Shown here piece after piece: positions 1 to 55,638 of a stretch of DNA of 55,638 bases. Location of the stretch: positions 1-55,638 of IMG/VR virus record IMGVR_UViG_3300028802_000018, one strand, 5' to 3'. Under the pieces are notes generated by a model. The model was not told the origin of the DNA. It did not search any database and saw only the letters and a program-made list of their open reading frames with translations. The DNA comes from a virus. Both the position numbers and the translations under genes were made by a program. Position 1 is the stretch's first letter. Each line of letters starts with the position of its first letter.

Positions 1-1183
1 CAAAGTCAGCCGATGCCACACTCGCTGGAGAGAATAGGCTCCCCAGTAGGCCACCTGTAGCCCCACCACCAAGCGCTGTATTCGCCGCGCCTCCAAGCGT
101 ACCCAATCCATTGAAAAGCTGGTTGTTCAACGTGTTCTGTGCGGTAAACCGATTTGCCGCCGCTTGATTAGCAACCTGCCCAGCCCCGACGACATTGGCC
201 GGCGAAACCGCTGTTGGCGAACCCCCAAATGTCGGCAATGCCCCCGCCCACTCAAACCCCGACAATGGGTTGAGCGTCGTTAAATCCTGTGCCGCGCTAC
301 CGGTTATTCCGGTGCCCGTCCCAGCCAACGAGGCAAGCGCCGTAAGCGGGTCTTGCCACAATTGCTGCTCGGCCGCATTGCGGAAATTGCCAGCCGTGCC
401 GATCTCACTCGCGCCCTGCTGGCGAGCCGACAAATCCTCGGCGAAAAGCCGTGCCTGCTGCTCATTTCCCGCCGCTACAGCAGCGTCCTGTGCCTGCTTG
501 TAGGCTAGCGTCTCCTGCCGTCCTAGATCGCCCTGCGCCCTGCTATAAGCGTCTGAATCGATCCCGATGCCCTGGTCGGCAAGCTGTTGGCGCAAATCGC
601 TGCGCTTCTGCGCGAATTGCGGATCAAGAAACCCCGCCGATGTATCGTAAGCGGCATTTTGCGCTTGCTCGATCGATGGCCCGAAACCCGTTTGACTTGA
701 AGGCAGCGTACCTAGACCACTAAAATCCAGCCGGTTTTGTAGATCAGCCCGAGGTAATAACGCGGATGGGAGGATATTATTATATGCCGCATCAGTAATC
801 GCTGCGCCACCTAACGCAGGCCCCGCCGCGATATTTGCAACGTCATACCCCAGATCAGGTAAACGAGCCGCAAGCTCCGTCTGTTGCTGATAGACCGGTT
901 GCGTCGAAGGGTCTAATTCTTGATTGAGGCTCCATCGTCCATCTGGACCCTGCTCAAAGAATGACTTAGCGAGCGGAGATGTCGTGCGGACGTTGTTAAG
1001 CTCGGATTGCTTCTGTGCCGTCGCGATATTAGCCTGCGCCTGTGTAGAGGCTAATTGAAACGGATCAACCGCAGCCGGCGTTTGGGCACCCCCCTTACCA
1101 CCGCTTTTGAACCTGCGGCGAATGGGGGACGGCGAGAAATCCGCTCCCGCGTACCGTGTTCTCTTTGGCCCTAAGCCGCCCAT
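1..1183 (-). CDS. Tail or internal virion protein, C-terminus beyond the window
   Basis: An open frame of about 394 codons starts at ATG 1183 and is still open at base 1, so the C-terminus is missing. The start has AGGA just upstream and overlaps the end of the GNAT gene by 13 bases. The protein is rich in Gln, Ala and Asn, with no membrane segment or signal peptide. The middle part (QLADQGIGIDSDAY, followed by a long helical stretch) follows a pattern often seen in podovirus proteins encoded just after the tail-hub gene. I infer a tail or ejected internal virion protein. No enzymatic motif is visible. Confidence 0.7.
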   Translation of the reverse strand, partial: MGGLGPKRTRYAGADFSPSPIRRRFKSGGKGGAQTPAAVDPFQLASTQAQANIATAQKQSELNNVRTTSPLAKSFFEQGPDGRWSLNQELDPSTQPVYQQQTELAARLPDLGYDVANIAAGPALGGAAITDAAYNNILPSALLPRADLQNRLDFSGLGTLPSSQTGFGPSIEQAQNAAYDTSAGFLDPQFAQKRSDLRQQLADQGIGIDSDAYSRAQGDLGRQETLAYKQAQDAAVAAGNEQQARLFAEDLSARQQGASEIGTAGNFRNAAEQQLWQDPLTALASLAGTGTGITGSAAQDLTTLNPLSGFEWAGALPTFGGSPTAVSPANVVGAGQVANQAAANRFTAQNTLNNQLFNGLGTLGGAANTALGGGATGGLLGSLFSPASVASADF

Positions 1184-1602
1184 TGTTCCTGCCAACTCCT
1201 CGCCAGCCACCGGCAGTCTTCCCGGACCATGCCGTATAGCGCGGCATCTCCGGTCATAAACCCGTGGCGCAATAGGCCTTCTTCACGAAAGCCGAGGTGG
1301 CAGAGGAACGCCCTGACGGGCTGGTTCGTGGCCTCGGTAATGGCCGTCAAACGACGGCACCTCAATTGATCGAACACATAGCCGAATATCACGGCCAGTG
1401 TAGCACGATTGCACCACCGAGGGGAAGTGCTCGCAATCGTCGCTTCGATCCCCGGAGGACGGTAATTGTTGAACACCACCCCGGCGATCAATTCATCCCC
1501 GGACAGGATGCCAATCGTCACGCACTTGCCGAAATCGTCTACACCCACCCGCTGGCCTACCCACCGGGCGATCGCCTCATCATCCCCGATCAGGAGCCTC
1601 AT
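1171..1602 (-). CDS. GNAT-family N-acetyltransferase
   Basis: 143 residues, the usual size of a single GNAT domain, which moves an acetyl group from acetyl-CoA to an amine. The core strand and the C-terminal part (ATNQPVRAFLCHLGFREEG) match the late GNAT pattern in which an Asn-containing helix is followed by a 'GF.eeG' strand. The acetyl-CoA loop (R/Q-x-x-G-x-G) is poorly conserved, so activity is uncertain. It overlaps the tail-hub gene upstream by 4 bases and the tail gene downstream by 13. GNAT genes are common in phage tail operons, and the substrate is normally unknown. Confidence 0.75.
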   Translation of the reverse strand: MRLLIGDDEAIARWVGQRVGVDDFGKCVTIGILSGDELIAGVVFNNYRPPGIEATIASTSPRWCNRATLAVIFGYVFDQLRCRRLTAITEATNQPVRAFLCHLGFREEGLLRHGFMTGDAALYGMVREDCRWLARSWQEQWAA

Positions 1603-3197
1603 AGTGACCTTCCAGGCTCAAATATAACGTCCGTGCGCAGCCACGTCAGGCGCGATATCTCCTGCGCCGACAATGTTATTCCGACCTCCGTCCCCGTCCC
1701 CTCCGCAATCAGCCAATCGACATCGACCGTTATCTCAGATGACCAAGGCGAACCCCACGGCGAACCCCACGGCGTTGTGAACTCGGTATGGCTCACCACA
1801 TCGATCTCCGCTGCCGGCAGCCTGAAATCGTAAGCCAACTTGATACGATATTGGCCTCCTATGCTACCACCAAACTGGACAACAGGTCTGATTGCTGTGA
1901 GCCGCTTGCGCATCAACGTCGTCAGGGTTTGCCACGCCTGCTCGCCATTTACCGCAATAGATTGCGTCGTCGTCGTCGTCCAGGGGATGTCCCAAGACGA
2001 TCCCCATGACGGCCCCTCCTGCGTGATGTCCGATCCGCCGATGTCAGCCCGATACACCGTGCCTAGACTAGCCCCGAAATACAGCAATCCGTTGAAGCTT
2101 CCCCAACAATAGGCATTTTGATCGCGAAATCGTGCCCATGCCTTCGTTGACGTATTATAGACATGCTGATCAAACGTCGTAGCGCTTGTCGGAATGTTGA
2201 ATATCAGGCGGGTTCCGAGGGCATAGTAGAATGCCTGCCAACCCGTCAGACCCGACCCCACGATCCACGCCGCCGTCTGTGCTCCACTGATCTTAGACCG
2301 TGGTGGGGCCTCACCGAGCTTTAGCGCCGTAAGTATCTGCGAAATTTGCAAATGGTCAGTCTGAGTTGAAATGTAGATATCGCCGCCATAGCGCAAAACC
2401 GCTCTGAGCGCAATTGCAGGAGGCGTCGTGTACCGCCCAACAAGAGCCCAATTGGTGGGGTTACTCGGATCGGTTCCCTGATAGATCATTACCTCGCCGG
2501 TGTCGAAGAAGAAACATTTATAGTCGGATATGCCGGTTCCGCCGTCATACGTCAATAATTGGACAGCGAGCAATTTGCCGCCAGCCTCAGTGACCGTAGC
2601 AAGAGGAAACTTAGACAGCGTCCCAGTAATAGCGTTAACTGCCCCGAACCAGAAATTACTGTCCTGCCCTGTCCAGAAATATAGCCGGTTGTTGAAAACG
2701 CCTACACCATTCAATGTGCTCGGGGTCAACCCTGCTCCCGTGAACCCCGCATCAGCAAAACTTGAGCCATCGAATACCTGCGGTTCATTAGCTCCGTTAA
2801 CCCAAAATTGCTTATCGTTGAACACGATCGTCTGCCATGCATCAGGCCCAAACCCGCTTGCAACCGGAATGCTAATCTGGCCTGGGGAAGACACATCATA
2901 TATCGCACCCCCGCTGGCAGCCATAAGCTTGCGAGCCGCCCCGGTATAAAACTCGGCCAGCGTGCGAACAGGTTGCGTACCCATCCCTGTCGCGTGGGTG
3001 ATAGACCCACCACGAGAGACCACCCCGCCATAATCCGGGAATAGATTATCGAGTAGTACCGCGTCCTGCGGGTCCATCGCCTCGAATGGGTCGCGAGTGT
3101 TCCATCCCTTGATGGGGCTGATAACGGGGACAGGTTCAGGCGTGACGATCCGTTGCGGTCGCCGCTGTGCAGCCAGCATTTGCGCCCGCGATGGCAT
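1599..3197 (-). CDS. Tail hub or nozzle-like structural protein (P22 gp10-like position)
   Basis: 532 residues. The N-terminus has the pattern GWNTRDPFEAMDP followed by a 'LDN.FPdyGgV..RgG' stretch (about residues 30-65), which I recognise from a widespread podovirus family annotated as stabilisation or tail-hub proteins. The rest is a long series of short beta strands rich in aromatic residues, consistent with a beta-propeller. Near the C-terminus WGSP repeats (TPWGSPWGSPW, about residue 470). It lies between a Gly/Met/Pro-rich protein and the GNAT gene. Role as tail nozzle or head-completion protein is inferred from family and position. Confidence 0.65.
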   Translation of the reverse strand: MPSRAQMLAAQRRPQRIVTPEPVPVISPIKGWNTRDPFEAMDPQDAVLLDNLFPDYGGVVSRGGSITHATGMGTQPVRTLAEFYTGAARKLMAASGGAIYDVSSPGQISIPVASGFGPDAWQTIVFNDKQFWVNGANEPQVFDGSSFADAGFTGAGLTPSTLNGVGVFNNRLYFWTGQDSNFWFGAVNAITGTLSKFPLATVTEAGGKLLAVQLLTYDGGTGISDYKCFFFDTGEVMIYQGTDPSNPTNWALVGRYTTPPAIALRAVLRYGGDIYISTQTDHLQISQILTALKLGEAPPRSKISGAQTAAWIVGSGLTGWQAFYYALGTRLIFNIPTSATTFDQHVYNTSTKAWARFRDQNAYCWGSFNGLLYFGASLGTVYRADIGGSDITQEGPSWGSSWDIPWTTTTTQSIAVNGEQAWQTLTTLMRKRLTAIRPVVQFGGSIGGQYRIKLAYDFRLPAAEIDVVSHTEFTTPWGSPWGSPWSSEITVDVDWLIAEGTGTEVGITLSAQEISRLTWLRTDVIFEPGRSL

Positions 3198-3200
3198 ATT

Positions 3201-3545
3201 TTATCCTCCAGCCCCCGCAAGAAGCTTGGCAATTGACTGCCAAGGGATATTCGGAAGCGAATCGAGAGCCGATGGTGGCGGACCAGCAGAAAGGGGAGGC
3301 AACTGACCCATCCCTGTCATCCCTGCCATACCGCCTAACTGCCCCATGCTGGATGGCATTTGCGATGACTGCCCCGCCATTCCTGGCGGTAGCTGCCCCG
3401 GCACCATCGGCTGTTGTTCCATACCGCCGCCTTGCGGCAAATTCTGCGCCGACAGCATCCCCTCAATTAGTGGGGCGAGATTAGTGCCCTGCCCATAAGG
3501 GTCTTTTCCGGCACCAGCAAGGATCGATGCGAGCGTGTTTGGCAT
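3201..3545 (-). CDS. Small Gly/Met/Pro/Gln-rich structural-operon protein
   Basis: 114 residues from ATG 3545, chosen because GGATGGAG lies at the right distance upstream; an upstream ATG at 3575 would add 10 residues without a good ribosome-binding site. The middle is low-complexity (GMAGQ, GQLGGMAGMTGMG), flanked by short helical ends. It ends 3 bases before the tail-hub gene starts, so they are probably co-translated. No function is recognised. Similar flexible proteins in phage tails can act as linkers or chaperones, but that is a guess. Confidence 0.6.
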   Translation of the reverse strand: MPNTLASILAGAGKDPYGQGTNLAPLIEGMLSAQNLPQGGGMEQQPMVPGQLPPGMAGQSSQMPSSMGQLGGMAGMTGMGQLPPLSAGPPPSALDSLPNIPWQSIAKLLAGAGG

Positions 3546-3590
3546 CAAAAACTCCATCCATTCATTACCAACCACCTACCCATAACTAAA

Positions 3591-5816
3591 TTACGGCGAC
3601 TCAGAGTGCGACAAGTACACATTTGTTATAGTTACTGTGCCAGAAGTAACAACCTTTGCCGCCAACGCATACCACCACTCTTGCGTTGACGTAAATCCAG
3701 AATTTTTACAGTCTACCGCAAATGGTACTCTTATTGTAGCTGCCGCAGGGTTTTTTACTGATGGGAACCCGCCGCATTGAAATCGCGTTGACCCCGCTGA
3801 CGTTGCTATATCCCCATTTACCGGCGCAGTACCAATGCCAAAAAATCCTGTCAGCAACGCTGCCGACCCTGCCGTATCATTCTCCACACCACCAGTTACT
3901 GTTAGTGTCATATTACCACTGCGCCGAGGCGTAAATGTCTTAACTGCTATTATACGATAATCTACCGTATCTGTTATCGCCGCTGGATTGCTACTATCTA
4001 ATTTCCCAAATGCTGCTGGTGTACAAAAATTGCTGTTGCGATTAGCGTTGGTAGAAATTCCATTGGTTGTACAATACAGCGTTGAACCGGCCTCGACTGT
4101 CGCGGTTGCAAAAAATGCCTGCGTGTCCCAGGTGTCTATCGTGTTGCCAAAAGCCGGCGAGCCGCCCCCCACCGACAACACATTGCCTTCTGTCAACATG
4201 CTGTAAAAATTATTTCCGTGTGCCCTCATCGGCGAGGACGCCGCAACAAGACCCCCTAACCGAAGGCCCCACCCATTGCCGCCGTTATTGAAAAGCTGGG
4301 TCATATAGAAGTTGTTGATATACCCTTCGTTGAGGTCGATGCCGATCCCGTCTTGGTGGACAACAAACGTATTATAGAAATTATTGCCATTGGCATCATG
4401 CGCGCCGCTCGACAGTACGGCCTTGGGGAAATGCAACCCTACTGCATTCCGAGAAGCAGCATGGCTTAGCGAAACGGTTGTCTTGAAGTCATTGAAGAAG
4501 GTGTCCCATGAGCCAGGAGCAGACGAACTTTCTTCAAAGGAAAAACCAAAATCCTTGACCGTGTGGACCTGCATGTTAATCGTGCTCTGAGCAACCCCGC
4601 GAAACCGGCCGCCATAACTGGCTGCGCCGAGACCTAGCAGGTTGAATGGCCCCACCCGTGTCCCGTTAACCGGCACCACAGTGGCGTTCATGTCCACCAT
4701 CGTGCCGCCCACGGCACCCAGCCACATCAACGCACCCGGCGGCACACCTGCTCCTCCCGCTGTGCCGTTTCCTTCAAGCACCTGACCACTGGCGAGAACA
4801 ATCGACGCCGCGATACCGCAGATACCCTTCGGTAGACTCGCCTTGTTGCCCGTCGCAATCGCCGCGTTGATTGCCGTGGAGTTATCCGTGCCATACCCCC
4901 ACATCAGGCCGGTTCCCGACGCAGAAGCCGCAGAAGCAAGAACAGCGCTCGTTGGCGTCGTAACGCTCTGAATGGTCGTTACCAGATTGTCGCGTAACCA
5001 AGTTACGGTCAGCGTCGCGTCGCCCACCGTAACGGGATTAGCGGGGACAACCGAATACGATCCAAGACTCCCAGCCATGCCCGCAACCGCCGTAATCACC
5101 CCACCGGAGACGCTGCGAACGACAACCGAGCCGGCCGTGCCCGTACCGCCCGTGATAGGAATTTCCTCCCCCACCGTGTGTCCAGCGCCACCACCCACGA
5201 TTGTTGCAGTTCCAAAATACTGTGTGGACCCGACAGCGTTTACCGAGATCAATTTCCCAACATCGGCCGCCACGAAGGCGGCAGTAGCCGACGTAAAACC
5301 AGCGCTTCCACTTGTCATAGCCCCGTTTTCGCCCGACTTACCATCGCAAACCGCAGGCGTGTATAGCAGATTGTTGCGTGCCTCCGGCAGCGTAGCGTTA
5401 TTAGCAGTCGCTGACATCAGCGTTGCAGTAGTGCTCGGAAACGTAAACGTCGCAGGAAGGTCCGGAAAATTCAGGAACGTCGGCCCAGCCCCCGTAGTGG
5501 ACAGCGCCCCACCTGTAACGAGATTTCCGCCAAGCCTTATCGTTTTCCCCGTGTTATCAACCCCCGTCCCACCTTGCACTCCCGGCCAAATAACAGTAGC
5601 ATTGCTGCCGTTTGGGCGCATAAAGAAACTCTGTGGAGATAATTTCTTCGTTGACCCGCCCTGAACAATCGGCATTACATCTGAGGCACCAAGTGTAGTT
5701 GATGCCGGAGGTCGGGCATTAAGCCACACATCAAACTCCGTTACCGGAGTTTGCGCTATTGCTGCTGCACCAACTACTGTGCAAAAAAGAACAGCACCCC
5801 AAATTCCAAAACGCAT
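3591..5816 (-). CDS. Tailspike-like beta-helix protein with Sec signal peptide
   Basis: 741 residues from ATG 5816 (an upstream in-frame ATG at 5846 overlaps the preceding gene). Residues 1-21 form a clear Sec signal: a short basic start, a hydrophobic core (GIWGAVLFCTVVGAAA) and an AxA-like site before QTPVTEF. Residues about 22-75 are almost identical to the next gene upstream and resemble phage fibre anchor segments (DVMPIVQGGSTKKLSPQSF). A Gly-rich strand module (about 190-270, ending in YSVVPANPV) also occurs in the adaptor protein. Then follows a Gly/Asn-rich right-handed beta-helix of pectate-lyase type and a C-terminal strand-rich domain. Probably binds or degrades a surface polysaccharide; catalytic residues cannot be assigned. 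A+T-richer than its neighbours. Confidence 0.75.
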   Translation of the reverse strand: MRFGIWGAVLFCTVVGAAAIAQTPVTEFDVWLNARPPASTTLGASDVMPIVQGGSTKKLSPQSFFMRPNGSNATVIWPGVQGGTGVDNTGKTIRLGGNLVTGGALSTTGAGPTFLNFPDLPATFTFPSTTATLMSATANNATLPEARNNLLYTPAVCDGKSGENGAMTSGSAGFTSATAAFVAADVGKLISVNAVGSTQYFGTATIVGGGAGHTVGEEIPITGGTGTAGSVVVRSVSGGVITAVAGMAGSLGSYSVVPANPVTVGDATLTVTWLRDNLVTTIQSVTTPTSAVLASAASASGTGLMWGYGTDNSTAINAAIATGNKASLPKGICGIAASIVLASGQVLEGNGTAGGAGVPPGALMWLGAVGGTMVDMNATVVPVNGTRVGPFNLLGLGAASYGGRFRGVAQSTINMQVHTVKDFGFSFEESSSAPGSWDTFFNDFKTTVSLSHAASRNAVGLHFPKAVLSSGAHDANGNNFYNTFVVHQDGIGIDLNEGYINNFYMTQLFNNGGNGWGLRLGGLVAASSPMRAHGNNFYSMLTEGNVLSVGGGSPAFGNTIDTWDTQAFFATATVEAGSTLYCTTNGISTNANRNSNFCTPAAFGKLDSSNPAAITDTVDYRIIAVKTFTPRRSGNMTLTVTGGVENDTAGSAALLTGFFGIGTAPVNGDIATSAGSTRFQCGGFPSVKNPAAATIRVPFAVDCKNSGFTSTQEWWYALAAKVVTSGTVTITNVYLSHSESP

Positions 5817-5830
5817 TTTACTCGCTTTCT

Positions 5831-8005
5831 TTACAATCCGACCCACGCCGAACCGTTATAGAATACCGGGCATATCAGGGCACCACCAGCAGTCGGCGCA
5901 ACACCCTTAGCCGGGCATGCCGCAGTTTGATCCGTCACATGTGCTATAGCGCCTGCCACAGCACCCAATATCACCGTGGCCGGCAACGAGCCAATTGCAT
6001 ACGCCCCCGTGATAAGTGGACTGGCAATTTTTAGAGGAGCCGTGCTGTCGCTATGCAAGGCATAGCTAGTCGAGCTAGCAACCGCATTCCCAGAAATATA
6101 AACGCCTCGATTTGTCGTCCCCGCGCTGCTGCCCTGACCAACAACAACCTGGAATCCATTGTTTATCACCGTGCCCCCCGCACCAGCCGCAGCGGACGCT
6201 CCCCCCATACCAAAGCCCGTATTAGTCACTGTTCCGGTGGTGATGCCATGACCATTGGTCAGGGTGCCCGCCTGAAACCCGGTGTATGCCGGAACGGTCA
6301 CGGCAGACGAATTAGTCATCGCGGAAGTAAAACTCTGGATAGCGTCCAACGTGCCAGTAAAATTCGCTGACACGATTGGCTGCGATAGCAGCCCACGCAT
6401 CACTGTAACCGGCACCGCAGTGGTTCCTAAAGTTGGGTGCGCCGAAATTTCGTTAATTACCGACAGGCTAGCCCCTCCAGGAATATATGTAGTTTGACTA
6501 ATCCTGCCTTGTTGAGTTGCTGTCTCTGGAGATATTACCGTCGAAGTCCTATCGGCAACCACTCTTGTTGTCAAACTTTCCAGCAAGATCGGCAACGGAA
6601 ATCTGTTGTTCCGCAGTACGTTCTCGACTGGCGCGCTGTTAAGCTCGTAATAACTATAAAGCTGACTAGCGCCGCCCAAATCAACGTTATTCGCGAACGT
6701 GTTGTAACTTGGATTTATTCCAACACCCAAACTACTTTCTATTACAAACGCACCCTTGTTATTGTCTACTTGCGGAGTTCCTAGCGCCACATTCTCACTT
6801 TGGTTGTCAGCTATAAGGTTGTAGCTACCAAACACAAACGCGCAAACGCCGCCAAGATTATAACACTGGTTATTAACGAATTGGCTATACTCACCGTTTA
6901 GCTCGATGCCGCCAGCCGGGGTGCCGTTAACGTCGATGCTAAGGCCGCTGTCGTGCAATATGTTTCCGGCAATCAGGTGATACTTGCTGGTATCCTGTAT
7001 CTGGAAAATACCCGTGCCAAATTGCCAACCGGATATGTTGTTGTTAATAACATGAGTATATTTGCCGTTAACAACCATCTTTGAATTGACAAACGTGTTG
7101 CTCTTGATACGCACGTTCTCGAAATCGTTTGGCGGCGTTATGCCAGCCATTGTCAGCCCACTACTGACCAAAAGCGGACTCATTGAGGTTTGCTGGATGT
7201 AACTGTTCTGAACCGTCCAATTCTTCATAATGCAACCACCAGCAGCCTGAGCGACGACACCAATCGAATGGTCCCCGATGTTAATAAGTCCAACGTTGTC
7301 AATTACAAAATCAGACGCGCATCTATAGCGCAGCAAGAAGCTAAAATCTGTCGCAACACCAGTTGAAGACTGAATACCTAATGCGAAATCAATAGAAAGA
7401 TCACGCCAACCGCCACCATTCTTGCTGACAACATTAAATACCCCTACCGACGCTTCACCAACCGGCAACGTGCATGCTGACAGTTTCAACGTCGTCGTAG
7501 CGCGCCCACTGCCGTAGATCGTCGGCGCACTAGCGAACGTGTATGGACCGCAACCAAACACAAATATGCCCGGCCCAAACATAACATTCGGGGAATTGGT
7601 TAGTGCCGCAATTGCCGTGATGCATACCGTATTGTCTGTTGCCCCATCGCCCACGCAACCAAATTGCTCGGCCGAAACATACGACGATACGCCCAGAGCA
7701 GTCCGCCCCTGAGCCGATGTTAGCGCAGTCGGAACGGCTGAAGTTCCCGAAACATTACCCATAACCCGATTAGTTGAAATCGGCGTGGCATTGCTCCCAT
7801 CAGGTCGCATAAAGAAACTCTGCGGATAGAGTTTACGAGTCTCCCCACCCTGCACCACCGGCATTATATCCGTAGAACCAAGTGTCGTTGATGCCGGGGT
7901 ACGAGAATTGAGCCACACATTAAACTCCGTTACCGGAGTTTGCGCTATTGCCGTCACGCCAACAGTGCAAAAAAGAACAGCACCCCAAATTCCGAAGCGA
8001 CGCAT
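5831..8005 (-). CDS. Second tailspike-like beta-helix protein with Sec signal peptide
   Basis: 724 residues. ATG 8005 is chosen because it lies 1 base after the adaptor stop, with AGGTG upstream, and gives MRRFGIWGAVLF, a standard Sec signal cleaved near AIAQ-TPV. The first 75 residues are a paralogue of the neighbouring tailspike. Residues about 130-480 contain a DGATDNT segment and many 'N-N-x' turns typical of pectate-lyase-like beta-helices (for example FVNSKMVVNGKYTHVINN). The C-terminus (GGALICPVFYNGSAWVGL) is a strand-rich cap. The two spikes share an exported anchor but have different beta-helices, suggesting different glycan targets. Export of a tailspike is unexpected. Confidence 0.75.
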   Translation of the reverse strand: MRRFGIWGAVLFCTVGVTAIAQTPVTEFNVWLNSRTPASTTLGSTDIMPVVQGGETRKLYPQSFFMRPDGSNATPISTNRVMGNVSGTSAVPTALTSAQGRTALGVSSYVSAEQFGCVGDGATDNTVCITAIAALTNSPNVMFGPGIFVFGCGPYTFASAPTIYGSGRATTTLKLSACTLPVGEASVGVFNVVSKNGGGWRDLSIDFALGIQSSTGVATDFSFLLRYRCASDFVIDNVGLINIGDHSIGVVAQAAGGCIMKNWTVQNSYIQQTSMSPLLVSSGLTMAGITPPNDFENVRIKSNTFVNSKMVVNGKYTHVINNNISGWQFGTGIFQIQDTSKYHLIAGNILHDSGLSIDVNGTPAGGIELNGEYSQFVNNQCYNLGGVCAFVFGSYNLIADNQSENVALGTPQVDNNKGAFVIESSLGVGINPSYNTFANNVDLGGASQLYSYYELNSAPVENVLRNNRFPLPILLESLTTRVVADRTSTVISPETATQQGRISQTTYIPGGASLSVINEISAHPTLGTTAVPVTVMRGLLSQPIVSANFTGTLDAIQSFTSAMTNSSAVTVPAYTGFQAGTLTNGHGITTGTVTNTGFGMGGASAAAGAGGTVINNGFQVVVGQGSSAGTTNRGVYISGNAVASSTSYALHSDSTAPLKIASPLITGAYAIGSLPATVILGAVAGAIAHVTDQTAACPAKGVAPTAGGALICPVFYNGSAWVGL

Positions 8006-8006
8006 T

Positions 8007-9176
8007 TTATGCACCTGGGAAATTTCCTTCCTGAATGTTGGCGGGCGAAACAAGATAGCCACGAGGATATGTCGCCAACCACAGAGTAGCCGTGCCACCA
8101 TCTCGCGCTACAGCACGATCAACATCCCGGTCATAGTCATCTTTCTCTTCTGCATAGGCCATGCCCAGACGACCAAGCGTGCGCCAAAGCACTCCAAGCT
8201 CGATCAAATCCTCACTCAGAAGCGAAACATCGGTATCCGCGTGCCAATCATCCTGGGTTAACCATGCCCAATAGATCATGAACAATGCGCCAGACCCGTT
8301 ACCGCTGCTACCGCCAGCTTCATCTCCTAGAACTCCACCTTCCTCATCCCCCAGCACACCACCCTCTTCATCACCTAACACACCACCGAATCCTGTACCA
8401 CCACCACCCGCAGTTACTGCCGATACCGGATTTGCCGGGACAACAGAATAAACCCCTCCACTCCCCACAATTTCAGCCGCTAGGATACCTCCAGAAGCAT
8501 CAACAACCGTCACCTTGAGTTGCAGTTGCTCGGTAAATGAGCCACCCAAAACAGTGAGAAACTCCCCAACCGAATATCCGGAACCAGCACTCGATCCAAT
8601 ATCCCCAAATTTTGCCCTTTTGAGGGTTTGCGACCTGACCCAGTTCTTCGACACATACTCGAAAACAAAGGTCGAGGTTATGTCCGCAACAATGCTAGGG
8701 TCGATCTGAAATTTTACCTCGTCCCCAACATAATCCCCTGACGTGATGGACGACTGATAAGGAGTCTGGCTACCGAGCAAACTCTGATCCAGAATGAAAG
8801 GGTCGGGAGCGCCGGGAACACGCAAACGCCAACGCCGTTCGATAGAAGCTCGGCCGATAATGCTCGACTTGTACATCTGCCATTGCTGGGGCGACAGCGC
8901 CCCACGCATTTGCCAATATCGCGTGCGATCCCATAACGTGTCATTGATCATCGACCGGAAGTCAGCCGGCAACGTATAAACCGATGTCCCATCGGCCGTG
9001 AAAACATGCTCCTGCACCAGCGCGACCCAATTGGCTCGCTCCGCTATCTCTCTCCCGGTACGCCTAGCCTGTTCCAATAATCGCCGAGCCGATGGCTGGT
9101 TGTTACCGACGATCATCGACGGGCGATCAATACCAATGTTGTCGGCGACATGCTGGCATATTTCTAACAGGGACAC
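8007..9176 (-). CDS. Head-tail adaptor or tail-tubular-like protein with an inserted repeat domain
   Basis: 389 residues from GTG 9176, with AAGAAGGA upstream. The N-terminus (SLLEICQHVADNIGI, then LLEQARRTGREIAERANW, then LPADFRSMINDTLWDRTRYW) belongs to a common podovirus adaptor or tail-tubular family. About residues 195-300 are an insertion: a Gly-rich strand module ending in YSVVPANPV, then three copies of GGVLGDEE or GGVLGDEA. The adaptor fold resumes at FMIYWAWLTQDDWH. The same strand module occurs in the tailspike at 3591-5816. Position between coat and hub genes fits a connector. The insertion probably makes a surface loop. Confidence 0.7.
   Translation of the reverse strand: MSLLEICQHVADNIGIDRPSMIVGNNQPSARRLLEQARRTGREIAERANWVALVQEHVFTADGTSVYTLPADFRSMINDTLWDRTRYWQMRGALSPQQWQMYKSSIIGRASIERRWRLRVPGAPDPFILDQSLLGSQTPYQSSITSGDYVGDEVKFQIDPSIVADITSTFVFEYVSKNWVRSQTLKRAKFGDIGSSAGSGYSVGEFLTVLGGSFTEQLQLKVTVVDASGGILAAEIVGSGGVYSVVPANPVSAVTAGGGGTGFGGVLGDEEGGVLGDEEGGVLGDEAGGSSGNGSGALFMIYWAWLTQDDWHADTDVSLLSEDLIELGVLWRTLGRLGMAYAEEKDDYDRDVDRAVARDGGTATLWLATYPRGYLVSPANIQEGNFPGA
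8320..8391. repeat. 24-base tandem repeat, three copies, inside the adaptor gene
   Basis: Three consecutive 24-base units encode GGVLGDEE, GGVLGDEE and GGVLGDEA on the minus strand. The units differ mainly at third codon positions, so they have diverged under coding constraint. They sit in the linker that follows the inserted strand module. Length variation here would not break the frame. Confidence 0.85.
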
Positions 9177-9180
9177 CGCT

Positions 9181-9438
9181 TTAGTCCTTCTTAGATGCGC
9201 CCGATGATCGTCCACCCGCAACAGATGCCGCTCCCCTCACCGTTGCTTCCGGTTCGGCTGCCTTCGCGGCCTCCTTGAACAGAGTGTATTCTGCTATATA
9301 GAGGGCGCGATCCTCGTCGGTCGCCTCGCGAACGCTCAGAGTGCCATCCGGGTGGGTCAACTCAACCAATTCGCGATCAACCTCTGTCCCATCATCGCGA
9401 ACAATCACCTCGGTGAAAAACCGTGCAGGGAGAGCCAT
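9181..9438 (-). CDS. Small conserved-looking protein of the head operon
   Basis: 85 residues, acidic in the middle and ending in a flexible Ala/Gly/Ser/Lys tail. The first 30 residues (FFTEVIVRDDGTEVDRELVE) look like a beta hairpin. A basic end (SSGASKKD) precedes the stop, which lies 4 bases before the adaptor GTG. GGAGAAATTTCA precedes the start. No family is recognised. Genes of this size between scaffold-like and adaptor genes are common in podovirus head operons. Confidence 0.6.
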   Translation of the reverse strand: MALPARFFTEVIVRDDGTEVDRELVELTHPDGTLSVREATDEDRALYIAEYTLFKEAAKAAEPEATVRGAASVAGGRSSGASKKD

Positions 9439-9461
9439 TGAAATTTCTCCTGATGATAGGG

Positions 9462-10211
9462 CTACGCAGCCTCTTCCTTCCGTGGCCGTCCTGGGCCTCG
9501 ACGCTGCGCCGTTTGCTCGTTCGAGAAACCCGACAGAGACGAACGCGGGTCTTCACGCGGCTCCATGCCAGCCTGCTGCATCGCAAGTGCCATCGGATCA
9601 GATAAGCCCGGAATAGCCGTAGCGATCGGATGAGGAGTATTGCGCGCACTCATGTTCTCAGCATGAAGCTGCTTGACCAGCACACTCAGTTCATCAACCT
9701 GACGCTGCAACCCAACCTGATCGGCTCGAAGCGCGTCATTCTCAGCGCTCAACTTCTCTGTCAGCGCCAAAGCCGCCGCATCGTCGAGATATGCCCGTGC
9801 CTTGTTTCGCAATCCCTGAAGCCCTTGCACACGCTGACACGCAACATCAGACAGCGCCGCGACCTCCTCGATCGTTTGAATCTCGATCCCCTGCAACTCC
9901 CTGACCTGGGCGCGATTGAGGATCGGCCATTCCGCAATCGGGGTGCCCTCGACGGTCTGCTCCATGCCGCGCCGGAATAGTTCATATTCCCGGCCCCAGC
10001 GATTCCGGTGCTCGTCGGTGACGTTATGCACCGGCATCGTGTACGGATTGCCGGGAAGGAATATCTCGACACGCTCGACCTGTCGGAAGATCGGCCGCCC
10101 CTCTCGCGCCGACGCGAGTTCGTCCTGCACCGGCTCCATGTAAAACCGTGGCCTGACGGCACCGGGCTGCGCCTCTGACCCTGGTAACGACCGGGTGAAT
10201 TGACCCTGCAT
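9462..10211 (-). CDS. Helical head-operon protein with AT-hook-like C-terminus
   Basis: 249 residues, mostly helical. Residues about 25-90 carry a pattern known from podovirus hypothetical proteins (PIFRQVERVEIFLPGNPYTM, VTDEHRNRWGREYELFRRG). About 105-145 resemble a helix-hairpin-helix element (EIQTIEEVAALSD, then RVQGLQGLRNKARAYL). A coiled coil follows (about 150-185). The C-terminus, RRGPGRPRKEE, matches the AT-hook core GRP flanked by basic residues, so minor-groove DNA binding is plausible. Possibly a DNA-interacting head or scaffold-related protein. Confidence 0.6.
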   Translation of the reverse strand: MQGQFTRSLPGSEAQPGAVRPRFYMEPVQDELASAREGRPIFRQVERVEIFLPGNPYTMPVHNVTDEHRNRWGREYELFRRGMEQTVEGTPIAEWPILNRAQVRELQGIEIQTIEEVAALSDVACQRVQGLQGLRNKARAYLDDAAALALTEKLSAENDALRADQVGLQRQVDELSVLVKQLHAENMSARNTPHPIATAIPGLSDPMALAMQQAGMEPREDPRSSLSGFSNEQTAQRRGPGRPRKEEAA

Positions 10212-10237
10212 TCATTTTCTCCTAAACTCTATCTGCT

Positions 10238-10307
10238 GTAGGGATCACCGCGCCGCCTCTCGGATGGCGGTAACGATGGACCCACCTCCATCTGCGCTGG
10301 TCCCTAC
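10238..10307 (-). other. Structured intergenic element, predicted three-way junction
   Basis: In the gap between two head-operon genes, bases 10238-10252 pair with 10293-10307 (about 14 of 15 positions, including one G-T pair). Inside are two small hairpins: CCGCC (10253-10257) with GGCGG (10266-10270), and GATGG (10275-10279) with CCATC (10288-10292), each with an 8-base loop. The layout is a compact three-way junction of about 70 bases. No T-run follows on either strand, so a simple terminator is unlikely. It could be an RNA processing or stability element. Confidence 0.6.
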
Positions 10308-10313
10308 GGCGCT

Positions 10314-10676
10314 TTAAGCAGTCCCAACCGCGATCCAGCCCGTACCGGCTGCCGTCAGCCGCAACGCCTTAAGAGTTGCCACGGAAACTCCAGTCGAGCC
10401 GGCAATACCGTTGATCGTCTGCGACCCGTTGCCATACACCTTCAGCGTATTCGCGCCGCCGTTGTAAATTAGTTGATCCGGGGCACCCGCCGACGAGCGC
10501 AGCACAACGCCCGTACTCGCTGCCGCCGTCGAGATGATCGTGAACGAACTCACAATTGCCGTTGCCGTGGCTTGGTTGGTCCCGGCCCCTGCAATCGTGC
10601 TGACCGGGTCCATCCCAACTTGCCCCGCCACTCCTGCGGGAAGGCCAGCCGCCATCATTTCAGACTTGAGTGCCAT
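10314..10676 (-). CDS. Small fibre-like or decoration protein
   Basis: 120 residues, rich in Ala, Gly, Thr and Ser, without charged clusters or membrane segments. The N-terminus (MALKSEMMAAGLPAGVAGQVG) resembles that of the next gene upstream (MAVASELMASGLSAL). The C-terminus (RLTAAGTGWIAVGTA) is the usual end of small trimeric caps and decoration domains in phages. I infer a virion surface protein. Start ATG 10676 is preceded by GGAGTAAGGAAGCG. Confidence 0.6.
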   Translation of the reverse strand: MALKSEMMAAGLPAGVAGQVGMDPVSTIAGAGTNQATATAIVSSFTIISTAAASTGVVLRSSAGAPDQLIYNGGANTLKVYGNGSQTINGIAGSTGVSVATLKALRLTAAGTGWIAVGTA

Positions 10677-10694
10677 CGCTTCCTTACTCCCTCA

Positions 10695-11456
10695 TTAGCC
10701 GGTTCGATACCATGTATTGTTGCTCGATTGATACACCATCGCGAATCCAGAACCCGCCGCAAACGCGGTTGGCGCACCTACGATTGTCGCAGCACCCGTG
10801 CCGGCACTAACTGTAAGTGCCGTAACAATCTGAGAACTACCAGCGCTCATTACCTGACTATTGACAGGTGATGGTGGTAATACAAGCGTTAGCGCGGCGA
10901 TAGTTCCTGCCGGAGCAATCGCCTGATAGCGCTGATCTGCCGTCATCGTAACCGTCGCCCCCGTAACAGGCGTTGCCACCGCTTTATTCTGTAAAAGGGA
11001 ACCAACAATAGAGACAGCACCGTTCGCCGCGATCGTCAGCCTAGGGAGATCATTGGTAATAAGTTCTAATATACCATCGTTTGGTGTTCCGAAAGCAACT
11101 CCAGGGTCTGAAGAATATATCCCGCCAGATAATGTGCCTCCAGGAGAATTTAAAGTAAATGCCGAAAGCGTGCTTGTTCTAATAATTGTGCCTATGGTTT
11201 TGAACGTATCTGTCCCTGTCTTCTGCTCAAAATACCAACCCTGATTGCTGACATCGTCGTTGTTGACGAGGTTCCAGAAATTAACCTCGCCGTACCCGTG
11301 GTAGTTGTTGGTAATCGCGAAACCAGCAGGAGATTCCGACGCAGGAATAACCCCCTCGCTATTATAGGTCAATACGATCGGCCCGCTGTCGTCCCCTAGT
11401 AAATTTGAGGACAACGCAGAAAGGCCAGACGCCATAAGTTCCGATGCTACCGCCAT
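10695..11456 (-). CDS. Fibre or decoration-like virion protein
   Basis: 253 residues from ATG 11456, which overlaps the glycosyltransferase stop region and has GGAAGG upstream. The middle has a beta-rich domain with many Asn, Gly and aromatic residues (FAITNNYHGYGEVNFWNLV). The C-terminal 100 residues (ADQRYQAIAPAGTIAALTL, ending in QSSNNTWYRTG) match a common phage fibre or tailspike cap. It shares its N-terminal pattern with the smaller protein downstream. Position beside sugar-modifying genes suggests that both are exposed virion proteins and possible modification targets; this is inference. Confidence 0.6.
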   Translation of the reverse strand: MAVASELMASGLSALSSNLLGDDSGPIVLTYNSEGVIPASESPAGFAITNNYHGYGEVNFWNLVNNDDVSNQGWYFEQKTGTDTFKTIGTIIRTSTLSAFTLNSPGGTLSGGIYSSDPGVAFGTPNDGILELITNDLPRLTIAANGAVSIVGSLLQNKAVATPVTGATVTMTADQRYQAIAPAGTIAALTLVLPPSPVNSQVMSAGSSQIVTALTVSAGTGAATIVGAPTAFAAGSGFAMVYQSSNNTWYRTG

Positions 11457-11457
11457 C

Positions 11458-12885
11458 CTAGGCTGCCTTCCACATCGGGCCAAAATTCTGTTTGGCGATC
11501 TCCGGCAACAGACCGGAACCGTGAACCGTGATCATCGCACCCTGGTCAGCCAGCAATTTCGCAAACGCAGGAAACGCCTCCGCTTGGGCAAACATCGCGG
11601 GCGCACAAGTGAACATCTTGCGACCCACCCATACCTCGCGGCGATCAGCGTCCGCTCCAGCCTCATCCTGTGGAGCAACATGCCCCTCACCCTCGCGATC
11701 AGAACTGTCATAGCCGTACAGATGCATCGACCGATAGCCGAGGCAAAAGCATAGCGCCATCGCTGTAAGTCCAACCGTAACCCCGCCGCCGATCAAGACG
11801 GACGTCCCCTCGAAATGCTTCTCGATGCCGTCCTGGACATGATGAAACAACGTCACGTTCTCATCTTTGAGAATGTCGAAGATCACCGGGTCGCATTGGG
11901 AGGCAACCAAGAACTGCTTTGCCGCGATCGGCCGTACAAACCGCCGATTTTCCGGCCTGGAATCAAGCAACACCTGATAATCCGGGGCAAGCCCATACTG
12001 AGCCAACCAGTGAGCCGCTCCGTTCATCGCGAAGATGGTTTGCTCGTCACGGTAACGCCGCCTGATATCGCCCAACATGTCCATTGCCGATGGGCCACTC
12101 CCGACCAGCACGGCATGCTGATGATGCGCCGGAATCTCTTCGACCCATGACACCGCCTTACGCCGGCTATTGATCACCACGTTGGCAAAAATCTTATCCT
12201 TCGGTGTATTGGATACGATATTCCACTCGACTCGCTCACCGATCCCGAGCCATTTGGCGCAATAGTCCTTCATCCATGCCTTGCGCGGACCCCGGAAATG
12301 CAGGATCACTCCGCGCGTACAGTCGTCATCCGGGTATTCTGGCGCGAGATTGTATGGATCAACCGGTAGAAACCGGATCGTCACCCCATCTCCAGCCACG
12401 ATGCACGGCTCGATTGTCGGATGCACAACCGCAGCAATGGCCTTCTGGTCGTCCCCCCACTCTTCCCCCATCCCCGCAAGCGCCCTGGCCCAGATATGAC
12501 GCACATCAGCGCCGCCCCGAATATAGATTGCCCCAGTGTTGAGAATACAGTCGGAGAACGGCCCGGTGGTGAACGCGATATCAAACTCGTGCTTGAACAC
12601 CTCAGCAGGATCACGCGCCAGCACGCAATCAGCCCCGACGAAAACCGTGTCCTCTTTTGCAAGGTATTGCGAATTGAGGTAGACAAGCTGCCCCTGAATC
12701 GTCGCCTTCATCAGATTGTGCGGCAACGTCAGCAGGAATCCATCAGTTATAGAGGCGTCATCAGTGATCACGATGTGCCGATACCCGAACCGCTCGCACG
12801 ATGCCCGCAGGATGTCCAGAAATGGCGTGTAATCCTGAAAAAACGGATGATCTGGACGCGGGGCTAAGAAGGAGACGATGTTCAC
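11458..12885 (-). CDS. Glycosyltransferase fused to a DUF115 (Maf/MptE-like) domain
   Basis: 475 residues in two parts. Residues 1 to about 215 resemble a GT-A glycosyltransferase, with a nucleotide-sugar region ending in VFVGADCVLARDP and an HFRGPRKAWM end. Residues about 235-450 match DUF115 (VLVGSGPSAMDML, then FAMNGAAHWLAQYGLAPDY), known from sugar transferases of the motility-accessory-factor type and from MptE. It overlaps the acyltransferase gene by 4 bases. The pair may build an acylated sugar on virion proteins or alter host surface glycans. Two glycan-related domains in one protein inside a head operon is noteworthy. Confidence 0.7.
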   Translation of the reverse strand: MNIVSFLAPRPDHPFFQDYTPFLDILRASCERFGYRHIVITDDASITDGFLLTLPHNLMKATIQGQLVYLNSQYLAKEDTVFVGADCVLARDPAEVFKHEFDIAFTTGPFSDCILNTGAIYIRGGADVRHIWARALAGMGEEWGDDQKAIAAVVHPTIEPCIVAGDGVTIRFLPVDPYNLAPEYPDDDCTRGVILHFRGPRKAWMKDYCAKWLGIGERVEWNIVSNTPKDKIFANVVINSRRKAVSWVEEIPAHHQHAVLVGSGPSAMDMLGDIRRRYRDEQTIFAMNGAAHWLAQYGLAPDYQVLLDSRPENRRFVRPIAAKQFLVASQCDPVIFDILKDENVTLFHHVQDGIEKHFEGTSVLIGGGVTVGLTAMALCFCLGYRSMHLYGYDSSDREGEGHVAPQDEAGADADRREVWVGRKMFTCAPAMFAQAEAFPAFAKLLADQGAMITVHGSGLLPEIAKQNFGPMWKAA

Positions 12886-13526
12886 GAGGCCACCCGCAGC
12901 CGCCGCATAGCAGCCGGTCCCATCATCACATACCCCGCCGGCACGTCATCAACAATCACCGCTCCCGCCGCGATCAGCGCATCATCGCCAATCCTCACCC
13001 CCGCAACGATGTTTGCCCCCGATCCGACCATGACCCGCTCGCCAAACACCGGCCCCGAGGCTCCGGGATAATGATAATCCACGAGATCAACTCGCCGATC
13101 ATTGGACGTGACAACCCCAATGCCGAAAAAGCACCCCCGACCAACGATCGATCCCCCGACCAAGTTGGTCTGATCCTGGAACCGCACGTCATCGGCAATC
13201 CCGCAATCGTACCCGATCGCCACATAGCGCCCGATTACGCACCGATCGCCAATATCGCACCCTTCGCGCACGCTGGCAAAATCCCCGATCAGACAGTTCT
13301 TTCCGATCCTCGATCCGCCATATACGACCGCATGCGGGCCGATAATCGTCCCAGCCCCGATATGTAGTTTCTCTATCCTTTGCGGCTGCCGAGCGAGCGC
13401 CGAACTTTCATCCGGTACCCGCCCGACAACCGCGAAAGGATGCACGATAACGCCCTGCCCGAGCGTAACCCACGGAGCCACAATAGCCCACGGAGCCACG
13501 CCAGAGCGGTCTCTGGTCGAAGGCAC
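12882..13526 (-). CDS. Left-handed beta-helix acyltransferase (hexapeptide repeat)
   Basis: 214 residues from GTG 13526, with GGTGGGGGG upstream; longer in-frame starts lie inside the Gp49 gene. At least eight hexapeptide-type turns are visible (for example IGDRCVIGRYVAIG, VMVGSGANIVAGVRIGDDALI), which define the LpxA/WbbJ fold. A His in the middle (VDYHYPG) could be catalytic. The C-terminal VIVDDVPAGYVMMGPAA is the usual end of sugar O- or N-acyltransferases. It is translationally coupled to the glycosyltransferase, so both probably act on the same glycan. The product and target are unknown. Confidence 0.8.
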   Translation of the reverse strand: MPSTRDRSGVAPWAIVAPWVTLGQGVIVHPFAVVGRVPDESSALARQPQRIEKLHIGAGTIIGPHAVVYGGSRIGKNCLIGDFASVREGCDIGDRCVIGRYVAIGYDCGIADDVRFQDQTNLVGGSIVGRGCFFGIGVVTSNDRRVDLVDYHYPGASGPVFGERVMVGSGANIVAGVRIGDDALIAAGAVIVDDVPAGYVMMGPAAMRRLRVAS

Positions 13527-13527
13527 T

Positions 13528-13851
13528 TTAGCCCCCCACCATCGACGCCCGCTCTGCAAGACGGGACCGCAGTAGATACCCCTCCAGCGCCCAAATCTGC
13601 CGACGCGCATCCTCTCGGGCAATCTTCTTACCCAAGTCAGCGTCAAAATTATCGGGCGATGCCGGAGCGCTCTTGCCGACGACATTGAATCCGTTCTGTA
13701 GCGTCAGCGCACACACGGTCAGCACCGTTCCAGGAAACTGATAAAATTGCTCTGCCAGGATCGCGGAATCAATTTTATCCGGACTGAGGCGGGGCGCATT
13801 CAGGTTCTTAGCCTGAATTTCAGCCTCAACCGCTTGCTCATTGTCTGCCAT
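13528..13851 (-). CDS. Gp49/gp66-family phage protein
   Basis: 107 residues. The arrangement APRLSPDKIDSAI, LTLQNGFNVVGKS, ASPDNFDADLGKKIA and QIWALEGYLLRSRL matches the phage family named after N4 gp49 and Sf6 gene 66 (Phage_gp49_66). The family is widespread but its function is unsettled. The stop lies 1 base before the GTG of the acyltransferase, so the two are coupled. Confidence 0.85.
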   Translation of the reverse strand: MADNEQAVEAEIQAKNLNAPRLSPDKIDSAILAEQFYQFPGTVLTVCALTLQNGFNVVGKSAPASPDNFDADLGKKIAREDARRQIWALEGYLLRSRLAERASMVGG

Positions 13852-13874
13852 GTCGTTCTTCCTATACGGGAGAT

Positions 13875-13891
13875 GCCGGGAACCGCCCGGC
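13875..13891. other. Short hairpin between decoration and Gp49 genes
   Basis: GCCGGG (13875-13880) and CCCGGC (13886-13891) form a six-pair GC stem with a 5-base loop in a 57-base gap. No T-run follows on either strand. It may be a weak attenuator or a transcript-stability element. Confidence 0.4.
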
Positions 13892-13908
13892 GCGGATTAT
13901 ATCCAATT

Positions 13909-14409
13909 CTACGCCGTAGCTCCCTGGAGATAAGGCCGCTGGATCAGCACCGTGATCGTGCTCGTCGCTGAGGCCACGCTCGCCGCGTTGATACTGCGCG
14001 CATTCCGTAGCTGCTTGCCAGACGCTGCCGTTGACATCATTCGGCCGATCGTCGCACTCTGATACACCGGCACGTTCGGAGCGACGTTGATCGCCGATTT
14101 CTTGATGATCGCCGCGCCGTTGATCTGATACCAGCCCCATTGGTTTGCTACGTTCGCGGACATCGCCACCGCGACCGGCTGGTTCAGGTTCGCCGTGTTC
14201 GGGGTAAGCGTCGTTGAGTGAACCACCGGGTTGTAAACGACACACAACCCGACAACCGTGTTAGCGGCACCCTTGAGGTAAATGAACTCACCGCCCCCAT
14301 ACGTCTCGTCGTATGCCCCGATAACCGAACCTTCGGGATGGTTTTGAACCGTGCTCGTTGCCGCGATTGGCTGAATGCCAAGGCGATCAGTCGTGGGTAC
14401 CCATGCCAT
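13909..14409 (-). CDS. Head decoration or structural protein
   Basis: 166 residues, beta-rich. The stretches EGSVIGAYDETYGGGEFIYL, VGLCVVYNP, NLNQPVAVAMSANV and NQWGWYQINGAAIIKK follow a podovirus family encoded just after the major coat gene. That position is kept here apart from the inserted HNH gene. The C-terminus (TSTITVLIQRPYLQG) is a typical final strand. Probably a capsid decoration protein. GGAGTAAAACG precedes ATG 14409. Confidence 0.7.
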   Translation of the reverse strand: MAWVPTTDRLGIQPIAATSTVQNHPEGSVIGAYDETYGGGEFIYLKGAANTVVGLCVVYNPVVHSTTLTPNTANLNQPVAVAMSANVANQWGWYQINGAAIIKKSAINVAPNVPVYQSATIGRMMSTAASGKQLRNARSINAASVASATSTITVLIQRPYLQGATA

Positions 14410-14413
14410 CGTT

Positions 14414-15190
14414 TTACTCCTTTCGAAGGCGGCGCTTCCGCGCCCCGGTTGTCAGCGTCCTTTCAAGAGACCAGCCGAGTTTGTTTCCAAGGCGCGACCG
14501 CAATGTATCGATGTGGATACCCGTCTCGTCAGCCCACTCCTTGAGCGTCATCGTCTTTTCACGAAACGTATATTGTTCCGCCTCAGTGACAGGCTCCGTT
14601 AGCGCTCGCTCGATATCCCAACCACACACATCAAGACGCTGCCGAAGTGTGTACCACTTAAGACCGGCATATTTGGCCCATTGCGCGAACGTCCGGGACT
14701 GCCCATTGATCACGATGATACGATTACGCCGGTTGTTGTTCGCCTGCTCCACGGTTGTGGCCCACCGACAATTCTCCGGCTCGTAATTCCCATCATTGTT
14801 TTCGCGCTCTAGGCTATACCCCGTTGGCCGATTACCCATATCTGCAAAAAACGCCTCGAAATTATGCCAAGCGGGGCAAACGGAAATGCCGCGCGCCCCG
14901 TAATTGGCATAACTCTGCGCGTTGGGATTTTCACATCGCTGAAGCATGGCCTGCCACACATGATAAACGTGGGTATGCGACATGCCGTGCTGCATGATGC
15001 GCTCGGCGTTCAGGCAACCGCAAGACTTGACCTTTCCTCTGGCCAAATCCTGCCCATACGCGACGGTGCCGCGACCGCAGTCGCAACGACAGAACCACCG
15101 CGCATTCGTGTCGGTCTTGCTCTTTGCGGGCAAGCGCTCGATCACCACCAAGCGATCGTAACGCTGCCCCAGTCGGTCGATTAACCTCAT
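14414..15190 (-). CDS. HNH-type homing endonuclease inserted in the head operon
   Basis: 258 residues. The N-terminal third carries a zinc-binding-looking set (RWFCRCDCGRG and KSCGCL). The centre has the HNH-like core of phage homing endonucleases (GYSLERENNDGNYEPENCRW followed by a Gln/Asn/Arg-rich segment). The C-terminal half has two similar helix-turn-helix-like repeats (RTFAQWAKYAGLKWYTLRQRL and MTLKEWADETGIHIDTLRSRL), suited to site recognition. It separates coat from decoration genes, which are normally adjacent, so it looks like a mobile insertion. A promoter candidate lies just upstream. Confidence 0.85.
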   Translation of the reverse strand: MRLIDRLGQRYDRLVVIERLPAKSKTDTNARWFCRCDCGRGTVAYGQDLARGKVKSCGCLNAERIMQHGMSHTHVYHVWQAMLQRCENPNAQSYANYGARGISVCPAWHNFEAFFADMGNRPTGYSLERENNDGNYEPENCRWATTVEQANNNRRNRIIVINGQSRTFAQWAKYAGLKWYTLRQRLDVCGWDIERALTEPVTEAEQYTFREKTMTLKEWADETGIHIDTLRSRLGNKLGWSLERTLTTGARKRRLRKE

Positions 15191-15206
15191 GGCTCATGTT
15201 CCCAGT

Positions 15207-15218
15207 TCCTTGCAAGGA
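15207..15218. promoter_or_regulatory. 12-base perfect palindrome upstream of the HNH gene
   Basis: TCCTTGCAAGGA is its own reverse complement and lies just downstream of the putative -10 box of the HNH promoter, in its leader. It also contains the AAGGA ribosome-binding match of that gene. It could be an operator or an RNA hairpin that masks the ribosome-binding site. Confidence 0.45.
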
Positions 15219-15223
15219 CACTG

Positions 15224-15253
15224 AGTATACGCCACTACTGATTACGACCGCAA
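15224..15253 (-). promoter_or_regulatory. Candidate sigma-70-type promoter for the HNH gene
   Basis: On the minus strand TTGCGG (15248-15253) is followed after 18 bases by TATACT (15224-15229). It lies in the short gap between the coat stop and the endonuclease start, so the inserted gene may be transcribed independently of the head operon. Confidence 0.5.
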
Positions 15254-15256
15254 GCA

Positions 15257-16291
15257 TTACGCGCCCAAAACGCCTTGCAGGAAGGAATTTGAGACTGTCA
15301 TGTTTCCCGCCCAGGCCACGAGCTTGACCATCGCATCCTGGTTGACGCTAAATCTATCCGGATCAAGGGGCGTCATATTCCGGTCCCGATGCGGGCGCAG
15401 GAAAATGAAATCGGTGTTCAGGAAGTACATATGCGATGCGGGCGCGCCAGACCCCGAGGTCCATGTGATACCGGCACCGTCGATCACCGTGCCTTGGCCC
15501 GCCGCAACCCCCTGGAAGCCGCCGTCATAGACCACATCGGCGTCCATGAATTTGAGACTGGCGAACCCTGCTTGTGCGTTACTGTCGCCGCTGATGCGCT
15601 GGATCGCCTGAAGGCTCTCCCAATAGTACCGGAAGTAGATGTTGTCGGCGATGATCAAGTCAGGCTTGTCAGGGCCACGAGCCTGAGCGAGCCATGTACG
15701 ATTCATCATCGTTTGCATGGTCGCCGCGCCTGGAGCCAAACCTGCGGTAGCGAACGATTGGTTGTTAGGACGCCAAAACGGCCACGTCTGCCTTGAGATG
15801 CCGCCAACCGTGCCCGAGGTGCCCACGTCCGCGACGAGAAGCTGCAAGCCGCCGATCTGCTTGCCGCCGTCCGCCGTGCCGTCCGAGTAGCAGTCACTCG
15901 ATAGGTTGTTGGTGAACGTGCGTTCTGCGTTACCGATCCTGGCGTCGAGGAGATCAATCATCTTCTCGCGACCGGAGTTCTGTAACATCTCAAGGCCGGA
16001 GATCGTTACGGCAACGGCAGCCTGCGCGATCGAGAACTGCGCCGCAGTGAACACGTCCGAGGGGGAGATATTCAACACGTCATACCCGGAATAACGCTTG
16101 TAGGTGCCATTCTCCGAGTATTCTAGCTCCTGCACGATCGCCTGACCGCCATCGAAGCTCTTGACCTTCCCCTTCGCGCTGAGGCGGCGCAAGAGCGCAT
16201 TGTTCTTGGTCACATTGTCGGCGAGAACCTTTGATCGATTGAAAAGGGTGGTAGTCGTAATCTCACCCCAACTGGTATTTGGGCTTGCCAT
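15257..16291 (-). CDS. Major capsid (coat) protein
   Basis: 344 residues. The sequence follows a podovirus coat family: an N-terminal arm (ITTTTLFNRSKVLADNVTKN), the TYKRYSGYDVLNISPSDV segment, NLSSDCYSDGTADGG, RGPDKPDLIIADNIYFRYYW, and the end VAWAGNMTVSNSFLQGV. It is expected to form the HK97-fold shell. The gene lies downstream of the scaffold gene and has GGAG and AGGG before ATG 16291, suiting high expression. Family assignment is confident; no protease domain is attached. Confidence 0.92.
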   Translation of the reverse strand: MASPNTSWGEITTTTLFNRSKVLADNVTKNNALLRRLSAKGKVKSFDGGQAIVQELEYSENGTYKRYSGYDVLNISPSDVFTAAQFSIAQAAVAVTISGLEMLQNSGREKMIDLLDARIGNAERTFTNNLSSDCYSDGTADGGKQIGGLQLLVADVGTSGTVGGISRQTWPFWRPNNQSFATAGLAPGAATMQTMMNRTWLAQARGPDKPDLIIADNIYFRYYWESLQAIQRISGDSNAQAGFASLKFMDADVVYDGGFQGVAAGQGTVIDGAGITWTSGSGAPASHMYFLNTDFIFLRPHRDRNMTPLDPDRFSVNQDAMVKLVAWAGNMTVSNSFLQGVLGA

Positions 16292-16308
16292 TCCCTATGC
16301 TCCATCTG

Positions 16309-16324
16309 GCGGCCCTCGGGCCGC
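16309..16324. other. GC hairpin in the coat-gene leader
   Basis: GCGGCCC (16309-16315) and GGGCCGC (16318-16324) form a seven-pair stem separated by two bases in the 79-base gap before the coat gene. No T-run follows on the coat-coding strand. It may stabilise the coat mRNA 5' region or attenuate readthrough from the scaffold gene. Confidence 0.45.
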
Positions 16325-16370
16325 GCGGGGAAAACGGGCGCTTCACAGCGGCCGGGTGAACGGAAACGGA

Positions 16371-17561
16371 TCAAGCAGCGTCTATCTCCGCTGCCGCATC
16401 CGCAATTTCATCTCGCAGGGATCGTGGCGCACGCCTCTCTGCCTGAGAGCCACCGGAACCTGGGGAACCGACGACACTGGAAGAGGCCCTTGCCGATGCC
16501 TCTGCCTTCGCTTTCCGTTCGGCTGCCGCTTTCCGCTGTGCCTCGGCCGAGTTGGCTGCGAGGACTTTGGCGCGGGTCTCCCGGTTCGCGTACACGGCCC
16601 GATCATAGAGATCAGAGACCGAAGGCACTTTACCCTGGGATATGTCTATCCGGGCAAGCATCATCATATCAGATTCTAGCTCAGAGAAAAAGGGATGTTT
16701 TAATGCCCCCGTTTCGCTCTTCTCGTTAGCGAACGCATCGATCTGCGCTTGAGACGCTCCCTCATTGCGACGAGCCTCAGCGGCATCCCTTGCATCCTGC
16801 CGAGCGCGGAGATTATGAATCTCCTGCAATACCTCGGGAGGAACATACGCGCCGTTTTGGGCCGCTCCGTTCCCCGCTGTAGCTTGCGGAGTCTCCCCCC
16901 GGAGAATGGACGCCACAACACCAGGATCAACGTTGTACGCCTGGATCATCCGTGCGACGTGCTGCGCGCCCTTGATATTCGTCTGCCCCTGCGCAGCGAG
17001 TTGCTGCCCCTGCATCAAATCCTGTTCGATTGATGCCCATGCTCGAATCACATCCGAAGGCGTCTGTCCACGCTGCCGCAACCCCTCCGCATGAGGAGCG
17101 AATATCTCCATCGCACCCTGATACTGACGCCTGATTTCGGCGGCCTCGCGCAGCTTCGGCGTAAACCCCGCTTCGATGGCCTTGTACCGCTCGACAACTT
17201 TGGCTTGATGCTCCTTGGGAAGCCCGGCGATCAATTCCTTATCCGCCTGCGACCAGTGCTGCGGCACCTCGGCGGAAGGCGCTACAGCCGCCGCCGATGC
17301 ATCGTCAACCACCGGTTGGTCAACAGCCGCATCCACGCCCTCTACGGACGCTTCTACCGTGTCCGCAGCATCCCTCTGGATAAACTTTCCATCAGGGCCA
17401 CGAGCGCGACCCTCCTCGCGCGGTTCTGCCCCGGCGCTATCAGCCTCTACCGGCTTCTCGCGAGCCGGCGTCGGCTCCGGTGCTGCCGCCTCCGCATCCG
17501 ACACCGCTTGCGACAAGACATCCCGCAGGTTCTGGGGTTCAGCTTCGTTTTCAGGTGGCAT
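16371..17561 (-). CDS. Capsid scaffolding-like protein
   Basis: 396 residues from ATG 17561, which has GGGGAG seven bases upstream. The first 120 residues are acidic and Ala/Pro/Glu-rich. The segment VPQHWSQADKELIAGLPKEHQAKVVERYKAIEAGFTPK (in two parts) is characteristic of scaffold-like genes next to podovirus coat genes. A long helical body follows, and the end is a basic Ala/Lys/Arg-rich coiled segment (RKAAAERKAKAEA) plus a helix. Position directly before the coat gene supports a role in guiding shell assembly. Confidence 0.85.
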   Translation of the reverse strand: MPPENEAEPQNLRDVLSQAVSDAEAAAPEPTPAREKPVEADSAGAEPREEGRARGPDGKFIQRDAADTVEASVEGVDAAVDQPVVDDASAAAVAPSAEVPQHWSQADKELIAGLPKEHQAKVVERYKAIEAGFTPKLREAAEIRRQYQGAMEIFAPHAEGLRQRGQTPSDVIRAWASIEQDLMQGQQLAAQGQTNIKGAQHVARMIQAYNVDPGVVASILRGETPQATAGNGAAQNGAYVPPEVLQEIHNLRARQDARDAAEARRNEGASQAQIDAFANEKSETGALKHPFFSELESDMMMLARIDISQGKVPSVSDLYDRAVYANRETRAKVLAANSAEAQRKAAAERKAKAEASARASSSVVGSPGSGGSQAERRAPRSLRDEIADAAAEIDAA

Positions 17562-17745
17562 CAGTGCGCTCCCCACGCTTCCACATCTCAACTTTCCCAA
17601 GCGCTATTGCTCGCGAATTATTGAAATAGTCATTCCTAAATTTAGCGAGCCATTTGATCATATCAATCAACTCGTCGCGTGAGCACTCGGAAATCGGCTT
17701 TCCTAGCCAGAAAAAATCCGTCAATATGTTTTTCTCAAATGACAT
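17551..17745 (-). CDS. Small protein upstream of scaffold
   Basis: 64 residues from ATG 17745, which overlaps the stop region of the preceding gene. Sequence is mixed helical with aromatic patches (ILTDFFWLGKP, MIKWLAKFRNDYFNN). It overlaps the scaffold start by 11 bases, so the three genes are translationally coupled. No family recognised. Confidence 0.6.
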   Translation of the reverse strand: MSFEKNILTDFFWLGKPISECSRDELIDMIKWLAKFRNDYFNNSRAIALGKVEMWKRGERTDAT

Positions 17746-18058
17746 TGGAACGCTCAAGCGCCGCCCGAGCCTCCGCATGGGTTTCAGGCGAAGCTTCCAT
17801 CGCCGCCGCCACATGCTCCCTAATCGGCGGCAACGGCTCCCTCACCGCTCGCGGCATCTCGTTCCCAACCTCGACCACGCCATGCTGCCGAAGATGATCC
17901 CGATGCTGCGACCGGCTGGTGATCGGCTCACGCGTGATCACCGAGCGATACGGGGATATGTCGCTCATGATATATGGACCGGCGCGAGGCGGTAAAGGCG
18001 CGTCAAGGTTAAGCTCAACCAGTTCGTCGTTGCGGATAACGTAACGGTGGCGGCTCAT
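17735..18058 (-). CDS. Hypothetical head-operon protein
   Basis: 107 residues from ATG 18058, which overlaps the stop of the preceding membrane-protein gene (ATGA). An N-terminal strand pair (HRYVIRNDELVELNL) leads to a charged linker and a C-terminal helix (ETHAEARAALERSNV). HRDHLRQHGVVEVGNEMP is a notable His/Arg patch. Part of a run of short overlapping genes between portal and scaffold. Function unknown. Confidence 0.6.
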   Translation of the reverse strand: MSRHRYVIRNDELVELNLDAPLPPRAGPYIMSDISPYRSVITREPITSRSQHRDHLRQHGVVEVGNEMPRAVREPLPPIREHVAAAMEASPETHAEARAALERSNVI

Positions 18059-18246
18059 TTCTCTTCCAATTTCGGCGGAGGCGGAGCCACGCGAAGGTGC
18101 GCGTTCATCATGTCGTCCATCAGCCGCACATGTATGATGCCCCCCACAAGGATAGCAACCATGAAAATGGGTCCGCAGACCACCGCGAACCACCAAATAG
18201 GATCAACGACAGCCTGCGCTATAAAGATCAGAGGATCATCGCTCAT
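18055..18246 (-). CDS. Small single-pass membrane protein
   Basis: 63 residues. About residues 16-40 (PIWWFAVVCGPIFMVAILVGG) form a hydrophobic segment, followed by a charged, Pro-rich C-terminal tail (PPPPKLEEK). Start and stop both overlap neighbours by 4 bases. A membrane protein inside a head operon is unusual; it could be inserted late or take part in DNA entry. Function unknown. Confidence 0.65.
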   Translation of the reverse strand: MSDDPLIFIAQAVVDPIWWFAVVCGPIFMVAILVGGIIHVRLMDDMMNAHLRVAPPPPKLEEK

Positions 18247-18434
18247 CGTGACGCCTCTTCTATCAAGTCATCTAGTGGGGGCAGGCGTTCCGAAGGCAAC
18301 CCACAGAACTCCGCATTGGCGAGAATAACTCTTGCCGCATCCGACAAAGAACTTTCCCGCCGCCTAGAGTAAGAAACTGTGGCATTGGTCAAGATCGCCA
18401 TCACAGACACGTCAGATACACCTTCCCAAGCCAT
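18243..18434 (-). CDS. Small hypothetical protein
   Basis: 63 residues, mixed helical, with a basic patch (YSRRRESS) and an acidic end (LPPLDDLIEEASR). It starts directly after the stop of the following-upstream 269-residue protein gene and overlaps the membrane-protein gene by 4 bases. No recognised family. Confidence 0.55.
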   Translation of the reverse strand: MAWEGVSDVSVMAILTNATVSYSRRRESSLSDAARVILANAEFCGLPSERLPPLDDLIEEASR

Positions 18435-19244
18435 TTAATCCACCCCATCCGCGCCCTGCTGAGACATCTGAACCAGCTTCGCTTGATCCAACGCCTGCCG
18501 CCCCTCGATCTCACGAGAGCGCAACGCCAATTCAGCCCGTTGCAATTCCGCATCGGTCTGTGCCTTCTCCTGATCCGCCCGGAGCTTGGCCTGCGCCGCC
18601 ATCATTTTCATCGCATCCGACGCAGCATCCGCCTGGACCTTCATCTGCGTCTGCGCCATATCACTCTTGATCTGAGCGTGCCCGAGTTGGGTCTCCATGT
18701 GCGTCTCAGCCAGGGATTTTCCCTTGTGCTCCTGCTGCGGAGCCTGTGGGGGCATCTGCTGCATCTTCTCCAGCGCCGATTCCAGCGCATCCTCAAGCTG
18801 CCTTGATGCCGGGAACGCATGGAAGGCAAACTTGATCATCTCAGCCGCCAGCGGGGCCAGAGCCGGTGCAGCCATCATCTGCGGCACCATAACCTGCATG
18901 AACGGCACGATCGCTAGCAAGAACTCCGTCCGCGCTGCCTTCTCCGCTTCCTCATCCGCCGCAACCGTACTGTCGGCCTCAATGTCTATCTGGTACGACT
19001 TGCAGACATCATCCTTGAGCAGCGCACATGCAGCCGCGAATTTCTCCTGCCGCTGCTGGGCCTCCTGGTCATAAGCCTCTTTCATCTTCAGCCATTGCTG
19101 AAACTCCGGGTTGAGCATCATCTGAGGCTGTTGCGGCGGCATCATGCCAAACCCGCCCGGCATCATTGGCATCCCCGGCGGCGGGCCACCGGGCATCGGT
19201 GGAGCCGGTGCGCCGGGGAACGGCGTAACGTTTGAGCCGATCAT
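18435..19244 (-). CDS. Portal-associated Met/Pro/Gln-rich structural protein
   Basis: 269 residues. The first 50 residues are Pro/Met/Gly-rich (PPMPGGPPPGMPMMPGG). The body is a long helix with Gln and Ala (QQWLKMKEAYDQEAQQRQE). A hydrophobic helix pair follows (FLLAIVPFMQVMVPQMMAA), then a coiled coil (AELALRSREIEGRQALDQAK). The layout resembles the C-terminal regions of phage portal proteins and the separate proteins encoded after the portal gene in podoviruses. Likely a virion-associated protein. Start overlaps the small gene upstream by 4 bases. Confidence 0.65.
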   Translation of the reverse strand: MIGSNVTPFPGAPAPPMPGGPPPGMPMMPGGFGMMPPQQPQMMLNPEFQQWLKMKEAYDQEAQQRQEKFAAACALLKDDVCKSYQIDIEADSTVAADEEAEKAARTEFLLAIVPFMQVMVPQMMAAPALAPLAAEMIKFAFHAFPASRQLEDALESALEKMQQMPPQAPQQEHKGKSLAETHMETQLGHAQIKSDMAQTQMKVQADAASDAMKMMAAQAKLRADQEKAQTDAELQRAELALRSREIEGRQALDQAKLVQMSQQGADGVD

Positions 19245-19408
19245 TTCAGCGTCTCCAGAGCCACAATCACCCGCCGCAAGAACGCCGCATAGCTATTGAT
19301 CTCAACCACCGTCATCGGCTTCGTTAACCGCGCGGCAATCACCCCGTTCGCTTTGGCGATACAATGCGCCAACTCGCTCATCGCAGCGGCTTCCTCGTCG
19401 GCTATCAT
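19241..19408 (-). CDS. 55-residue helical protein, short coupled ORF
   Basis: A short frame runs from ATG 19408 to TGA 19241, overlapping the stop of the ADP-ribosyltransferase-like gene upstream (ATGA) and the start of the Met/Pro-rich gene downstream (ATGA). The protein is Ala-rich and helical (SELAHCIAKANGVIAARL, then INSYAAFLRRVIVALETL). The double overlap fits the packed style of this operon and supports a real gene. Confidence 0.65.
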   Translation of the reverse strand: MIADEEAAAMSELAHCIAKANGVIAARLTKPMTVVEINSYAAFLRRVIVALETLK

Positions 19409-20622
19409 GGCGTCATACCTTCATCTGAACCCATCGTAGCGGCCCCCGACGTAATCAGCCCCGCCAACCCGTATTTGCGAATGATGTCGATCAGCTTGTC
19501 GTCGAACATGACGTAGTTGCTGGTGCCCGGTGCCGCCGTTTCCGCAATGCGAGGCAAATCGACACCCGACTTGATCAACCGCAAAGCATCGTCGGCCGTC
19601 CCCGATCCTATATTCATCAACCGAATTAACGCAGTCGCGCGGTCTCCCCTCGCATCCTGTAGCGCATTAGCGGCAATATGCGATGGATTGCTCATATCAA
19701 GCGGCGCGTCGTTGATTGACCTTATCGGCGCAATGTTCCGACTCCCCTGGTCGAGGTAGCGGATGCCGGGAATGCCGGCTTCACGGAGGCGTGCGGACAC
19801 AGCCGCATCGGTCATTTCTAACGGATCGCCGCCCCTATTGAACAAATCAGCAGCAGTGTAACGATTTCGCCCGGCCCGCTGAATAAAATCACCCAAATGC
19901 ATACCACTATCGCCGATATAAGAAGCTGCTCCCCCAGCATTCTCCAACCCTTTGGACACACTCTCGCTTTGCAATGCCAACGGCTTGTCCCAATCGAGCA
20001 GGCGCGCCGGGTCCGCGTTGATGTCTACTTCGTACATGCGGCCGGGGTCTTGAACAATCTTCACCTTTGCCGGGTCCATTTGCCTTACTAGACGCTCTGT
20101 CTCATCCAGATAATTCTGATCAGCCATACGTCCGGGGCGAAGCGCATGTTTGATGTAGTCAAGAACGCTTCCAACGCTTCCCCTTTGATCCAACAAATTA
20201 GCGGCATTTTGCTCAGCGCCGCTCAACTCCCTGCCGTCATAGGTCCATTTGGTAGCACTTGGAGCCAACGCATCCCGATACCCTCGCGCCACCCCCTCAT
20301 TCTCAGCAAAGTACAACCCATGCCCGTAAGCCTGCGCCCCCTCGCCCGTGCCGATCTTCGACATATCGAACTTGTCGAAATCGTGCGGGCTGCCGTGGAA
20401 CGCCCTGATAGCACCCCTACCAACATTGCGGATCGCCCCGCCCCCGAACCCCTGCCCAATGTCCATCGGGCTTTGCTCATACCACGGCTTCATACCCATT
20501 GCGTTAGACAACCCACCCTCTGGCCCTGTCAGCCACGCCAGAACCTTCGCAAGCCCACTAGCCGGATCAGTCGTTGTTACCTGATCGTCCTGCGTCAGCA
20601 AACCTGCCAGCGTGTCAGGCAT
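19405..20622 (-). CDS. ADP-ribosyltransferase-like protein (polyvalent-protein ART type)
   Basis: 405 residues. The ART-like region starts at about 75 with FHGSPHDFDKFD and continues with YGHGLYFAENEGVARGYRD (99-117), the pattern of the ART domain found in phage polyvalent proteins. YEVDINADPARLLDWDKPL, GIPGIRYLDQGSRN and NYVMFDDKLIDIIRKYG complete it. The His of FHGSP and the GHGLYF strand are the likely NAD-binding elements. Located directly after portal genes, it may be packaged and injected to modify host proteins early in infection; that is inference. The N-terminal 70 residues are unassigned. Confidence 0.7.
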   Translation of the reverse strand: MPDTLAGLLTQDDQVTTTDPASGLAKVLAWLTGPEGGLSNAMGMKPWYEQSPMDIGQGFGGGAIRNVGRGAIRAFHGSPHDFDKFDMSKIGTGEGAQAYGHGLYFAENEGVARGYRDALAPSATKWTYDGRELSGAEQNAANLLDQRGSVGSVLDYIKHALRPGRMADQNYLDETERLVRQMDPAKVKIVQDPGRMYEVDINADPARLLDWDKPLALQSESVSKGLENAGGAASYIGDSGMHLGDFIQRAGRNRYTAADLFNRGGDPLEMTDAAVSARLREAGIPGIRYLDQGSRNIAPIRSINDAPLDMSNPSHIAANALQDARGDRATALIRLMNIGSGTADDALRLIKSGVDLPRIAETAAPGTSNYVMFDDKLIDIIRKYGLAGLITSGAATMGSDEGMTP

Positions 20623-20824
20623 CGATCATCTCTTGCGTCATGTCATAATAAATCTTCCACTCAACAGGACCAATAGCTCCGCGCTTACTATCTCCATCGA
20701 ATGCCGCACTCAGCTTCTCATCGTGACCATCAAGCAAATACCACCCAGTTGACGGGTAGTATTTGGCAATAGGTATGCGCTCGTTTGTTCTGTCGTTGAC
20801 CAGCCACATCACATTATTCGACAT
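20615..20824 (-). CDS. Small hypothetical protein after the portal gene
   Basis: 69 residues from ATG 20824, which overlaps the portal stop (TGATG), with GAGGATT upstream; a GTG one codon earlier is possible. The sequence (VNDRTNERIPIAKYYPSTGW, then GPVEWKIYYDMTQEM) suggests a small beta-rich domain. It overlaps the ART-like gene by 8 bases. Function unknown. Confidence 0.6.
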   Translation of the reverse strand: MSNNVMWLVNDRTNERIPIAKYYPSTGWYLLDGHDEKLSAAFDGDSKRGAIGPVEWKIYYDMTQEMIDA

Positions 20825-22509
20825 CACGCAATCCTCGGCACAGGCGGGACCGGGGGCGGTATCGACGGGACGCCCCCGGCCCCTCCTGGCGCAGCCTGGA
20901 CAGGCTGGGGACCAAGACCCGGCTGCATCGGCGGACCACCGTTGTGCCCCATTAGAGGCATCCCTGGCGGTCCTTGTGGTGGTGGTGGTAGCCCAGGAGG
21001 CCCAGGCGGCTGCATCTGCGGCGGCGGCGCAGGCACCATCATCGGCGGCATGGGCGGCATCTGTGGCATCGGCTCCGGTAACCCCGACATTCTCGCCAGT
21101 GTCTCAGGCGAGAAATGCCGCGCAATCACCGCCCCCCGCAACCGCATCAAGTCCCTAGCGAACTTCGCTACCTTCTTCTGTTGCCGCGTAATCCTACGGG
21201 TGGCGAACTGCGACTTCAGCTTCTGCGCCCCAAGCGTCTCGTTCGGATCAGTCTCCCCCCGGAGAATATCAGCCATCCCCGTAATCTCGTACAGCGTCCG
21301 CTTCACCCGCTCCCGTGCGTCGTAAAGCTGGATCAACACCTTGGCGATCTGCTCCATCGGCAACCACATGATCGCCTTCTCAAGCCCGCCCTTATCAGCG
21401 TAAATCGCCGCCTGATCAATCGGGATCAGCACGTTCTCCTTGCCGCTGTCATCGACAAGCTGCTGGATGTCCGCCTTGAAGCTAGCATCATACAAACCCT
21501 TAACCCCGAGTGCCGACGTTAGCTTATCAATGCGCCCCGTCAGAACGTCAAGCTCAATCGCCTGATCCTGATACTCTGAATAATCCGCAACAGGCACCAT
21601 TGTTTCGTTCGTGGTCGTCGCGGTCAGCGGTTGAGGAGATGGAAAGAACCCCGGTACACCCAAAGGATCGGGCTTCTGATCGCAAGGCCCATCGGTATAC
21701 GACGGTGCGACCCAAATCACTCGCTTCTTGTCTTTATCCCATATCTCCCAGATTTGCGCTTTTTTAAAAGCATCCGCCTGCGGCCCCTTCTCCCCGTCGT
21801 CATCCAACCCCTTCGGCGTATAGTCGAGTACGATCGCATTACCTACCTTCTTGCCAAACCGTTTCACCAACTCCGCACGGGTCTGGTACGAGCGAAATGC
21901 CACCCACCACACATCATATCGTGATCTGGCAGGGCTAGTCCTGTAATCCTCCCAGAACACATATCGCACTGGTGCCCGTTCATCCTCGACCGGGCAGAAC
22001 GTCGGCATCTTACCGTCTTCATCCGGCACCCCTTCAGGGTCGTCCTCCGGCTCTCCGTATTCCGCTTCGTAATAGACCCGCGCCACCCCCCGACCAGGGA
22101 GCAGCACATCCTCGACAGCGCACTGCATGACCTGATCAAACTCATCGAGGTCATCCTCATAGGACAACGCCCGCTCTAGTATCTCCGCACCCATCAATGC
22201 CACCGGATCGGCGCTCTTGTGCCGGCGTTGCACATCGGGCTTCGGAGTGCGGCCATAGAGGATAGGCTTCAGCGTCTCGACGTTCGACCACAGGATATTG
22301 AACTTCACCGAATTTCGCGTCGCCGTCATGTTGTCCCGACGCTCGTCCCGGTACCGCTTGACGATCAGCCGGCCAGTCTTAATCCATTTACGGTCCTCGC
22401 GCTCGGCCAGCTTAAGCTGCTGCAACCAGAAGCGCGCGACATCGCCAGGATCATCCCCTGCATCCTCGCGGGTCTCCAGAGGGTCGGTGTAATTACCGTA
22501 ATCGGCCAT
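20824..22509 (-). CDS. Portal protein
   Basis: 561 residues. The N-terminal pattern (FWLQQLKLAEREDRKWIKT, KFNILWSNVETLKPILYGRT) and the middle (VWWVAFRSYQTRAELVKRFG, MLRGET-like DILRGETDPNETLGAQKLKS) match portal proteins of podoviruses, the dodecameric ring through which DNA is packaged and ejected. About residues 475-561 form a Pro/Gly/Met-rich flexible tail, an unusually long extension. Gene order terminase, small gene, portal agrees. GGTGGTGTTGTA precedes the start. Confidence 0.9.
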   Translation of the reverse strand: MADYGNYTDPLETREDAGDDPGDVARFWLQQLKLAEREDRKWIKTGRLIVKRYRDERRDNMTATRNSVKFNILWSNVETLKPILYGRTPKPDVQRRHKSADPVALMGAEILERALSYEDDLDEFDQVMQCAVEDVLLPGRGVARVYYEAEYGEPEDDPEGVPDEDGKMPTFCPVEDERAPVRYVFWEDYRTSPARSRYDVWWVAFRSYQTRAELVKRFGKKVGNAIVLDYTPKGLDDDGEKGPQADAFKKAQIWEIWDKDKKRVIWVAPSYTDGPCDQKPDPLGVPGFFPSPQPLTATTTNETMVPVADYSEYQDQAIELDVLTGRIDKLTSALGVKGLYDASFKADIQQLVDDSGKENVLIPIDQAAIYADKGGLEKAIMWLPMEQIAKVLIQLYDARERVKRTLYEITGMADILRGETDPNETLGAQKLKSQFATRRITRQQKKVAKFARDLMRLRGAVIARHFSPETLARMSGLPEPMPQMPPMPPMMVPAPPPQMQPPGPPGLPPPPQGPPGMPLMGHNGGPPMQPGLGPQPVQAAPGGAGGVPSIPPPVPPVPRIA

Positions 22510-22530
22510 TACAACACCACCGTAATCAGA

Positions 22531-22671
22531 TCAGCCATCGGTCACCCAAAAGTCTAAACCCAATCCGGGCTGCGTAGGCCAGAACAAATATGCCCCGAGC
22601 GCGAACACAAGCAAGGTAGCAAAACATGCCCATGATATGTGTGTGCGAGAGATCGGCCCATATCCCATCAT
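22531..22671 (-). CDS. 46-residue single-pass membrane protein between terminase and portal
   Basis: Two adjacent ATG codons (22671 and 22668) overlap the terminase stop. The protein has one clear membrane segment (WACFATLLVFALGAYLFW) followed by about 15 residues ending in LDFWVTDG. The ribosome-binding match is GAGGG in the terminase 3' end. Short but well formed and coupled. Function unknown. Confidence 0.55.
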   Translation of the reverse strand: MMGYGPISRTHISWACFATLLVFALGAYLFWPTQPGLGLDFWVTDG

Positions 22672-24155
22672 ACCCTCTGCGTCCGCCCATTCCCCGAATT
22701 ACGCTTAATCGCCCAATTATCCAGTTCCGAATAGGTCATATCGGTAAGACCACGGACAGGCAATTGCGGCTTCATCTCATCGCCCCCGACCAGCATCGCC
22801 AGCATCCGCCCGATCAGGCTCAGAGCGTCAACCTGATCGTCATTCTTACCCGCCGGGAAGCGCAATAACTCTGACACCAAATCAGCCGTCCACGATGCAT
22901 TGCGTGGGAAATAAACCTTACCCATCGACATGCGAGCCTGAAACGACCGCGCCCGCGTCGGTTTATCGGTTGCCGATATGAACGGCCGACGATACCCGTA
23001 AACCTTACGCTCCAGTTGCCTTTTGAGGATAAACGGCCCGAGACTTTTCAATATCTGCCCCTGTTCCTCGGCCCATTGTATGGTCTTCCAACGGGCCATC
23101 ATGTCTAGGAAAGCCTCGATCCAATCTTCCGAATCCGTCTGTTCTCGCCACCAATCGAGAATAAAGATATTGTCGTCGGGATCAACCCCAACAACGCCAT
23201 GCACCGTGTAGTCCCCACCCTCAGCCGTTACCGCGTAATCACTCGCCCCATAAGTCCGTAACGTGCGAATATCAGGCACATCATCGTACCAGCGAAGCCA
23301 CTCTTGGCGAAAATAATATCCCGTGTCGGGGACCGGCTCCTGTTGATACAGCGCCGACCAGTTACGCACGTCGCGCTTGGCCTCGGCGAACATCGCAGGC
23401 GTAAACCATTCAGGCCATAGCGGCTCGCCAGGAAAGCGACCAAGCGGATCATCAATGCCCGCCTCAGCCGGGAGAGACAAGATATCCCATTGCTCCCCAC
23501 CCGTCGCCTGCTCTGCCAGCAACCGACCCGCAAGGTCATCCTCATGCCATCGTGTCAGAATCAGCACTATACGCCCCCCAGGCTTGAGCCTGGGCCAGAA
23601 GTCCGCCTTGTACCAATCCCATACCCGTTGTCTGATAGCAGCGCTATCAGCCTCCGCACGGCCCTTTACAGGGTCATCGATGATGCCAAGGTCCGCGCGG
23701 CGTCCCGTAACAGAGGCGTCAACGCCGACAGCATAGTACTCCCCACCCCTGGCTGTCTCCCACCGGCCGGCTGCGGCGTTGTCCCCCGATAACCCGAAAC
23801 CAAACACCCGCCTGAACTCGCTCGACCCGACTAGATTGCGGACGCGCCGACCAAACCGCTCGGCAAGCTCCCCCGCATGGCTCGCCCCGATGATGCTCTT
23901 CTTGGGATTACGCCCCAGGAACCATGGCGGGAACAGGATTGAGGCATAGGTGCTCTTGGCCGAGCCGGGAGGCATCATGATCATCAGCCGCGTGATATCA
24001 CCGCGCTCAACCGCCTCCAACCTCGACAGCAACAGTCGATGATGCCGCGCCGGGATAGTATCCGGCGACAACACGTCAATGCAGCTTGCTAGGCTTCTCC
24101 GAGCCTGCATCCGCAACAGCAATTCCGTTGCTGCCTCGACGGGCGATGGTGGCAA
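22668..24155 (-). CDS. Terminase large subunit
   Basis: 495 residues. ATPase part: Walker A MPPGSAKST (61-69), Walker B DLGIIDDP (155-162) and coupling region LILTRWHEDD (198-207). Nuclease part: SDYAV (Asp 306), HGVVGVD strand and KNDDQVDALS near 445-454, giving the acidic residues that bind metal. This is the motor that cuts and packages DNA with the portal. It overlaps the small-subunit gene by 80 bases, so the exact start is less certain; MQARRSL (codon 16) is a later alternative. Confidence 0.93.
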   Translation of the reverse strand: MPPSPVEAATELLLRMQARRSLASCIDVLSPDTIPARHHRLLLSRLEAVERGDITRLMIMMPPGSAKSTYASILFPPWFLGRNPKKSIIGASHAGELAERFGRRVRNLVGSSEFRRVFGFGLSGDNAAAGRWETARGGEYYAVGVDASVTGRRADLGIIDDPVKGRAEADSAAIRQRVWDWYKADFWPRLKPGGRIVLILTRWHEDDLAGRLLAEQATGGEQWDILSLPAEAGIDDPLGRFPGEPLWPEWFTPAMFAEAKRDVRNWSALYQQEPVPDTGYYFRQEWLRWYDDVPDIRTLRTYGASDYAVTAEGGDYTVHGVVGVDPDDNIFILDWWREQTDSEDWIEAFLDMMARWKTIQWAEEQGQILKSLGPFILKRQLERKVYGYRRPFISATDKPTRARSFQARMSMGKVYFPRNASWTADLVSELLRFPAGKNDDQVDALSLIGRMLAMLVGGDEMKPQLPVRGLTDMTYSELDNWAIKRNSGNGRTQRV

Positions 24156-24603
24156 GCTCTTCCTCCGTCATCTCCGTGGCGAACTCGCCAGGGCGGCCAC
24201 TCTCCCGGCGCTCAATAAACATGCCAATCTCCTTGCCAAGAAGTTCTAGGGCGCGATTGGCAACGCTGCCCTCATAACGATACTCGCCGACAGGATTGCC
24301 ATCACTATCGAATACAGGCTGAGATTGCAACGCTCTCTCGGCATTCTCGCGCAGCTTGGTCATGACCCACGCCTTATCCACGGCGGCTTTTTCGATAGCG
24401 CGCTCTGTAGCCTTGGCGCTAGCATGCTCTCTTGCGGCAAGAATTTCCCCCACCCGTTGAGCTATGCTGGCGTTGTGTTGAAGTCGCCACGCCGAGCTTC
24501 GGTCAGGGCTATATCCGGCAAGACGATGCGCCTCAATAGCTGTCGTACCCTTCGCAAGCTCCTGAGCGAAGCGCTCATGACGGGGATTTCCGAGGACGGG
24601 CAT
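24076..24603 (-). CDS. Terminase small subunit
   Basis: 175 residues from ATG 24603, which overlaps the preceding stop (TGATG). The N-terminal part (PRHERFAQELAKGTTAIEAHRLAGYSPDRSS, read as two pieces) is the helix-turn-helix of the Terminase_2 family, which recognises packaging sites. A central helical region (VMTKLRENAERALQSQ) probably drives ring assembly. The C-terminus contacts the large subunit. It is coupled to the zinc-ribbon gene upstream and overlaps the large subunit gene. Confidence 0.88.
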   Translation of the reverse strand: MPVLGNPRHERFAQELAKGTTAIEAHRLAGYSPDRSSAWRLQHNASIAQRVGEILAAREHASAKATERAIEKAAVDKAWVMTKLRENAERALQSQPVFDSDGNPVGEYRYEGSVANRALELLGKEIGMFIERRESGRPGEFATEMTEEELATIARRGSNGIAVADAGSEKPSKLH

Positions 24604-24797
24604 CAGTGTCCGCGCCCCCATACACTGGCTCGAACGCTAGCAGCAGCGTGAGCCGGCACGTCATACACCCCGAACGGCGTTATCTCACCGTGCTTGCCAC
24701 AAGCTGGGCAGATCACACCGCCACACTCGTCGCATGGGAGTGGAAGTTGATCAACCTGAAGATGGGTGTAACAGGCAAGGCAGATGCTGTCCGTCAT
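24603..24797 (-). CDS. Small zinc-ribbon protein
   Basis: 64 residues from ATG 24797, overlapping the beta-helix gene stop, with GGGAGGGAG directly upstream. Three Cys pairs (CLAC, CDEC, CPAC) and nearby His indicate zinc binding in the style of a zinc ribbon. The C-terminal part (FGVYDVPAHAAASVRASVW) is plain. The gene opens directly into the terminase genes. DNA-binding or regulatory role possible, not shown. Confidence 0.65.
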   Translation of the reverse strand: MTDSICLACYTHLQVDQLPLPCDECGGVICPACGKHGEITPFGVYDVPAHAAASVRASVWGRGH

Positions 24798-26587
24798 CTC
24801 CCTCCCCCGCACTGATAGTAAATCTGGCTGCTGTGCATCGTAGCGCTGCCGGTTATCGTCCATGCTGGCGGCGTTCCTGCTGGCGTGGCATATAACGTAA
24901 ACGGATTGGTTGGCGTGAACACACATGAATTAGCTTCTGTCTGGAACGGCATGGTAAGGAGACATGTCGTTGTCGGATTGGTGCTGCCCACAGAAATAAC
25001 GCCAGCTATTGGCCCACCAGACAGTGAAGCCCCTGAGCCGCATGAGCTTACGACAGGCAGAGGCGGTTTGTGGAGCACATTCCCTACATATGAAATCTCA
25101 CCAGCCCCGCTCGTGACAATATCCACAGTCCCCGTCATATCCGCAGAGATATTACCAATAAATTGTTGCTCACCAGTTCCTAGGGCTACAGTCGCGAGAT
25201 CATACAAATATGCAACGCGATTACCAGATAGAACGAACCCATCCATACCAGATGCGATGCGCAAGCCGTGATGCTTCGTACTAGCCGGCACGCCACTGAA
25301 TAGATTATTACGAAGCTCAACGTGTGTTCCTGAAACTGACGCTGTAGCATTTACGAGATAGAAATCTGTGCCATCATTATTACTTCCGAAAGCAACACTG
25401 CTATTACTAATGTATACGGATGCACCTGCCGTCTCGATAAGCGAACCTGCCGCAGTGTTGTAAAGGGAATCACGCAACCTGAGCGCCCCAAGCGTCCCCA
25501 GCTTGAACGCCGTAGCCTTGCCCCCTGTGCCGCTGCCAGTGAAGGCATCCGCTTTACCCGCCGTGCAGGAGTTGCACCGCATTGTGAAATTGTTAAGCGT
25601 GCCGCCGGCCGTCGTATCGATGTGCGTTACCACACCATCAATCGCCATATCGATATTACCGAAATCTATCCTTGCCGTATTATCAAGCTTGAATCCCCAT
25701 CCCCACGCAAAGGCTGTTCCGTTGATGATCGATATAACCGCTCCAGGTCCGGTGATCGGAGCAATGATATGAAACATACTATTGAGTCCGCTCGCCAAAT
25801 CGACAGCGGTTTTAACAGCAAATGTCGAGCCGGCAGCATCAAGCCAAGCGCCATGCCCGAAACCGACATTAGAAAATAGCATATACGAACCAACAGATGC
25901 TACAGTAAACAAATCATGTACCGCATACAGAACAGAGTTGTTTATGAAAAAAAGCCCAATGCCACCAGACGAAGCGCTCTGCTTGTACCCGTCGTATGCG
26001 TTAATAATGCGAATGTTATCCCAGTACATGTTGAAAACACCAACTGGGGTATCGGTAAACAACGGTGGGTATACCGTAACGCCATCAATCTGATTAGGCC
26101 AATAAAAATTAATACCCTTCAGTGTTATCCCTCCATCGCCTAAAATAAATGGTATAGTTGATGTACTTGTTAGTAAGAAGGTCGTCCCTTTTAGCGCTCC
26201 CCCTCCGGGGGCAACTCCGGCCCCCTCCATTGAGCAACTATTCATGTTAAGGCTAGCTACGCCGGTCAATAGAATTGACCCAGGCGGGAGGATCAGCCTT
26301 CCCTTAACCGCAGCGCACGCCGTGAGCGCTGCCTGCATCGCAGCATCGTCGGATGTCGTCCCGTTCGCGACAACGCCATATGCCGACGCATAAATCTGCG
26401 CCCCGGAGCCTTCGGCGGGGGTGGGAACCATAGCCGCAGCGATCGCTGCATTGAGTTGCGACGTGGGGATCGGGCACCCGCCCGTGAACGGATAGGTATT
26501 GACCTGCGGGCAATGCGCCTGCGCCGCAGCTAGGCTCGGAGAAAAGGCCACGCCAAGCCAGACAGCCGCAGCGGCGATAAATTTCAT
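24794..26587 (-). CDS. Secreted pectate-lyase-like beta-helix protein (fibre or depolymerase)
   Basis: 597 residues from ATG 26587, chosen for GGGAG/GGGG upstream and because it begins a standard Sec signal (MKFIAAAAVWLGVAF, cleavage near AAAQ-AHC). Then a short segment with Cys residues, followed by YGVVANGTTSDDAAMQAAL (residues about 70-90), the pectate-lyase-type start of phage tailspikes, and a long right-handed beta-helix with Asn/Gly turns. The C-terminus is YYQCGGG. It is the first gene of the head operon, far from the other spikes. Likely glycan binding or cleaving; export predicted. Confidence 0.72.
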   Translation of the reverse strand: MKFIAAAAVWLGVAFSPSLAAAQAHCPQVNTYPFTGGCPIPTSQLNAAIAAAMVPTPAEGSGAQIYASAYGVVANGTTSDDAAMQAALTACAAVKGRLILPPGSILLTGVASLNMNSCSMEGAGVAPGGGALKGTTFLLTSTSTIPFILGDGGITLKGINFYWPNQIDGVTVYPPLFTDTPVGVFNMYWDNIRIINAYDGYKQSASSGGIGLFFINNSVLYAVHDLFTVASVGSYMLFSNVGFGHGAWLDAAGSTFAVKTAVDLASGLNSMFHIIAPITGPGAVISIINGTAFAWGWGFKLDNTARIDFGNIDMAIDGVVTHIDTTAGGTLNNFTMRCNSCTAGKADAFTGSGTGGKATAFKLGTLGALRLRDSLYNTAAGSLIETAGASVYISNSSVAFGSNNDGTDFYLVNATASVSGTHVELRNNLFSGVPASTKHHGLRIASGMDGFVLSGNRVAYLYDLATVALGTGEQQFIGNISADMTGTVDIVTSGAGEISYVGNVLHKPPLPVVSSCGSGASLSGGPIAGVISVGSTNPTTTCLLTMPFQTEANSCVFTPTNPFTLYATPAGTPPAWTITGSATMHSSQIYYQCGGGR

Positions 26588-26860
26588 ATGCCCCGTACTC
26601 CCGACGCTCTTGGGCATATGGCACAGGTTGTATGGGGTTGTCAAGGCTCACGCTAGGGGTGGCGTACCAACCCTGACCCACATTTTTCTGTCATCACAGC
26701 AACATTTCCTCTTGTCATGGCAGCACAGAAGCCCCATCTTAGCATTGTTGGACAGCGACACGGCAGCCCGGTGGAAGCCCCGGACCAAGGGCCGAGAGAT
26801 ACGGCGAGAGACAAGGGTCACGCCGTACAGTCGGCGTCTGATGAGCAGGAGCGAAACCCG
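26588..26860. promoter_or_regulatory. Divergent regulatory region between late and first early operon
   Basis: These 273 bases separate the first minus-strand late gene from the first plus-strand early gene and hold no gene I can support. On the minus strand TTGACA (26639-26644) is followed after 18 bases by CATATG (26615-26620), a candidate late promoter with a good -35 and weak -10. On the plus strand only a weak TTGTCA (26712-26717) is seen. A pyrimidine-rich stretch (ATTTTTCTG) lies near 26690. Confidence 0.5.
26615..26644 (-). promoter_or_regulatory. Candidate promoter of the head operon
   Basis: Consensus -35 TTGACA at 26639-26644, spacer of 18, -10-like CATATG at 26615-26620 preceded by TGC. 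The leader to the first start (26587) would be about 20 bases. The weak -10 suggests that an activator is needed, as expected for late genes. Confidence 0.45.
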
Positions 26861-27058
26861 ATGACCAAGACCTACGACGTACTGTACCAGAACCGGGGCG
26901 ACGAGCACATCAGCCGCGTCGCCCTGGTTACCAAGTCCCTCCCCAAGGCACGAGCATACTGCCGGGAACTCAAGGGACCGCTCACTACCGCCATCCATTA
27001 CGCAATCACCTGCGATGACGGCTCTACCATCATCGACACCAGCCGCGACGGCATCTAA
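26861..27058 (+). CDS. Small early protein 1
   Basis: 65 residues from ATG 26861 with AGCAGGAG upstream. A beta-alpha-beta type sequence (KTYDVLYQNRGDEHISRVAL, KSLPKARAYCRELKG, TTAIHYAITCDDGSTI). First gene of a nine-gene plus-strand operon with short spacers. No family recognised; probably host takeover. Confidence 0.6.
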   Translation: MTKTYDVLYQNRGDEHISRVALVTKSLPKARAYCRELKGPLTTAIHYAITCDDGSTIIDTSRDGI

Positions 27059-27070
27059 GGAGCACAGCAA

Positions 27071-27241
27071 ATGTCAATGCGCACCGGGGGAACTTACAAC
27101 GGAAAACACTTCGCCGAAACACATACTGAACGCGGCGGACGGCGGTTCTTTATCGACGGCAAACCGACCAAGAAGGCGATATGGCAAGCCGAGCGTGAAG
27201 CAGCAAGACGCGAAGACATCAAACAGGAGCACAGCAGATGA
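27071..27241 (+). CDS. Small early protein 2
   Basis: 56 residues from ATG 27071 with AGGAGCACAGCAA upstream. Basic and polar (HTERGGRRFFIDGKPTKKAI, WQAEREAARRED). The final codons also encode the ribosome-binding site of the next gene, and the stop overlaps its ATG (ATGA). Function unknown; the net positive charge allows nucleic-acid binding. Confidence 0.6.
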   Translation: MSMRTGGTYNGKHFAETHTERGGRRFFIDGKPTKKAIWQAEREAARREDIKQEHSR

Positions 27242-27459
27242 CCACCCGGTACGAAACCATCCTCAAGGCCGAACAGGCAATCGACCCCCGCAAGTTCGAT
27301 TTCGGCCAGAAGATCAACGCCATCCTCGCCGCAGCCGAGGACAACGCCACGGACAGCAAGGGCCGCGTCGAGAGCATCATCTGCCTCCTGTCCTTCCCGT
27401 CACCTGATCGCACCCCGGAAGTTATCGCTTGGTTCTCCAAGCTCGGCGTCAAAGCCTAA
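27238..27459 (+). CDS. Small early protein 3
   Basis: 73 residues. Helical and amphipathic (DPRKFDFGQKINAILAAAED, then RVESIICLLSFPSPDRTP). Start has AGGAGCACAGCAG at the same spacing as two neighbours. No recognised family. Confidence 0.6.
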   Translation: MTTRYETILKAEQAIDPRKFDFGQKINAILAAAEDNATDSKGRVESIICLLSFPSPDRTPEVIAWFSKLGVKA

Positions 27460-27473
27460 CAGGAGCACAGCAG

Positions 27474-27704
27474 ATGACCACCATCGCACGCAACCGGATC
27501 GAAAAAGTCCTTCCCCGCATCATCAGTGGCACGCGATACACCCTCGAAAATTACTTCAACGGCGAAGCAATCAGCGCCGAACAAGTCTGCGGCTTCGTTC
27601 GCATGTGGACAGACCGGCAAACCGGCAAGATGACCCTGAACGGCACGAAGGGTTGCTATCACCTGCACTCAAACCATTGGGTTGATTTTGAGGTAGCAGC
27701 CTAG
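27474..27704 (+). CDS. Small early protein 4
   Basis: 76 residues from ATG 27474 with the same AGGAGCACAGCAG leader. Basic N-terminal helix (RNRIEKVLPRIISGTRYTL) and a C-terminal part with aromatic and His residues (KGCYHLHSNHWVDFEV). Function unknown. Confidence 0.6.
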   Translation: MTTIARNRIEKVLPRIISGTRYTLENYFNGEAISAEQVCGFVRMWTDRQTGKMTLNGTKGCYHLHSNHWVDFEVAA

Positions 27705-27737
27705 CGCCGCCCCTCTATCGGAACAGGAGAAAATCAG

Positions 27738-27911
27738 ATGCTTACCATCCTCTCCCAAACCATCACTACCTACCCGACCAAAGCCGCCGCCGACGCGCTC
27801 GCTGCCAACCTTCTCGCCGACGACCCCGATACTGACTATCAGGTTGTCGCCAACAATGCCGGCTTCTACGTCGCGATCTTTGAAGACGGCAAACAGGTTT
27901 TTACCCTCTAA
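27738..27911 (+). CDS. Small early protein 5
   Basis: 57 residues from ATG 27738, preceded by AGGAGAAAATCAG. Helix-rich start (PTKAAADALAANLLADD) and a strand pair at the end (YQVVANNAGFYVAIFEDGKQ), which suggests a small alpha/beta fold similar in outline to early protein 1. Function unknown. Confidence 0.6.
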   Translation: MLTILSQTITTYPTKAAADALAANLLADDPDTDYQVVANNAGFYVAIFEDGKQVFTL

Positions 27912-27932
27912 CATCAAACAGGAGAAGATCAG

Positions 27933-28184
27933 ATGACCCAGCAATTCAAAGTAGGCCAAACCTACGCAACCCGCTCAATCGGCGATCACGATTGCATCCA
28001 TTCCTTCACAATCCTGGCACGCACGGCCAAGACGATCACCACGAAAGTCAGCGGCAAGACCGTTCGCCGGGGCCTCAGCGTTTGGAATGACACCGAGCAG
28101 TTCCGACCCTTCGGCACCTATTCGATGTGCGCCGTCATCAGCGCCACCGATCGCGCTATCTCCCTCGCCCGTAACGCTAGCTAG
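27933..28184 (+). CDS. Small early protein 6
   Basis: 83 residues from ATG 27933 with AGGAGAAGATCAG upstream. Mostly strands (FKVGQTYATRSIGDHDCIHS, TILARTAKTITTKV), suggestive of a small beta-barrel. No recognised family. Confidence 0.6.
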   Translation: MTQQFKVGQTYATRSIGDHDCIHSFTILARTAKTITTKVSGKTVRRGLSVWNDTEQFRPFGTYSMCAVISATDRAISLARNAS

Positions 28185-28196
28185 GAGAAACAACAA

Positions 28197-28358
28197 ATGA
28201 CCACATACCAAATCGTTACCGACACAGCCCGCACCTTCGGACTTCGCAACAAGACCACCGGCCAGATCGATCACGGCCACTTCGCCACCCGCGCCATGAT
28301 TAGGAGCTTTTTCAGGTTGCATTTTGGATGGAACCAAGCCTTCCTATTGGAGGGCTAA
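28197..28358 (+). CDS. Small early protein 7
   Basis: 53 residues from ATG 28197 with AGGAGAAACAACAA upstream. Basic; His and aromatic residues near the end (FFRLHFGWNQAFLLEG). Its stop directly precedes the next ATG. Function unknown. Confidence 0.55.
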   Translation: MTTYQIVTDTARTFGLRNKTTGQIDHGHFATRAMIRSFFRLHFGWNQAFLLEG

Positions 28359-28541
28359 ATGACACCGGAACAATACGGTAAAGGCGACTGGACCCCCGAG
28401 GAAATCGGGGCCGCAAAAGCCTTATGGGAGCACAACAACCCCCATCGCCCCGTCTCCAAACTCCACCCAAGCATAGCTGACGCATGGATGATATACCTAC
28501 ACGACGCGCGCATCGCTCGCAACTTCGCATTTGCCAAATGA
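28359..28541 (+). CDS. Small early protein 8
   Basis: 60 residues. GGAGGG lies in the previous gene's 3' end and ATG follows its TAA directly. Sequence WTPEEIGAAKALWEHNNPHR, then SIADAWMIYLHDARIARNF, is helical. The stop overlaps the next start (ATGA). Function unknown. Confidence 0.55.
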   Translation: MTPEQYGKGDWTPEEIGAAKALWEHNNPHRPVSKLHPSIADAWMIYLHDARIARNFAFAK

Positions 28542-28753
28542 CCCCCCTCCAACTACGCGAATGGCGCGCCTCGCACAATTGGTCCCGTCGCGAGGCCGCC
28601 GAGGCCCTTGGCGTGTCCCCTAGCAGGCTGTTTGACTACGAGGCGGGTCGTCAGAGAGGCAGCGGGCATTCCGCGCCGATCCCCCGATACATCGCCCTCG
28701 CCTGCATTGCGCTGAGACATGCACCGCATATGCGGGATTATGAAGGGGAGTGA
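28538..28753 (+). CDS. XRE/Cro-type helix-turn-helix regulator
   Basis: 71 residues from ATG 28538 (ATGA overlap). The start LQLREWRASHNWSRREAAEA, then LGVSPSRLFDYEAGR, is a full XRE helix-turn-helix with the usual end. The C-terminal part (PIPRYIALACIALRH) is a helix often seen in such small regulators. Last gene of the early plus operon, ending tail to tail with the DnaJ-type zinc-finger gene (16-base overlap). It may act as a Cro-like regulator; a degenerate copy of its end occurs 1 kb downstream. Confidence 0.8.
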   Translation: MTPLQLREWRASHNWSRREAAEALGVSPSRLFDYEAGRQRGSGHSAPIPRYIALACIALRHAPHMRDYEGE

Positions 28754-28932
28754 TCACGATCCTCTCCCGTATTGGTCACGTCCACAGCATTACCACACAT
28801 GCCCTCGCAACACGATTGCTGACCCGTTCCATTGCATGAGGAACATGGCAGGTAGTAGGCAACGGTTGCCTCCCTGCCGGCAAGACGCAACACCGCGAAC
28901 TTGCCGTGGCCCCTACAGTCCTCACACCTCAT
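28738..28932 (-). CDS. Small DnaJ-type zinc-finger protein
   Basis: 64 residues. Two CxxCxGxG units, CEDCRGHG and CSSCNGTG, are the hallmark of the DnaJ cysteine-rich zinc finger, here two of the usual four, plus a short Cys cluster (SCCEGMCG). The start overlaps the preceding stop (ATGA). No J domain. It may bind an unfolded protein or a host chaperone. Last gene of the long early minus operon. Confidence 0.7.
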   Translation of the reverse strand: MRCEDCRGHGKFAVLRLAGREATVAYYLPCSSCNGTGQQSCCEGMCGNAVDVTNTGEDRDHSPS

Positions 28933-29357
28933 GGCTCGCTCCCAGGCTTTGTGGGTTCGCCGGACTTAGTCGCTAGTGTGTCTGTACCGTCACCCCGGAC
29001 CACACCCGCCGCCGCATTACTGCTTTGGCGCTCGGTCAAGCGAACCGGCGAACCCACATCAACAATACGATCAAGTATCCTATACGCGCAACAGACCCAA
29101 TCCATTCGCCGCGCTCGGTTGTTATCCCAATGCGGCTCGGGAAGTTCGTCATCAGCCGTTGCCCTCGCAATTTGTTTGGCTTCCGCGAAAGCCGCTGCTC
29201 TGGCCTCCCGGGCGTGCTCGTCGCCGTAGGCCTGAATGGCACGGGCAACGTTCTCGGCTCTCTCCCACATATCGCGGTACAGGTTGATATGTGGCGGCGG
29301 CGTCTGGCCTAACGCGGCCCAGGCTCGATTCATCACATCGGCGTTAATCTGATCCAT
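28929..29357 (-). CDS. Duplicated-family protein, copy A (DQI family)
   Basis: 142 residues from ATG 29357, overlapping the preceding stop (TGATG), with GGAGG upstream. The first 60 residues (AWAALGQTPPPHINLYRDMW, ERAENVARAIQAYGDEHA) are shared with the gene at 29801-30079. The C-terminal half differs and includes an Arg-rich helix. No known family. Repeated use of the module suggests an assembly or partner-binding role. Confidence 0.6.
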   Translation of the reverse strand: MDQINADVMNRAWAALGQTPPPHINLYRDMWERAENVARAIQAYGDEHAREARAAAFAEAKQIARATADDELPEPHWDNNRARRMDWVCCAYRILDRIVDVGSPVRLTERQSSNAAAGVVRGDGTDTLATKSGEPTKPGSEP

Positions 29358-29596
29358 CACCAATCCTCCGATACGTCCCGCTTCGCCACACGAAGCTTCC
29401 TGGGCGGCGGCACCCTCCCATGATACGGCTTCTCGCCAACATCCTTCCCCAGCGGAATGCCGTTAAAAGCCGCAGCGCTGCCCGCTGGCGCATTTTCCGC
29501 TCCTTGAGCCTGTAGGGTAGCCGCCTCCCCCTCTACCTGCACCACAGCCTCAGCGTTGGGGACTTCTGCCCCACTCCGCTCTACAGAAAATTCCAT
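29357..29596 (-). CDS. Duplicated-family protein, copy A (GAENAPAG family)
   Basis: 79 residues from ATG 29596, where GGGGG lies seven bases upstream; a longer frame reaches 29797 but runs through the broken XRE copy. The stretch QVEGEAATLQAQGAENAPAG, then AAFNGIPL, recurs in the gene at 30060-30302. The C-terminus is basic (PPPRKLRVAKRDVSEDW). Low-complexity Ala/Gly. Function unknown. Confidence 0.55.
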   Translation of the reverse strand: MEFSVERSGAEVPNAEAVVQVEGEAATLQAQGAENAPAGSAAAFNGIPLGKDVGEKPYHGRVPPPRKLRVAKRDVSEDW

Positions 29597-29710
29597 TGTC
29601 GCCCCCAATGCGTTTGGCACCCCGCCATCAAAGGTGGCGACGCACGCCATCGGCTTGTTGTTTCCTTCGCATGCAGCTATGGCGAACTCAATCTCGGCCA
29701 GCCGAGCATC

Positions 29711-29793
29711 CAGCCCCCATCCCGCGCTACATCGCCCTCGCCTGCGTGACGCTGCGGGGACAGCCGGAGATGCGAGATTATGAGGGAGAGTAA
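29711..29793 (+). pseudogene. Remnant of a duplicated XRE gene (C-terminal part)
   Basis: The reading PIPRYIALACVTLRG, then PEMRDYEGE and a stop, matches the last 26 residues of the XRE gene at 28538-28753, on the same strand. The helix-turn-helix part is missing. It marks one edge of the tandem duplication. Confidence 0.75.
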
Positions 29794-29800
29794 TCACGGT

Positions 29801-30079
29801 TTATCGTACACGCCTTGTCTGCGATAGTGTGTCAAATAACTCACACAACCATTCATATGCCGCTGGATGATACAAGCTAGCGATCATTTGCTTTGCCTCC
29901 TCTATCGCCTCTGCTCTGGCCTCCTGAGCGCGCTCATCGCCATACTGCTGGATAGCGCGGGCGACGTTCTCCGCACGCTCCCACATATCGCGGTACAGGT
30001 TGATATGCGGCGGCGGTGTTTGGCCTATCGCGGCCCAGGCTCGTTCCATCATGTCGGCGTCACCGATAATCTGATCCAT
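29801..30079 (-). CDS. Duplicated-family protein, copy B (DQI family)
   Basis: 92 residues from ATG 30079 with GGAGGG upstream. The N-terminal 60 residues match copy A (AWAAIGQTPPPHINLYRDMW). The shorter end (HPAAYEWLCELFDTLSQTRR) is unique. It overlaps the preceding gene by 20 bases. Function unknown. Confidence 0.6.
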   Translation of the reverse strand: MDQIIGDADMMERAWAAIGQTPPPHINLYRDMWERAENVARAIQQYGDERAQEARAEAIEEAKQMIASLYHPAAYEWLCELFDTLSQTRRVR

Positions 30080-30302
30080 CACTCAGCCCTCCGTTTGCCA
30101 ACAACGGAATGCCGTTAAAAGCCGCATCCGTACCCGCTGGCGCATTTTCCGCTCCGACAGCCTGTGGGGTAGCCGCCTCCCCCTCAACCCGCATCACAGC
30201 CTCAAATTTGGGGACTTCTGCCCCATCCTGGATTACCGCGATGGCGCGCGACGCTTCGCCATAATGTCTGTCATCGATCCCTCTTACAAATCCGCAGAGC
30301 AT
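30060..30302 (-). CDS. Duplicated-family protein, copy B (GAENAPAG family)
   Basis: 80 residues. RVEGEAATPQAVGAENAPAG, then AAFNGIPLL, is shared with copy A. The N-terminus (MLCGFVRGIDDRHYGEASRA) is different and overlaps the zinc-finger gene upstream by 19 bases. Function unknown. Confidence 0.5.
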   Translation of the reverse strand: MLCGFVRGIDDRHYGEASRAIAVIQDGAEVPKFEAVMRVEGEAATPQAVGAENAPAGTDAAFNGIPLLANGGLSDGSDYR

Positions 30303-30574
30303 CCGGTCATCGACCGCTCCAGCAATGGCCGGTCTACGTGCAACGTGAATCCACCATCCCTCGGCACGATCTCGTGTGGACGGAAATCCGGCACGGTTCC
30401 GGCATTAGCCCGCGCAGCAAGGCGCAGCCGCTCCCGATCACACGCAAGCCGGTGGGCTTGCCTGAACTTGCAAAACTTGTTGCAATGTCGCCGCAATCCC
30501 CACGGCTGCGCACGCTCCCCCTCCCCCCGCACCAATACATCATTGCAATACCGGCAGCGCCTGTCGTCCGTCAT
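30284..30574 (-). CDS. Small Cys-rich, zinc-finger-like protein
   Basis: 96 residues from ATG 30574, overlapping the previous stop (ATGA), with GGCAGGGAG just before. CRYC and, 20 residues later, CNKFC with a nearby His form a zinc-ligand set; an Arg-rich helix follows (ACDRERLRLAARANAG). This resembles small HNH-adjacent or DUF-type phage zinc fingers. Function unknown. Confidence 0.6.
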   Translation of the reverse strand: MTDDRRCRYCNDVLVRGEGERAQPWGLRRHCNKFCKFRQAHRLACDRERLRLAARANAGTVPDFRPHEIVPRDGGFTLHVDRPLLERSMTGCSADL

Positions 30575-30858
30575 CTCCCTGCCTCGACAACCAACCGTAT
30601 CTTTCGCTTCATCGCCGGCAGTCGCTCGGCCCACCGAGCACGAAGCTCATAGGGGTCAGACCATTTCTGCATTTCGACATCCTCCTGCCTGTCATCGCGA
30701 CGATCATCCAAACCGGCAGACGCAAGAATCTCGCGGATTGTTTGATAGTTCGGAGAACGCTGCAACCGAAACTCCCGCTTTAGCATCATCGATATCATAG
30801 CCCTTGAGAAACCCTTGCGCCCAAGCTCCACCACCCGCATCGCTTCATCCTTGTTCAT
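30571..30858 (-). CDS. Hypothetical, possibly DNA-binding protein
   Basis: 95 residues from ATG 30858, overlapping the previous gene's end by 14 bases. The start EAMRVVELGRKGFSRAMISM, then NYQTIREILASAG, is helical and could be a helix-turn-helix. The rest is charged (RWAERLPAMKRKIRLVV). Function unknown. Confidence 0.5.
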   Translation of the reverse strand: MNKDEAMRVVELGRKGFSRAMISMMLKREFRLQRSPNYQTIREILASAGLDDRRDDRQEDVEMQKWSDPYELRARWAERLPAMKRKIRLVVEAGR

Positions 30859-31372
30859 CGTAATCGTCCTCTGCTGGTTGTTTCGACCGAGCACTTTCAA
30901 CAAGCGCCCCAGGGAATGTACTTTTAGCCAACGCAATTTCTGGAAACTTTTCGATTAATCTAGCGATCTCCTCACCCGTCCATACATCGACATACCTACC
31001 GGCATACCAAACCGAGAACGCTTCCGCTCGTGTACGACATAACGCAACAACCCGACCGTCCGATAGTCCTATCTCCCAAACGTCAGGATGACATACAGCA
31101 GCACCGGCTTGTGTAGCAGCAACGTCGAGAGCTTCCCATGCACGCCGCATAGCACCACCCGACTGCCGCACCCGCTCGACATCGCTGGCTGTTATAGCCT
31201 CGTTGAACCTGCGTAGTTGTTTGCGAAATTTCTCCCGCAACGCATCAGACACCAGCAACTCCAATCTACCAACACCCCACTTCGTTTCATACAGCCGCGC
31301 TGCCTCATCCACGCCGGCAACCACCGACGAAATCGCATCGTGCTCTCCACGGGAGACCTGACGGTCGGTCAC
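30845..31372 (-). CDS. Conserved-looking phage hypothetical protein downstream of primase-helicase
   Basis: 175 residues from GTG 31372, chosen for GGAGAGGA upstream; an ATG at 31411 would add 13 residues. The pattern RLELLVSDALREKFRKQLRR, then MRRAWEALDVAATQAGA, then HPDVWEIGLSDGRVVALCRT, is one I associate with phage replication operons, with no assigned function. Acidic C-terminal end (EDDYDEQ). Confidence 0.6.
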   Translation of the reverse strand: MTDRQVSRGEHDAISSVVAGVDEAARLYETKWGVGRLELLVSDALREKFRKQLRRFNEAITASDVERVRQSGGAMRRAWEALDVAATQAGAAVCHPDVWEIGLSDGRVVALCRTRAEAFSVWYAGRYVDVWTGEEIARLIEKFPEIALAKSTFPGALVESARSKQPAEDDYDEQG

Positions 31373-31416
31373 GGATTCCTCTCCTCTGATCCTGTTACAA
31401 TCGGACTGCACTCAGG

Positions 31417-31471
31417 CTCCGTTACGGTTGGTGACCCCCCTAAAGGGGGGCACACCTCCTGCGTAACGGAG
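31417..31471. other. Nested inverted repeat downstream of primase-helicase
   Basis: CTCCGTTACG (31417-31426) pairs with CGTAACGGAG (31462-31471). Inside, GGTG (31430-31433) pairs with CACC (31453-31456), and CCCCCC (31435-31440) with GGGGGG (31445-31450) around a TAAA loop. No T-run follows on the minus strand. The design fits a cruciform, protein-binding or replication element at least as well as a terminator. Confidence 0.7.
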
Positions 31472-31699
31472 AGAGCAGTATGTGCCCGACCGTAACGAGC
31501 GTAACGTAACGGGCTGTTTTAGGTCTCTCACAGCAGCCATACCCTTTCCATGTTCATACCGATTACCCCCTTATCGGCCAATGAGTTAAGCACCCGAAAC
31601 ATGCGCTGCCTCTCAGCGTTACTAAGGGCCGTAACGCCCTCCGTAACGGAGAGCTTTCCGCGCTTGATTAGCCAGTCTCTCAAAAAGACCCGCGTTACG
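31419..31699. repeat. Cluster of CGTAACG/CGTTACG repeats (iteron-like)
   Basis: The 7-mer CGTAACG or its complement occurs eight times: at 31420, 31462, 31491, 31500, 31505, 31630, 31642 and 31693. The first five lie in the gap after the primase-helicase gene and the last three within its 3' end. Two form the arms of the nested inverted repeat. Such clusters are typical of replication origins or operator arrays. Confidence 0.7.
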
Positions 31700-33654
31700 G
31701 TGCGTAATACGGGCATTCCGCGCTCAGGACTCAACGTCTCCGTGCCGTCTCCACGGTTGACGATCTCCCGGATTTCCCCCAGGAAGCTGCGATCTGTGTC
31801 GGTCAATCGGGCAGCTTTTGCCTCACGTTCCGGCACGGCCATATCTATGACAATGCAGCTTGTAACCTCCTTGCCGCGCTTGTTCATGCCCAGCGATAAT
31901 TGCTTCAACTCAAATGCAAACTCCCCATCTATCTCAAGTTCGCGTTGCTTTTTAACAAACGCTACGCTACAGGTAGCCTCCTCTGGCCGAGTAATCTCGA
32001 TCTCTGTATCTGTAGCCGCTCTGAGCGACGAGTGCCCCCTTGCGCCACGCGCTTGGTCTTTACCAGAATGATGAATGAATGAAACATGCGCACCTGTTTG
32101 TTCCCTGATCCTATCCGCTGATTTAACAATCTTCCCCATATCCTCCGGGGCATTCTCATTGCCCCCTGCCATAGCTCTGGCAAGAGTGTCGATAACCACC
32201 AGCTTGATAGGGATTCCTATTTTTTCTGCGGCTTCCTTGATAAGCATGATAAGAGGCTCCGTATCAGCGTTTGCATCAAGCATGTTTATCGAGCACGGCA
32301 CAATTGCAAAGGCAACTGCCTCGTCGCTTGCTACATCGTAATGCTGCCGTAGGGCAGCTATACGGTTCCTGATACCGAAACCACCCTCAAGGGCGACATA
32401 GATAACACCGCCCTTTTCAACGTCGCGCTTCCGCCAGCGGCGACCTGAAGCCACATGAAATGCGAGGTCTGTCATAAAAAACGTCTTGCCGCAATTTGAC
32501 TCGCCATAGATGACCGACATACCTGCGTCACACAGCAAGCCTTCGACAAAGTCCGACGCATCGAGGGATGGCTTCACGTCTATGAACCATTCAATAGGAA
32601 GGGATTGCGAAACGGCGGGACCGAAATCTTCATCGGTCGGATTGGGGATTTCCCATTTCTGTCGTCCGGTCCGGATCATCTCCGGCACTTGACTCCACGA
32701 ATTACTGTTCGGAATGCCTTTTAGAAGTCCCTCAAATAGCTGTAATATGACGCAATCTGGTTGCTGCTTTCTGATCAGATACCCGATGAAAGCGAGCGTA
32801 TTGTTATGACGCTCGTTATCAGCCTTGATGGCATCGATCCATTTTTGCGGATCGGTACGCACGCGGCGGCCCGTGGTAAAATCTGGCCGCCCCGGCGGGT
32901 CATCGAACACCTCACCTGTGTCGGGATCAAACCCGTTGGTGTGCCCATTGCTATAGGCGTGCCCATTGGGTGCGACTTGGGGATAGGCCCTCATCAGGGC
33001 TTCCAGGGGGACGGGAGCGCGCTCCTCCTCATCTTCATAGAGGGTGCGCAGTGTTACCGGCTCGGTGATATATCCTCGTGCAACCTTCTTGGGGGAGGGA
33101 TAATTGACGGTTCCAGCGAGGCGCATGAGCCGAGGTGAATCGATGACGTGATCAGCCCTAAAATACTCTGCCAGGGCGAGTTGCAGTTGCGACCACAGGG
33201 GCAGATTCCGGATAGGCTCCTCAAGCTCCCAGTACGGTTGTGGGCGGGGATTGGGGATGCGTCCGCTGGTTACCGCCCAGCCGTAGGGGATGGGAGCCGC
33301 ACGAAGCCGTGCGGCCGTCTCCGGGCTGTCTCCGTCTACAAATAGATTAAATGCAATCTCAATGTCGTCGGCCGAAGCGCGCCCGAAAGGCGGCGACCCC
33401 GGCTTGCGGGGATTGACCCCGACGTAGACATTGCGGCCGATGGCATTATATCGAACGGCAAGGTCCGTCGCTGCATCAAGGGCGGCATGATCTAGCGCGA
33501 ATGTTTCGGCGGAGTTTACTGCGCCATGGGTGTCAGCCCAGGCGATTTCGCAGCGACCCAGCGGGTATTCCAACCGTGGGCGGCGGAATAGCCGCTCTAG
33601 GTGGGCACGGATAACCACCGTATCCGGTTTTAGGGCGTCTGGATTATCTGACAT
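31528..33654 (-). CDS. Primase-helicase (AEP-type primase plus RepA-like ATPase)
   Basis: 708 residues. The N-terminal half resembles RepB-type archaeo-eukaryotic primases: FNLFVDGDSPE (102-112) gives the acidic pair, and PRLMRLAGTVNYPSPKK (174-190) is the second signature. The C-terminal half is a RecA-fold helicase of the RepA/AAA_25 type: Walker A GESNCGKT (384-391), Walker B LVVIDTLARAM (485-495), and the HHSGKDQARGARGHSSLRAA segment. A winged-helix-like end follows. Together they would prime and unwind DNA. No DNA polymerase is seen nearby, so the host enzyme is probably recruited. Both flanks have structured DNA. Confidence 0.85.
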   Translation of the reverse strand: MSDNPDALKPDTVVIRAHLERLFRRPRLEYPLGRCEIAWADTHGAVNSAETFALDHAALDAATDLAVRYNAIGRNVYVGVNPRKPGSPPFGRASADDIEIAFNLFVDGDSPETAARLRAAPIPYGWAVTSGRIPNPRPQPYWELEEPIRNLPLWSQLQLALAEYFRADHVIDSPRLMRLAGTVNYPSPKKVARGYITEPVTLRTLYEDEEERAPVPLEALMRAYPQVAPNGHAYSNGHTNGFDPDTGEVFDDPPGRPDFTTGRRVRTDPQKWIDAIKADNERHNNTLAFIGYLIRKQQPDCVILQLFEGLLKGIPNSNSWSQVPEMIRTGRQKWEIPNPTDEDFGPAVSQSLPIEWFIDVKPSLDASDFVEGLLCDAGMSVIYGESNCGKTFFMTDLAFHVASGRRWRKRDVEKGGVIYVALEGGFGIRNRIAALRQHYDVASDEAVAFAIVPCSINMLDANADTEPLIMLIKEAAEKIGIPIKLVVIDTLARAMAGGNENAPEDMGKIVKSADRIREQTGAHVSFIHHSGKDQARGARGHSSLRAATDTEIEITRPEEATCSVAFVKKQRELEIDGEFAFELKQLSLGMNKRGKEVTSCIVIDMAVPEREAKAARLTDTDRSFLGEIREIVNRGDGTETLSPERGMPVLRTVTRVFLRDWLIKRGKLSVTEGVTALSNAERQRMFRVLNSLADKGVIGMNMERVWLL

Positions 33655-33686
33655 TGATCAGCCCTAGCAGCCGCTAGCACGGGTAG

Positions 33687-33776
33687 TCGAGCGCGGGCCA
33701 ACAGCTTTTGCCGGGGCTGCTGGTCGGCGTGGGCTTGGCACCTGTAACCGTCGCCACAGGTGTGGCCCGCGCTCGA
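33687..33776. other. Structured element upstream of primase-helicase, predicted three-way junction
   Basis: Bases 33687-33700 (TCGAGCGCGGGCCA) are perfectly complementary to 33763-33776. Between them CACCTGT (33739-33745) pairs with ACAGGTG (33756-33762) and a further stem can form from GCCG (33710-33713) with CGGC (33725-33728) or CAGC with GCTG. The whole is about 90 bases and fills most of the 143-base gap between the SSB-like and primase-helicase genes. It could be a structured leader RNA, an attenuator or part of the origin. No T-run follows on the minus strand. Confidence 0.65.
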
Positions 33777-33797
33777 TTTCAGTATATCAGATCAGGA

Positions 33798-34406
33798 TCA
33801 AAACTCCTCTGCACTTTCTGTCTCTGTCGGCGGTGCTGCGGCTGTCGGCTTGGCGTTGTTGACCGGCGGCGGAACCTCAGATGCCGCAGGAACAGCGGCT
33901 ACGGCAGCCGGCATGGCCTGGGGACGAGGCACCCACTTGGAGATCTTCAGCACCGGCTGATAGTTCGTGCCCTGCCGCGATTTGACAGGCACAACCTTCT
34001 CACAGACGATCACCGGCACGAGGCCCTGCTTTGCCTGCGGTGCGGTTTCGTACTGCTCCTCGTACACCTCCTTGATTGCGATGATGGCGGCGTTGCTGGA
34101 CGAGGAGAACTCCCGCAGCCCGCCGATTTCCTTCGGGCTGAAGACGTTGACGGCGAAACCACGCCGATGCATTGGCGTCGGCTGCGGGGCCGTCGAGCCG
34201 TTGTCCCAGACCGAATTTGGCGCCTGCCCTTCGACAAACAGAATCCACCCCGTCTTGATGTTGGCGAGGTCGAAGATGGCCGTCAGATTGACAACTTCAT
34301 TCTCGCCACCGTCCTCGGTCTTGCTGTACCAGCGGCCGGCCTTTGCGTTGAATTTCAGGTAGGGGACGAAATCCCCGCCGGTACGCGGTTCTACATTGAG
34401 TGCCAT
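33798..34406 (-). CDS. Putative single-stranded DNA-binding protein
   Basis: 202 residues. The N-terminal 150 residues (FVPYLKFNAKAGRWYSKTED, TAIFDLANIKTGWILFVEG, GFAVNVFSPKEIGGLREFSS) belong to a phage family encoded between a RecB-type nuclease and the primase-helicase. The end is Pro/Ala-rich and closes with acidic ESAEEF, reminiscent of the tip by which SSB recruits partners. The OB fold is not directly recognisable, so SSB function is inferred from tail, strand pattern and position. Confidence 0.6.
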   Translation of the reverse strand: MALNVEPRTGGDFVPYLKFNAKAGRWYSKTEDGGENEVVNLTAIFDLANIKTGWILFVEGQAPNSVWDNGSTAPQPTPMHRRGFAVNVFSPKEIGGLREFSSSSNAAIIAIKEVYEEQYETAPQAKQGLVPVIVCEKVVPVKSRQGTNYQPVLKISKWVPRPQAMPAAVAAVPAASEVPPPVNNAKPTAAAPPTETESAEEF

Positions 34407-34444
34407 TGCTCGTTACCTTTCCAGTTGACCGTTGTGCTTTACCG

Positions 34445-35350
34445 TTATGCCGCTGTAGCGCGCGGCCCGCTCACCGACCAGATTTGGCTCTGGCGGTAAT
34501 CCTCTGTCTCTTTAATCAGGCGTTGGCCCTGATCACAAAATTGTAGAGCAGGGCAATAGTCAGCGCAACGCTTTTGTTCAGCCGGTCGCTCCCTGATTTC
34601 GTGTCCTGCGCCTGCCAATGAACACGCTGCATTCGCCTCGGCCTCTGTATCGAACAGCTTGGTAGCGCGGACGTTCTTCCCTTTGTACAAGGCATAGACC
34701 GCTGGCCGCTCCCACCGTTCGTCGGCAGAGCATTCCGGCAAGGTATGTTGCGCTTTGCCGTGGGCCATGAGGCGTTCCCTGATGTACGCTTCGGTAACTT
34801 GACGAGGCCACATTGTTACCGGGATTACGAGTGCAGGCGTTTGTGGGTAGTCGGCGGTGTGCTTTGACTTAGCTTTCTGCCAATCGCGAAGAATGGCGAC
34901 AACTTCAAGGTTGGTAACGGTGTACCCGTGCTCGCGCAGCATCAGCGCATAGATATTTTCCTGCGCTTCCCATTCCGGCTTGGACCCGTCCTTGATGGCA
35001 TAGGTGGAAGTCATCTTGTAATCTTGCAGGCGTCCATCGCTTTCTAGTAGATAGCGATCAAACGCGCCTGAGATACGCCACCCGTGCCGCTCTATGAACA
35101 GGCGTTCCTCGCACCATGCCTGATCGTCGGCGCGCTCAAGGATGCCGTGTGCGATCTGACCCATCAGTGCCCAGATGCGCTCGCTGACATCTTCTGTAAG
35201 CTCGTCGGCATGGGCAATTTCGAGGGCACGCTTGCGAGCCGGGCCGATCATCCCTGTGACGGAGATATGCGCGTCGCCCCTGCTGTACCTGTCATTCTGC
35301 ACCGCTTTGGCGATGGATGACGGGAGGTTGAGACGGTTTGTTATTTTCAT
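34445..35350 (-). CDS. PD-(D/E)XK nuclease, Cas4/RecB-like, with Cys cluster
   Basis: 301 residues from ATG 35350 (ATGA overlap with the preceding stop). Catalytic pattern: EERLF, GAFDRYL (Asp 98), LQDYKMT (Asp 110, Lys 112) and the QENIYALML motif (130-138), which define the RecB/Cas4 nuclease family. A C-terminal Cys cluster (RCADYCPALQFC) with an upstream Cys could hold an iron-sulphur cluster as in Cas4 or AddB. Coupled with the SSB-like and helicase genes, it probably processes DNA ends in phage recombination. Confidence 0.8.
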   Translation of the reverse strand: MKITNRLNLPSSIAKAVQNDRYSRGDAHISVTGMIGPARKRALEIAHADELTEDVSERIWALMGQIAHGILERADDQAWCEERLFIERHGWRISGAFDRYLLESDGRLQDYKMTSTYAIKDGSKPEWEAQENIYALMLREHGYTVTNLEVVAILRDWQKAKSKHTADYPQTPALVIPVTMWPRQVTEAYIRERLMAHGKAQHTLPECSADERWERPAVYALYKGKNVRATKLFDTEAEANAACSLAGAGHEIRERPAEQKRCADYCPALQFCDQGQRLIKETEDYRQSQIWSVSGPRATAA

Positions 35351-35724
35351 AGACCTAGTTCCCGTTTGCATACTTGGAAGATGTCATCCGGCTCACCCGG
35401 CAGCGGATCATCGAACTCGCACAAGTCGGCATTCTGGCGAACACGAATAATGCGCGAGCCGATCATTTCTAGAGCGGTGTACCGGACATCTGTTGGCGCT
35501 GCGCGCAGCCATTCATGAGTTTGGCGAGTAACGTAATCCACCATATCGCCGGAATCATCGATCCCGAAATGCCGGAGCGTTACTGATAACTGCCGCAGGC
35601 GACTGCCATACTGAGGGTCATCGAACATGGTTTTATACAGAAGCTTCTTTGCCGCGCGATAGTGGCGCGCCAGCCGCTCCCGCTCGGCGAGGGCTTTGTC
35701 GGTGGCGGTTTGTGGTTGTTTCAT
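35347..35724 (-). CDS. Hypothetical protein in the recombination operon
   Basis: 125 residues from ATG 35724 (overlap with the preceding stop). Helical: a basic first half (LAERERLARHYRAAKKLLYK) and an acidic end (DLCEFDDPLPGEPDDI). The gene lies between nucleases and is coupled on both sides. No family recognised. Confidence 0.55.
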   Translation of the reverse strand: MKQPQTATDKALAERERLARHYRAAKKLLYKTMFDDPQYGSRLRQLSVTLRHFGIDDSGDMVDYVTRQTHEWLRAAPTDVRYTALEMIGSRIIRVRQNADLCEFDDPLPGEPDDIFQVCKRELGL

Positions 35725-35903
35725 GATCCAGATTTCCAAATAGGCCAGCCCAGCCTTGCTAGAGCCACTAGCTCCAGTAACTTTGTGCTTGTGATAGTGT
35801 GGGCGTCAACAACCCAATCGTGTCCCTTCTCAGCGTTATCAATTTTTAGTTTCAGTGTACGTCGCGCCTCATCATGAAGCCGATCTAATTCATCAAGGTG
35901 CAT
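35721..35903 (-). CDS. Small helical protein
   Basis: 60 residues, start overlapping the VRR-NUC gene by 11 bases, stop overlapping the next gene by 4. Charged coiled start (LDELDRLHDEARRTLKLKI) and a hydrophobic end (LLELVALARLGWPIW). Function unknown. Confidence 0.55.
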   Translation of the reverse strand: MHLDELDRLHDEARRTLKLKIDNAEKGHDWVVDAHTITSTKLLELVALARLGWPIWKSGS

Positions 35904-36393
35904 CAGACAATTCCTTTGTAATACCCTTGCGAATCAATTCCGTTGATAGCGATTCCGAGCGCAGGGGTACGCCATAATACCGCAGCGTAATGAGCACCAC
36001 ATCGAGCGTCTCGGCAACGACGACCCATGCGCCCGCTCGTCTAAGACGTGCGTGCATGTCGCGTTGTCGTTGCTCGTGAATAGTGTATGTGCCGGTTCGT
36101 TGGGTGCGCTCGGTCCACCCTCTAGGCTTCAACTCAATAAAGCCTACCTTGCTGCAGTCGATAAACATCCAATCCGGCAGCCCCGCAACGACACCCATGC
36201 GCGCAGCCATGATGCGCTGCATGTCGCCATGGCGTTCGCCACGCAAATGTATAGCGATCGCATTGCCGCCGAGGCCGATCTTGCGGAAATAAGCCGCAAT
36301 GGTCAGGTGCTCAGCGGTCTCCGAGACGACCGGAGCCTTCCGAGCCTTGCGCGCAGGGCGTGCGGGTGATACATATACGGGGTTGTCGGCCAT
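35893..36393 (-). CDS. VRR-NUC-type nuclease
   Basis: 166 residues from ATG 36393 with GGAGG upstream. The core AGLPDWMFIDCSKVGFIELK (two motifs: GLPD with the metal-binding Asp, and IELK with Glu and Lys) followed by QRDMHARLRRAGAWVVVAET is the VRR-NUC fold, a structure-specific or Holliday-junction-type nuclease found in phages. It probably resolves recombination intermediates together with the SNF2-type helicase. Confidence 0.85.
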   Translation of the reverse strand: MADNPVYVSPARPARKARKAPVVSETAEHLTIAAYFRKIGLGGNAIAIHLRGERHGDMQRIMAARMGVVAGLPDWMFIDCSKVGFIELKPRGWTERTQRTGTYTIHEQRQRDMHARLRRAGAWVVVAETLDVVLITLRYYGVPLRSESLSTELIRKGITKELSDAP

Positions 36394-36421
36394 CGATGCC
36401 TCCACGCATCAGTGTGGCTTG

Positions 36422-36456
36422 GGAGCGTCGGTGTGGCAGCCGACGCTCCTTTCATT
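36422..36456 (+). terminator. Strong hairpin with T-rich tail in plus direction
   Basis: GGAGCGTCGG (36422-36431) pairs perfectly with CCGACGCTCC (36440-36449) around an 8-base loop and is followed by TTTCATTTT. This is a factor-independent terminator as read on the plus strand, but both neighbouring genes lie on the minus strand. It would block antisense transcription, or the stem may serve another role. Confidence 0.6.
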
Positions 36457-36493
36457 TTAGGAGACTACGCCTCGGTACGGTGTCGCGCAAGGG

Positions 36494-36712
36494 TCATTTT
36501 AGGCGCGGTAAGAAGAACGCTGGCACCGGCTCGCCCGCGCGTACACGATCACCAATCACTTTGATAGCGAGTGCCCAACACCCTATGGCGTCAGCCTCCC
36601 AATCATAATCATCAATTGGCGGCGAACAGGTCTGTTCTGCCGCGCTCTCGTTCGGCGGTGCGGAGGTTGGCGACGGCTTGCCGATAATAGGATGATTTGA
36701 GTTCTGCTCCAA
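36494..36712 (-). CDS. Possible small protein with TTG start overlapping the methyltransferase
   Basis: 72 residues from TTG 36712, which has AGGGAGG eight bases upstream, inside the 3' end of the methyltransferase gene (101-base overlap in another frame). Only residues after about 33 lie outside the overlap: YDWEADAIGCWALAIKVIGD, then RAGEPVPAFFLPR, which looks protein-like. No other start serves this part. Moderate support. Confidence 0.5.
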   Translation of the reverse strand: MEQNSNHPIIGKPSPTSAPPNESAAEQTCSPPIDDYDWEADAIGCWALAIKVIGDRVRAGEPVPAFFLPRLK

Positions 36713-37595
36713 CGAAACGCCTCCCTAATTCGATCGACACATATCCAGCCGTGCCAATGCCGGTAAACGGCGATAGCACAATGTCACCTGGATTGGTCCA
36801 TATCTGCATACACCGACGCACCACCGTCAACTGCAACGGCGAGATGTGCCGCTCATCGTGTTCCTCGCGTGCCATCCGAAACGATAGCGTGTCAGATTGG
36901 TTGATATCGCTCCACACTGGATCGGCGACACGTTGCCAGACCATAATAGACTTGTGTTCTTTGAATGTCCGGTTGCCGCTAGGTTCCCATGTTCGACGCG
37001 CCTCAGTGGTTAACTCCGCATCGGTCATGTCGTCGCCATAGTAGGTTTCCAGCACGCCGGCCACCGGCTCGTCATTTTCCCCTGGCTTCCGCATAGTTAT
37101 GACGAAATCAGCAATCCCCATGCGGCTGATCGCCGAATCCTTCACAACCTGCTTGTGCAGCAGACCGAGCGCTTTTGTCCTTTGCATTGCTACAACCGGG
37201 TCTTTTCTGATTGTCACTCGCGAGTGATAGCGGAACCCGACATCCTGCGATAACCGTATGATATCCCCTGGAAAATCCCGCATTCCTATAAACCCGTCGC
37301 GGGTTATGCTTGTCGGGATTTCCATGCAATGCACGCTCATCAATCGTCCCGGTTTAAGTGCACGGAACACCCCGTCGAGCACGAACCCGAAATGCTCCCA
37401 GAATACCTTGTCGTCGCTGTTGTTTGACACGTCGCGCGGGTTGTCGCTGAACGTGTATAAGCTGGCGAAAGGGGGAGAGAAGATCGAGAAATGTACGCTA
37501 TTCTCCGGAAGCCCTTTCATCATTTCGATACAGTCTGAGTTGTAAAGTGCCCACCCCGAGCCCTGCTCTTGGGAGATAACTTTAACGTCAGTCAT
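36612..37595 (-). CDS. DNA methyltransferase (N6/N4 amino type)
   Basis: 327 residues. Motif IV is FSPPFAS (39-45), the S/DPPY-type catalytic motif; motif I is SPFTGIGTAGY near the C-terminus with GRRFVGAELKSSYY after it. Motif order IV then I indicates the beta-type amino-methyltransferases. Target site cannot be read from sequence. It lies in the early operon beside a second methyltransferase-like gene and the helicase; it may protect phage DNA from restriction or alter host gene control. Confidence 0.85.
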   Translation of the reverse strand: MTDVKVISQEQGSGWALYNSDCIEMMKGLPENSVHFSIFSPPFASLYTFSDNPRDVSNNSDDKVFWEHFGFVLDGVFRALKPGRLMSVHCMEIPTSITRDGFIGMRDFPGDIIRLSQDVGFRYHSRVTIRKDPVVAMQRTKALGLLHKQVVKDSAISRMGIADFVITMRKPGENDEPVAGVLETYYGDDMTDAELTTEARRTWEPSGNRTFKEHKSIMVWQRVADPVWSDINQSDTLSFRMAREEHDERHISPLQLTVVRRCMQIWTNPGDIVLSPFTGIGTAGYVSIELGRRFVGAELKSSYYRQAVANLRTAERERGRTDLFAAN

Positions 37596-37598
37596 TTT

Positions 37599-38195
37599 CT
37601 ATATCCAATCCAAGTTACATTTTCCAACGTGCGAACGATCCCACACGAACCATGCGAAAGCGAGCATCCCGCCCTTCGTTCCTTCATCCTGCACTATGGG
37701 TCCGAATAGTGTTTCGCGGCGCGCGGGAGGCCCGCTGGCAATGGCAAGTCTCCTGCGAAAAACAAACACGCGGCTCGGTGGTGACTTATCAAACAGCATG
37801 CCCCGCTCTATTCCCTCAAGGAATCTCAATTGCATCAGCATCGCTACTTTGATAGGACAAAGAGAGAGTGCGTGCCGAACAAATTCAAGTGCGATACCAA
37901 ACGGCGGATTGGTTACTATGTTTGGCGCCAGCAATCGCGATGAGAGTAAGAAATCGTCGCCGCCACCCAATCCACGATCGACTAAGTCGGATGCTATTAC
38001 TTCATGGCCGGCAGCGGAAAGGACGCGACAGATTGCCCCATCACCGCATGCTGGCTCCCAAATAGGACCGCTGAATTTCTCAACCCTTAACAACGATTCC
38101 GTCCCAATCTGCGGGGTAGGATAGAAGTCATCGGCTTGGCGATCGCCATGAGGAGCATCGCCGTTGAAACGCCGGCCGACCGTTAGATCAACCAT
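37599..38195 (-). CDS. SAM-dependent methyltransferase-like protein
   Basis: 198 residues. WEPACGDGAI (46-55) matches the SAM-binding motif I and VTNPPFG (94-100) the NPPF/Y catalytic motif of adenine methyltransferases. No separate target-recognition domain, so specificity may be low or supplied by a partner. It overlaps the helicase gene by 13 bases and precedes the other methyltransferase by 3. Confidence 0.75.
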   Translation of the reverse strand: MVDLTVGRRFNGDAPHGDRQADDFYPTPQIGTESLLRVEKFSGPIWEPACGDGAICRVLSAAGHEVIASDLVDRGLGGGDDFLLSSRLLAPNIVTNPPFGIALEFVRHALSLCPIKVAMLMQLRFLEGIERGMLFDKSPPSRVFVFRRRLAIASGPPARRETLFGPIVQDEGTKGGMLAFAWFVWDRSHVGKCNLDWI

Positions 38196-39592
38196 TCGGG
38201 AACTACCATAGGAACCTGAGGGCTATACGCCGCGCTTGCGTTTCTCCCTCCGATAACCTGTTCACGCATCAAGTCTCGCATATGCCCGCTCATTGCGTCG
38301 AGCATTTTGTCGAATGCTTCTTCCTTACGCCGCAGGTTGGCGACGACCGCACCCTCAAGTTCGGATGCGATGAAATAGACATCGACCGAGCGCGACTGCC
38401 CGAAGCGCCAGCATCGCCGAATTGCCTGATAGACCTGCTCGAAGCTGTCGGTCAGCCCAACCATAATCATGCGGGCGCAATGTTGGTAATTCATTCCGTG
38501 GCCGCAGATCTGAGCCTTGCTGACGAGATGCAGCGGCCGGCCATCCTTGAATCCGAGAAGTCGCGTGATCTTCTGCTCGGTCGGATCACGGCCGGCAACC
38601 TGTAGCGCCGTTGGCAACAGCCGCTCGATCGCATCCGCCTCGCTATTTAGGTTACAGAGCACCAGCCACGGCTCGTTAGGCTCCTGCAGTATGATCTCGG
38701 CGGCGGCTAGCACCCGAGCCTCGGCCGTGTCCTTGCGCACGCCTATACGCTCGCCCAGCGTTGATGCAGGCATCGGGAACAGCATCCCGCCAGTCGGCTT
38801 ATACTCGGCCGCAACCGTGACCTGTTCCAGTCGGAGCGGCGGTAGATCATATCCCGGCTCGTCGAACCCGAGATCGGCAGGATGCCGCACCATTACCGAC
38901 CATGATGCGAGCCATCGCCAGAAATCTTTGGCCGCATGACGCTTCAACCGCCAGCCATCGTTGCCCTGGCTGTGATCGTTCGCCCGGATAGACCCATCGT
39001 GGACAAAAAACATCGACAGCATTTCCTTGGCGGTCATCACCCCGAGGAACTCGGCATGTTGTCCTAGCTCGGTATAGTCGTTCGGTGCTGGAGTTGCGGT
39101 ACAGCAGAGTTTCCAGGGTGTATTGATACACGCCTCGGTCAACATGGTCCGGGTTGCGCCATCCTGGCTCTTGATGATTCCACTCTCGTCGAGCACGATA
39201 CCGGCGAACTCGCCGATGGCGAATTTCTCGAACCGCTCGTAATTGGTGACAACGATATTTGACCGGATCGCCGATTTGTCCGCTGCATAGGCTACGCTCC
39301 CGATACCGAACTTCACAGCCTCTGCGACGGTCTGCTCGGCAACGGCAAGCGGTGTAAGCACGAGAACGGGTGCGTCTTCCTCGGCAACAACAGCTTGTGC
39401 CCACGATAATTGTTGAACGGTTTTACCTAGGCCGGTGCCCTCGAACATCGCCGCGCGACCTCGACGCAAAGCCCATGACGTGATTGCTGCCTGGAATGGC
39501 TTGAGCGCGACAGGTAGCGGTGGAACCTCGCGCACCCCGCTCGGCGGTGCGGCCGGCGACTTCGAAGCGAGGAAATCGGCATAATCGCTCAT
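38183..39592 (-). CDS. SNF2/DEAD-type helicase
   Basis: 469 residues. Motif I EGTGLGKT (51-58), motif Ia LVLTPLAV, motif II DESG (135-138), motif III TATPAPND (165-172), and motif VI QAIRRCWRFGQ near residue 405 are all in place. The family resembles SNF2-type ATPases of phages, which remodel or translocate on duplex DNA. It is coupled to the methyltransferase and zinc-finger genes. Likely works with the nucleases in recombination-dependent replication. Confidence 0.88.
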   Translation of the reverse strand: MSDYADFLASKSPAAPPSGVREVPPLPVALKPFQAAITSWALRRGRAAMFEGTGLGKTVQQLSWAQAVVAEEDAPVLVLTPLAVAEQTVAEAVKFGIGSVAYAADKSAIRSNIVVTNYERFEKFAIGEFAGIVLDESGIIKSQDGATRTMLTEACINTPWKLCCTATPAPNDYTELGQHAEFLGVMTAKEMLSMFFVHDGSIRANDHSQGNDGWRLKRHAAKDFWRWLASWSVMVRHPADLGFDEPGYDLPPLRLEQVTVAAEYKPTGGMLFPMPASTLGERIGVRKDTAEARVLAAAEIILQEPNEPWLVLCNLNSEADAIERLLPTALQVAGRDPTEQKITRLLGFKDGRPLHLVSKAQICGHGMNYQHCARMIMVGLTDSFEQVYQAIRRCWRFGQSRSVDVYFIASELEGAVVANLRRKEEAFDKMLDAMSGHMRDLMREQVIGGRNASAAYSPQVPMVVPEWLI

Positions 39593-39798
39593 GCGCTGCG
39601 CCTCCGCTCGCGTATCGCCATTGTTCGGTAATGGGCTTTAGTTTTTTCGTCGCAATTGAAAACAGATTGCTCCGGGTTGAACCAAGCCCATAGATCGGCG
39701 GCCTCCCGTTCCAGCGTCGGATCGCAAGCGGCACAAAGTGGCGGGGCGAAGCGTACAAGCGGGAAGCCACCACAGGAACAGCACACGGGTTCGGGCAT
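39589..39798 (-). CDS. Small zinc-finger protein
   Basis: 69 residues. CCSCGG and CAAC, 15 residues apart, form a C4-type zinc site in the first 27 residues; the rest is helical with a basic end (YRTMAIRERRRSA). Starts directly after TAA of the preceding tiny frame and overlaps the helicase start (ATGA). It may be a partner of the helicase. Confidence 0.65.
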   Translation of the reverse strand: MPEPVCCSCGGFPLVRFAPPLCAACDPTLEREAADLWAWFNPEQSVFNCDEKTKAHYRTMAIRERRRSA

Positions 39799-39876
39799 TT
39801 AGTCGCTCCTCTCTCCCTCCGCGACGAGACGCGGTATCGCCTCCATCATGTCGGCGTGATCGATCCGAACTGTCAC
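39799..39876 (-). CDS. Possible 25-residue coupled peptide
   Basis: GTG 39876 overlaps the stop of the GcrA-like gene (GTGA) with GGAGG seven bases upstream, and the frame ends in TAA just before the zinc-finger ATG. The product is acidic and helical (RIDHADMMEAIPRLVAEGER). The spacing is what one would expect of a real coupled gene, but its size leaves doubt. Confidence 0.4.
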   Translation of the reverse strand: MTVRIDHADMMEAIPRLVAEGERSD

Positions 39877-40271
39877 GCGCCGCGCCTCCGCTCGAATGGC
39901 CGCTCGGCGTTGTCCGTCATCCTGGCCGGCACGATGCCAGCCGGACGCGGTGCCGCTAGAATATCGTCTAGCTTGGCGTGGAGCGCGTCGAGGCGCGTGT
40001 AGATCGTCTCCCACGGCCCCCGTAGCGCCTCCTGCTTGAGCCGCCCCATCTGCTGTACGCTAGGGACAAAGCCCACGCCGCGCACCAACCCGAGCCGCAC
40101 CCGCTTACCTACCGCCGCGTTTTTGCTGATCCCCATGCGTCTGCCGATCTCGGAACAGGTTAACCCCTCTTCGACGTACAGTCGCTTAAATTCAGCGACC
40201 TTATCTGCGGGCCATGTTGCTTCCGAGAGGGCTTGGTTTTTATTCATGGTGGGGTCAATTCGCTTTGTCAT
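39873..40271 (-). CDS. GcrA-like cell-cycle regulator
   Basis: 132 residues; start ATG 40271 overlaps the GapR-like stop (ATGA). WPADKVAEFKRLYVEEGLTC, then SEIGRRMGISKNAAVGKRVRLGL, is the N-terminal helix-turn-helix of GcrA, which in alphaproteobacteria binds sigma-70 and promoters carrying methylated GANTC sites. The C-terminal part (a coiled region and a basic end, PFERRRGA) differs from the host type. A phage copy could redirect host transcription. It lies next to a GapR-like gene and upstream of two methyltransferase genes. Confidence 0.8.
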   Translation of the reverse strand: MTKRIDPTMNKNQALSEATWPADKVAEFKRLYVEEGLTCSEIGRRMGISKNAAVGKRVRLGLVRGVGFVPSVQQMGRLKQEALRGPWETIYTRLDALHAKLDDILAAPRPAGIVPARMTDNAERPFERRRGA

Positions 40272-40549
40272 TCGGCAGCGGCCCGTAAAGCAGCCTCGCC
40301 GAGCGGGGTGTCGAGGAGCATGCCCAAAGCACGCTTGTACGACGCTAGTAGGGTCTCTTGCTCATCAACATCATCTTTGTCCATCCGCCTGAGTTTGATG
40401 ATCTGGCGCATGATCTTGGTGTCGAACCCAGCGCCCTTTGCCTCGATGTAGACATCTTTAATATCAGTCGCGACATCGCGCTTGTTTTCCTCAAGGCGTT
40501 CGATCCGCTCAATCAGAGAGCGCAGTACATCACCGGATAGATTAGTCAT
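40268..40549 (-). CDS. GapR-like (DUF2312) nucleoid protein
   Basis: 93 residues. LRSLIERIERLEENKRDVAT, then DIKDVYIEAKGAGFDTKIM, then RQIIKLRRMD, matches DUF2312, the family of GapR, which binds overtwisted DNA ahead of forks and RNA polymerase in alphaproteobacteria. Size equals the full family. The C-terminal extension (LDTPLGEAALRAAAE) is short. It probably aids phage DNA replication or supercoiling control and strongly points to an alphaproteobacterial host. Confidence 0.88.
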   Translation of the reverse strand: MTNLSGDVLRSLIERIERLEENKRDVATDIKDVYIEAKGAGFDTKIMRQIIKLRRMDKDDVDEQETLLASYKRALGMLLDTPLGEAALRAAAE

Positions 40550-40572
40550 GCTTTTCTCCTAGGTTGAAAGAA

Positions 40573-40612
40573 GTGGCCGTGCCGCCACAGGGGATGAAGA
40601 CGGCACGGCCAC
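40573..40612 (-). terminator. Long hairpin upstream of the GapR-like gene
   Basis: GTGGCCGTGCCG (40573-40584) pairs perfectly with CGGCACGGCCAC (40601-40612) around a 16-base loop. On the minus strand it is followed by TTCTTTC, a weak T-rich tail. It lies between the first five operon genes and GapR, so it may partly end transcription or set a level step. Confidence 0.55.
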
Positions 40613-40653
40613 CTGTCGCTCAAAGCCCGCGTCACCTTCGAGCCGAGCAGACC

Positions 40654-40917
40654 TCAACACGAATACCCCCGAATACACAATGAAGCTGGTGGAAAACAAC
40701 CGCTCGGAGCGGGGAGGCACCATGCCTCTGTGATCTCAAGATCGCGGAACAACCCAAACTTGAAGACCGCCTTAATTGCCTCCTGGCACGTCTCAAACGA
40801 TTTCGCGCAAATAGGCTCCGGTGCTGGCGGAACCGTGACGAGTTCATAATCACTCGAACCGGCAGCGGCGACGAGGGCCACGAACGATGCAGCGAACAGG
40901 GGTGCTGGGAGGATCAT
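40654..40917 (-). CDS. Small secreted Cys-rich protein
   Basis: 87 residues. N-terminal hydrophobic segment (APLFAASFVALVAAAGSS) looks like a Sec signal. The mature part has six Cys (for example CAKSFETC, CLPAPSGC, CIRGYSC), fitting disulfide bonds in the periplasm. It starts at ATG overlapping the preceding stop (ATGA). Encoded in the early operon, it may act on the envelope, for example to exclude other phages; that is inference. Confidence 0.6.
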   Translation of the reverse strand: MILPAPLFAASFVALVAAAGSSDYELVTVPPAPEPICAKSFETCQEAIKAVFKFGLFRDLEITEAWCLPAPSGCFPPASLCIRGYSC

Positions 40918-41087
40918 GTGAAGCCTGCTTTTTTCAATGCAGCCACGATCGCCGGGTCCGCTAAAAGTTTCTCAACTGCATCATGCTCGTCTAGCAATTC
41001 GGTTAACAGCGCAGGATCAAAGTTCGGCCCTTCTGTACCATCCGCTGCCGCGATGCTGCGGAGCATGAGGTATTCGTCGTTGGTCAC
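40914..41087 (-). CDS. 57-residue early protein, GTG start
   Basis: GTG 41087 overlaps the preceding stop (GTGA) and the frame ends overlapping the next start (ATGA); GAGGATCGG precedes it. The product is acidic and helical (FDPALLTELLDEHDAVEKLL, then PAIVAALKKAGF). Coupling on both sides supports a real gene. Function unknown. Confidence 0.6.
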   Translation of the reverse strand: MTNDEYLMLRSIAAADGTEGPNFDPALLTELLDEHDAVEKLLADPAIVAALKKAGFT

Positions 41088-41383
41088 TTCCGATCCTCCG
41101 GGTACGGGTCGCTGCGTGGCGCAAACTCCAAGGCTTTTAGCGATGCGACGTCTTGATGCTTTATGGATATCGCATTCGGAGCGTTCAGCGATCGCGCTGC
41201 TTGCTCCAGATATATCTCAGAGCCAAGATGCACCAGCACCCGTCCGATCCGTATCGCCGTCGCTGCGTCCATGAGGCTGATGCGCGTCAGCACGGGCTTG
41301 CCGTACTCCACGTCGTAATCCTCGATGGCGACGTTCTCGCCGTCGCGGCGAACGGATATGCCAGGAGGGGGTTTGGTGCTCAT
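41084..41383 (-). CDS. Hypothetical early protein
   Basis: 99 residues from ATG 41383, overlapping the membrane-peptide stop (ATGA). Beta-rich start (GENVAIEDYDVEYGKPV), then a helix (DAATAIRIGRVLVHLGSEIY). Function unknown. Confidence 0.6.
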   Translation of the reverse strand: MSTKPPPGISVRRDGENVAIEDYDVEYGKPVLTRISLMDAATAIRIGRVLVHLGSEIYLEQAARSLNAPNAISIKHQDVASLKALEFAPRSDPYPEDRK

Positions 41384-41487
41384 TTCAGGACATATCCTAG
41401 ATAGAAAGCTAACGCCAAAGGCGCACCCAACGAAACAATCGCCATTGTTAACCCCAGCACGACATCGAGCCACAATATGTCGGTCAT
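41380..41487 (-). CDS. 35-residue membrane peptide
   Basis: From ATG 41487, overlapping the XRE stop, to TGA 41380, overlapping the next start. Almost the whole product is one or two hydrophobic segments (VVLGLTMAIVSLGAPLALAF, then YLGYVLK). Second gene of the early operon. Function unknown; small membrane peptides of this kind can act on the host envelope. Confidence 0.55.
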   Translation of the reverse strand: MTDILWLDVVLGLTMAIVSLGAPLALAFYLGYVLK

Positions 41488-41741
41488 GCTGCATCCTCTG
41501 CACGTTCTGGGGGGCGATGCCCAATCCGAGATATCGCATCCAGGTGCTCTCGGATCATCGCTCCTGCGACAGCGTACCGTATAGGCTCGGGCAGCATTTC
41601 CAAATATTTCTCCCCGAGCGACCGGCGACCGTGCTCGATATCGCAGACGTAAGCCTGCGTTACGCCTAGGATTTCGCCAAGCCGTCTCTGCGAGAGGCCG
41701 GCAGCAATGCGAGAGGATCGGAGCGTGTCTGTCACATTCAT
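41484..41741 (-). CDS. XRE-family repressor-like regulator, leaderless
   Basis: 85 residues from ATG 41741 (ATG 41753 would lie within the -10 box). LRSSRIAAGLSQRRLGEILG, then VTQAYVCDIEHGRRSLGEKY, is a complete XRE helix-turn-helix. A helical end (EPIRYAVAGAMIREHLDAI) may dimerise. The predicted promoter puts the RNA start at or next to the ATG, so the mRNA is probably leaderless, as for lambda cI from PRM. It heads the long early operon and likely controls the divergent promoters. Confidence 0.8.
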   Translation of the reverse strand: MNVTDTLRSSRIAAGLSQRRLGEILGVTQAYVCDIEHGRRSLGEKYLEMLPEPIRYAVAGAMIREHLDAISRIGHRPPERAEDAA

Positions 41742-41748
41742 GGTGCGC

Positions 41749-41778
41749 AGCATACCCGGAGAAAATTCTCGCTGTCAA
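41749..41778 (-). promoter_or_regulatory. Promoter of the long early minus operon
   Basis: TTGACA (41773-41778 read on the minus strand), 18 bases, TATGCT (41749-41754). The interrupted palindrome GAGAA-AA-TTCTC (41759-41770) sits between the boxes and is a candidate operator for the XRE protein. Confidence 0.65.
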
Positions 41779-41791
41779 CCGAAAAAAGCTG

Positions 41792-41821
41792 TTGACGGGT
41801 TATCGCCAATGCGCGTACTCT
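41792..41821 (+). promoter_or_regulatory. Divergent promoter of the second plus operon
   Basis: TTGACG (41792-41797), 18 bases, TACTCT (41816-41821). Its -35 box lies 13 bases from that of the minus promoter, the two forming an inverted GTCAAC...GTTGAC pair. Predicted leader of about 20 bases carries CAGGGAGAGA before the first ATG. Confidence 0.55.
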
Positions 41822-41847
41822 CTGGTCATTGCACAGGGAGAGACCCG

Positions 41848-42204
41848 ATGACCAATCGCCCCGGCGAGTTCTTCGTCGAGAACAGTTACACGGACAGCCG
41901 CCTGATTGACCACGATCTGGTGAAGCAAAAGGGCCTGCGTGCGTATCGCAATTCACCCGGAACTGTTCGTCTGCAACTTCGTACCGCAACAGATAAGCAG
42001 GGTCGAATTTCGGGGATCAATCTGACTTTCACGCAGGCTCGCGAACTAAGCGAATTTTTGATTGATGCCATACCCGGCTCCACAACCGCCAAAGAGCGGC
42101 TCGCTCACATAATGCTGGAAAATAGCATCGCGACGGGGCACGGAGATACTATCGACGACCTTCTCGGTGAGCTTGCCGCGCACTTAAAAGCTAACCGTAT
42201 ATAA
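41848..42204 (+). CDS. First gene of the second plus-strand operon, hypothetical
   Basis: 118 residues from ATG 41848 with CAGGGAGAGACCCG before it. Beta-rich first half (RLIDHDLVKQKGLRAYRN, GTVRLQLRTATDKQGRI), then a helical end (LSEFLIDAIPG, DDLLGELAAHLKANR). Transcribed from the promoter divergent to the repressor-like gene, so probably expressed early. Function unknown. Confidence 0.65.
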   Translation: MTNRPGEFFVENSYTDSRLIDHDLVKQKGLRAYRNSPGTVRLQLRTATDKQGRISGINLTFTQARELSEFLIDAIPGSTTAKERLAHIMLENSIATGHGDTIDDLLGELAAHLKANRI

Positions 42205-42222
42205 CGCACAGGGAGAGACCCG

Positions 42223-42618
42223 ATGCTTTTGCAAAAACTTAAACCCCTCGCCGTCGCGGCGAACCGCCACTTCCTGAACCTCCTCCTTGGCCCCGTGGGC
42301 AAGCCGGATGTACACGATGGCTTCGGTCCTCCGAGGGTAGAGCGGGACCCCAAGCCTACTAAAGGAAGAGACCCGATGACCCTAGAGGAAAAACACGCCC
42401 TCTACGACAAACTGATCGCTGACCGCGCTCGCCGTGACCTCGCCGATTATGGTTCCACGGTTAGCAACATCGCTCGGTCGATCAGGAACGCCGGCATCCG
42501 TATCCGTACCGTCCACGAGTTCGGAGACCCGATGCCCGCCGACGTGTTGCCCGACCTGCGGCAAGCGCAGGCTGATCTCGCGGCGCTGATCACCGCTTTA
42601 GAAGAAGGTGCGCCATGA
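42223..42618 (+). CDS. Hypothetical early protein with a second internal start
   Basis: 131 residues from ATG 42223, preceded by CACAGGGAGAGACCCG. A second ATG in the same frame (42376) is preceded by AAAGGAAGAGACCCG and would give an 80-residue product (LEEKHALYDKLIADRARRDL, ending DLAALITALEEGAP). The first 51 residues are hydrophobic then Pro-rich. Two products from one frame, or a past fusion of two small genes, are both possible. Confidence 0.6.
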   Translation: MLLQKLKPLAVAANRHFLNLLLGPVGKPDVHDGFGPPRVERDPKPTKGRDPMTLEEKHALYDKLIADRARRDLADYGSTVSNIARSIRNAGIRIRTVHEFGDPMPADVLPDLRQAQADLAALITALEEGAP

Positions 42619-42845
42619 CCGAAACACCACTCTTGGACCCTTACCGCGTGCTACCGCACCGCGACGTGCTGGACTGCACCATGTACTCCTGCGCCACGGG
42701 TGCGCCGCTAGGTGCCCAGAGTTTCGAGCATGTGCCATGCGGCATGGACCTGAAGCCGGCCCATATCGAAGACAACTGGTGCCCGTATTGCGCCGCTACC
42801 ATTAACAAGGCGGCTAAACGTCGCGCGAACGCAGAGTGGAAATGA
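42615..42845 (+). CDS. Small Cys-containing protein
   Basis: 76 residues; start overlaps the preceding stop (ATGA). Cys pairs (CTMYSC, later CPYC) suggest a zinc site, followed by a basic end (KAAKRRANAEW). Function unknown. Confidence 0.6.
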   Translation: MTETPLLDPYRVLPHRDVLDCTMYSCATGAPLGAQSFEHVPCGMDLKPAHIEDNWCPYCAATINKAAKRRANAEWK

Positions 42846-42848
42846 GTC

Positions 42849-43055
42849 ATGAACCCAGACAACATCGCCCCCTTCCATCCCAGCCAGCGTGTCGTCAGCA
42901 CCCGTCACCCTTTATGGCCGCCCCTCACAGTGACGCGATGCTGGAGTATTGCCCCAGGTGTTTGGCGCATCGAATGGACAGACAAACCCTGCCCTGACGC
43001 TGCGGCTGTTACCGGCAGCGCGGCGGCTTCGGGTTATGTGCGGGCGAACAGATGA
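42849..43055 (+). CDS. Small hypothetical protein
   Basis: 68 residues from ATG 42849, three bases after the previous TGA. Possible strands (TVTRCWSIAPGVWRIEW) and Ala/Gly-rich end. Stop overlaps the next start (ATGA). Function unknown. Confidence 0.5.
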   Translation: MNPDNIAPFHPSQRVVSTRHPLWPPLTVTRCWSIAPGVWRIEWTDKPCPDAAAVTGSAAASGYVRANR

Positions 43056-43246
43056 CCGTCGCACCAGACACGCATTGCGCCCACGGCAAGCCGTTCTATG
43101 GCGACAGCCGCGCTACACAATGCATCGAATGCGACATAGTTTGGCACCGGGCCATGCTGGAAGCAGCCAATGAGCGAGCATCGCATCACCGCCACATGCT
43201 CGGAATTGCCGAGAAACTGCGCGATCTCATGTTTGGATCGGATTAA
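43052..43246 (+). CDS. Small zinc-binding-like protein
   Basis: 64 residues. HCAHGKPF and CIECDIVWH give a C/H ligand set compatible with one zinc, then a His-rich helix (NERASHHRHMLGIAEKL). Coupled to its neighbour upstream. Function unknown. Confidence 0.55.
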   Translation: MTVAPDTHCAHGKPFYGDSRATQCIECDIVWHRAMLEAANERASHHRHMLGIAEKLRDLMFGSD

Positions 43247-43250
43247 CCCA

Positions 43251-43544
43251 ATGTCAGGATACTGGAACGCCCACTCCGACCGCGATTGGCAAGACGAGTG
43301 CATGATGTACGAGGAATCCAAACCTATCGAGGAAGAGATGGATCGATATCCAGACGAGACGACGCGCCGCTTCGATCAGCAGTTCGCCGAAAGCCCGGCC
43401 GAACATATTAACCAGAGGAACAAGCGAAAGCTGGATGCTTTGATTCTCGACGTAGAACAAGCGATAGCGTCTCTCGACGGTAGATGGGCAAACCTTGCCC
43501 GGGTTCAGTTAGGAGAGGCCCTAGAAAGGGCGAGGAAGCCATGA
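43251..43544 (+). CDS. Acidic helical protein
   Basis: 97 residues from ATG 43251. The first half is acidic (SKPIEEEMDRYPDE), the second a long helix (RKLDALILDVEQAIASLDGR). Stop overlaps the next start. Function unknown. Confidence 0.6.
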   Translation: MSGYWNAHSDRDWQDECMMYEESKPIEEEMDRYPDETTRRFDQQFAESPAEHINQRNKRKLDALILDVEQAIASLDGRWANLARVQLGEALERARKP

Positions 43545-43786
43545 CCCTACGATACCCCCTCCCGCTGAATTGGGATGCGGAACTAGACCGTCTCGACGCC
43601 CTCAACAACGACGAAATGGGCGATCGCCTTGACGAGATCGATCGCATGGCTACCCTGGCCGGTGTCTCTACAGCATACGTCGAGCCAACCCAGCCCGAAC
43701 CTCGTTGGCACAGCATCCTCGCGATGATCCTGTGGCCCGGCACGGCGCTGTGCATGGTTTGGATTCTTTATGGGGTGTTTGGATGA
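43541..43786 (+). CDS. Tail-anchored membrane protein
   Basis: 81 residues; start overlaps the preceding stop. The first 60 residues are soluble and acidic; the last 25 (ILAMILWPGTALCMVWILYG) form one membrane segment, so the protein would be anchored by its C-terminus. Last secure gene of this operon. Confidence 0.6.
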   Translation: MTLRYPLPLNWDAELDRLDALNNDEMGDRLDEIDRMATLAGVSTAYVEPTQPEPRWHSILAMILWPGTALCMVWILYGVFG

Positions 43787-43837
43787 CACACCTCACCTAA
43801 TCCCCGGCCGCGCAGCAACCAGAAAGGATCGTTACGA

Positions 43838-43966
43838 ATGGGCTTGGCGGCCCTGTCGCGGCCGGGGTATCAGAGATCGCGCTATGAGAAAGCGATCGCG
43901 AAAGCAAACAGGCGGGGAACCCTCTCCCCGCCTGTTCTTATACCGGCTATCGTGCCGGTTGTATGA
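43838..43966 (+). CDS. Possible 42-residue peptide spanning the terminator
   Basis: ATG 43838 has AGAAAGGA upstream. The product begins LAALSRPGYQRSRYEKAIAK and ends in hydrophobic residues (VLIPAIVPVV). The frame runs through the terminator hairpin, so it may be chance. Low confidence. Confidence 0.3.
   Translation: MGLAALSRPGYQRSRYEKAIAKANRRGTLSPPVLIPAIVPVV
43907..43940. terminator. Bidirectional terminator between convergent operons
   Basis: AACAGGCGGGGA (43907-43918) pairs perfectly with TCCCCGCCTGTT (43925-43936) around a 6-base loop. CTTAT follows on the plus strand and TTTGCTTTC on the minus strand. It lies between the plus operon and the end of the lysis cluster and would stop transcripts from both sides. 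Confidence 0.75.
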
Positions 43967-43985
43967 CCAGAGATGCAGCAGCCTA

Positions 43986-44231
43986 TCACAACCGGCTGAG
44001 GATTCCTACCAACCATTGCAGGCTCGATGGGTCCAGCGCAAGCCGAGCGATCCCGGTAGCGGTATGACAGGCCGACAGCCACGGCGTAAGCTGCGGGAAC
44101 ATCGGCAGCACAGCGGTTGCTTGAGCGCATACAGCGGCAATTTGCTCGGTGTACTGGGTGCTGGTGGCGACCTGCTGCGGGGTGCATGCAGCGAGCGACA
44201 GTGCGGTGAGCGGAGCGATGAGGCGGTTCAT
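43986..44231 (-). CDS. Small lipoprotein (outer-spanin candidate)
   Basis: 81 residues. MNRLIAPLTALSLAAC is a lipoprotein signal with lipobox LAAC, giving a mature protein that begins CTPQQVATS. The rest is helical with two more Cys. Size and place at the end of the lysis cluster fit an Rz1-like outer-membrane spanin subunit, though it is longer and less Pro-rich than most. Alternative: a surface exclusion lipoprotein. Confidence 0.6.
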   Translation of the reverse strand: MNRLIAPLTALSLAACTPQQVATSTQYTEQIAAVCAQATAVLPMFPQLTPWLSACHTATGIARLALDPSSLQWLVGILSRL

Positions 44232-44575
44232 GTCGGATCTCCCTGCGCTCTCTTGATTTCCTCATGCACGACACGGAACATCGTCTCGTAGTGGCCGTGC
44301 TTCCCCTCGGCCATAAACTCGTCATAACGAGCCTGGACGCGCTTGTTGATCTCGGTCTTTCGGTCAAACTCAGAGATGTCGTTCACGTCGGCCTCTGTCC
44401 ATTCTGGTTTGGCATCATCAGCCGCGACGTAGTGGCGAGCCTCTGACCGCAGCCCGTCGATGACCGCGAGCATGGCGACGAGATAGCGATACTCGCCCAC
44501 TTCCGGCTCGCAGCGATCCCAGCAATCTTCGACGTAGGCGCGGGCCTCGGTCTCGATCTCCGTGATGTCGCTCAT
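44228..44575 (-). CDS. Hypothetical acidic protein
   Basis: 115 residues from ATG 44575 (overlap with the membrane peptide stop). Acidic and helical (ITEIETEARAYVEDCWDRCE, then KTEINKRVQARYDEFMAEGK). Stop overlaps the lipoprotein start. Function unknown. Confidence 0.6.
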   Translation of the reverse strand: MSDITEIETEARAYVEDCWDRCEPEVGEYRYLVAMLAVIDGLRSEARHYVAADDAKPEWTEADVNDISEFDRKTEINKRVQARYDEFMAEGKHGHYETMFRVVHEEIKRAQGDPT

Positions 44576-44646
44576 GCCAACACCCACCAAATCAATAATC
44601 CGATCACGACCAGCGCCGCCGCTGCGGCAATGTTCTCCGGTCTCAT
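44572..44646 (-). CDS. 24-residue membrane peptide
   Basis: From ATG 44646, with GGAG nine bases upstream, to TGA 44572, overlapping the next start. Nearly all of it is one membrane segment (IAAAAALVVIGLLIWWVLA). A short peptide in a lysis cluster may help holin function; unproven. Confidence 0.45.
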   Translation of the reverse strand: MRPENIAAAAALVVIGLLIWWVLA

Positions 44647-44673
44647 GGCGTCGGCTCCGGCGTGTCGCGGTAT

Positions 44674-45027
44674 TCACCGAGGGATTGTAACAACAACCCT
44701 AGCCGGTATCATCCGGATACCCGTAACGTAAACAACCACCCCGACAGCCCCAGGGTAGTAGCTGCTGCCCATCTGGGCCATCTCTCCGCCGGATATACTG
44801 ATTCCTTCTCTCAATGCAGCACTCGTAAGTCCGTAGGCAAAATCATCGACCCACGGGCCGAGCGCATGAACGCTTAGATCATCCACGGCGGTCAAAGGCG
44901 TCACTCCTTTGGCTCTCAACTTACGACACGCCCTGTACACTGCCGATGACCCCAGCTTGCGGACCTGCCTCCGGTTTAGTCGATCGATATGCTTGACGTG
45001 GCTCGACCCGATTGCAGTCTCGATCAT
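44674..45027 (-). CDS. Hypothetical protein of the lysis cluster
   Basis: 117 residues from ATG 45027 (overlap with the previous stop). Basic N-terminal half (HIDRLNRRQVRKLGSSAVYR), strand-rich end (PGAVGVVVYVTGIRMIPARV). No known family. Confidence 0.55.
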   Translation of the reverse strand: MIETAIGSSHVKHIDRLNRRQVRKLGSSAVYRACRKLRAKGVTPLTAVDDLSVHALGPWVDDFAYGLTSAALREGISISGGEMAQMGSSYYPGAVGVVVYVTGIRMIPARVVVTIPR

Positions 45028-45242
45028 CGGCGCAACGGGAGCACGCACCCAAGCAGGGTAAACACGATGTAGATCACCGCAATCGCCACGATCGCCCAGA
45101 GGATCACATTGACGACCTGGACGATCACAGTCCCCCCAAACGGGGCCGGAAGAAAAGCCAGCAGAATGCGAACGATCGCCACCACGGCAATAATAATGAC
45201 GAGGCCGACCAGCAGGCTCTCGATCCCGGCAAAGCATCCCAT
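45024..45242 (-). CDS. Two-pass small membrane protein, holin-like
   Basis: 72 residues from ATG 45242 with AGGAGG directly upstream. Two hydrophobic segments (LLVGLVIIIAVVAIVRILLA and IVQVVNVILWAIVAIAVIYI) separated by a short turn, basic C-terminus (PLRR). This is the layout of a class II holin. A second candidate lies just upstream, so which one is the holin is open. Confidence 0.6.
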   Translation of the reverse strand: MGCFAGIESLLVGLVIIIAVVAIVRILLAFLPAPFGGTVIVQVVNVILWAIVAIAVIYIVFTLLGCVLPLRR

Positions 45243-45252
45243 GTCAGTCCTC

Positions 45253-45666
45253 CTATGCCGCCGAGGCGGGCGCTGGCGGCGTTCCAGCGGGCACCGTGGG
45301 TGCCTTCGCAATCTCGGCCACCGGGATCGCCGTCGCGATGTTTGGCTTCCCTACAGCCGTCTCCGTGACCGTAACCGGCACCGGGTGGCCGGCTTCCATC
45401 GTCATCTGCGCCGACGCCCGAGCCGCAGCAACTTCAGCCCGGCGCTTTTCCGCGATGGCAGCGATCTTCTGATACGCGGACCACCCCAACATCCCCACCG
45501 CAACCGCCGCCGTTGCAGCCATCGTAACCTGATCGCCCGTGACGGTGAGTGCCCACGTAAATCCAAAGCTGCTCGCGAGACCGAGGACACCACGAACCAA
45601 GCCCATGACGATCGGCAGGTATGGCGAGGATGCAGCGCTCGTGAGATAGTTGCCGCTGTCACTCAT
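45253..45666 (-). CDS. Holin candidate with membrane N-terminus
   Basis: 137 residues. Hydrophobic stretches at about 18-38 (LPIVMGLVRGVLGLASSFGF) and 45-62 (QVTMAATAAVAVGMLGW), then a basic helix (KRRAEVAAARASAQ) and a Pro/Ala-rich tail. Position directly after the LysM and endolysin genes suggests a holin or anti-holin. Identity uncertain. Confidence 0.6.
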   Translation of the reverse strand: MSDSGNYLTSAASSPYLPIVMGLVRGVLGLASSFGFTWALTVTGDQVTMAATAAVAVGMLGWSAYQKIAAIAEKRRAEVAAARASAQMTMEAGHPVPVTVTETAVGKPNIATAIPVAEIAKAPTVPAGTPPAPASAA

Positions 45667-45891
45667 TCAGTCCATCCACTCGCGCGGGATTTTCAACACC
45701 TGCCCCGGATGGATCGTATATTTCTCGTCCATGCCAGGGTTGAGATCGGCAATCTTCTGATAGTCGCGGGCATGCCCAAAACGCTCAGCGATCTCCGAGA
45801 GCGTATCACCCTTGACGACCGTAACCGTGTAGCAGTCATCGTGCCGGGTGACGTTGGAGAACCAATCGTAAATGCTACCGATGATGCTCAT
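45667..45891 (-). CDS. LysM-domain protein
   Basis: 74 residues. YTVTVVKGDTLSEIAERFG and IADLNPGMDEKYTIHPGQVL, then KIPREW, form one complete LysM peptidoglycan-binding domain. There is no export signal or catalytic part. Its start overlaps the endolysin stop (ATGA), so it probably works with the endolysin, by binding cell wall, or in the virion. Confidence 0.85.
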   Translation of the reverse strand: MSIIGSIYDWFSNVTRHDDCYTVTVVKGDTLSEIAERFGHARDYQKIADLNPGMDEKYTIHPGQVLKIPREWMD

Positions 45892-46556
45892 TGTGATGCC
45901 TCTTCTCTGGCTTGTTGACGCGACAGAGCGTTCATCGCTGCCGCCGACCCATTTCCATAGATGCCATCAATCGCCCCCGCGTACAGACCATCCTCAGCGA
46001 GCACTTGTTGAATTGCTTTGATGCGCTCAACTACCGAGCGGATACCGTCTGATGGCGCAGGCCCCTCACCGCCATACGCTCCGTCAAGCGCGCGTTCGGC
46101 ATAGCGCATCCGTCCTGAAAAGCCTGGAAGATGTGTTGATGTTGTCCCCCCAGGACGCTCATAGGTTAACCCCGCCGAAAACACAGCATCATCAAGCGTT
46201 GCTGTCTTTTTTAGTGCGGTGATCGTGGACTTGTGTGACCCGCTCAACTCGTGAATTAGGAAACTGTAGTTTCCTTCATCCGAGGAGAATGCAAAACCGT
46301 TCTCGACGCACCATGCCTCGAATGCGCGTCGGCGTGGTCCCGTCCATTGCGCCCAGCCATAGCCGCCACGGCTACCCTCAACCGCAGGCGCAATCTCCTG
46401 CAAAGTTTTAAAGCCGGCGCTCTCGTAGCCCAGATTGCCAACGATTCCTGCCGCCTGTTCAGGCGTTAGATCAAAATATACCTCAAGACGCCTGACCAGC
46501 CATCCGCTGCGCTTCTTGTATGAGGCATCAGTGCCGGGCATATCAAAACCATTCAT
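45888..46556 (-). CDS. Endolysin: tail-lysozyme-type catalytic domain plus C-terminal wall-binding-like part
   Basis: 222 residues. GNLGYES (40-46, with Glu 45 as likely catalytic acid) and GGYGWAQWTGPRR (64-76) are the signature of the phage tail-lysozyme family. The C-terminus (RIKAIQQVLAEDGLYAGAID, GIYGNGSAAAMNAL) looks like a short peptidoglycan-binding domain. No signal peptide, so a holin must release it. Coupled to the LysM gene. Confident as a muralytic enzyme. Confidence 0.85.
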   Translation of the reverse strand: MNGFDMPGTDASYKKRSGWLVRRLEVYFDLTPEQAAGIVGNLGYESAGFKTLQEIAPAVEGSRGGYGWAQWTGPRRRAFEAWCVENGFAFSSDEGNYSFLIHELSGSHKSTITALKKTATLDDAVFSAGLTYERPGGTTSTHLPGFSGRMRYAERALDGAYGGEGPAPSDGIRSVVERIKAIQQVLAEDGLYAGAIDGIYGNGSAAAMNALSRQQAREEASQ

Positions 46557-46750
46557 TTTGACACTTCGTCCTTCCGATTCTCAACCTCATCGCATCGCCG
46601 CTGCCAGTATTCTGCCTCACCGTTCCGTAGCGCAATCCCCACCAACATCCGCAAAGCTGCGGAACGTGTCATCGGATACCGCTCTCGCCACTCATCTACA
46701 CGAGCGAGTTGCTCGGATGCAAAGCGGATCGAGATCGGCGATGGTGTCAT
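46553..46750 (-). CDS. Ribbon-helix-helix regulator of the lysis cluster, leaderless
   Basis: 65 residues from ATG 46750. PISIRFASEQLARVDEW, then TRSAALRMLVGIALRNGE, is the ribbon-helix-helix fold of Arc/CopG type regulators. There is no ribosome-binding site, and the predicted promoter puts the RNA start next to the ATG, so the mRNA is likely leaderless. Its stop overlaps the endolysin start (ATGA). It may time or limit lysis-gene expression. Confidence 0.7.
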   Translation of the reverse strand: MTPSPISIRFASEQLARVDEWRERYPMTRSAALRMLVGIALRNGEAEYWQRRCDEVENRKDEVSK

Positions 46751-46757
46751 ACGGATA

Positions 46758-46786
46758 AGTGTAATACACGGCCGCGCCGCCGTCAA
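46758..46786 (-). promoter_or_regulatory. Promoter of the regulator-endolysin unit
   Basis: On the minus strand TTGACG (46781-46786), 17 bases, TACACT (46758-46763), then TATCCGT and the ATG. It overlaps the stop codon of the upstream gene. Confidence 0.6.
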
Positions 46787-47217
46787 TCCTGCCGGCTACG
46801 CCTCCCAGGCGGTCCCTGGAGAAGCTGGCTCTGTAGACCAGACAAAGCACGGCTCAGTGCTTCGATCCGCTCCGCAGAGGTTGCTACCTGTACCTGAAGC
46901 GATTTCACTCGCTCGTCTACCAGCATCATCTGCCGCATGCTCAGGTCGAGACGGTCGATGTGCTGGTTGGCGATAATATTGTCTTTTTCCAGGTTCTCAA
47001 TCCGCAACGCTATCTCATGAACCCTGACCCCGCCCACCGTATCCAGGCGGGTGACGTGGGCATCCAGCGCGTTCGCCCGCTGGATAATGTGCATCGTGGT
47101 CTGGTCGAGATGAGCGGCCCACCAGATAGTAAAGCCAAGCTGCGTGCTGACCGCGATAATGACCGCAACGGCAGCGCTAGTGCGCCAGCTATTTACGTTG
47201 CCGTTCCCGTCACTCAC
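46783..47217 (-). CDS. Membrane-anchored coiled-coil protein (inner-spanin candidate)
   Basis: 144 residues from GTG 47217. One N-terminal membrane segment (AAVAVIIAVSTQLGFTIWWA, residues about 14-34) followed by a long periplasmic coiled coil (IALRIENLEKDNIIANQHID, then SAERIEALSRALSGLQSQLL). This is the layout of an Rz-like inner-membrane spanin; the lipoprotein gene 2.5 kb away could be the partner. Evidence is by architecture only. Confidence 0.6.
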   Translation of the reverse strand: MSDGNGNVNSWRTSAAVAVIIAVSTQLGFTIWWAAHLDQTTMHIIQRANALDAHVTRLDTVGGVRVHEIALRIENLEKDNIIANQHIDRLDLSMRQMMLVDERVKSLQVQVATSAERIEALSRALSGLQSQLLQGPPGRRSRQD

Positions 47218-47226
47218 CGCAAACGG

Positions 47227-47484
47227 TCAAGACTGATCGCCTCCTTCACCATCAGCGTGGACCAACTGATTCTGTCGCTCAATCTCCCGTTCCTTGAGAC
47301 GTAGGTAGATCGCGTCAATATCCTCGCTCGCATAGACCCGCCGTGCTGGCTCCGGTCGCAGTGCATCAGGCCCGCTCCATCGTGGCACGCACGGCTGCGG
47401 CTTGATCGCATGATTCGCAAACAGCGTCCCGCAATGGATGCATCGCGGATTACCGGGAGACATTTCATGTTCAGGAATGCTCAT
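47227..47484 (-). CDS. Small CxxC protein
   Basis: 85 residues from the second of two adjacent ATG codons (47487, 47484), which fits GGGAGG better. CIHCGTLFANH may bind zinc. The C-terminal half is charged (DIDAIYLRLKEREIERQNQL). Function unknown. Confidence 0.55.
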   Translation of the reverse strand: MSIPEHEMSPGNPRCIHCGTLFANHAIKPQPCVPRWSGPDALRPEPARRVYASEDIDAIYLRLKEREIERQNQLVHADGEGGDQS

Positions 47485-47801
47485 CATCCGCCTCCCAACT
47501 TCAGTATCGGACTGAGCAGTACACCTAGAATCGAGACCACGATAGCCCCGATTGCCCACGCCAACCGTTCCAAGCGTGCGCCACGCTGCTCACATGCTCT
47601 CAGGTGCATGATCACCCGCTCTTCCGTTCGTGCGGCCCAATCCTCTAATTTCCGCACCCTGGCTTCCAATCCGTTCACGGCACTCTCCCCAATGTACTGG
47701 TGTGGGTGGAGATCGTGCGTGAAGGGATACACACCAGAACGGTGCGCCAACCGGAAAACTCCCGGATTTTTAACGGAATAATCCTCCGAAACGTTGCTCA
47801 T
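47484..47801 (-). CDS. Coiled-coil protein with C-terminal membrane segment
   Basis: 105 residues. Soluble N-terminus, coiled helix (LEARVRKLEDWAARTEERVI), one membrane segment near the end (AWAIGAIVVSILGVLLSPIL). Overlaps both neighbours by 3-4 bases. One of several small membrane proteins between fibre and lysis genes. Confidence 0.6.
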   Translation of the reverse strand: MSNVSEDYSVKNPGVFRLAHRSGVYPFTHDLHPHQYIGESAVNGLEARVRKLEDWAARTEERVIMHLRACEQRGARLERLAWAIGAIVVSILGVLLSPILKLGGG

Positions 47802-48082
47802 GTCGTTTTTGCGTCCGTCTCGGCCCGCTGTTCAGCCCTGCCCTGAAGATTGCTGGCTATCGCTGTTGCGGTCACGAGAGCGTCTTTCATCGAGTTTGAA
47901 GCGAGTTCGACCTTGCGAACGTCCTCGGCTACGATGTCGAGCTTTTGCGAGGTTACAAGCGAATGCGCGGCGGCCAGAGTGATCGCGCGCTTGTTCATCA
48001 CGTTCTGATAGATACCCCAGAAAACGCCGATAGCGAGGCCAAGCTGCCCGATTGTGTTCAGCCAGGATTGAAACTCGCTCAT
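47798..48082 (-). CDS. Membrane protein with helical cytoplasmic or periplasmic tail
   Basis: 94 residues from ATG 48082 (ATGA overlap). A membrane segment at about 9-27 (TIGQLGLAIGVFWGIYQNV) then a long Ala-rich helix. Could be an accessory lysis or fibre-linked membrane protein. Confidence 0.55.
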   Translation of the reverse strand: MSEFQSWLNTIGQLGLAIGVFWGIYQNVMNKRAITLAAAHSLVTSQKLDIVAEDVRKVELASNSMKDALVTATAIASNLQGRAEQRAETDAKTT

Positions 48083-48273
48083 GTCGGTCTCATCATGCAC
48101 CGCTCGACCATGAACTTGATCAGATCACGCTGCCCTTCCCCAGAAGACGCGAGCAAATACAGCGTAAACGCCATAAACAGCATCAGCGATAACAGCGCAG
48201 GGGACACCTTGAGCGCGTCAACAACCTGCTTGCCTATCCCCTCAACCTTGGAAATCGTTGGCGGATCGGACAT
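48079..48273 (-). CDS. Small single-pass membrane protein
   Basis: 64 residues. One membrane segment (LLSLMLFMAFTLYLLASSG), a charged N-terminal helix and the C-terminus MVERCMMRPT. Start lies 4 bases after the TAG-side end of the large Tat protein gene. Function unknown. Confidence 0.6.
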   Translation of the reverse strand: MSDPPTISKVEGIGKQVVDALKVSPALLSLMLFMAFTLYLLASSGEGQRDLIKFMVERCMMRPT

Positions 48274-48277
48274 TACT

Positions 48278-51040
48278 CTACCATGACGTGTTCATCGCCC
48301 ATTTCGGATAATTGTTGAAATCAACCGGTGGGGAAAGCGCGTTAAATCGAGTCTGACAATCAGACAACAGGCTCGACATGCCAGTAACCCCCGCAGCGGT
48401 CATGCATTGAAACACGCCAAGCCTAACCTCCTGATAATTTGAAACCATCCCGGTAGAGGTGAATGATACCGGAACTAGTCCGATATTCTCAACCCCAAGG
48501 CCCGCGCTAGTGGTAGATATATTTATTGCCGATCCCCCTGGAGTTGCTGACAGATTAAAGGTATTTCCAGACCTGTTAACTGCATAATAAGGCGTATTTG
48601 ACGACAGCCCCCCTGGTGGAGTTACCGGCTGTGCATGGTTATCATACGCCGGGAATATCCATTTATCACCATTCGCCGGAGTATAGCCCTGTCCTGGCTC
48701 AATCGCAGTAAACACGCCGGGAGTGCCGCTCGCCCAGCTAATCGCCACGCCACTGGGTAATCCAACCATTCCCGCGCCTAGCGACGCGAAGTGCGCGTCA
48801 TCTGAAATCGTGTCCGGGTCTGTGTACGGCGTCCCGCCATCTACATAAACCAAGTCGTAGTAGGTATATATCTGACCATAACTAAACGTCGTTGCAACAT
48901 AGTTCCACCAAGTCTGCATACCCTGTAGCATCGTGAGCGCATTTGCGTCTTCACATAATGTATAAGCAAGGGTGTAGGTATGCGCGGTATAGTCCAGCAT
49001 CCAAGGTGCGTGTTGCGTATTATTTGGTGCCCATAGCTTATTTGTCGAGACATAGCTATTGCCACCGGCAATCCATAGATTAGGCCAATTAACACTAGCT
49101 GTTCGACAATCTGATAGCATGTCCGGAATACCGGTTCCGTATGGGTCGGTATCCGGCCATAAACCATCGGCAAAAACCAGATCGCGTAATGCCCATGCTA
49201 GGTTTCTGATTGTATAAGCAAATTCAGTTACGACACCATAGGCTGTCGATGGAGATGTTGGGTTACGCGCGCCGGGGCCATACTGAAGCAGGCCGCCCAT
49301 AGCTGCTTCTAATATCAAGTCCAGATAAACCGGTTCACCGAACACCTCGTAAGCGTAAGCAGCCGTGGATGGCATGTGATCTGTAGTTGTTCCGTCAAAC
49401 CCCGCGCAAACATTTGTATTGGGGGGCAGCGTAAACCCAGCCCCTGTCGTGCCAGCGCTGGGGTTCCATGTCAGTGTGTCGTAGCCTGTGGTCGGCATGT
49501 TTGCATAAGTAGCATTGTAAAGCTGCGCTGGTCCATGCGTGCTTAGGTCATAAAGACCCGTCCCAAAATGCGCACGAGATAGACCAATCATTCTCGCATA
49601 AAGCTCATCAACCACAGCTTGATTGCTAAAATGCCGTCTCTGCCAATCTGTTATCAACCCAATATCGCCACGATTGCCCGCCCCCGCAGTGTGTAGTGTT
49701 AGCGGCCCGACGCTCAATGTATCCCACGAATAAGTATACGACCCAACTGACGTTAAGCATGAATCAATAGTTATACTTAGATCAAACGGCAGAAAGCATC
49801 TCGTTGATCTACGATAAACTGGATCGAAACGGACTTGCACTAGTCCAGGAGCCGATACGCTACCTTGCGCTTGAACCCAATTAGATTTACCTTCCGCAGT
49901 CGCGCCAAACTGCGATCCAAAATGCAACACATTCCTAACCGGAGTAAGGGTGTGTGTCCCTGATCCGCCATTTGTCGCTGTTGCGGGCGCTTCTGTACTC
50001 GCTGCGGAAGTTAATGAAAGAGAATTGGTATTATCGCTATTGGCGTGAACAAAATAAAGTTGCGTCAAGCTCCAACCAGCCGGCAAAGTGCCCGTTGTCG
50101 TCAACACACACGGAACTGAATTGTATGCGGCTTCATGTTGACCAGCGCCATGATACCAATCAGGTGTTGTATTGCAGGTGAAGCTCGCTCCACTCGTCCA
50201 CGTTACGTCGCGTGCGGTATACCCAAATGGAGGGGTGATTGTCGCGGTCCCGCTGCCCCCAGGCCCTACGGAGTCGATTGTGAATGCACTTAACGCTCGC
50301 CAACCCTTGGCCGGGGTGTCTTGATTATAGTACGGTTGCCAAACCCTCGGCAGATACCAGAACCCGGCAAGGTTTCCGCTGGTATCGTTAACCGCGACGA
50401 CGTAATGCAGGCATTCAAGCTGCCCGTGAGGAGTTCCCGCAGCGTTGACCTTCGTCCAGTGTCGCTCGCTCAAACCTCCCCCGCCATCCGCATATGTGAC
50501 TTTCTGAAAATTATTGGCGTCGTTCTCAAGCTCCGCTGTCCACGCCCCCGTCAGGCCAAAATTTGAGCCTGCCCCTGTCATCTTCGTGACAAAATTTGCC
50601 GCGTATATCTCTGTTCTTGATCGCCCAGAAGCCGCAGGAGCGGAACCCCCACTTAGAACATTGACGGTGATTCCGCCGGTCGTTATCGCTTTTGGTGAGC
50701 ACGCCGGAATGACCGAACAATGCTTCATCGCCCCACTAGCCCACGAGCGAACCTGCGAGAACGTGCAGGGCCAAACGGAATCATCGCTGTCGAACTGAAG
50801 CTCTGGGTACTCTCCGCTTGGAATATCACCGTCAGCGAATTGTAGCCCAAACGGCGGAACTGGAGCGCCAGCCCCTACCGTCGAGCCTGATGTGCTAACT
50901 AGCGTCAGGGTCGTAATCAGACCGCTCGGCGGCGGTGCTCCTGATGGTGCTCCACCACGGCCAAAAAGCCGAGCCATAGATGAGACCGGAACCATAGCAA
51001 CCCCGGCAGCAGCCCCGGCTAGGACGCTACGTCGGTTCAC
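48278..51040 (-). CDS. Large Tat-exported protein, putative polysaccharide-active enzyme
   Basis: 920 residues from GTG 51040, which overlaps the preceding stop (GTGA) and has GGAG upstream. NRRSVLAGAAAGVAM is a twin-arginine (Tat) signal. Next comes a strand-rich domain (about 40-150; VPPFGLQFADGDIPSG, VRSWASGAMKHC) that resembles RIFT-barrel domains of the rhamnogalacturonan-lyase-like type. The middle (PSTAAYAYEVFGEPVYLDLI, RNLAWALRDLVFADGLWP) is helical with conserved Trp and Tyr, as in alpha/alpha-toroid glycan-active enzymes. Catalytic residues not assigned. Tat export of a fibre-module protein is very unusual. Confidence 0.65.
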   Translation of the reverse strand: MNRRSVLAGAAAGVAMVPVSSMARLFGRGGAPSGAPPPSGLITTLTLVSTSGSTVGAGAPVPPFGLQFADGDIPSGEYPELQFDSDDSVWPCTFSQVRSWASGAMKHCSVIPACSPKAITTGGITVNVLSGGSAPAASGRSRTEIYAANFVTKMTGAGSNFGLTGAWTAELENDANNFQKVTYADGGGGLSERHWTKVNAAGTPHGQLECLHYVVAVNDTSGNLAGFWYLPRVWQPYYNQDTPAKGWRALSAFTIDSVGPGGSGTATITPPFGYTARDVTWTSGASFTCNTTPDWYHGAGQHEAAYNSVPCVLTTTGTLPAGWSLTQLYFVHANSDNTNSLSLTSAASTEAPATATNGGSGTHTLTPVRNVLHFGSQFGATAEGKSNWVQAQGSVSAPGLVQVRFDPVYRRSTRCFLPFDLSITIDSCLTSVGSYTYSWDTLSVGPLTLHTAGAGNRGDIGLITDWQRRHFSNQAVVDELYARMIGLSRAHFGTGLYDLSTHGPAQLYNATYANMPTTGYDTLTWNPSAGTTGAGFTLPPNTNVCAGFDGTTTDHMPSTAAYAYEVFGEPVYLDLILEAAMGGLLQYGPGARNPTSPSTAYGVVTEFAYTIRNLAWALRDLVFADGLWPDTDPYGTGIPDMLSDCRTASVNWPNLWIAGGNSYVSTNKLWAPNNTQHAPWMLDYTAHTYTLAYTLCEDANALTMLQGMQTWWNYVATTFSYGQIYTYYDLVYVDGGTPYTDPDTISDDAHFASLGAGMVGLPSGVAISWASGTPGVFTAIEPGQGYTPANGDKWIFPAYDNHAQPVTPPGGLSSNTPYYAVNRSGNTFNLSATPGGSAINISTTSAGLGVENIGLVPVSFTSTGMVSNYQEVRLGVFQCMTAAGVTGMSSLLSDCQTRFNALSPPVDFNNYPKWAMNTSW

Positions 51041-52014
51041 TGTATTCTCCAGAAGTCGCGCCCTGAAGGTGGTGCAGCACCCGCAAGCTCCCATGCTCCA
51101 ATTGTTGGTGTCGAGCCGGATCGCGATGAACCAACAATATCTGTCACAGGAGTTCCCGAAGCCGTCCCATTGTTCGCCAACTTGGCGGACCCTGATTTAA
51201 CCCGGAAATCCTCTGTCGTGGCCGTCGTGTTTTCCCATTCTGTTGCCTTAACAACACTTACCTGTCCGCTCGTGTCGTAGTTAGTTCCACCAAAACTACC
51301 TTTGTCCGTTGCGTTATTTGCGCACGTCCCAGCCGTACCGGCGTAGTCCGTCGCATACCCAGCAACAACAACATTTTTTAATAATGGCGCGCCGTACCCT
51401 ATCCCAAAACCAGTTACACTTGTTCCGGCCCCTAAACAAACAACTGTAATATCTTGAACAACGTTACTACCGTTTGCACTTCTAAAACCATTGGTATTAT
51501 TTATGTTATAAATAAGAGAGTTTGTAGCCGTAGTTGTACCAGTTATTTGCACTCCATAACTGGTGGTTTCACTAGACCCGGCATGACAAATAACACACTT
51601 GTCTATAGTTCTTCCGGCAAAAGAATTGTCTATGTATTCAACAACTGTACCATAATCACTATCTTTCTTTAGCTGCAATCTAGTTAACTGAAAATTAGCA
51701 CAAGTGATAGCAAGTACATCAGTGCTGCCGGATGTCATTCTGATCGCTGCCCCATTTGAGGCGTTATACCTCAAGGCATTGGTCAGCTTGTTTGCATTGT
51801 CCACGAAGCTGTTGGTTGACCCGGCCGTCAGCAAGACGTTAAACACGCCAGCCGTTACCCCGCTCAGTGTCTGCGTTGCGGTAATGGTGATCTCGGCATT
51901 CTGGCAGTTACCCTCTTGGTGATCCAGTAGAGTCGCTGCAAACGACGCGAACCACAGCGCCGGAGTCGCGTAATCTGCCCCTCCGTTTGGCCCGATGATC
52001 TTGCTAACTGTCAT
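51037..52014 (-). CDS. Right-handed beta-helix fibre protein without signal peptide
   Basis: 325 residues. Repeated short strands with Asn and Thr/Ser turns (CVICHAGSSETTSYGVQI, LIYNINNTNGFRSANGSN), ending in DIVGSSRSGSTPTIGAWELA, a phrase typical of phage and bacterial beta-helix proteins. No export signal, unlike its neighbours. Overlaps the preceding and following genes by 4 bases. Likely a fibre or adhesin component. Confidence 0.65.
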   Translation of the reverse strand: MTVSKIIGPNGGADYATPALWFASFAATLLDHQEGNCQNAEITITATQTLSGVTAGVFNVLLTAGSTNSFVDNANKLTNALRYNASNGAAIRMTSGSTDVLAITCANFQLTRLQLKKDSDYGTVVEYIDNSFAGRTIDKCVICHAGSSETTSYGVQITGTTTATNSLIYNINNTNGFRSANGSNVVQDITVVCLGAGTSVTGFGIGYGAPLLKNVVVAGYATDYAGTAGTCANNATDKGSFGGTNYDTSGQVSVVKATEWENTTATTEDFRVKSGSAKLANNGTASGTPVTDIVGSSRSGSTPTIGAWELAGAAPPSGRDFWRIQ

Positions 52015-52490
52015 GGCCGGATTATCCTAGGGTCGCGTAACGCCAGCTTAATGCTGACAAGCTCCCGTAATGCATCCGGGGTCACAGACAGGGTATCGTC
52101 AACGGCAAGGCGTCGTCCCATTCGACGCTCAACCGCTCGCTCCAGAGCATCCAAGTCAAGGGTATGCCGCCGGAACCAGCCAAGCCATCCCTCTGGCGCG
52201 TTATCGACCGCGATCAGCCAAGACATCGCCCGAACCGGATCATCAACCTGGATATCGACATCGACAATCCGCCACTCAGGATGACCTAGAACCTCTCGCC
52301 CCGGATGCCGCTCGCTATCGATCACGTCCACCACATCGCCACGCTGCGGGCGCGCCAGGAGGCCCTTATGCCGATCTGATGCCCAGACACACAGACGTGG
52401 TTTAGGCACCTCAGCAGCCCGCACACGCGGGAGAAACGGGATCGCGCATAGCGCCGCGAGCCAGCTAAATATCGCTCGGCGTGACGCCAT
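52011..52490 (-). CDS. Small exported protein with Tat-like signal
   Basis: 159 residues from ATG 52490, overlapping the preceding gene by 26 bases, with GAGGG upstream. SRRAIFSWLAALCAIPFL, then an AxA-like site (RVRA-AEV), is a Tat-type or Sec signal. The mature part is mixed alpha/beta (GDVVDVIDSERHPGREVLGH, then WRIVDVDIQVDDPVRAM). No family recognised. Confidence 0.6.
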   Translation of the reverse strand: MASRRAIFSWLAALCAIPFLPRVRAAEVPKPRLCVWASDRHKGLLARPQRGDVVDVIDSERHPGREVLGHPEWRIVDVDIQVDDPVRAMSWLIAVDNAPEGWLGWFRRHTLDLDALERAVERRMGRRLAVDDTLSVTPDALRELVSIKLALRDPRIIRP

Positions 52491-52890
52491 GATCCCTCGC
52501 TAGATATTCGAGCACCAGAGGCGGCAGGTTCGCCGGGTCGCACGGCTCGCGGTACGGCTGCCGAGATGTTTCTTTCGGATCGGCCAAAAAATCACCGTGT
52601 CCGTCATAGCGTGAGAACAGGCATTCGCAATCGGTGATTCCATGGTAGAGCGCCACGATCAGGTGCTCCGTATGCGCAGCGATCAGCCGGCGATCGTTCG
52701 CGGCGATCGGAATCACCTCATCCTCGCCATCCTTCCCCATCCGGTAAACCGCTATCGGGCGATCAGCCGAGACCATGTGATCGTGCTCGTGAGAGTGAAG
52801 GATCGTATGGCTACCCCGCCCGACCAACCGAAACGGATAGCAATGAAACGGTCCAACCGACCACGTACCCTTAAAAAGACGCTCGCCCAT
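52465..52890 (-). CDS. Cupin-like metal-binding protein
   Basis: 141 residues. FHCYPFRLVGRGSHTILHSH, then EHDHMVSADRPIAVYRM, contains a His cluster (HSHEHDH) and strand pattern typical of cupin folds; a second His (AHTEHLIVALYHG) follows. It may be an enzyme or sugar-binding protein. Lies between fibre genes with a start just after the fibre stop. Function inferred only as metal-binding. Confidence 0.55.
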   Translation of the reverse strand: MGERLFKGTWSVGPFHCYPFRLVGRGSHTILHSHEHDHMVSADRPIAVYRMGKDGEDEVIPIAANDRRLIAAHTEHLIVALYHGITDCECLFSRYDGHGDFLADPKETSRQPYREPCDPANLPPLVLEYLARDHGVTPSDI

Positions 52891-54345
52891 CTAATTAGCC
52901 GTCCATGTCCCTGTGAAACTTACAGTAGAATAGTGCGTTGAGTCCCGCCCAAGAAGGCAAATCGCGTTGCCGACTACGGCAGTTGCGACCAGCGTCCCCG
53001 TCCCGGCCGTCCCATAAGCCGTGCGCGCCGTATTCTCATACATTGCCGATGACCCCAAAGCTGCTAGGGTTATCGCCGTGGATACGTTGTTGTCGTTGAG
53101 GATACAGAACTGATACCCGGCTACAGGAACCGGTGGCGTCACGGTACATGTGCCCGTGCAGTAGAAATTCTGCCGAGGCCCCGCTAGCGAGACAGAAGTC
53201 CCCGCCGATGTCGGTGGAACAGGAGGCGCTGCCCACGTCATGTTATCGAGCAGTACCGTCGTTCCCGTCTGCGTTGCCGGCGTCGGCAAACCAAATGCAG
53301 CTTTCCAGTTTGTCCCGTCTGAGAACCAACTGGTTGCCTGATTTGCCCCTAATGTGATAGCTGCCAACCCGTTCACGGTCGATGTCGCTGGATCGAGGAT
53401 GTTTCCAACCCCTGCTGTCTGATAGTCAAAAGCAAACCCTGAAGCAAACGATCCGGTCGCCTGCGGAACGATATCGGTCTGCGTGACCGTGTTCGTCCGG
53501 TTGACCATCTTCCCCGCATCTGTTGATAGCACCGTATAGGCGCTATTTCCGCTTTGCGTGTTGAGCGCCGCCGTCGTCCCCACCGTGAATGTTCCGGTTC
53601 CAGGCGAAGGAGTGATAACCACATTCGGAGTTCCCGCCGTCACGCTGACCGAGCCACCCGACCCACAAGCTGAACCGTTTGCAATATGGTTCCCGTTCGC
53701 ATCAATCTTGACGCAATCTCCCGAAGTCTGCGTCCCGGTCGTCGTCACATATGCGGTCGTATTCCCCGAGCGTGTGCCTACCGAGGGAGCCACACCAGCG
53801 CCACCACCGATCACCGGAAGGTTTGCTGTGAGCGCCCCGGACGATGCTAACGTGCCGCTTGCGGTATAGGCCAGTACCCCGCCGCTGGTCCCCGCCGTCA
53901 AGCCGGTGCCGCCGTTGGCGACAGGCAACGTCCCCGTTACGCCGGTTGTGAGCGGCAGTCCAGTAGCGGAAGTCAAAGTGCCACTGCTAGGAGTTCCCAA
54001 GGCACCACCGTTCACCAAAACAGACCCAGCACTACCAACATTGACCCCCAAAGCCGTAGCTACGCTGGTCCCTAAACCGCTCACATCGTTTGCGATTCGC
54101 ACTGTACAAGTGTTATTTGCGCAGACAATAGTCTTATTGGTGAGCGCCTTTGCGGTGGCCGATAGGTACGTATCGAGCGCGTTCGGCGTCGTTTTGACGG
54201 CCGGGTTAGCGGTCTGGAAGACCGGGATAGATTCAGTTCCGACTATAGCTCCAGCCGCCCCCAAACTATCTATGGTTCCATCAGCGCGAGCTATTCCAGC
54301 CGCCAGAAGAAGGCAGGAGACAAGCGCAATTCGCGTCTTTAGCAT
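52891..54345 (-). CDS. Tail fibre-like repeat protein with Sec signal peptide
   Basis: 484 residues from ATG 54345, with GAGGGCAG upstream. LKTRIALVSCLLLAAGIARA is a standard Sec signal. Next comes a segment like phage fibre anchors (ESIPVFQTANPAVKTTPNAL), then Gly/Thr/Ser-rich repeats of the usual fibre kind (GTPSSGTLTSATGLPLTTGV, TLPVANGGTGLTAG), then a cap domain with Cys pairs (FYCTGTCTVTPP). Sequence is typical of receptor-binding fibres, yet export-tagged. Confidence 0.72.
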   Translation of the reverse strand: MLKTRIALVSCLLLAAGIARADGTIDSLGAAGAIVGTESIPVFQTANPAVKTTPNALDTYLSATAKALTNKTIVCANNTCTVRIANDVSGLGTSVATALGVNVGSAGSVLVNGGALGTPSSGTLTSATGLPLTTGVTGTLPVANGGTGLTAGTSGGVLAYTASGTLASSGALTANLPVIGGGAGVAPSVGTRSGNTTAYVTTTGTQTSGDCVKIDANGNHIANGSACGSGGSVSVTAGTPNVVITPSPGTGTFTVGTTAALNTQSGNSAYTVLSTDAGKMVNRTNTVTQTDIVPQATGSFASGFAFDYQTAGVGNILDPATSTVNGLAAITLGANQATSWFSDGTNWKAAFGLPTPATQTGTTVLLDNMTWAAPPVPPTSAGTSVSLAGPRQNFYCTGTCTVTPPVPVAGYQFCILNDNNVSTAITLAALGSSAMYENTARTAYGTAGTGTLVATAVVGNAICLLGRDSTHYSTVSFTGTWTAN

Positions 54346-54355
54346 TGCTCTGCCC

Positions 54356-54559
54356 TCATTGAATCTTGAACTTCGACCCGACATCAATCAACAAAACCGA
54401 CCCCGTGTCTATCAATAAGAATACCGGAACTGCTGGCGCACCGACCCTACCTTGCGTTTCCTGTGGTATACCAATACCAATTCCAATGCCAGCATTCGTA
54501 TCGGATGATAAACCTATCACAACCACGGAAACCGCCAGTATGAAGATGATCTTTCTCAT
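54356..54559 (-). CDS. Small exported protein with Gly-Ile repeat
   Basis: 67 residues. RKIIFILAVSVVVIGLSSDT, then NA-GIG, looks like a Sec signal. The mature start is GIGIGIGIPQ, an unusual alternating repeat, followed by hydrophobic strands (VFLLIDTGSVLLIDVGSKF) that could be membrane-inserting. Lies between two signal-bearing genes. Function unknown. Confidence 0.5.
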   Translation of the reverse strand: MRKIIFILAVSVVVIGLSSDTNAGIGIGIGIPQETQGRVGAPAVPVFLLIDTGSVLLIDVGSKFKIQ

Positions 54560-54563
54560 ATCA

Positions 54564-54887
54564 TCAATCTAGATCATAGAGAGCAATGATTGACGTGCAA
54601 TTAGTATTAGTAACCATCACCCTCTTAACCCGAAATGGTATAATTGCGCCAGATTGAACATTGGTAAAGGTTACAGCCGACGTATCGTTTGCTAGAATGA
54701 CCGCTATGTTGCAGGCCGTAGCATCACCGATATAAATCCCCACAGTGACACCACCGGGGAGATTTACCGTATTGCTTGTCGCAGCGATCACCGCTTTCCA
54801 AGCCTGATTTGTTGGGCTAGTAGGAGGAGGACCGGCCTCGGCTGCAAAACCAAGAATGATGAATAGAACGAAGATCAGTGATTTCAT
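54564..54887 (-). CDS. Small exported beta-rich protein
   Basis: 107 residues from ATG 54887 with AGGAG at the right spacing. KSLIFVLFIILGFAAEAGPP is a Sec signal. The mature part is strand-rich (VNLPGGVTVGIYIGDATACN, VTFTNVQSGAIIPFRVKRVM) with two Cys, in the style of small phage surface caps. Function unknown. Confidence 0.6.
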   Translation of the reverse strand: MKSLIFVLFIILGFAAEAGPPPTSPTNQAWKAVIAATSNTVNLPGGVTVGIYIGDATACNIAVILANDTSAVTFTNVQSGAIIPFRVKRVMVTNTNCTSIIALYDLD

Positions 54888-54898
54888 TTCATCAACTC

Positions 54899-55315
54899 CT
54901 ACGGGGACCGAGCCACTATGAACCAATTCGTACCATTAAAGGCAAATGTGGCCGACCCGTAATCCGACGTTATCACATGAGTGCTTGCGCCGTCTATCGT
55001 ACCAGACGACGGGCTTACGGTGATATTATTGGTTCCGGCAGAACCGCTCGCATCTGAAACGCGGACGATATTTGCCCCCTGCGGTGCAACCGGGAGAAAG
55101 ATAGCCGATGCGGCACCGATAAATATAAACGCTGTCCCGATCCCAGCCGGAATGACCCCGTTTGCCGTAATGTTGACGTATTGCATCGATGCGGCAAAGC
55201 CGGCTACAATGTCGTTGGTGTCGGCATCAAACCGCGACGCTGTTATCGGGACGCCCGCCGTGGCGTCGTTGACCCAACTGTAAAGCCGCGAAAACACATT
55301 TCCAGTCCACGCCAC
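54899..55315 (-). CDS. Tail fibre anchor protein
   Basis: 138 residues from GTG 55315 with GGAAGGA about ten bases upstream. The start, AWTGNVFSRLYSWVNDATAG, then VPITASRFDADTNDIVAG, is the well-known N-terminal anchor of phage tail fibres, which ties the fibre to the virion. The end (VITSDYGSATFAFNGTNWFI) is a cap-like domain. Short relative to full fibres: here anchor and receptor parts seem to be on separate genes. No export signal. Confidence 0.75.
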   Translation of the reverse strand: MAWTGNVFSRLYSWVNDATAGVPITASRFDADTNDIVAGFAASMQYVNITANGVIPAGIGTAFIFIGAASAIFLPVAPQGANIVRVSDASGSAGTNNITVSPSSGTIDGASTHVITSDYGSATFAFNGTNWFIVARSP

Positions 55316-55336
55316 CTGTCATATTCCTTCCATCGG

Positions 55337-55453
55337 ATGGGCGCGCCTCATCACGGCGGACCCATCATTAACGATAATCTACCCTTGCAGACGATCCAGC
55401 GCTACCGACATAGATGGGTGAACCGTTGGGGACAATACCATGATCTGGGCTGA
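55337..55453 (+). CDS. Possible 38-residue protein starting a new plus operon
   Basis: ATG 55337 opens a frame rich in His, Arg and Trp (QTIQRYRHRWVNRWGQYHDL). Its ribosome-binding site is weak. It overlaps the next plus-strand frame by 14 bases, consistent with coupling. Moderate-low support. Confidence 0.4.
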   Translation: MGAPHHGGPIINDNLPLQTIQRYRHRWVNRWGQYHDLG

Positions 55454-55638
55454 CAAGCTGGCGCTGGTTTCGCTAGTAACGATTTGCGCTGTCTTGGCGC
55501 TCGGCCTCGTAATGACAGGGACTCTCCACGAATTCCGCCCAAACGGTGCGGTAAAATTTCTGACTTTTGTGATTGGAATCCCCTGGATCGCGCTTCGGAT
55601 AATCCACACGATCTGTGGCGGTCCTTTCTGGAAAAGGA
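55440..55638 (+). CDS. Small membrane protein, cut by the right edge
   Basis: Open from ATG 55440 (GGGGA upstream) to the window end. Two hydrophobic segments are visible: LALVSLVTICAVLALGLVM and VKFLTFVIGIPWIALRI, followed by GGPFWKR. The layout resembles small membrane proteins often found at the start of phage or prophage accessory operons. The opposite-strand frame over the same bases lacks such features. Confidence 0.55.
   Translation, partial: MIWADKLALVSLVTICAVLALGLVMTGTLHEFRPNGAVKFLTFVIGIPWIALRIIHTICGGPFWKR

What the first reader, a model, noticed from the sequence alone, without database searches (positions are those of the whole stretch)
31417..31699. Iteron-like CGTAACG cluster around a nested inverted repeat beside the primase-helicase
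Eight copies of one 7-mer, in both orientations, lie within 280 bases, two of them forming the arms of a three-layer inverted repeat. A given 7-mer is expected about once per 16 kb per strand, so clustering is strong. Next to the replication gene it is a good origin candidate.
Basis: seen in the sequence. Interest (0 to 1): 0.7.

Follow-up and report, generated by a model that had tools for sequence, protein, structure and literature searches.

The report
Phage replication origin beside its initiator
The repeated seven-base words at the end of this virus's primase-helicase gene are very probably part of its replication origin; dozens of related phages, prophages and phage-plasmids carry the same arrangement with different words, which change in step with the DNA-reading end of the helicase.

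Summary
Observation confirmed: CGTAACG/CGTTACG occurs 8 times in 31420-31699, the strongest 7-mer cluster of this 55.6 kb viral record; the nested inverted repeat (iteron arms, C6/G6 stem, TTTA loop) is real. The origin reading is supported, and comparison goes further. In relatives of the neighbouring RepA-like (AAA_25) primase-helicase, a short-word array sits at the gene's 3' end (at least 6 copies in 25/35 viral and 32/77 bacterial-genome loci; about 0.8% of other windows), but the word differs by lineage (CGTAACA, CGGGACA, TGCAACA, CGTGACA...). The protein ends in a predicted winged helix (WH). Iteron differences track WH differences after correcting for helicase divergence. Near-identical phages swap a ~450-bp patch holding exactly WH plus array. 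One recognition-helix residue predicts two iteron bases. A TWWA-loop hairpin with a compensating stem lies between converging iterons, as in the window. Cultured Rhizobium phage 16-3, Roseobacter phage CRP-811 and two circular phage-plasmids carry arrays. Most likely a self-recognised origin: the WH binds iterons and loads its own helicase; the hairpin may position priming. It works like RSF1010, P4 alpha and SaPI Rep origins, with a different protein architecture. No replication or binding was measured.

The parts
31417..31699 (.). iteron array: 8 copies of CGTTACG (gene sense), 3 inside the 3' end of the primase-helicase gene, 5 in the intergenic region
31417..31471 (-). nested inverted repeat (origin core): iteron arms 31417-31426 / 31462-31471, GGTG/CACC, C6/G6 stem, loop TTTA on the - strand
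   Evidence: counterparts in relatives
31420..31426 (+). iteron CGTTACG, opposite orientation to the gene; distal arm
31462..31468 (-). iteron CGTTACG; proximal arm of the core
31491..31511 (-). three iterons CGTTACG (31491, 31500, 31505) just after the stop codon
31630..31648 (-). two iterons inside the winged-helix codons (31630, 31642); they encode part of the loop peptide SVTEGVT
31693..31699 (+). iteron CGTTACG, opposite orientation, inside the winged-helix codons
31528..33654 (-). primase-helicase initiator, 708 aa
   Evidence: PHROG/Pfam AAA_25; AF2 model
31825..32598 (-). helicase domain (residues 353-610), RSF1010 RepA-like
   Evidence: 1olo_A Z 22.7 over 228 residues; 1nlf_A TMt 0.72
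31531..31821 (-). C-terminal winged helix (residues 612-708); recognition helix 679-694 = 31573-31620, residue 683 (Gln) = 31606-31608
   Evidence: AF2 pLDDT 87.5; winged-helix neighbours; specificity column
30845..31411 (-). next gene downstream, 188 aa, no family; no relative found

Best explanation
31417-31699 is the replication origin of this phage, recognised by the protein whose gene it overlaps. The C-terminal winged helix of the primase-helicase (31528-33654) binds the CGTTACG iterons (inferred from co-variation and fold). This loads its RepA-like hexameric helicase and opens the DNA (inferred from RSF1010 RepA and the P4/SaPI analogies). The primase part then primes the exposed strand, perhaps at the C6-TTTA-G6 hairpin held between converging iterons (inferred, weaker). 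Winged helix and array form one exchangeable specificity cassette: position and layout are conserved across lineages while the word changes.
For: (1) Position: at least 6 copies of one 7-mer at -150..+450 of the stop in 25/35 viral loci vs 6/646 other windows, and in 32/77 genome loci vs 8/1178; peak in the 250 bp after the stop, 60/111 loci. (2) Same-strand spacing peaks at 9, 10 and 12 bp, about one helical turn. (3) Fold: RepA helicase plus winged helix. (4) Iteron distance follows winged-helix distance given helicase distance: partial rank correlation 0.43, p 0.001; the reverse 0.09, p 0.14; 65 loci. (5) Cassette swap: L013 vs L025 helicase protein 100% identical, winged helix 48%; DNA about 90-97% outside and about 55% inside a patch from about -300 to +150, where all copies change TGCAACA to CGTAACA; identity returns to 92-97% downstream. 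Same pattern in L014/L021. (6) Residue 683: K/R with xxGGACA 27/27, V/A with xxxAACA 9/9, Q in 5 of 8 xx[TA]GACA. (7) Core hairpin: TWWA loop in 39/153 focal vs 26/3987 background hairpins, 37 in the 250 bp after the stop; 61 double-sided changes vs 24 in shuffles. (8) Unbiased scan of C6TTTAG6: 35/120 hits lie by a family stop, three more by divergent AAA_25 genes. (9) Circular phage-plasmids: the array is the top cluster of the record and no other initiator family was listed. (10) GC-skew minimum of the window at 32177.
Against: No replication, binding or coverage data. Winged helix and array are adjacent, so physical linkage explains part of the co-inheritance; residue 683 is the answer to that, but its column was found by scanning about 300 columns and lineages are not independent. 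About 30% (viral) to nearly 60% (genomes) of relatives show no array of 6 or more copies by this method. GC-skew minima coincide with the array in 2 of 5 replicons tested, not in the other three. The window's N-terminal 340 residues match no primase family by sequence. C6TTTAG6 hairpins also occur without an identified AAA_25 gene. The record may be incomplete.
Confidence: 0.86

Rival explanations
1. Operator or promoter region: the repeats bind a repressor that controls the downstream gene or the primase operon.
For: The array lies between two genes on the same strand; phage repressors use short repeats; autoregulation could coexist with an origin.
Against: No sigma-70-like promoter on the coding strand. 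The array follows the helicase gene in loci of many lineages and extends into the coding region. The word co-varies with the helicase's own winged helix. The downstream gene has no relatives found.
Confidence: 0.08
2. Terminator: the C6/G6 hairpin ends the primase transcript and the repeats are by-products.
For: GC-rich stem shortly after a stop codon.
Against: No T-run; the terminator scan does not report it. Converging iterons flank it. A terminator needs neither 8-12 iterons nor copies upstream of the stop.
Confidence: 0.03
3. Partition centromere (parS-like) or copy-control locus rather than the start site.
For: Iteron clusters also serve these roles; one phage-plasmid encodes ParA.
Against: In that plasmid the array is by the helicase, about 11 kb from parA; the array occurs in many loci fetched only by the helicase; covariation is with the helicase winged helix.
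Confidence: 0.03

Closest known systems
RSF1010 (IncQ) oriV with RepC, RepA, RepB' and ssiA/ssiB hairpins (PMC4434180, PMC4234260)
   Same: RepA-fold helicase, iterons, hairpin initiation sites, primase that reads a hairpin
   Different: Here one polypeptide ends in a winged helix instead of a separate RepC; 7-base words about 10 bp apart; the origin overlaps the initiator gene's 3' end
Phage P4 alpha / SaPI Rep / SCCmec Cch2 (PMC4234260, PMC7581432)
   Same: C-terminal DNA-binding domain reads short repeats; in SaPI and SCCmec these lie directly downstream of the helicase gene
   Different: Those motors are SF3 or MCM-like; here AAA_25/RepA-like; no TWWA hairpin core is described for them in the passages read
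pRN1 ORF904 and Bordetella phage BPP-1/BIP-1 (PMC4234260)
   Same: Primase + helicase + winged helix; a stem-loop just downstream of the replication gene, required in pRN1, proposed as origin
   Different: SF3 helicase; iterons not accepted as the origin there; here iterons flank the stem-loop
AEP-RepA-winged-helix fusions of PrimPol-PV1 (PMC5862659)
   Same: Architecture of many relatives; the paper suggested that the winged helix may recognise the origin
   Different: Origins are not described in the passages read; arrays, cassette exchange and residue-base rule are shown here by comparison
Lambda O protein and ori (PMC4488673; type specificity of lambdoid origins from own knowledge)
   Same: Iterons lie within the initiator gene; specificity is type-specific
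   Different: O recruits the host helicase through P; here the initiator carries its own helicase

Membership tests
iteron-type replication origin | clustered short repeats far above chance | tested here: met
iteron-type replication origin | next to the initiator gene, conserved in relatives | tested here: met
iteron-type replication origin | A+T-rich unwinding element | tested here: inconclusive
   family average is 5-8% above locus mean at -80..+200, broad and not a sharp element
iteron-type replication origin | initiator binds repeats; repeats needed for replication | not testable with these tools
   only indirect: covariation
RSF1010/IncQ replicon | RepA-family helicase | tested here: met
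   Z 22.7, E 6.8e-8
RSF1010/IncQ replicon | separate RepC iteron-binding protein and 20-bp iterons | tested here: not met
   winged helix fused to the helicase; 7-bp words; a distant RepC elsewhere not excluded
RSF1010/IncQ replicon | ssi hairpin on each strand with primer start | tested here: inconclusive
   one hairpin core with conserved loop and covarying stem; priming not measured
P4 alpha / SaPI Rep / pRN1 type | SF3 or MCM-like helicase motor | tested here: not met
   AAA_25 by Pfam, best structural matches RepA and DnaB
AEP-RepA-winged-helix fusion (PrimPol-PV1) | N-terminal Prim-Pol domain | tested here: inconclusive
   17 of 31 relatives match Prim-Pol, several match Toprim; the window's own N-terminus matches neither
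AEP-RepA-winged-helix fusion (PrimPol-PV1) | RepA-type helicase followed by winged helix | tested here: met
   (predicted structure)
intrinsic terminator | stem followed by T-run | tested here: not met

The most novel reading that the evidence does not exclude
A widespread family of self-recognising origins across phages, prophages and phage-plasmids, in which winged helix plus iteron array is a mobile specificity cassette (a phage incompatibility type) read through a simple residue-base code, with a common TWWA hairpin as the fixed priming or opening site. Cassette switching may let a phage escape interference from co-infecting relatives, satellites or decoy origins.
Probability: 0.4. Interest if true: 0.78.

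Novelty: new variant of a known kind. Interest (0 to 1): 0.66.

Why it matters
It gives a rule for finding origins in many uncultured phages: look just after the AAA_25 helicase gene for converging short repeats around a CTWWAG hairpin. It offers the missing origin for protein fusions whose winged helix had only been suggested to bind one. It turns origin specificity into a testable code with natural swap pairs and with cultured phages (Rhizobium phage 16-3, Roseobacter phage CRP-811) in which to test it.

Tried and rejected
Search for relatives of the downstream protein 30845-31411 found none. No DNA-level relative of the region among cultured phages beyond a methylase fragment. Rfam: nothing. 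GC skew tested in five replicons, agreeing in two only. PDB sequence searches with the N-terminal 333 residues and with the winged-helix profile gave no useful homologue. Microcystis phage Mae-JY30 and Caulobacter phage GB2A, with distant helicase matches, show no array at that place, so the arrangement is not universal. The record is a lone virus contig, so no host genome or held relatives could be consulted. Literature searches found no description of these arrays; subscription papers are not covered.

Full report
What is there. CGTAACG (CGTTACG read in the direction of the gene) occurs eight times in 31420-31699, three copies inside the last 57 codons of the primase-helicase gene 31528-33654 (-) and five in the gap to the next gene. 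It is the most clustered 7-mer of the record and exceeds simulated genomes. The nested inverted repeat at 31417-31471 is a 10-bp iteron arm, a GGTG/CACC step, a C6/G6 stem and a TTTA loop (- strand), z about -5 as single-stranded DNA. It has no T-run and is not reported as a terminator.

The protein. Residues 353-610 fold like RSF1010 RepA (1olo Z 22.7, 228 residues, rmsd 2.7; hmmsearch E 6.8e-8). Residues 612-708 are predicted as a winged helix (pLDDT 87.5) whose structural neighbours include winged helices of ORC, MCM, CRP and a plasmid Rep-DNA complex (Z about 7-8, so only the fold class is claimed). The N-terminal third is unassigned; in 31 relatives that position is Prim-Pol in 17 and Toprim in several.

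Comparison. Relatives were fetched by the protein only. For each I asked which 7-mer is most clustered near the stop. Viral set, dereplicated at 85%: at least 6 copies in 25/35 against 6/646 other windows. Bacterial-genome set, fetched afterwards as an independent check: 32/77 against 8/1178. The positional profile peaks in the 250 bp after the stop (60/111 loci) and is near zero elsewhere. The words differ: CGTAACA, TGCAACA, CGCAACA, CGGGACA, CCGGACA, CCAGACA, CGTGACA, CGTTACC, CTACAAA, TGCGGAA and others. Layout is similar: runs of same-strand copies 9-12 bp apart after the stop, then inverted copies.

Cultured and plasmid cases. Rhizobium phage 16-3 has 12 CGTGACA right after p101; Roseobacter phage CRP-811 has 11 CTACAAA. 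The 38-kb circular plasmid of Caenibius sp. WL, which carries phage structural genes, and the 35-kb circular Methylobacterium currus plasmid have 12 TGCGGAA and 8 CGCAACA there, the top cluster of the whole record in each. Among 49 of their proteins, Pfam listed no plasmid initiator family apart from AAA_25 (25 of 28 matched families were shown; most structural and very short proteins were left out). In M. currus the primase is a separate Toprim gene, so the array goes with helicase plus winged helix and not with a primase type.

Who reads the word. Over 65 loci, iteron distance correlates with winged-helix distance after removing helicase distance (0.43, p 0.001), not the reverse (0.09, p 0.14). 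The clearest natural experiment is L013 against L025: helicase domain identical, winged helix 48%, and a divergent DNA patch (about 55%) from roughly 300 bp before to 150 bp after the stop inside otherwise 90-97% identical DNA, with all iterons changed from TGCAACA to CGTAACA at matching positions; L014/L021 repeat it, while same-word pairs L018/L025 and L013/L014 stay 82-93% identical there. Linkage alone could move both. A scan of alignment columns for dependence on iteron bases put one recognition-helix residue (683 in the window protein) first for base 3 and base 4: Lys/Arg with GG (27/27), Val/Ala with A at base 4 (9/9), Gln in five of eight with T or A at base 3. The column was chosen by scanning and lineages are related, so the p-values are optimistic.

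The hairpin. Loop-4 hairpins with at least 5 bp and a TWWA loop make up 39 of 153 near the stop against 26 of 3987 elsewhere. Stem pairs vary together: 61 double-sided changes against 24 in shuffles; the set was picked for perfect inner stems, so the variety of pair types and the fixed loop are the informative parts. It commonly lies between the last forward and first inverted iteron, the same geometry as the window. Some lineages use an AT-rich palindrome instead (L051, L065, L070). An independent scan for C6TTTAG6 found 35 of 120 hits beside this gene family, and three of the rest beside divergent AAA_25 genes; the others are unexplained or other hairpins.

Skew. The detrended cumulative GC-skew minimum of the window is at 32177, about 0.5 kb from the array, with a range (628) above the block-permuted 95% level (383). 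Caenibius p1 agrees (minimum 33539, array 34480); M. currus, pMRAD08 and CRP-811 do not. This is weak support.

Mechanism. Shown by sequence: array, hairpin, fold class (predicted), co-variation, cassette exchange. Inferred: the winged helix binds iterons, loads the helicase, DNA opens, the primase starts near the hairpin. RSF1010 does this with RepC, RepA and RepB' acting on iterons and ssi hairpins (PMC4434180, PMC4234260). Berkner et al. proposed for pRN1 and Bordetella phages that primase-SF3-winged-helix proteins assemble at a stem-loop just downstream of their gene (PMC4234260). SaPI Rep and Cch2 bind iterons downstream of their genes (PMC7581432). Kazlauskas et al. suggested origin recognition by the winged helix of primase-helicase fusions (PMC5862659). 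The present case joins these: a new variant of a known kind.

Why the words change. Extra copies of the origin block lambda growth (PMC4488673). Type switching could therefore escape interference by relatives or satellites; this is speculation.

Noticed in passing
window 4959-5034: A weak second group of CGTTACG-like words (two exact, three with one mismatch) inside the 751-aa ORF 3591-5846; probably coding repeats.
   Followed up: no
window 5596-5813 and 7785-7999; 29170-29573 and 29886-30225: Two pairs of duplicated stretches, 78-92% identical, within or next to neighbouring ORFs.
   Followed up: no
window 27222-27941: Four copies of a 25-nt unit (AACAGGAGCACAGCAGATGACCACC and variants) spaced 195-264 bp; may be repeated leaders of small ORFs.
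   Followed up: no
window 31630-31660: Two iterons inside the winged-helix codons encode an extra loop peptide (SVTEGVT) absent from close relatives: an origin repeat translated into the initiator.
   Followed up: partly
L296, L391, L392, L354, L401, L353: C6TTTAG6 hairpins with 7-11 copies of a short word close by, but no recognised replication gene found next to them; possibly origins of other initiators.
   Followed up: partly
L011, L051, L065, L066, L070, L073: Instead of the C-rich TWWA hairpin the core between converging iterons is a G-rich arm plus TATATATC...GATATATCCC palindrome.
   Followed up: no
L293 24772-26482: The Methylobacterium currus phage-plasmid carries a DarT plus macro-domain pair, a DarTG-like toxin-antitoxin (Pfam).
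   Followed up: no
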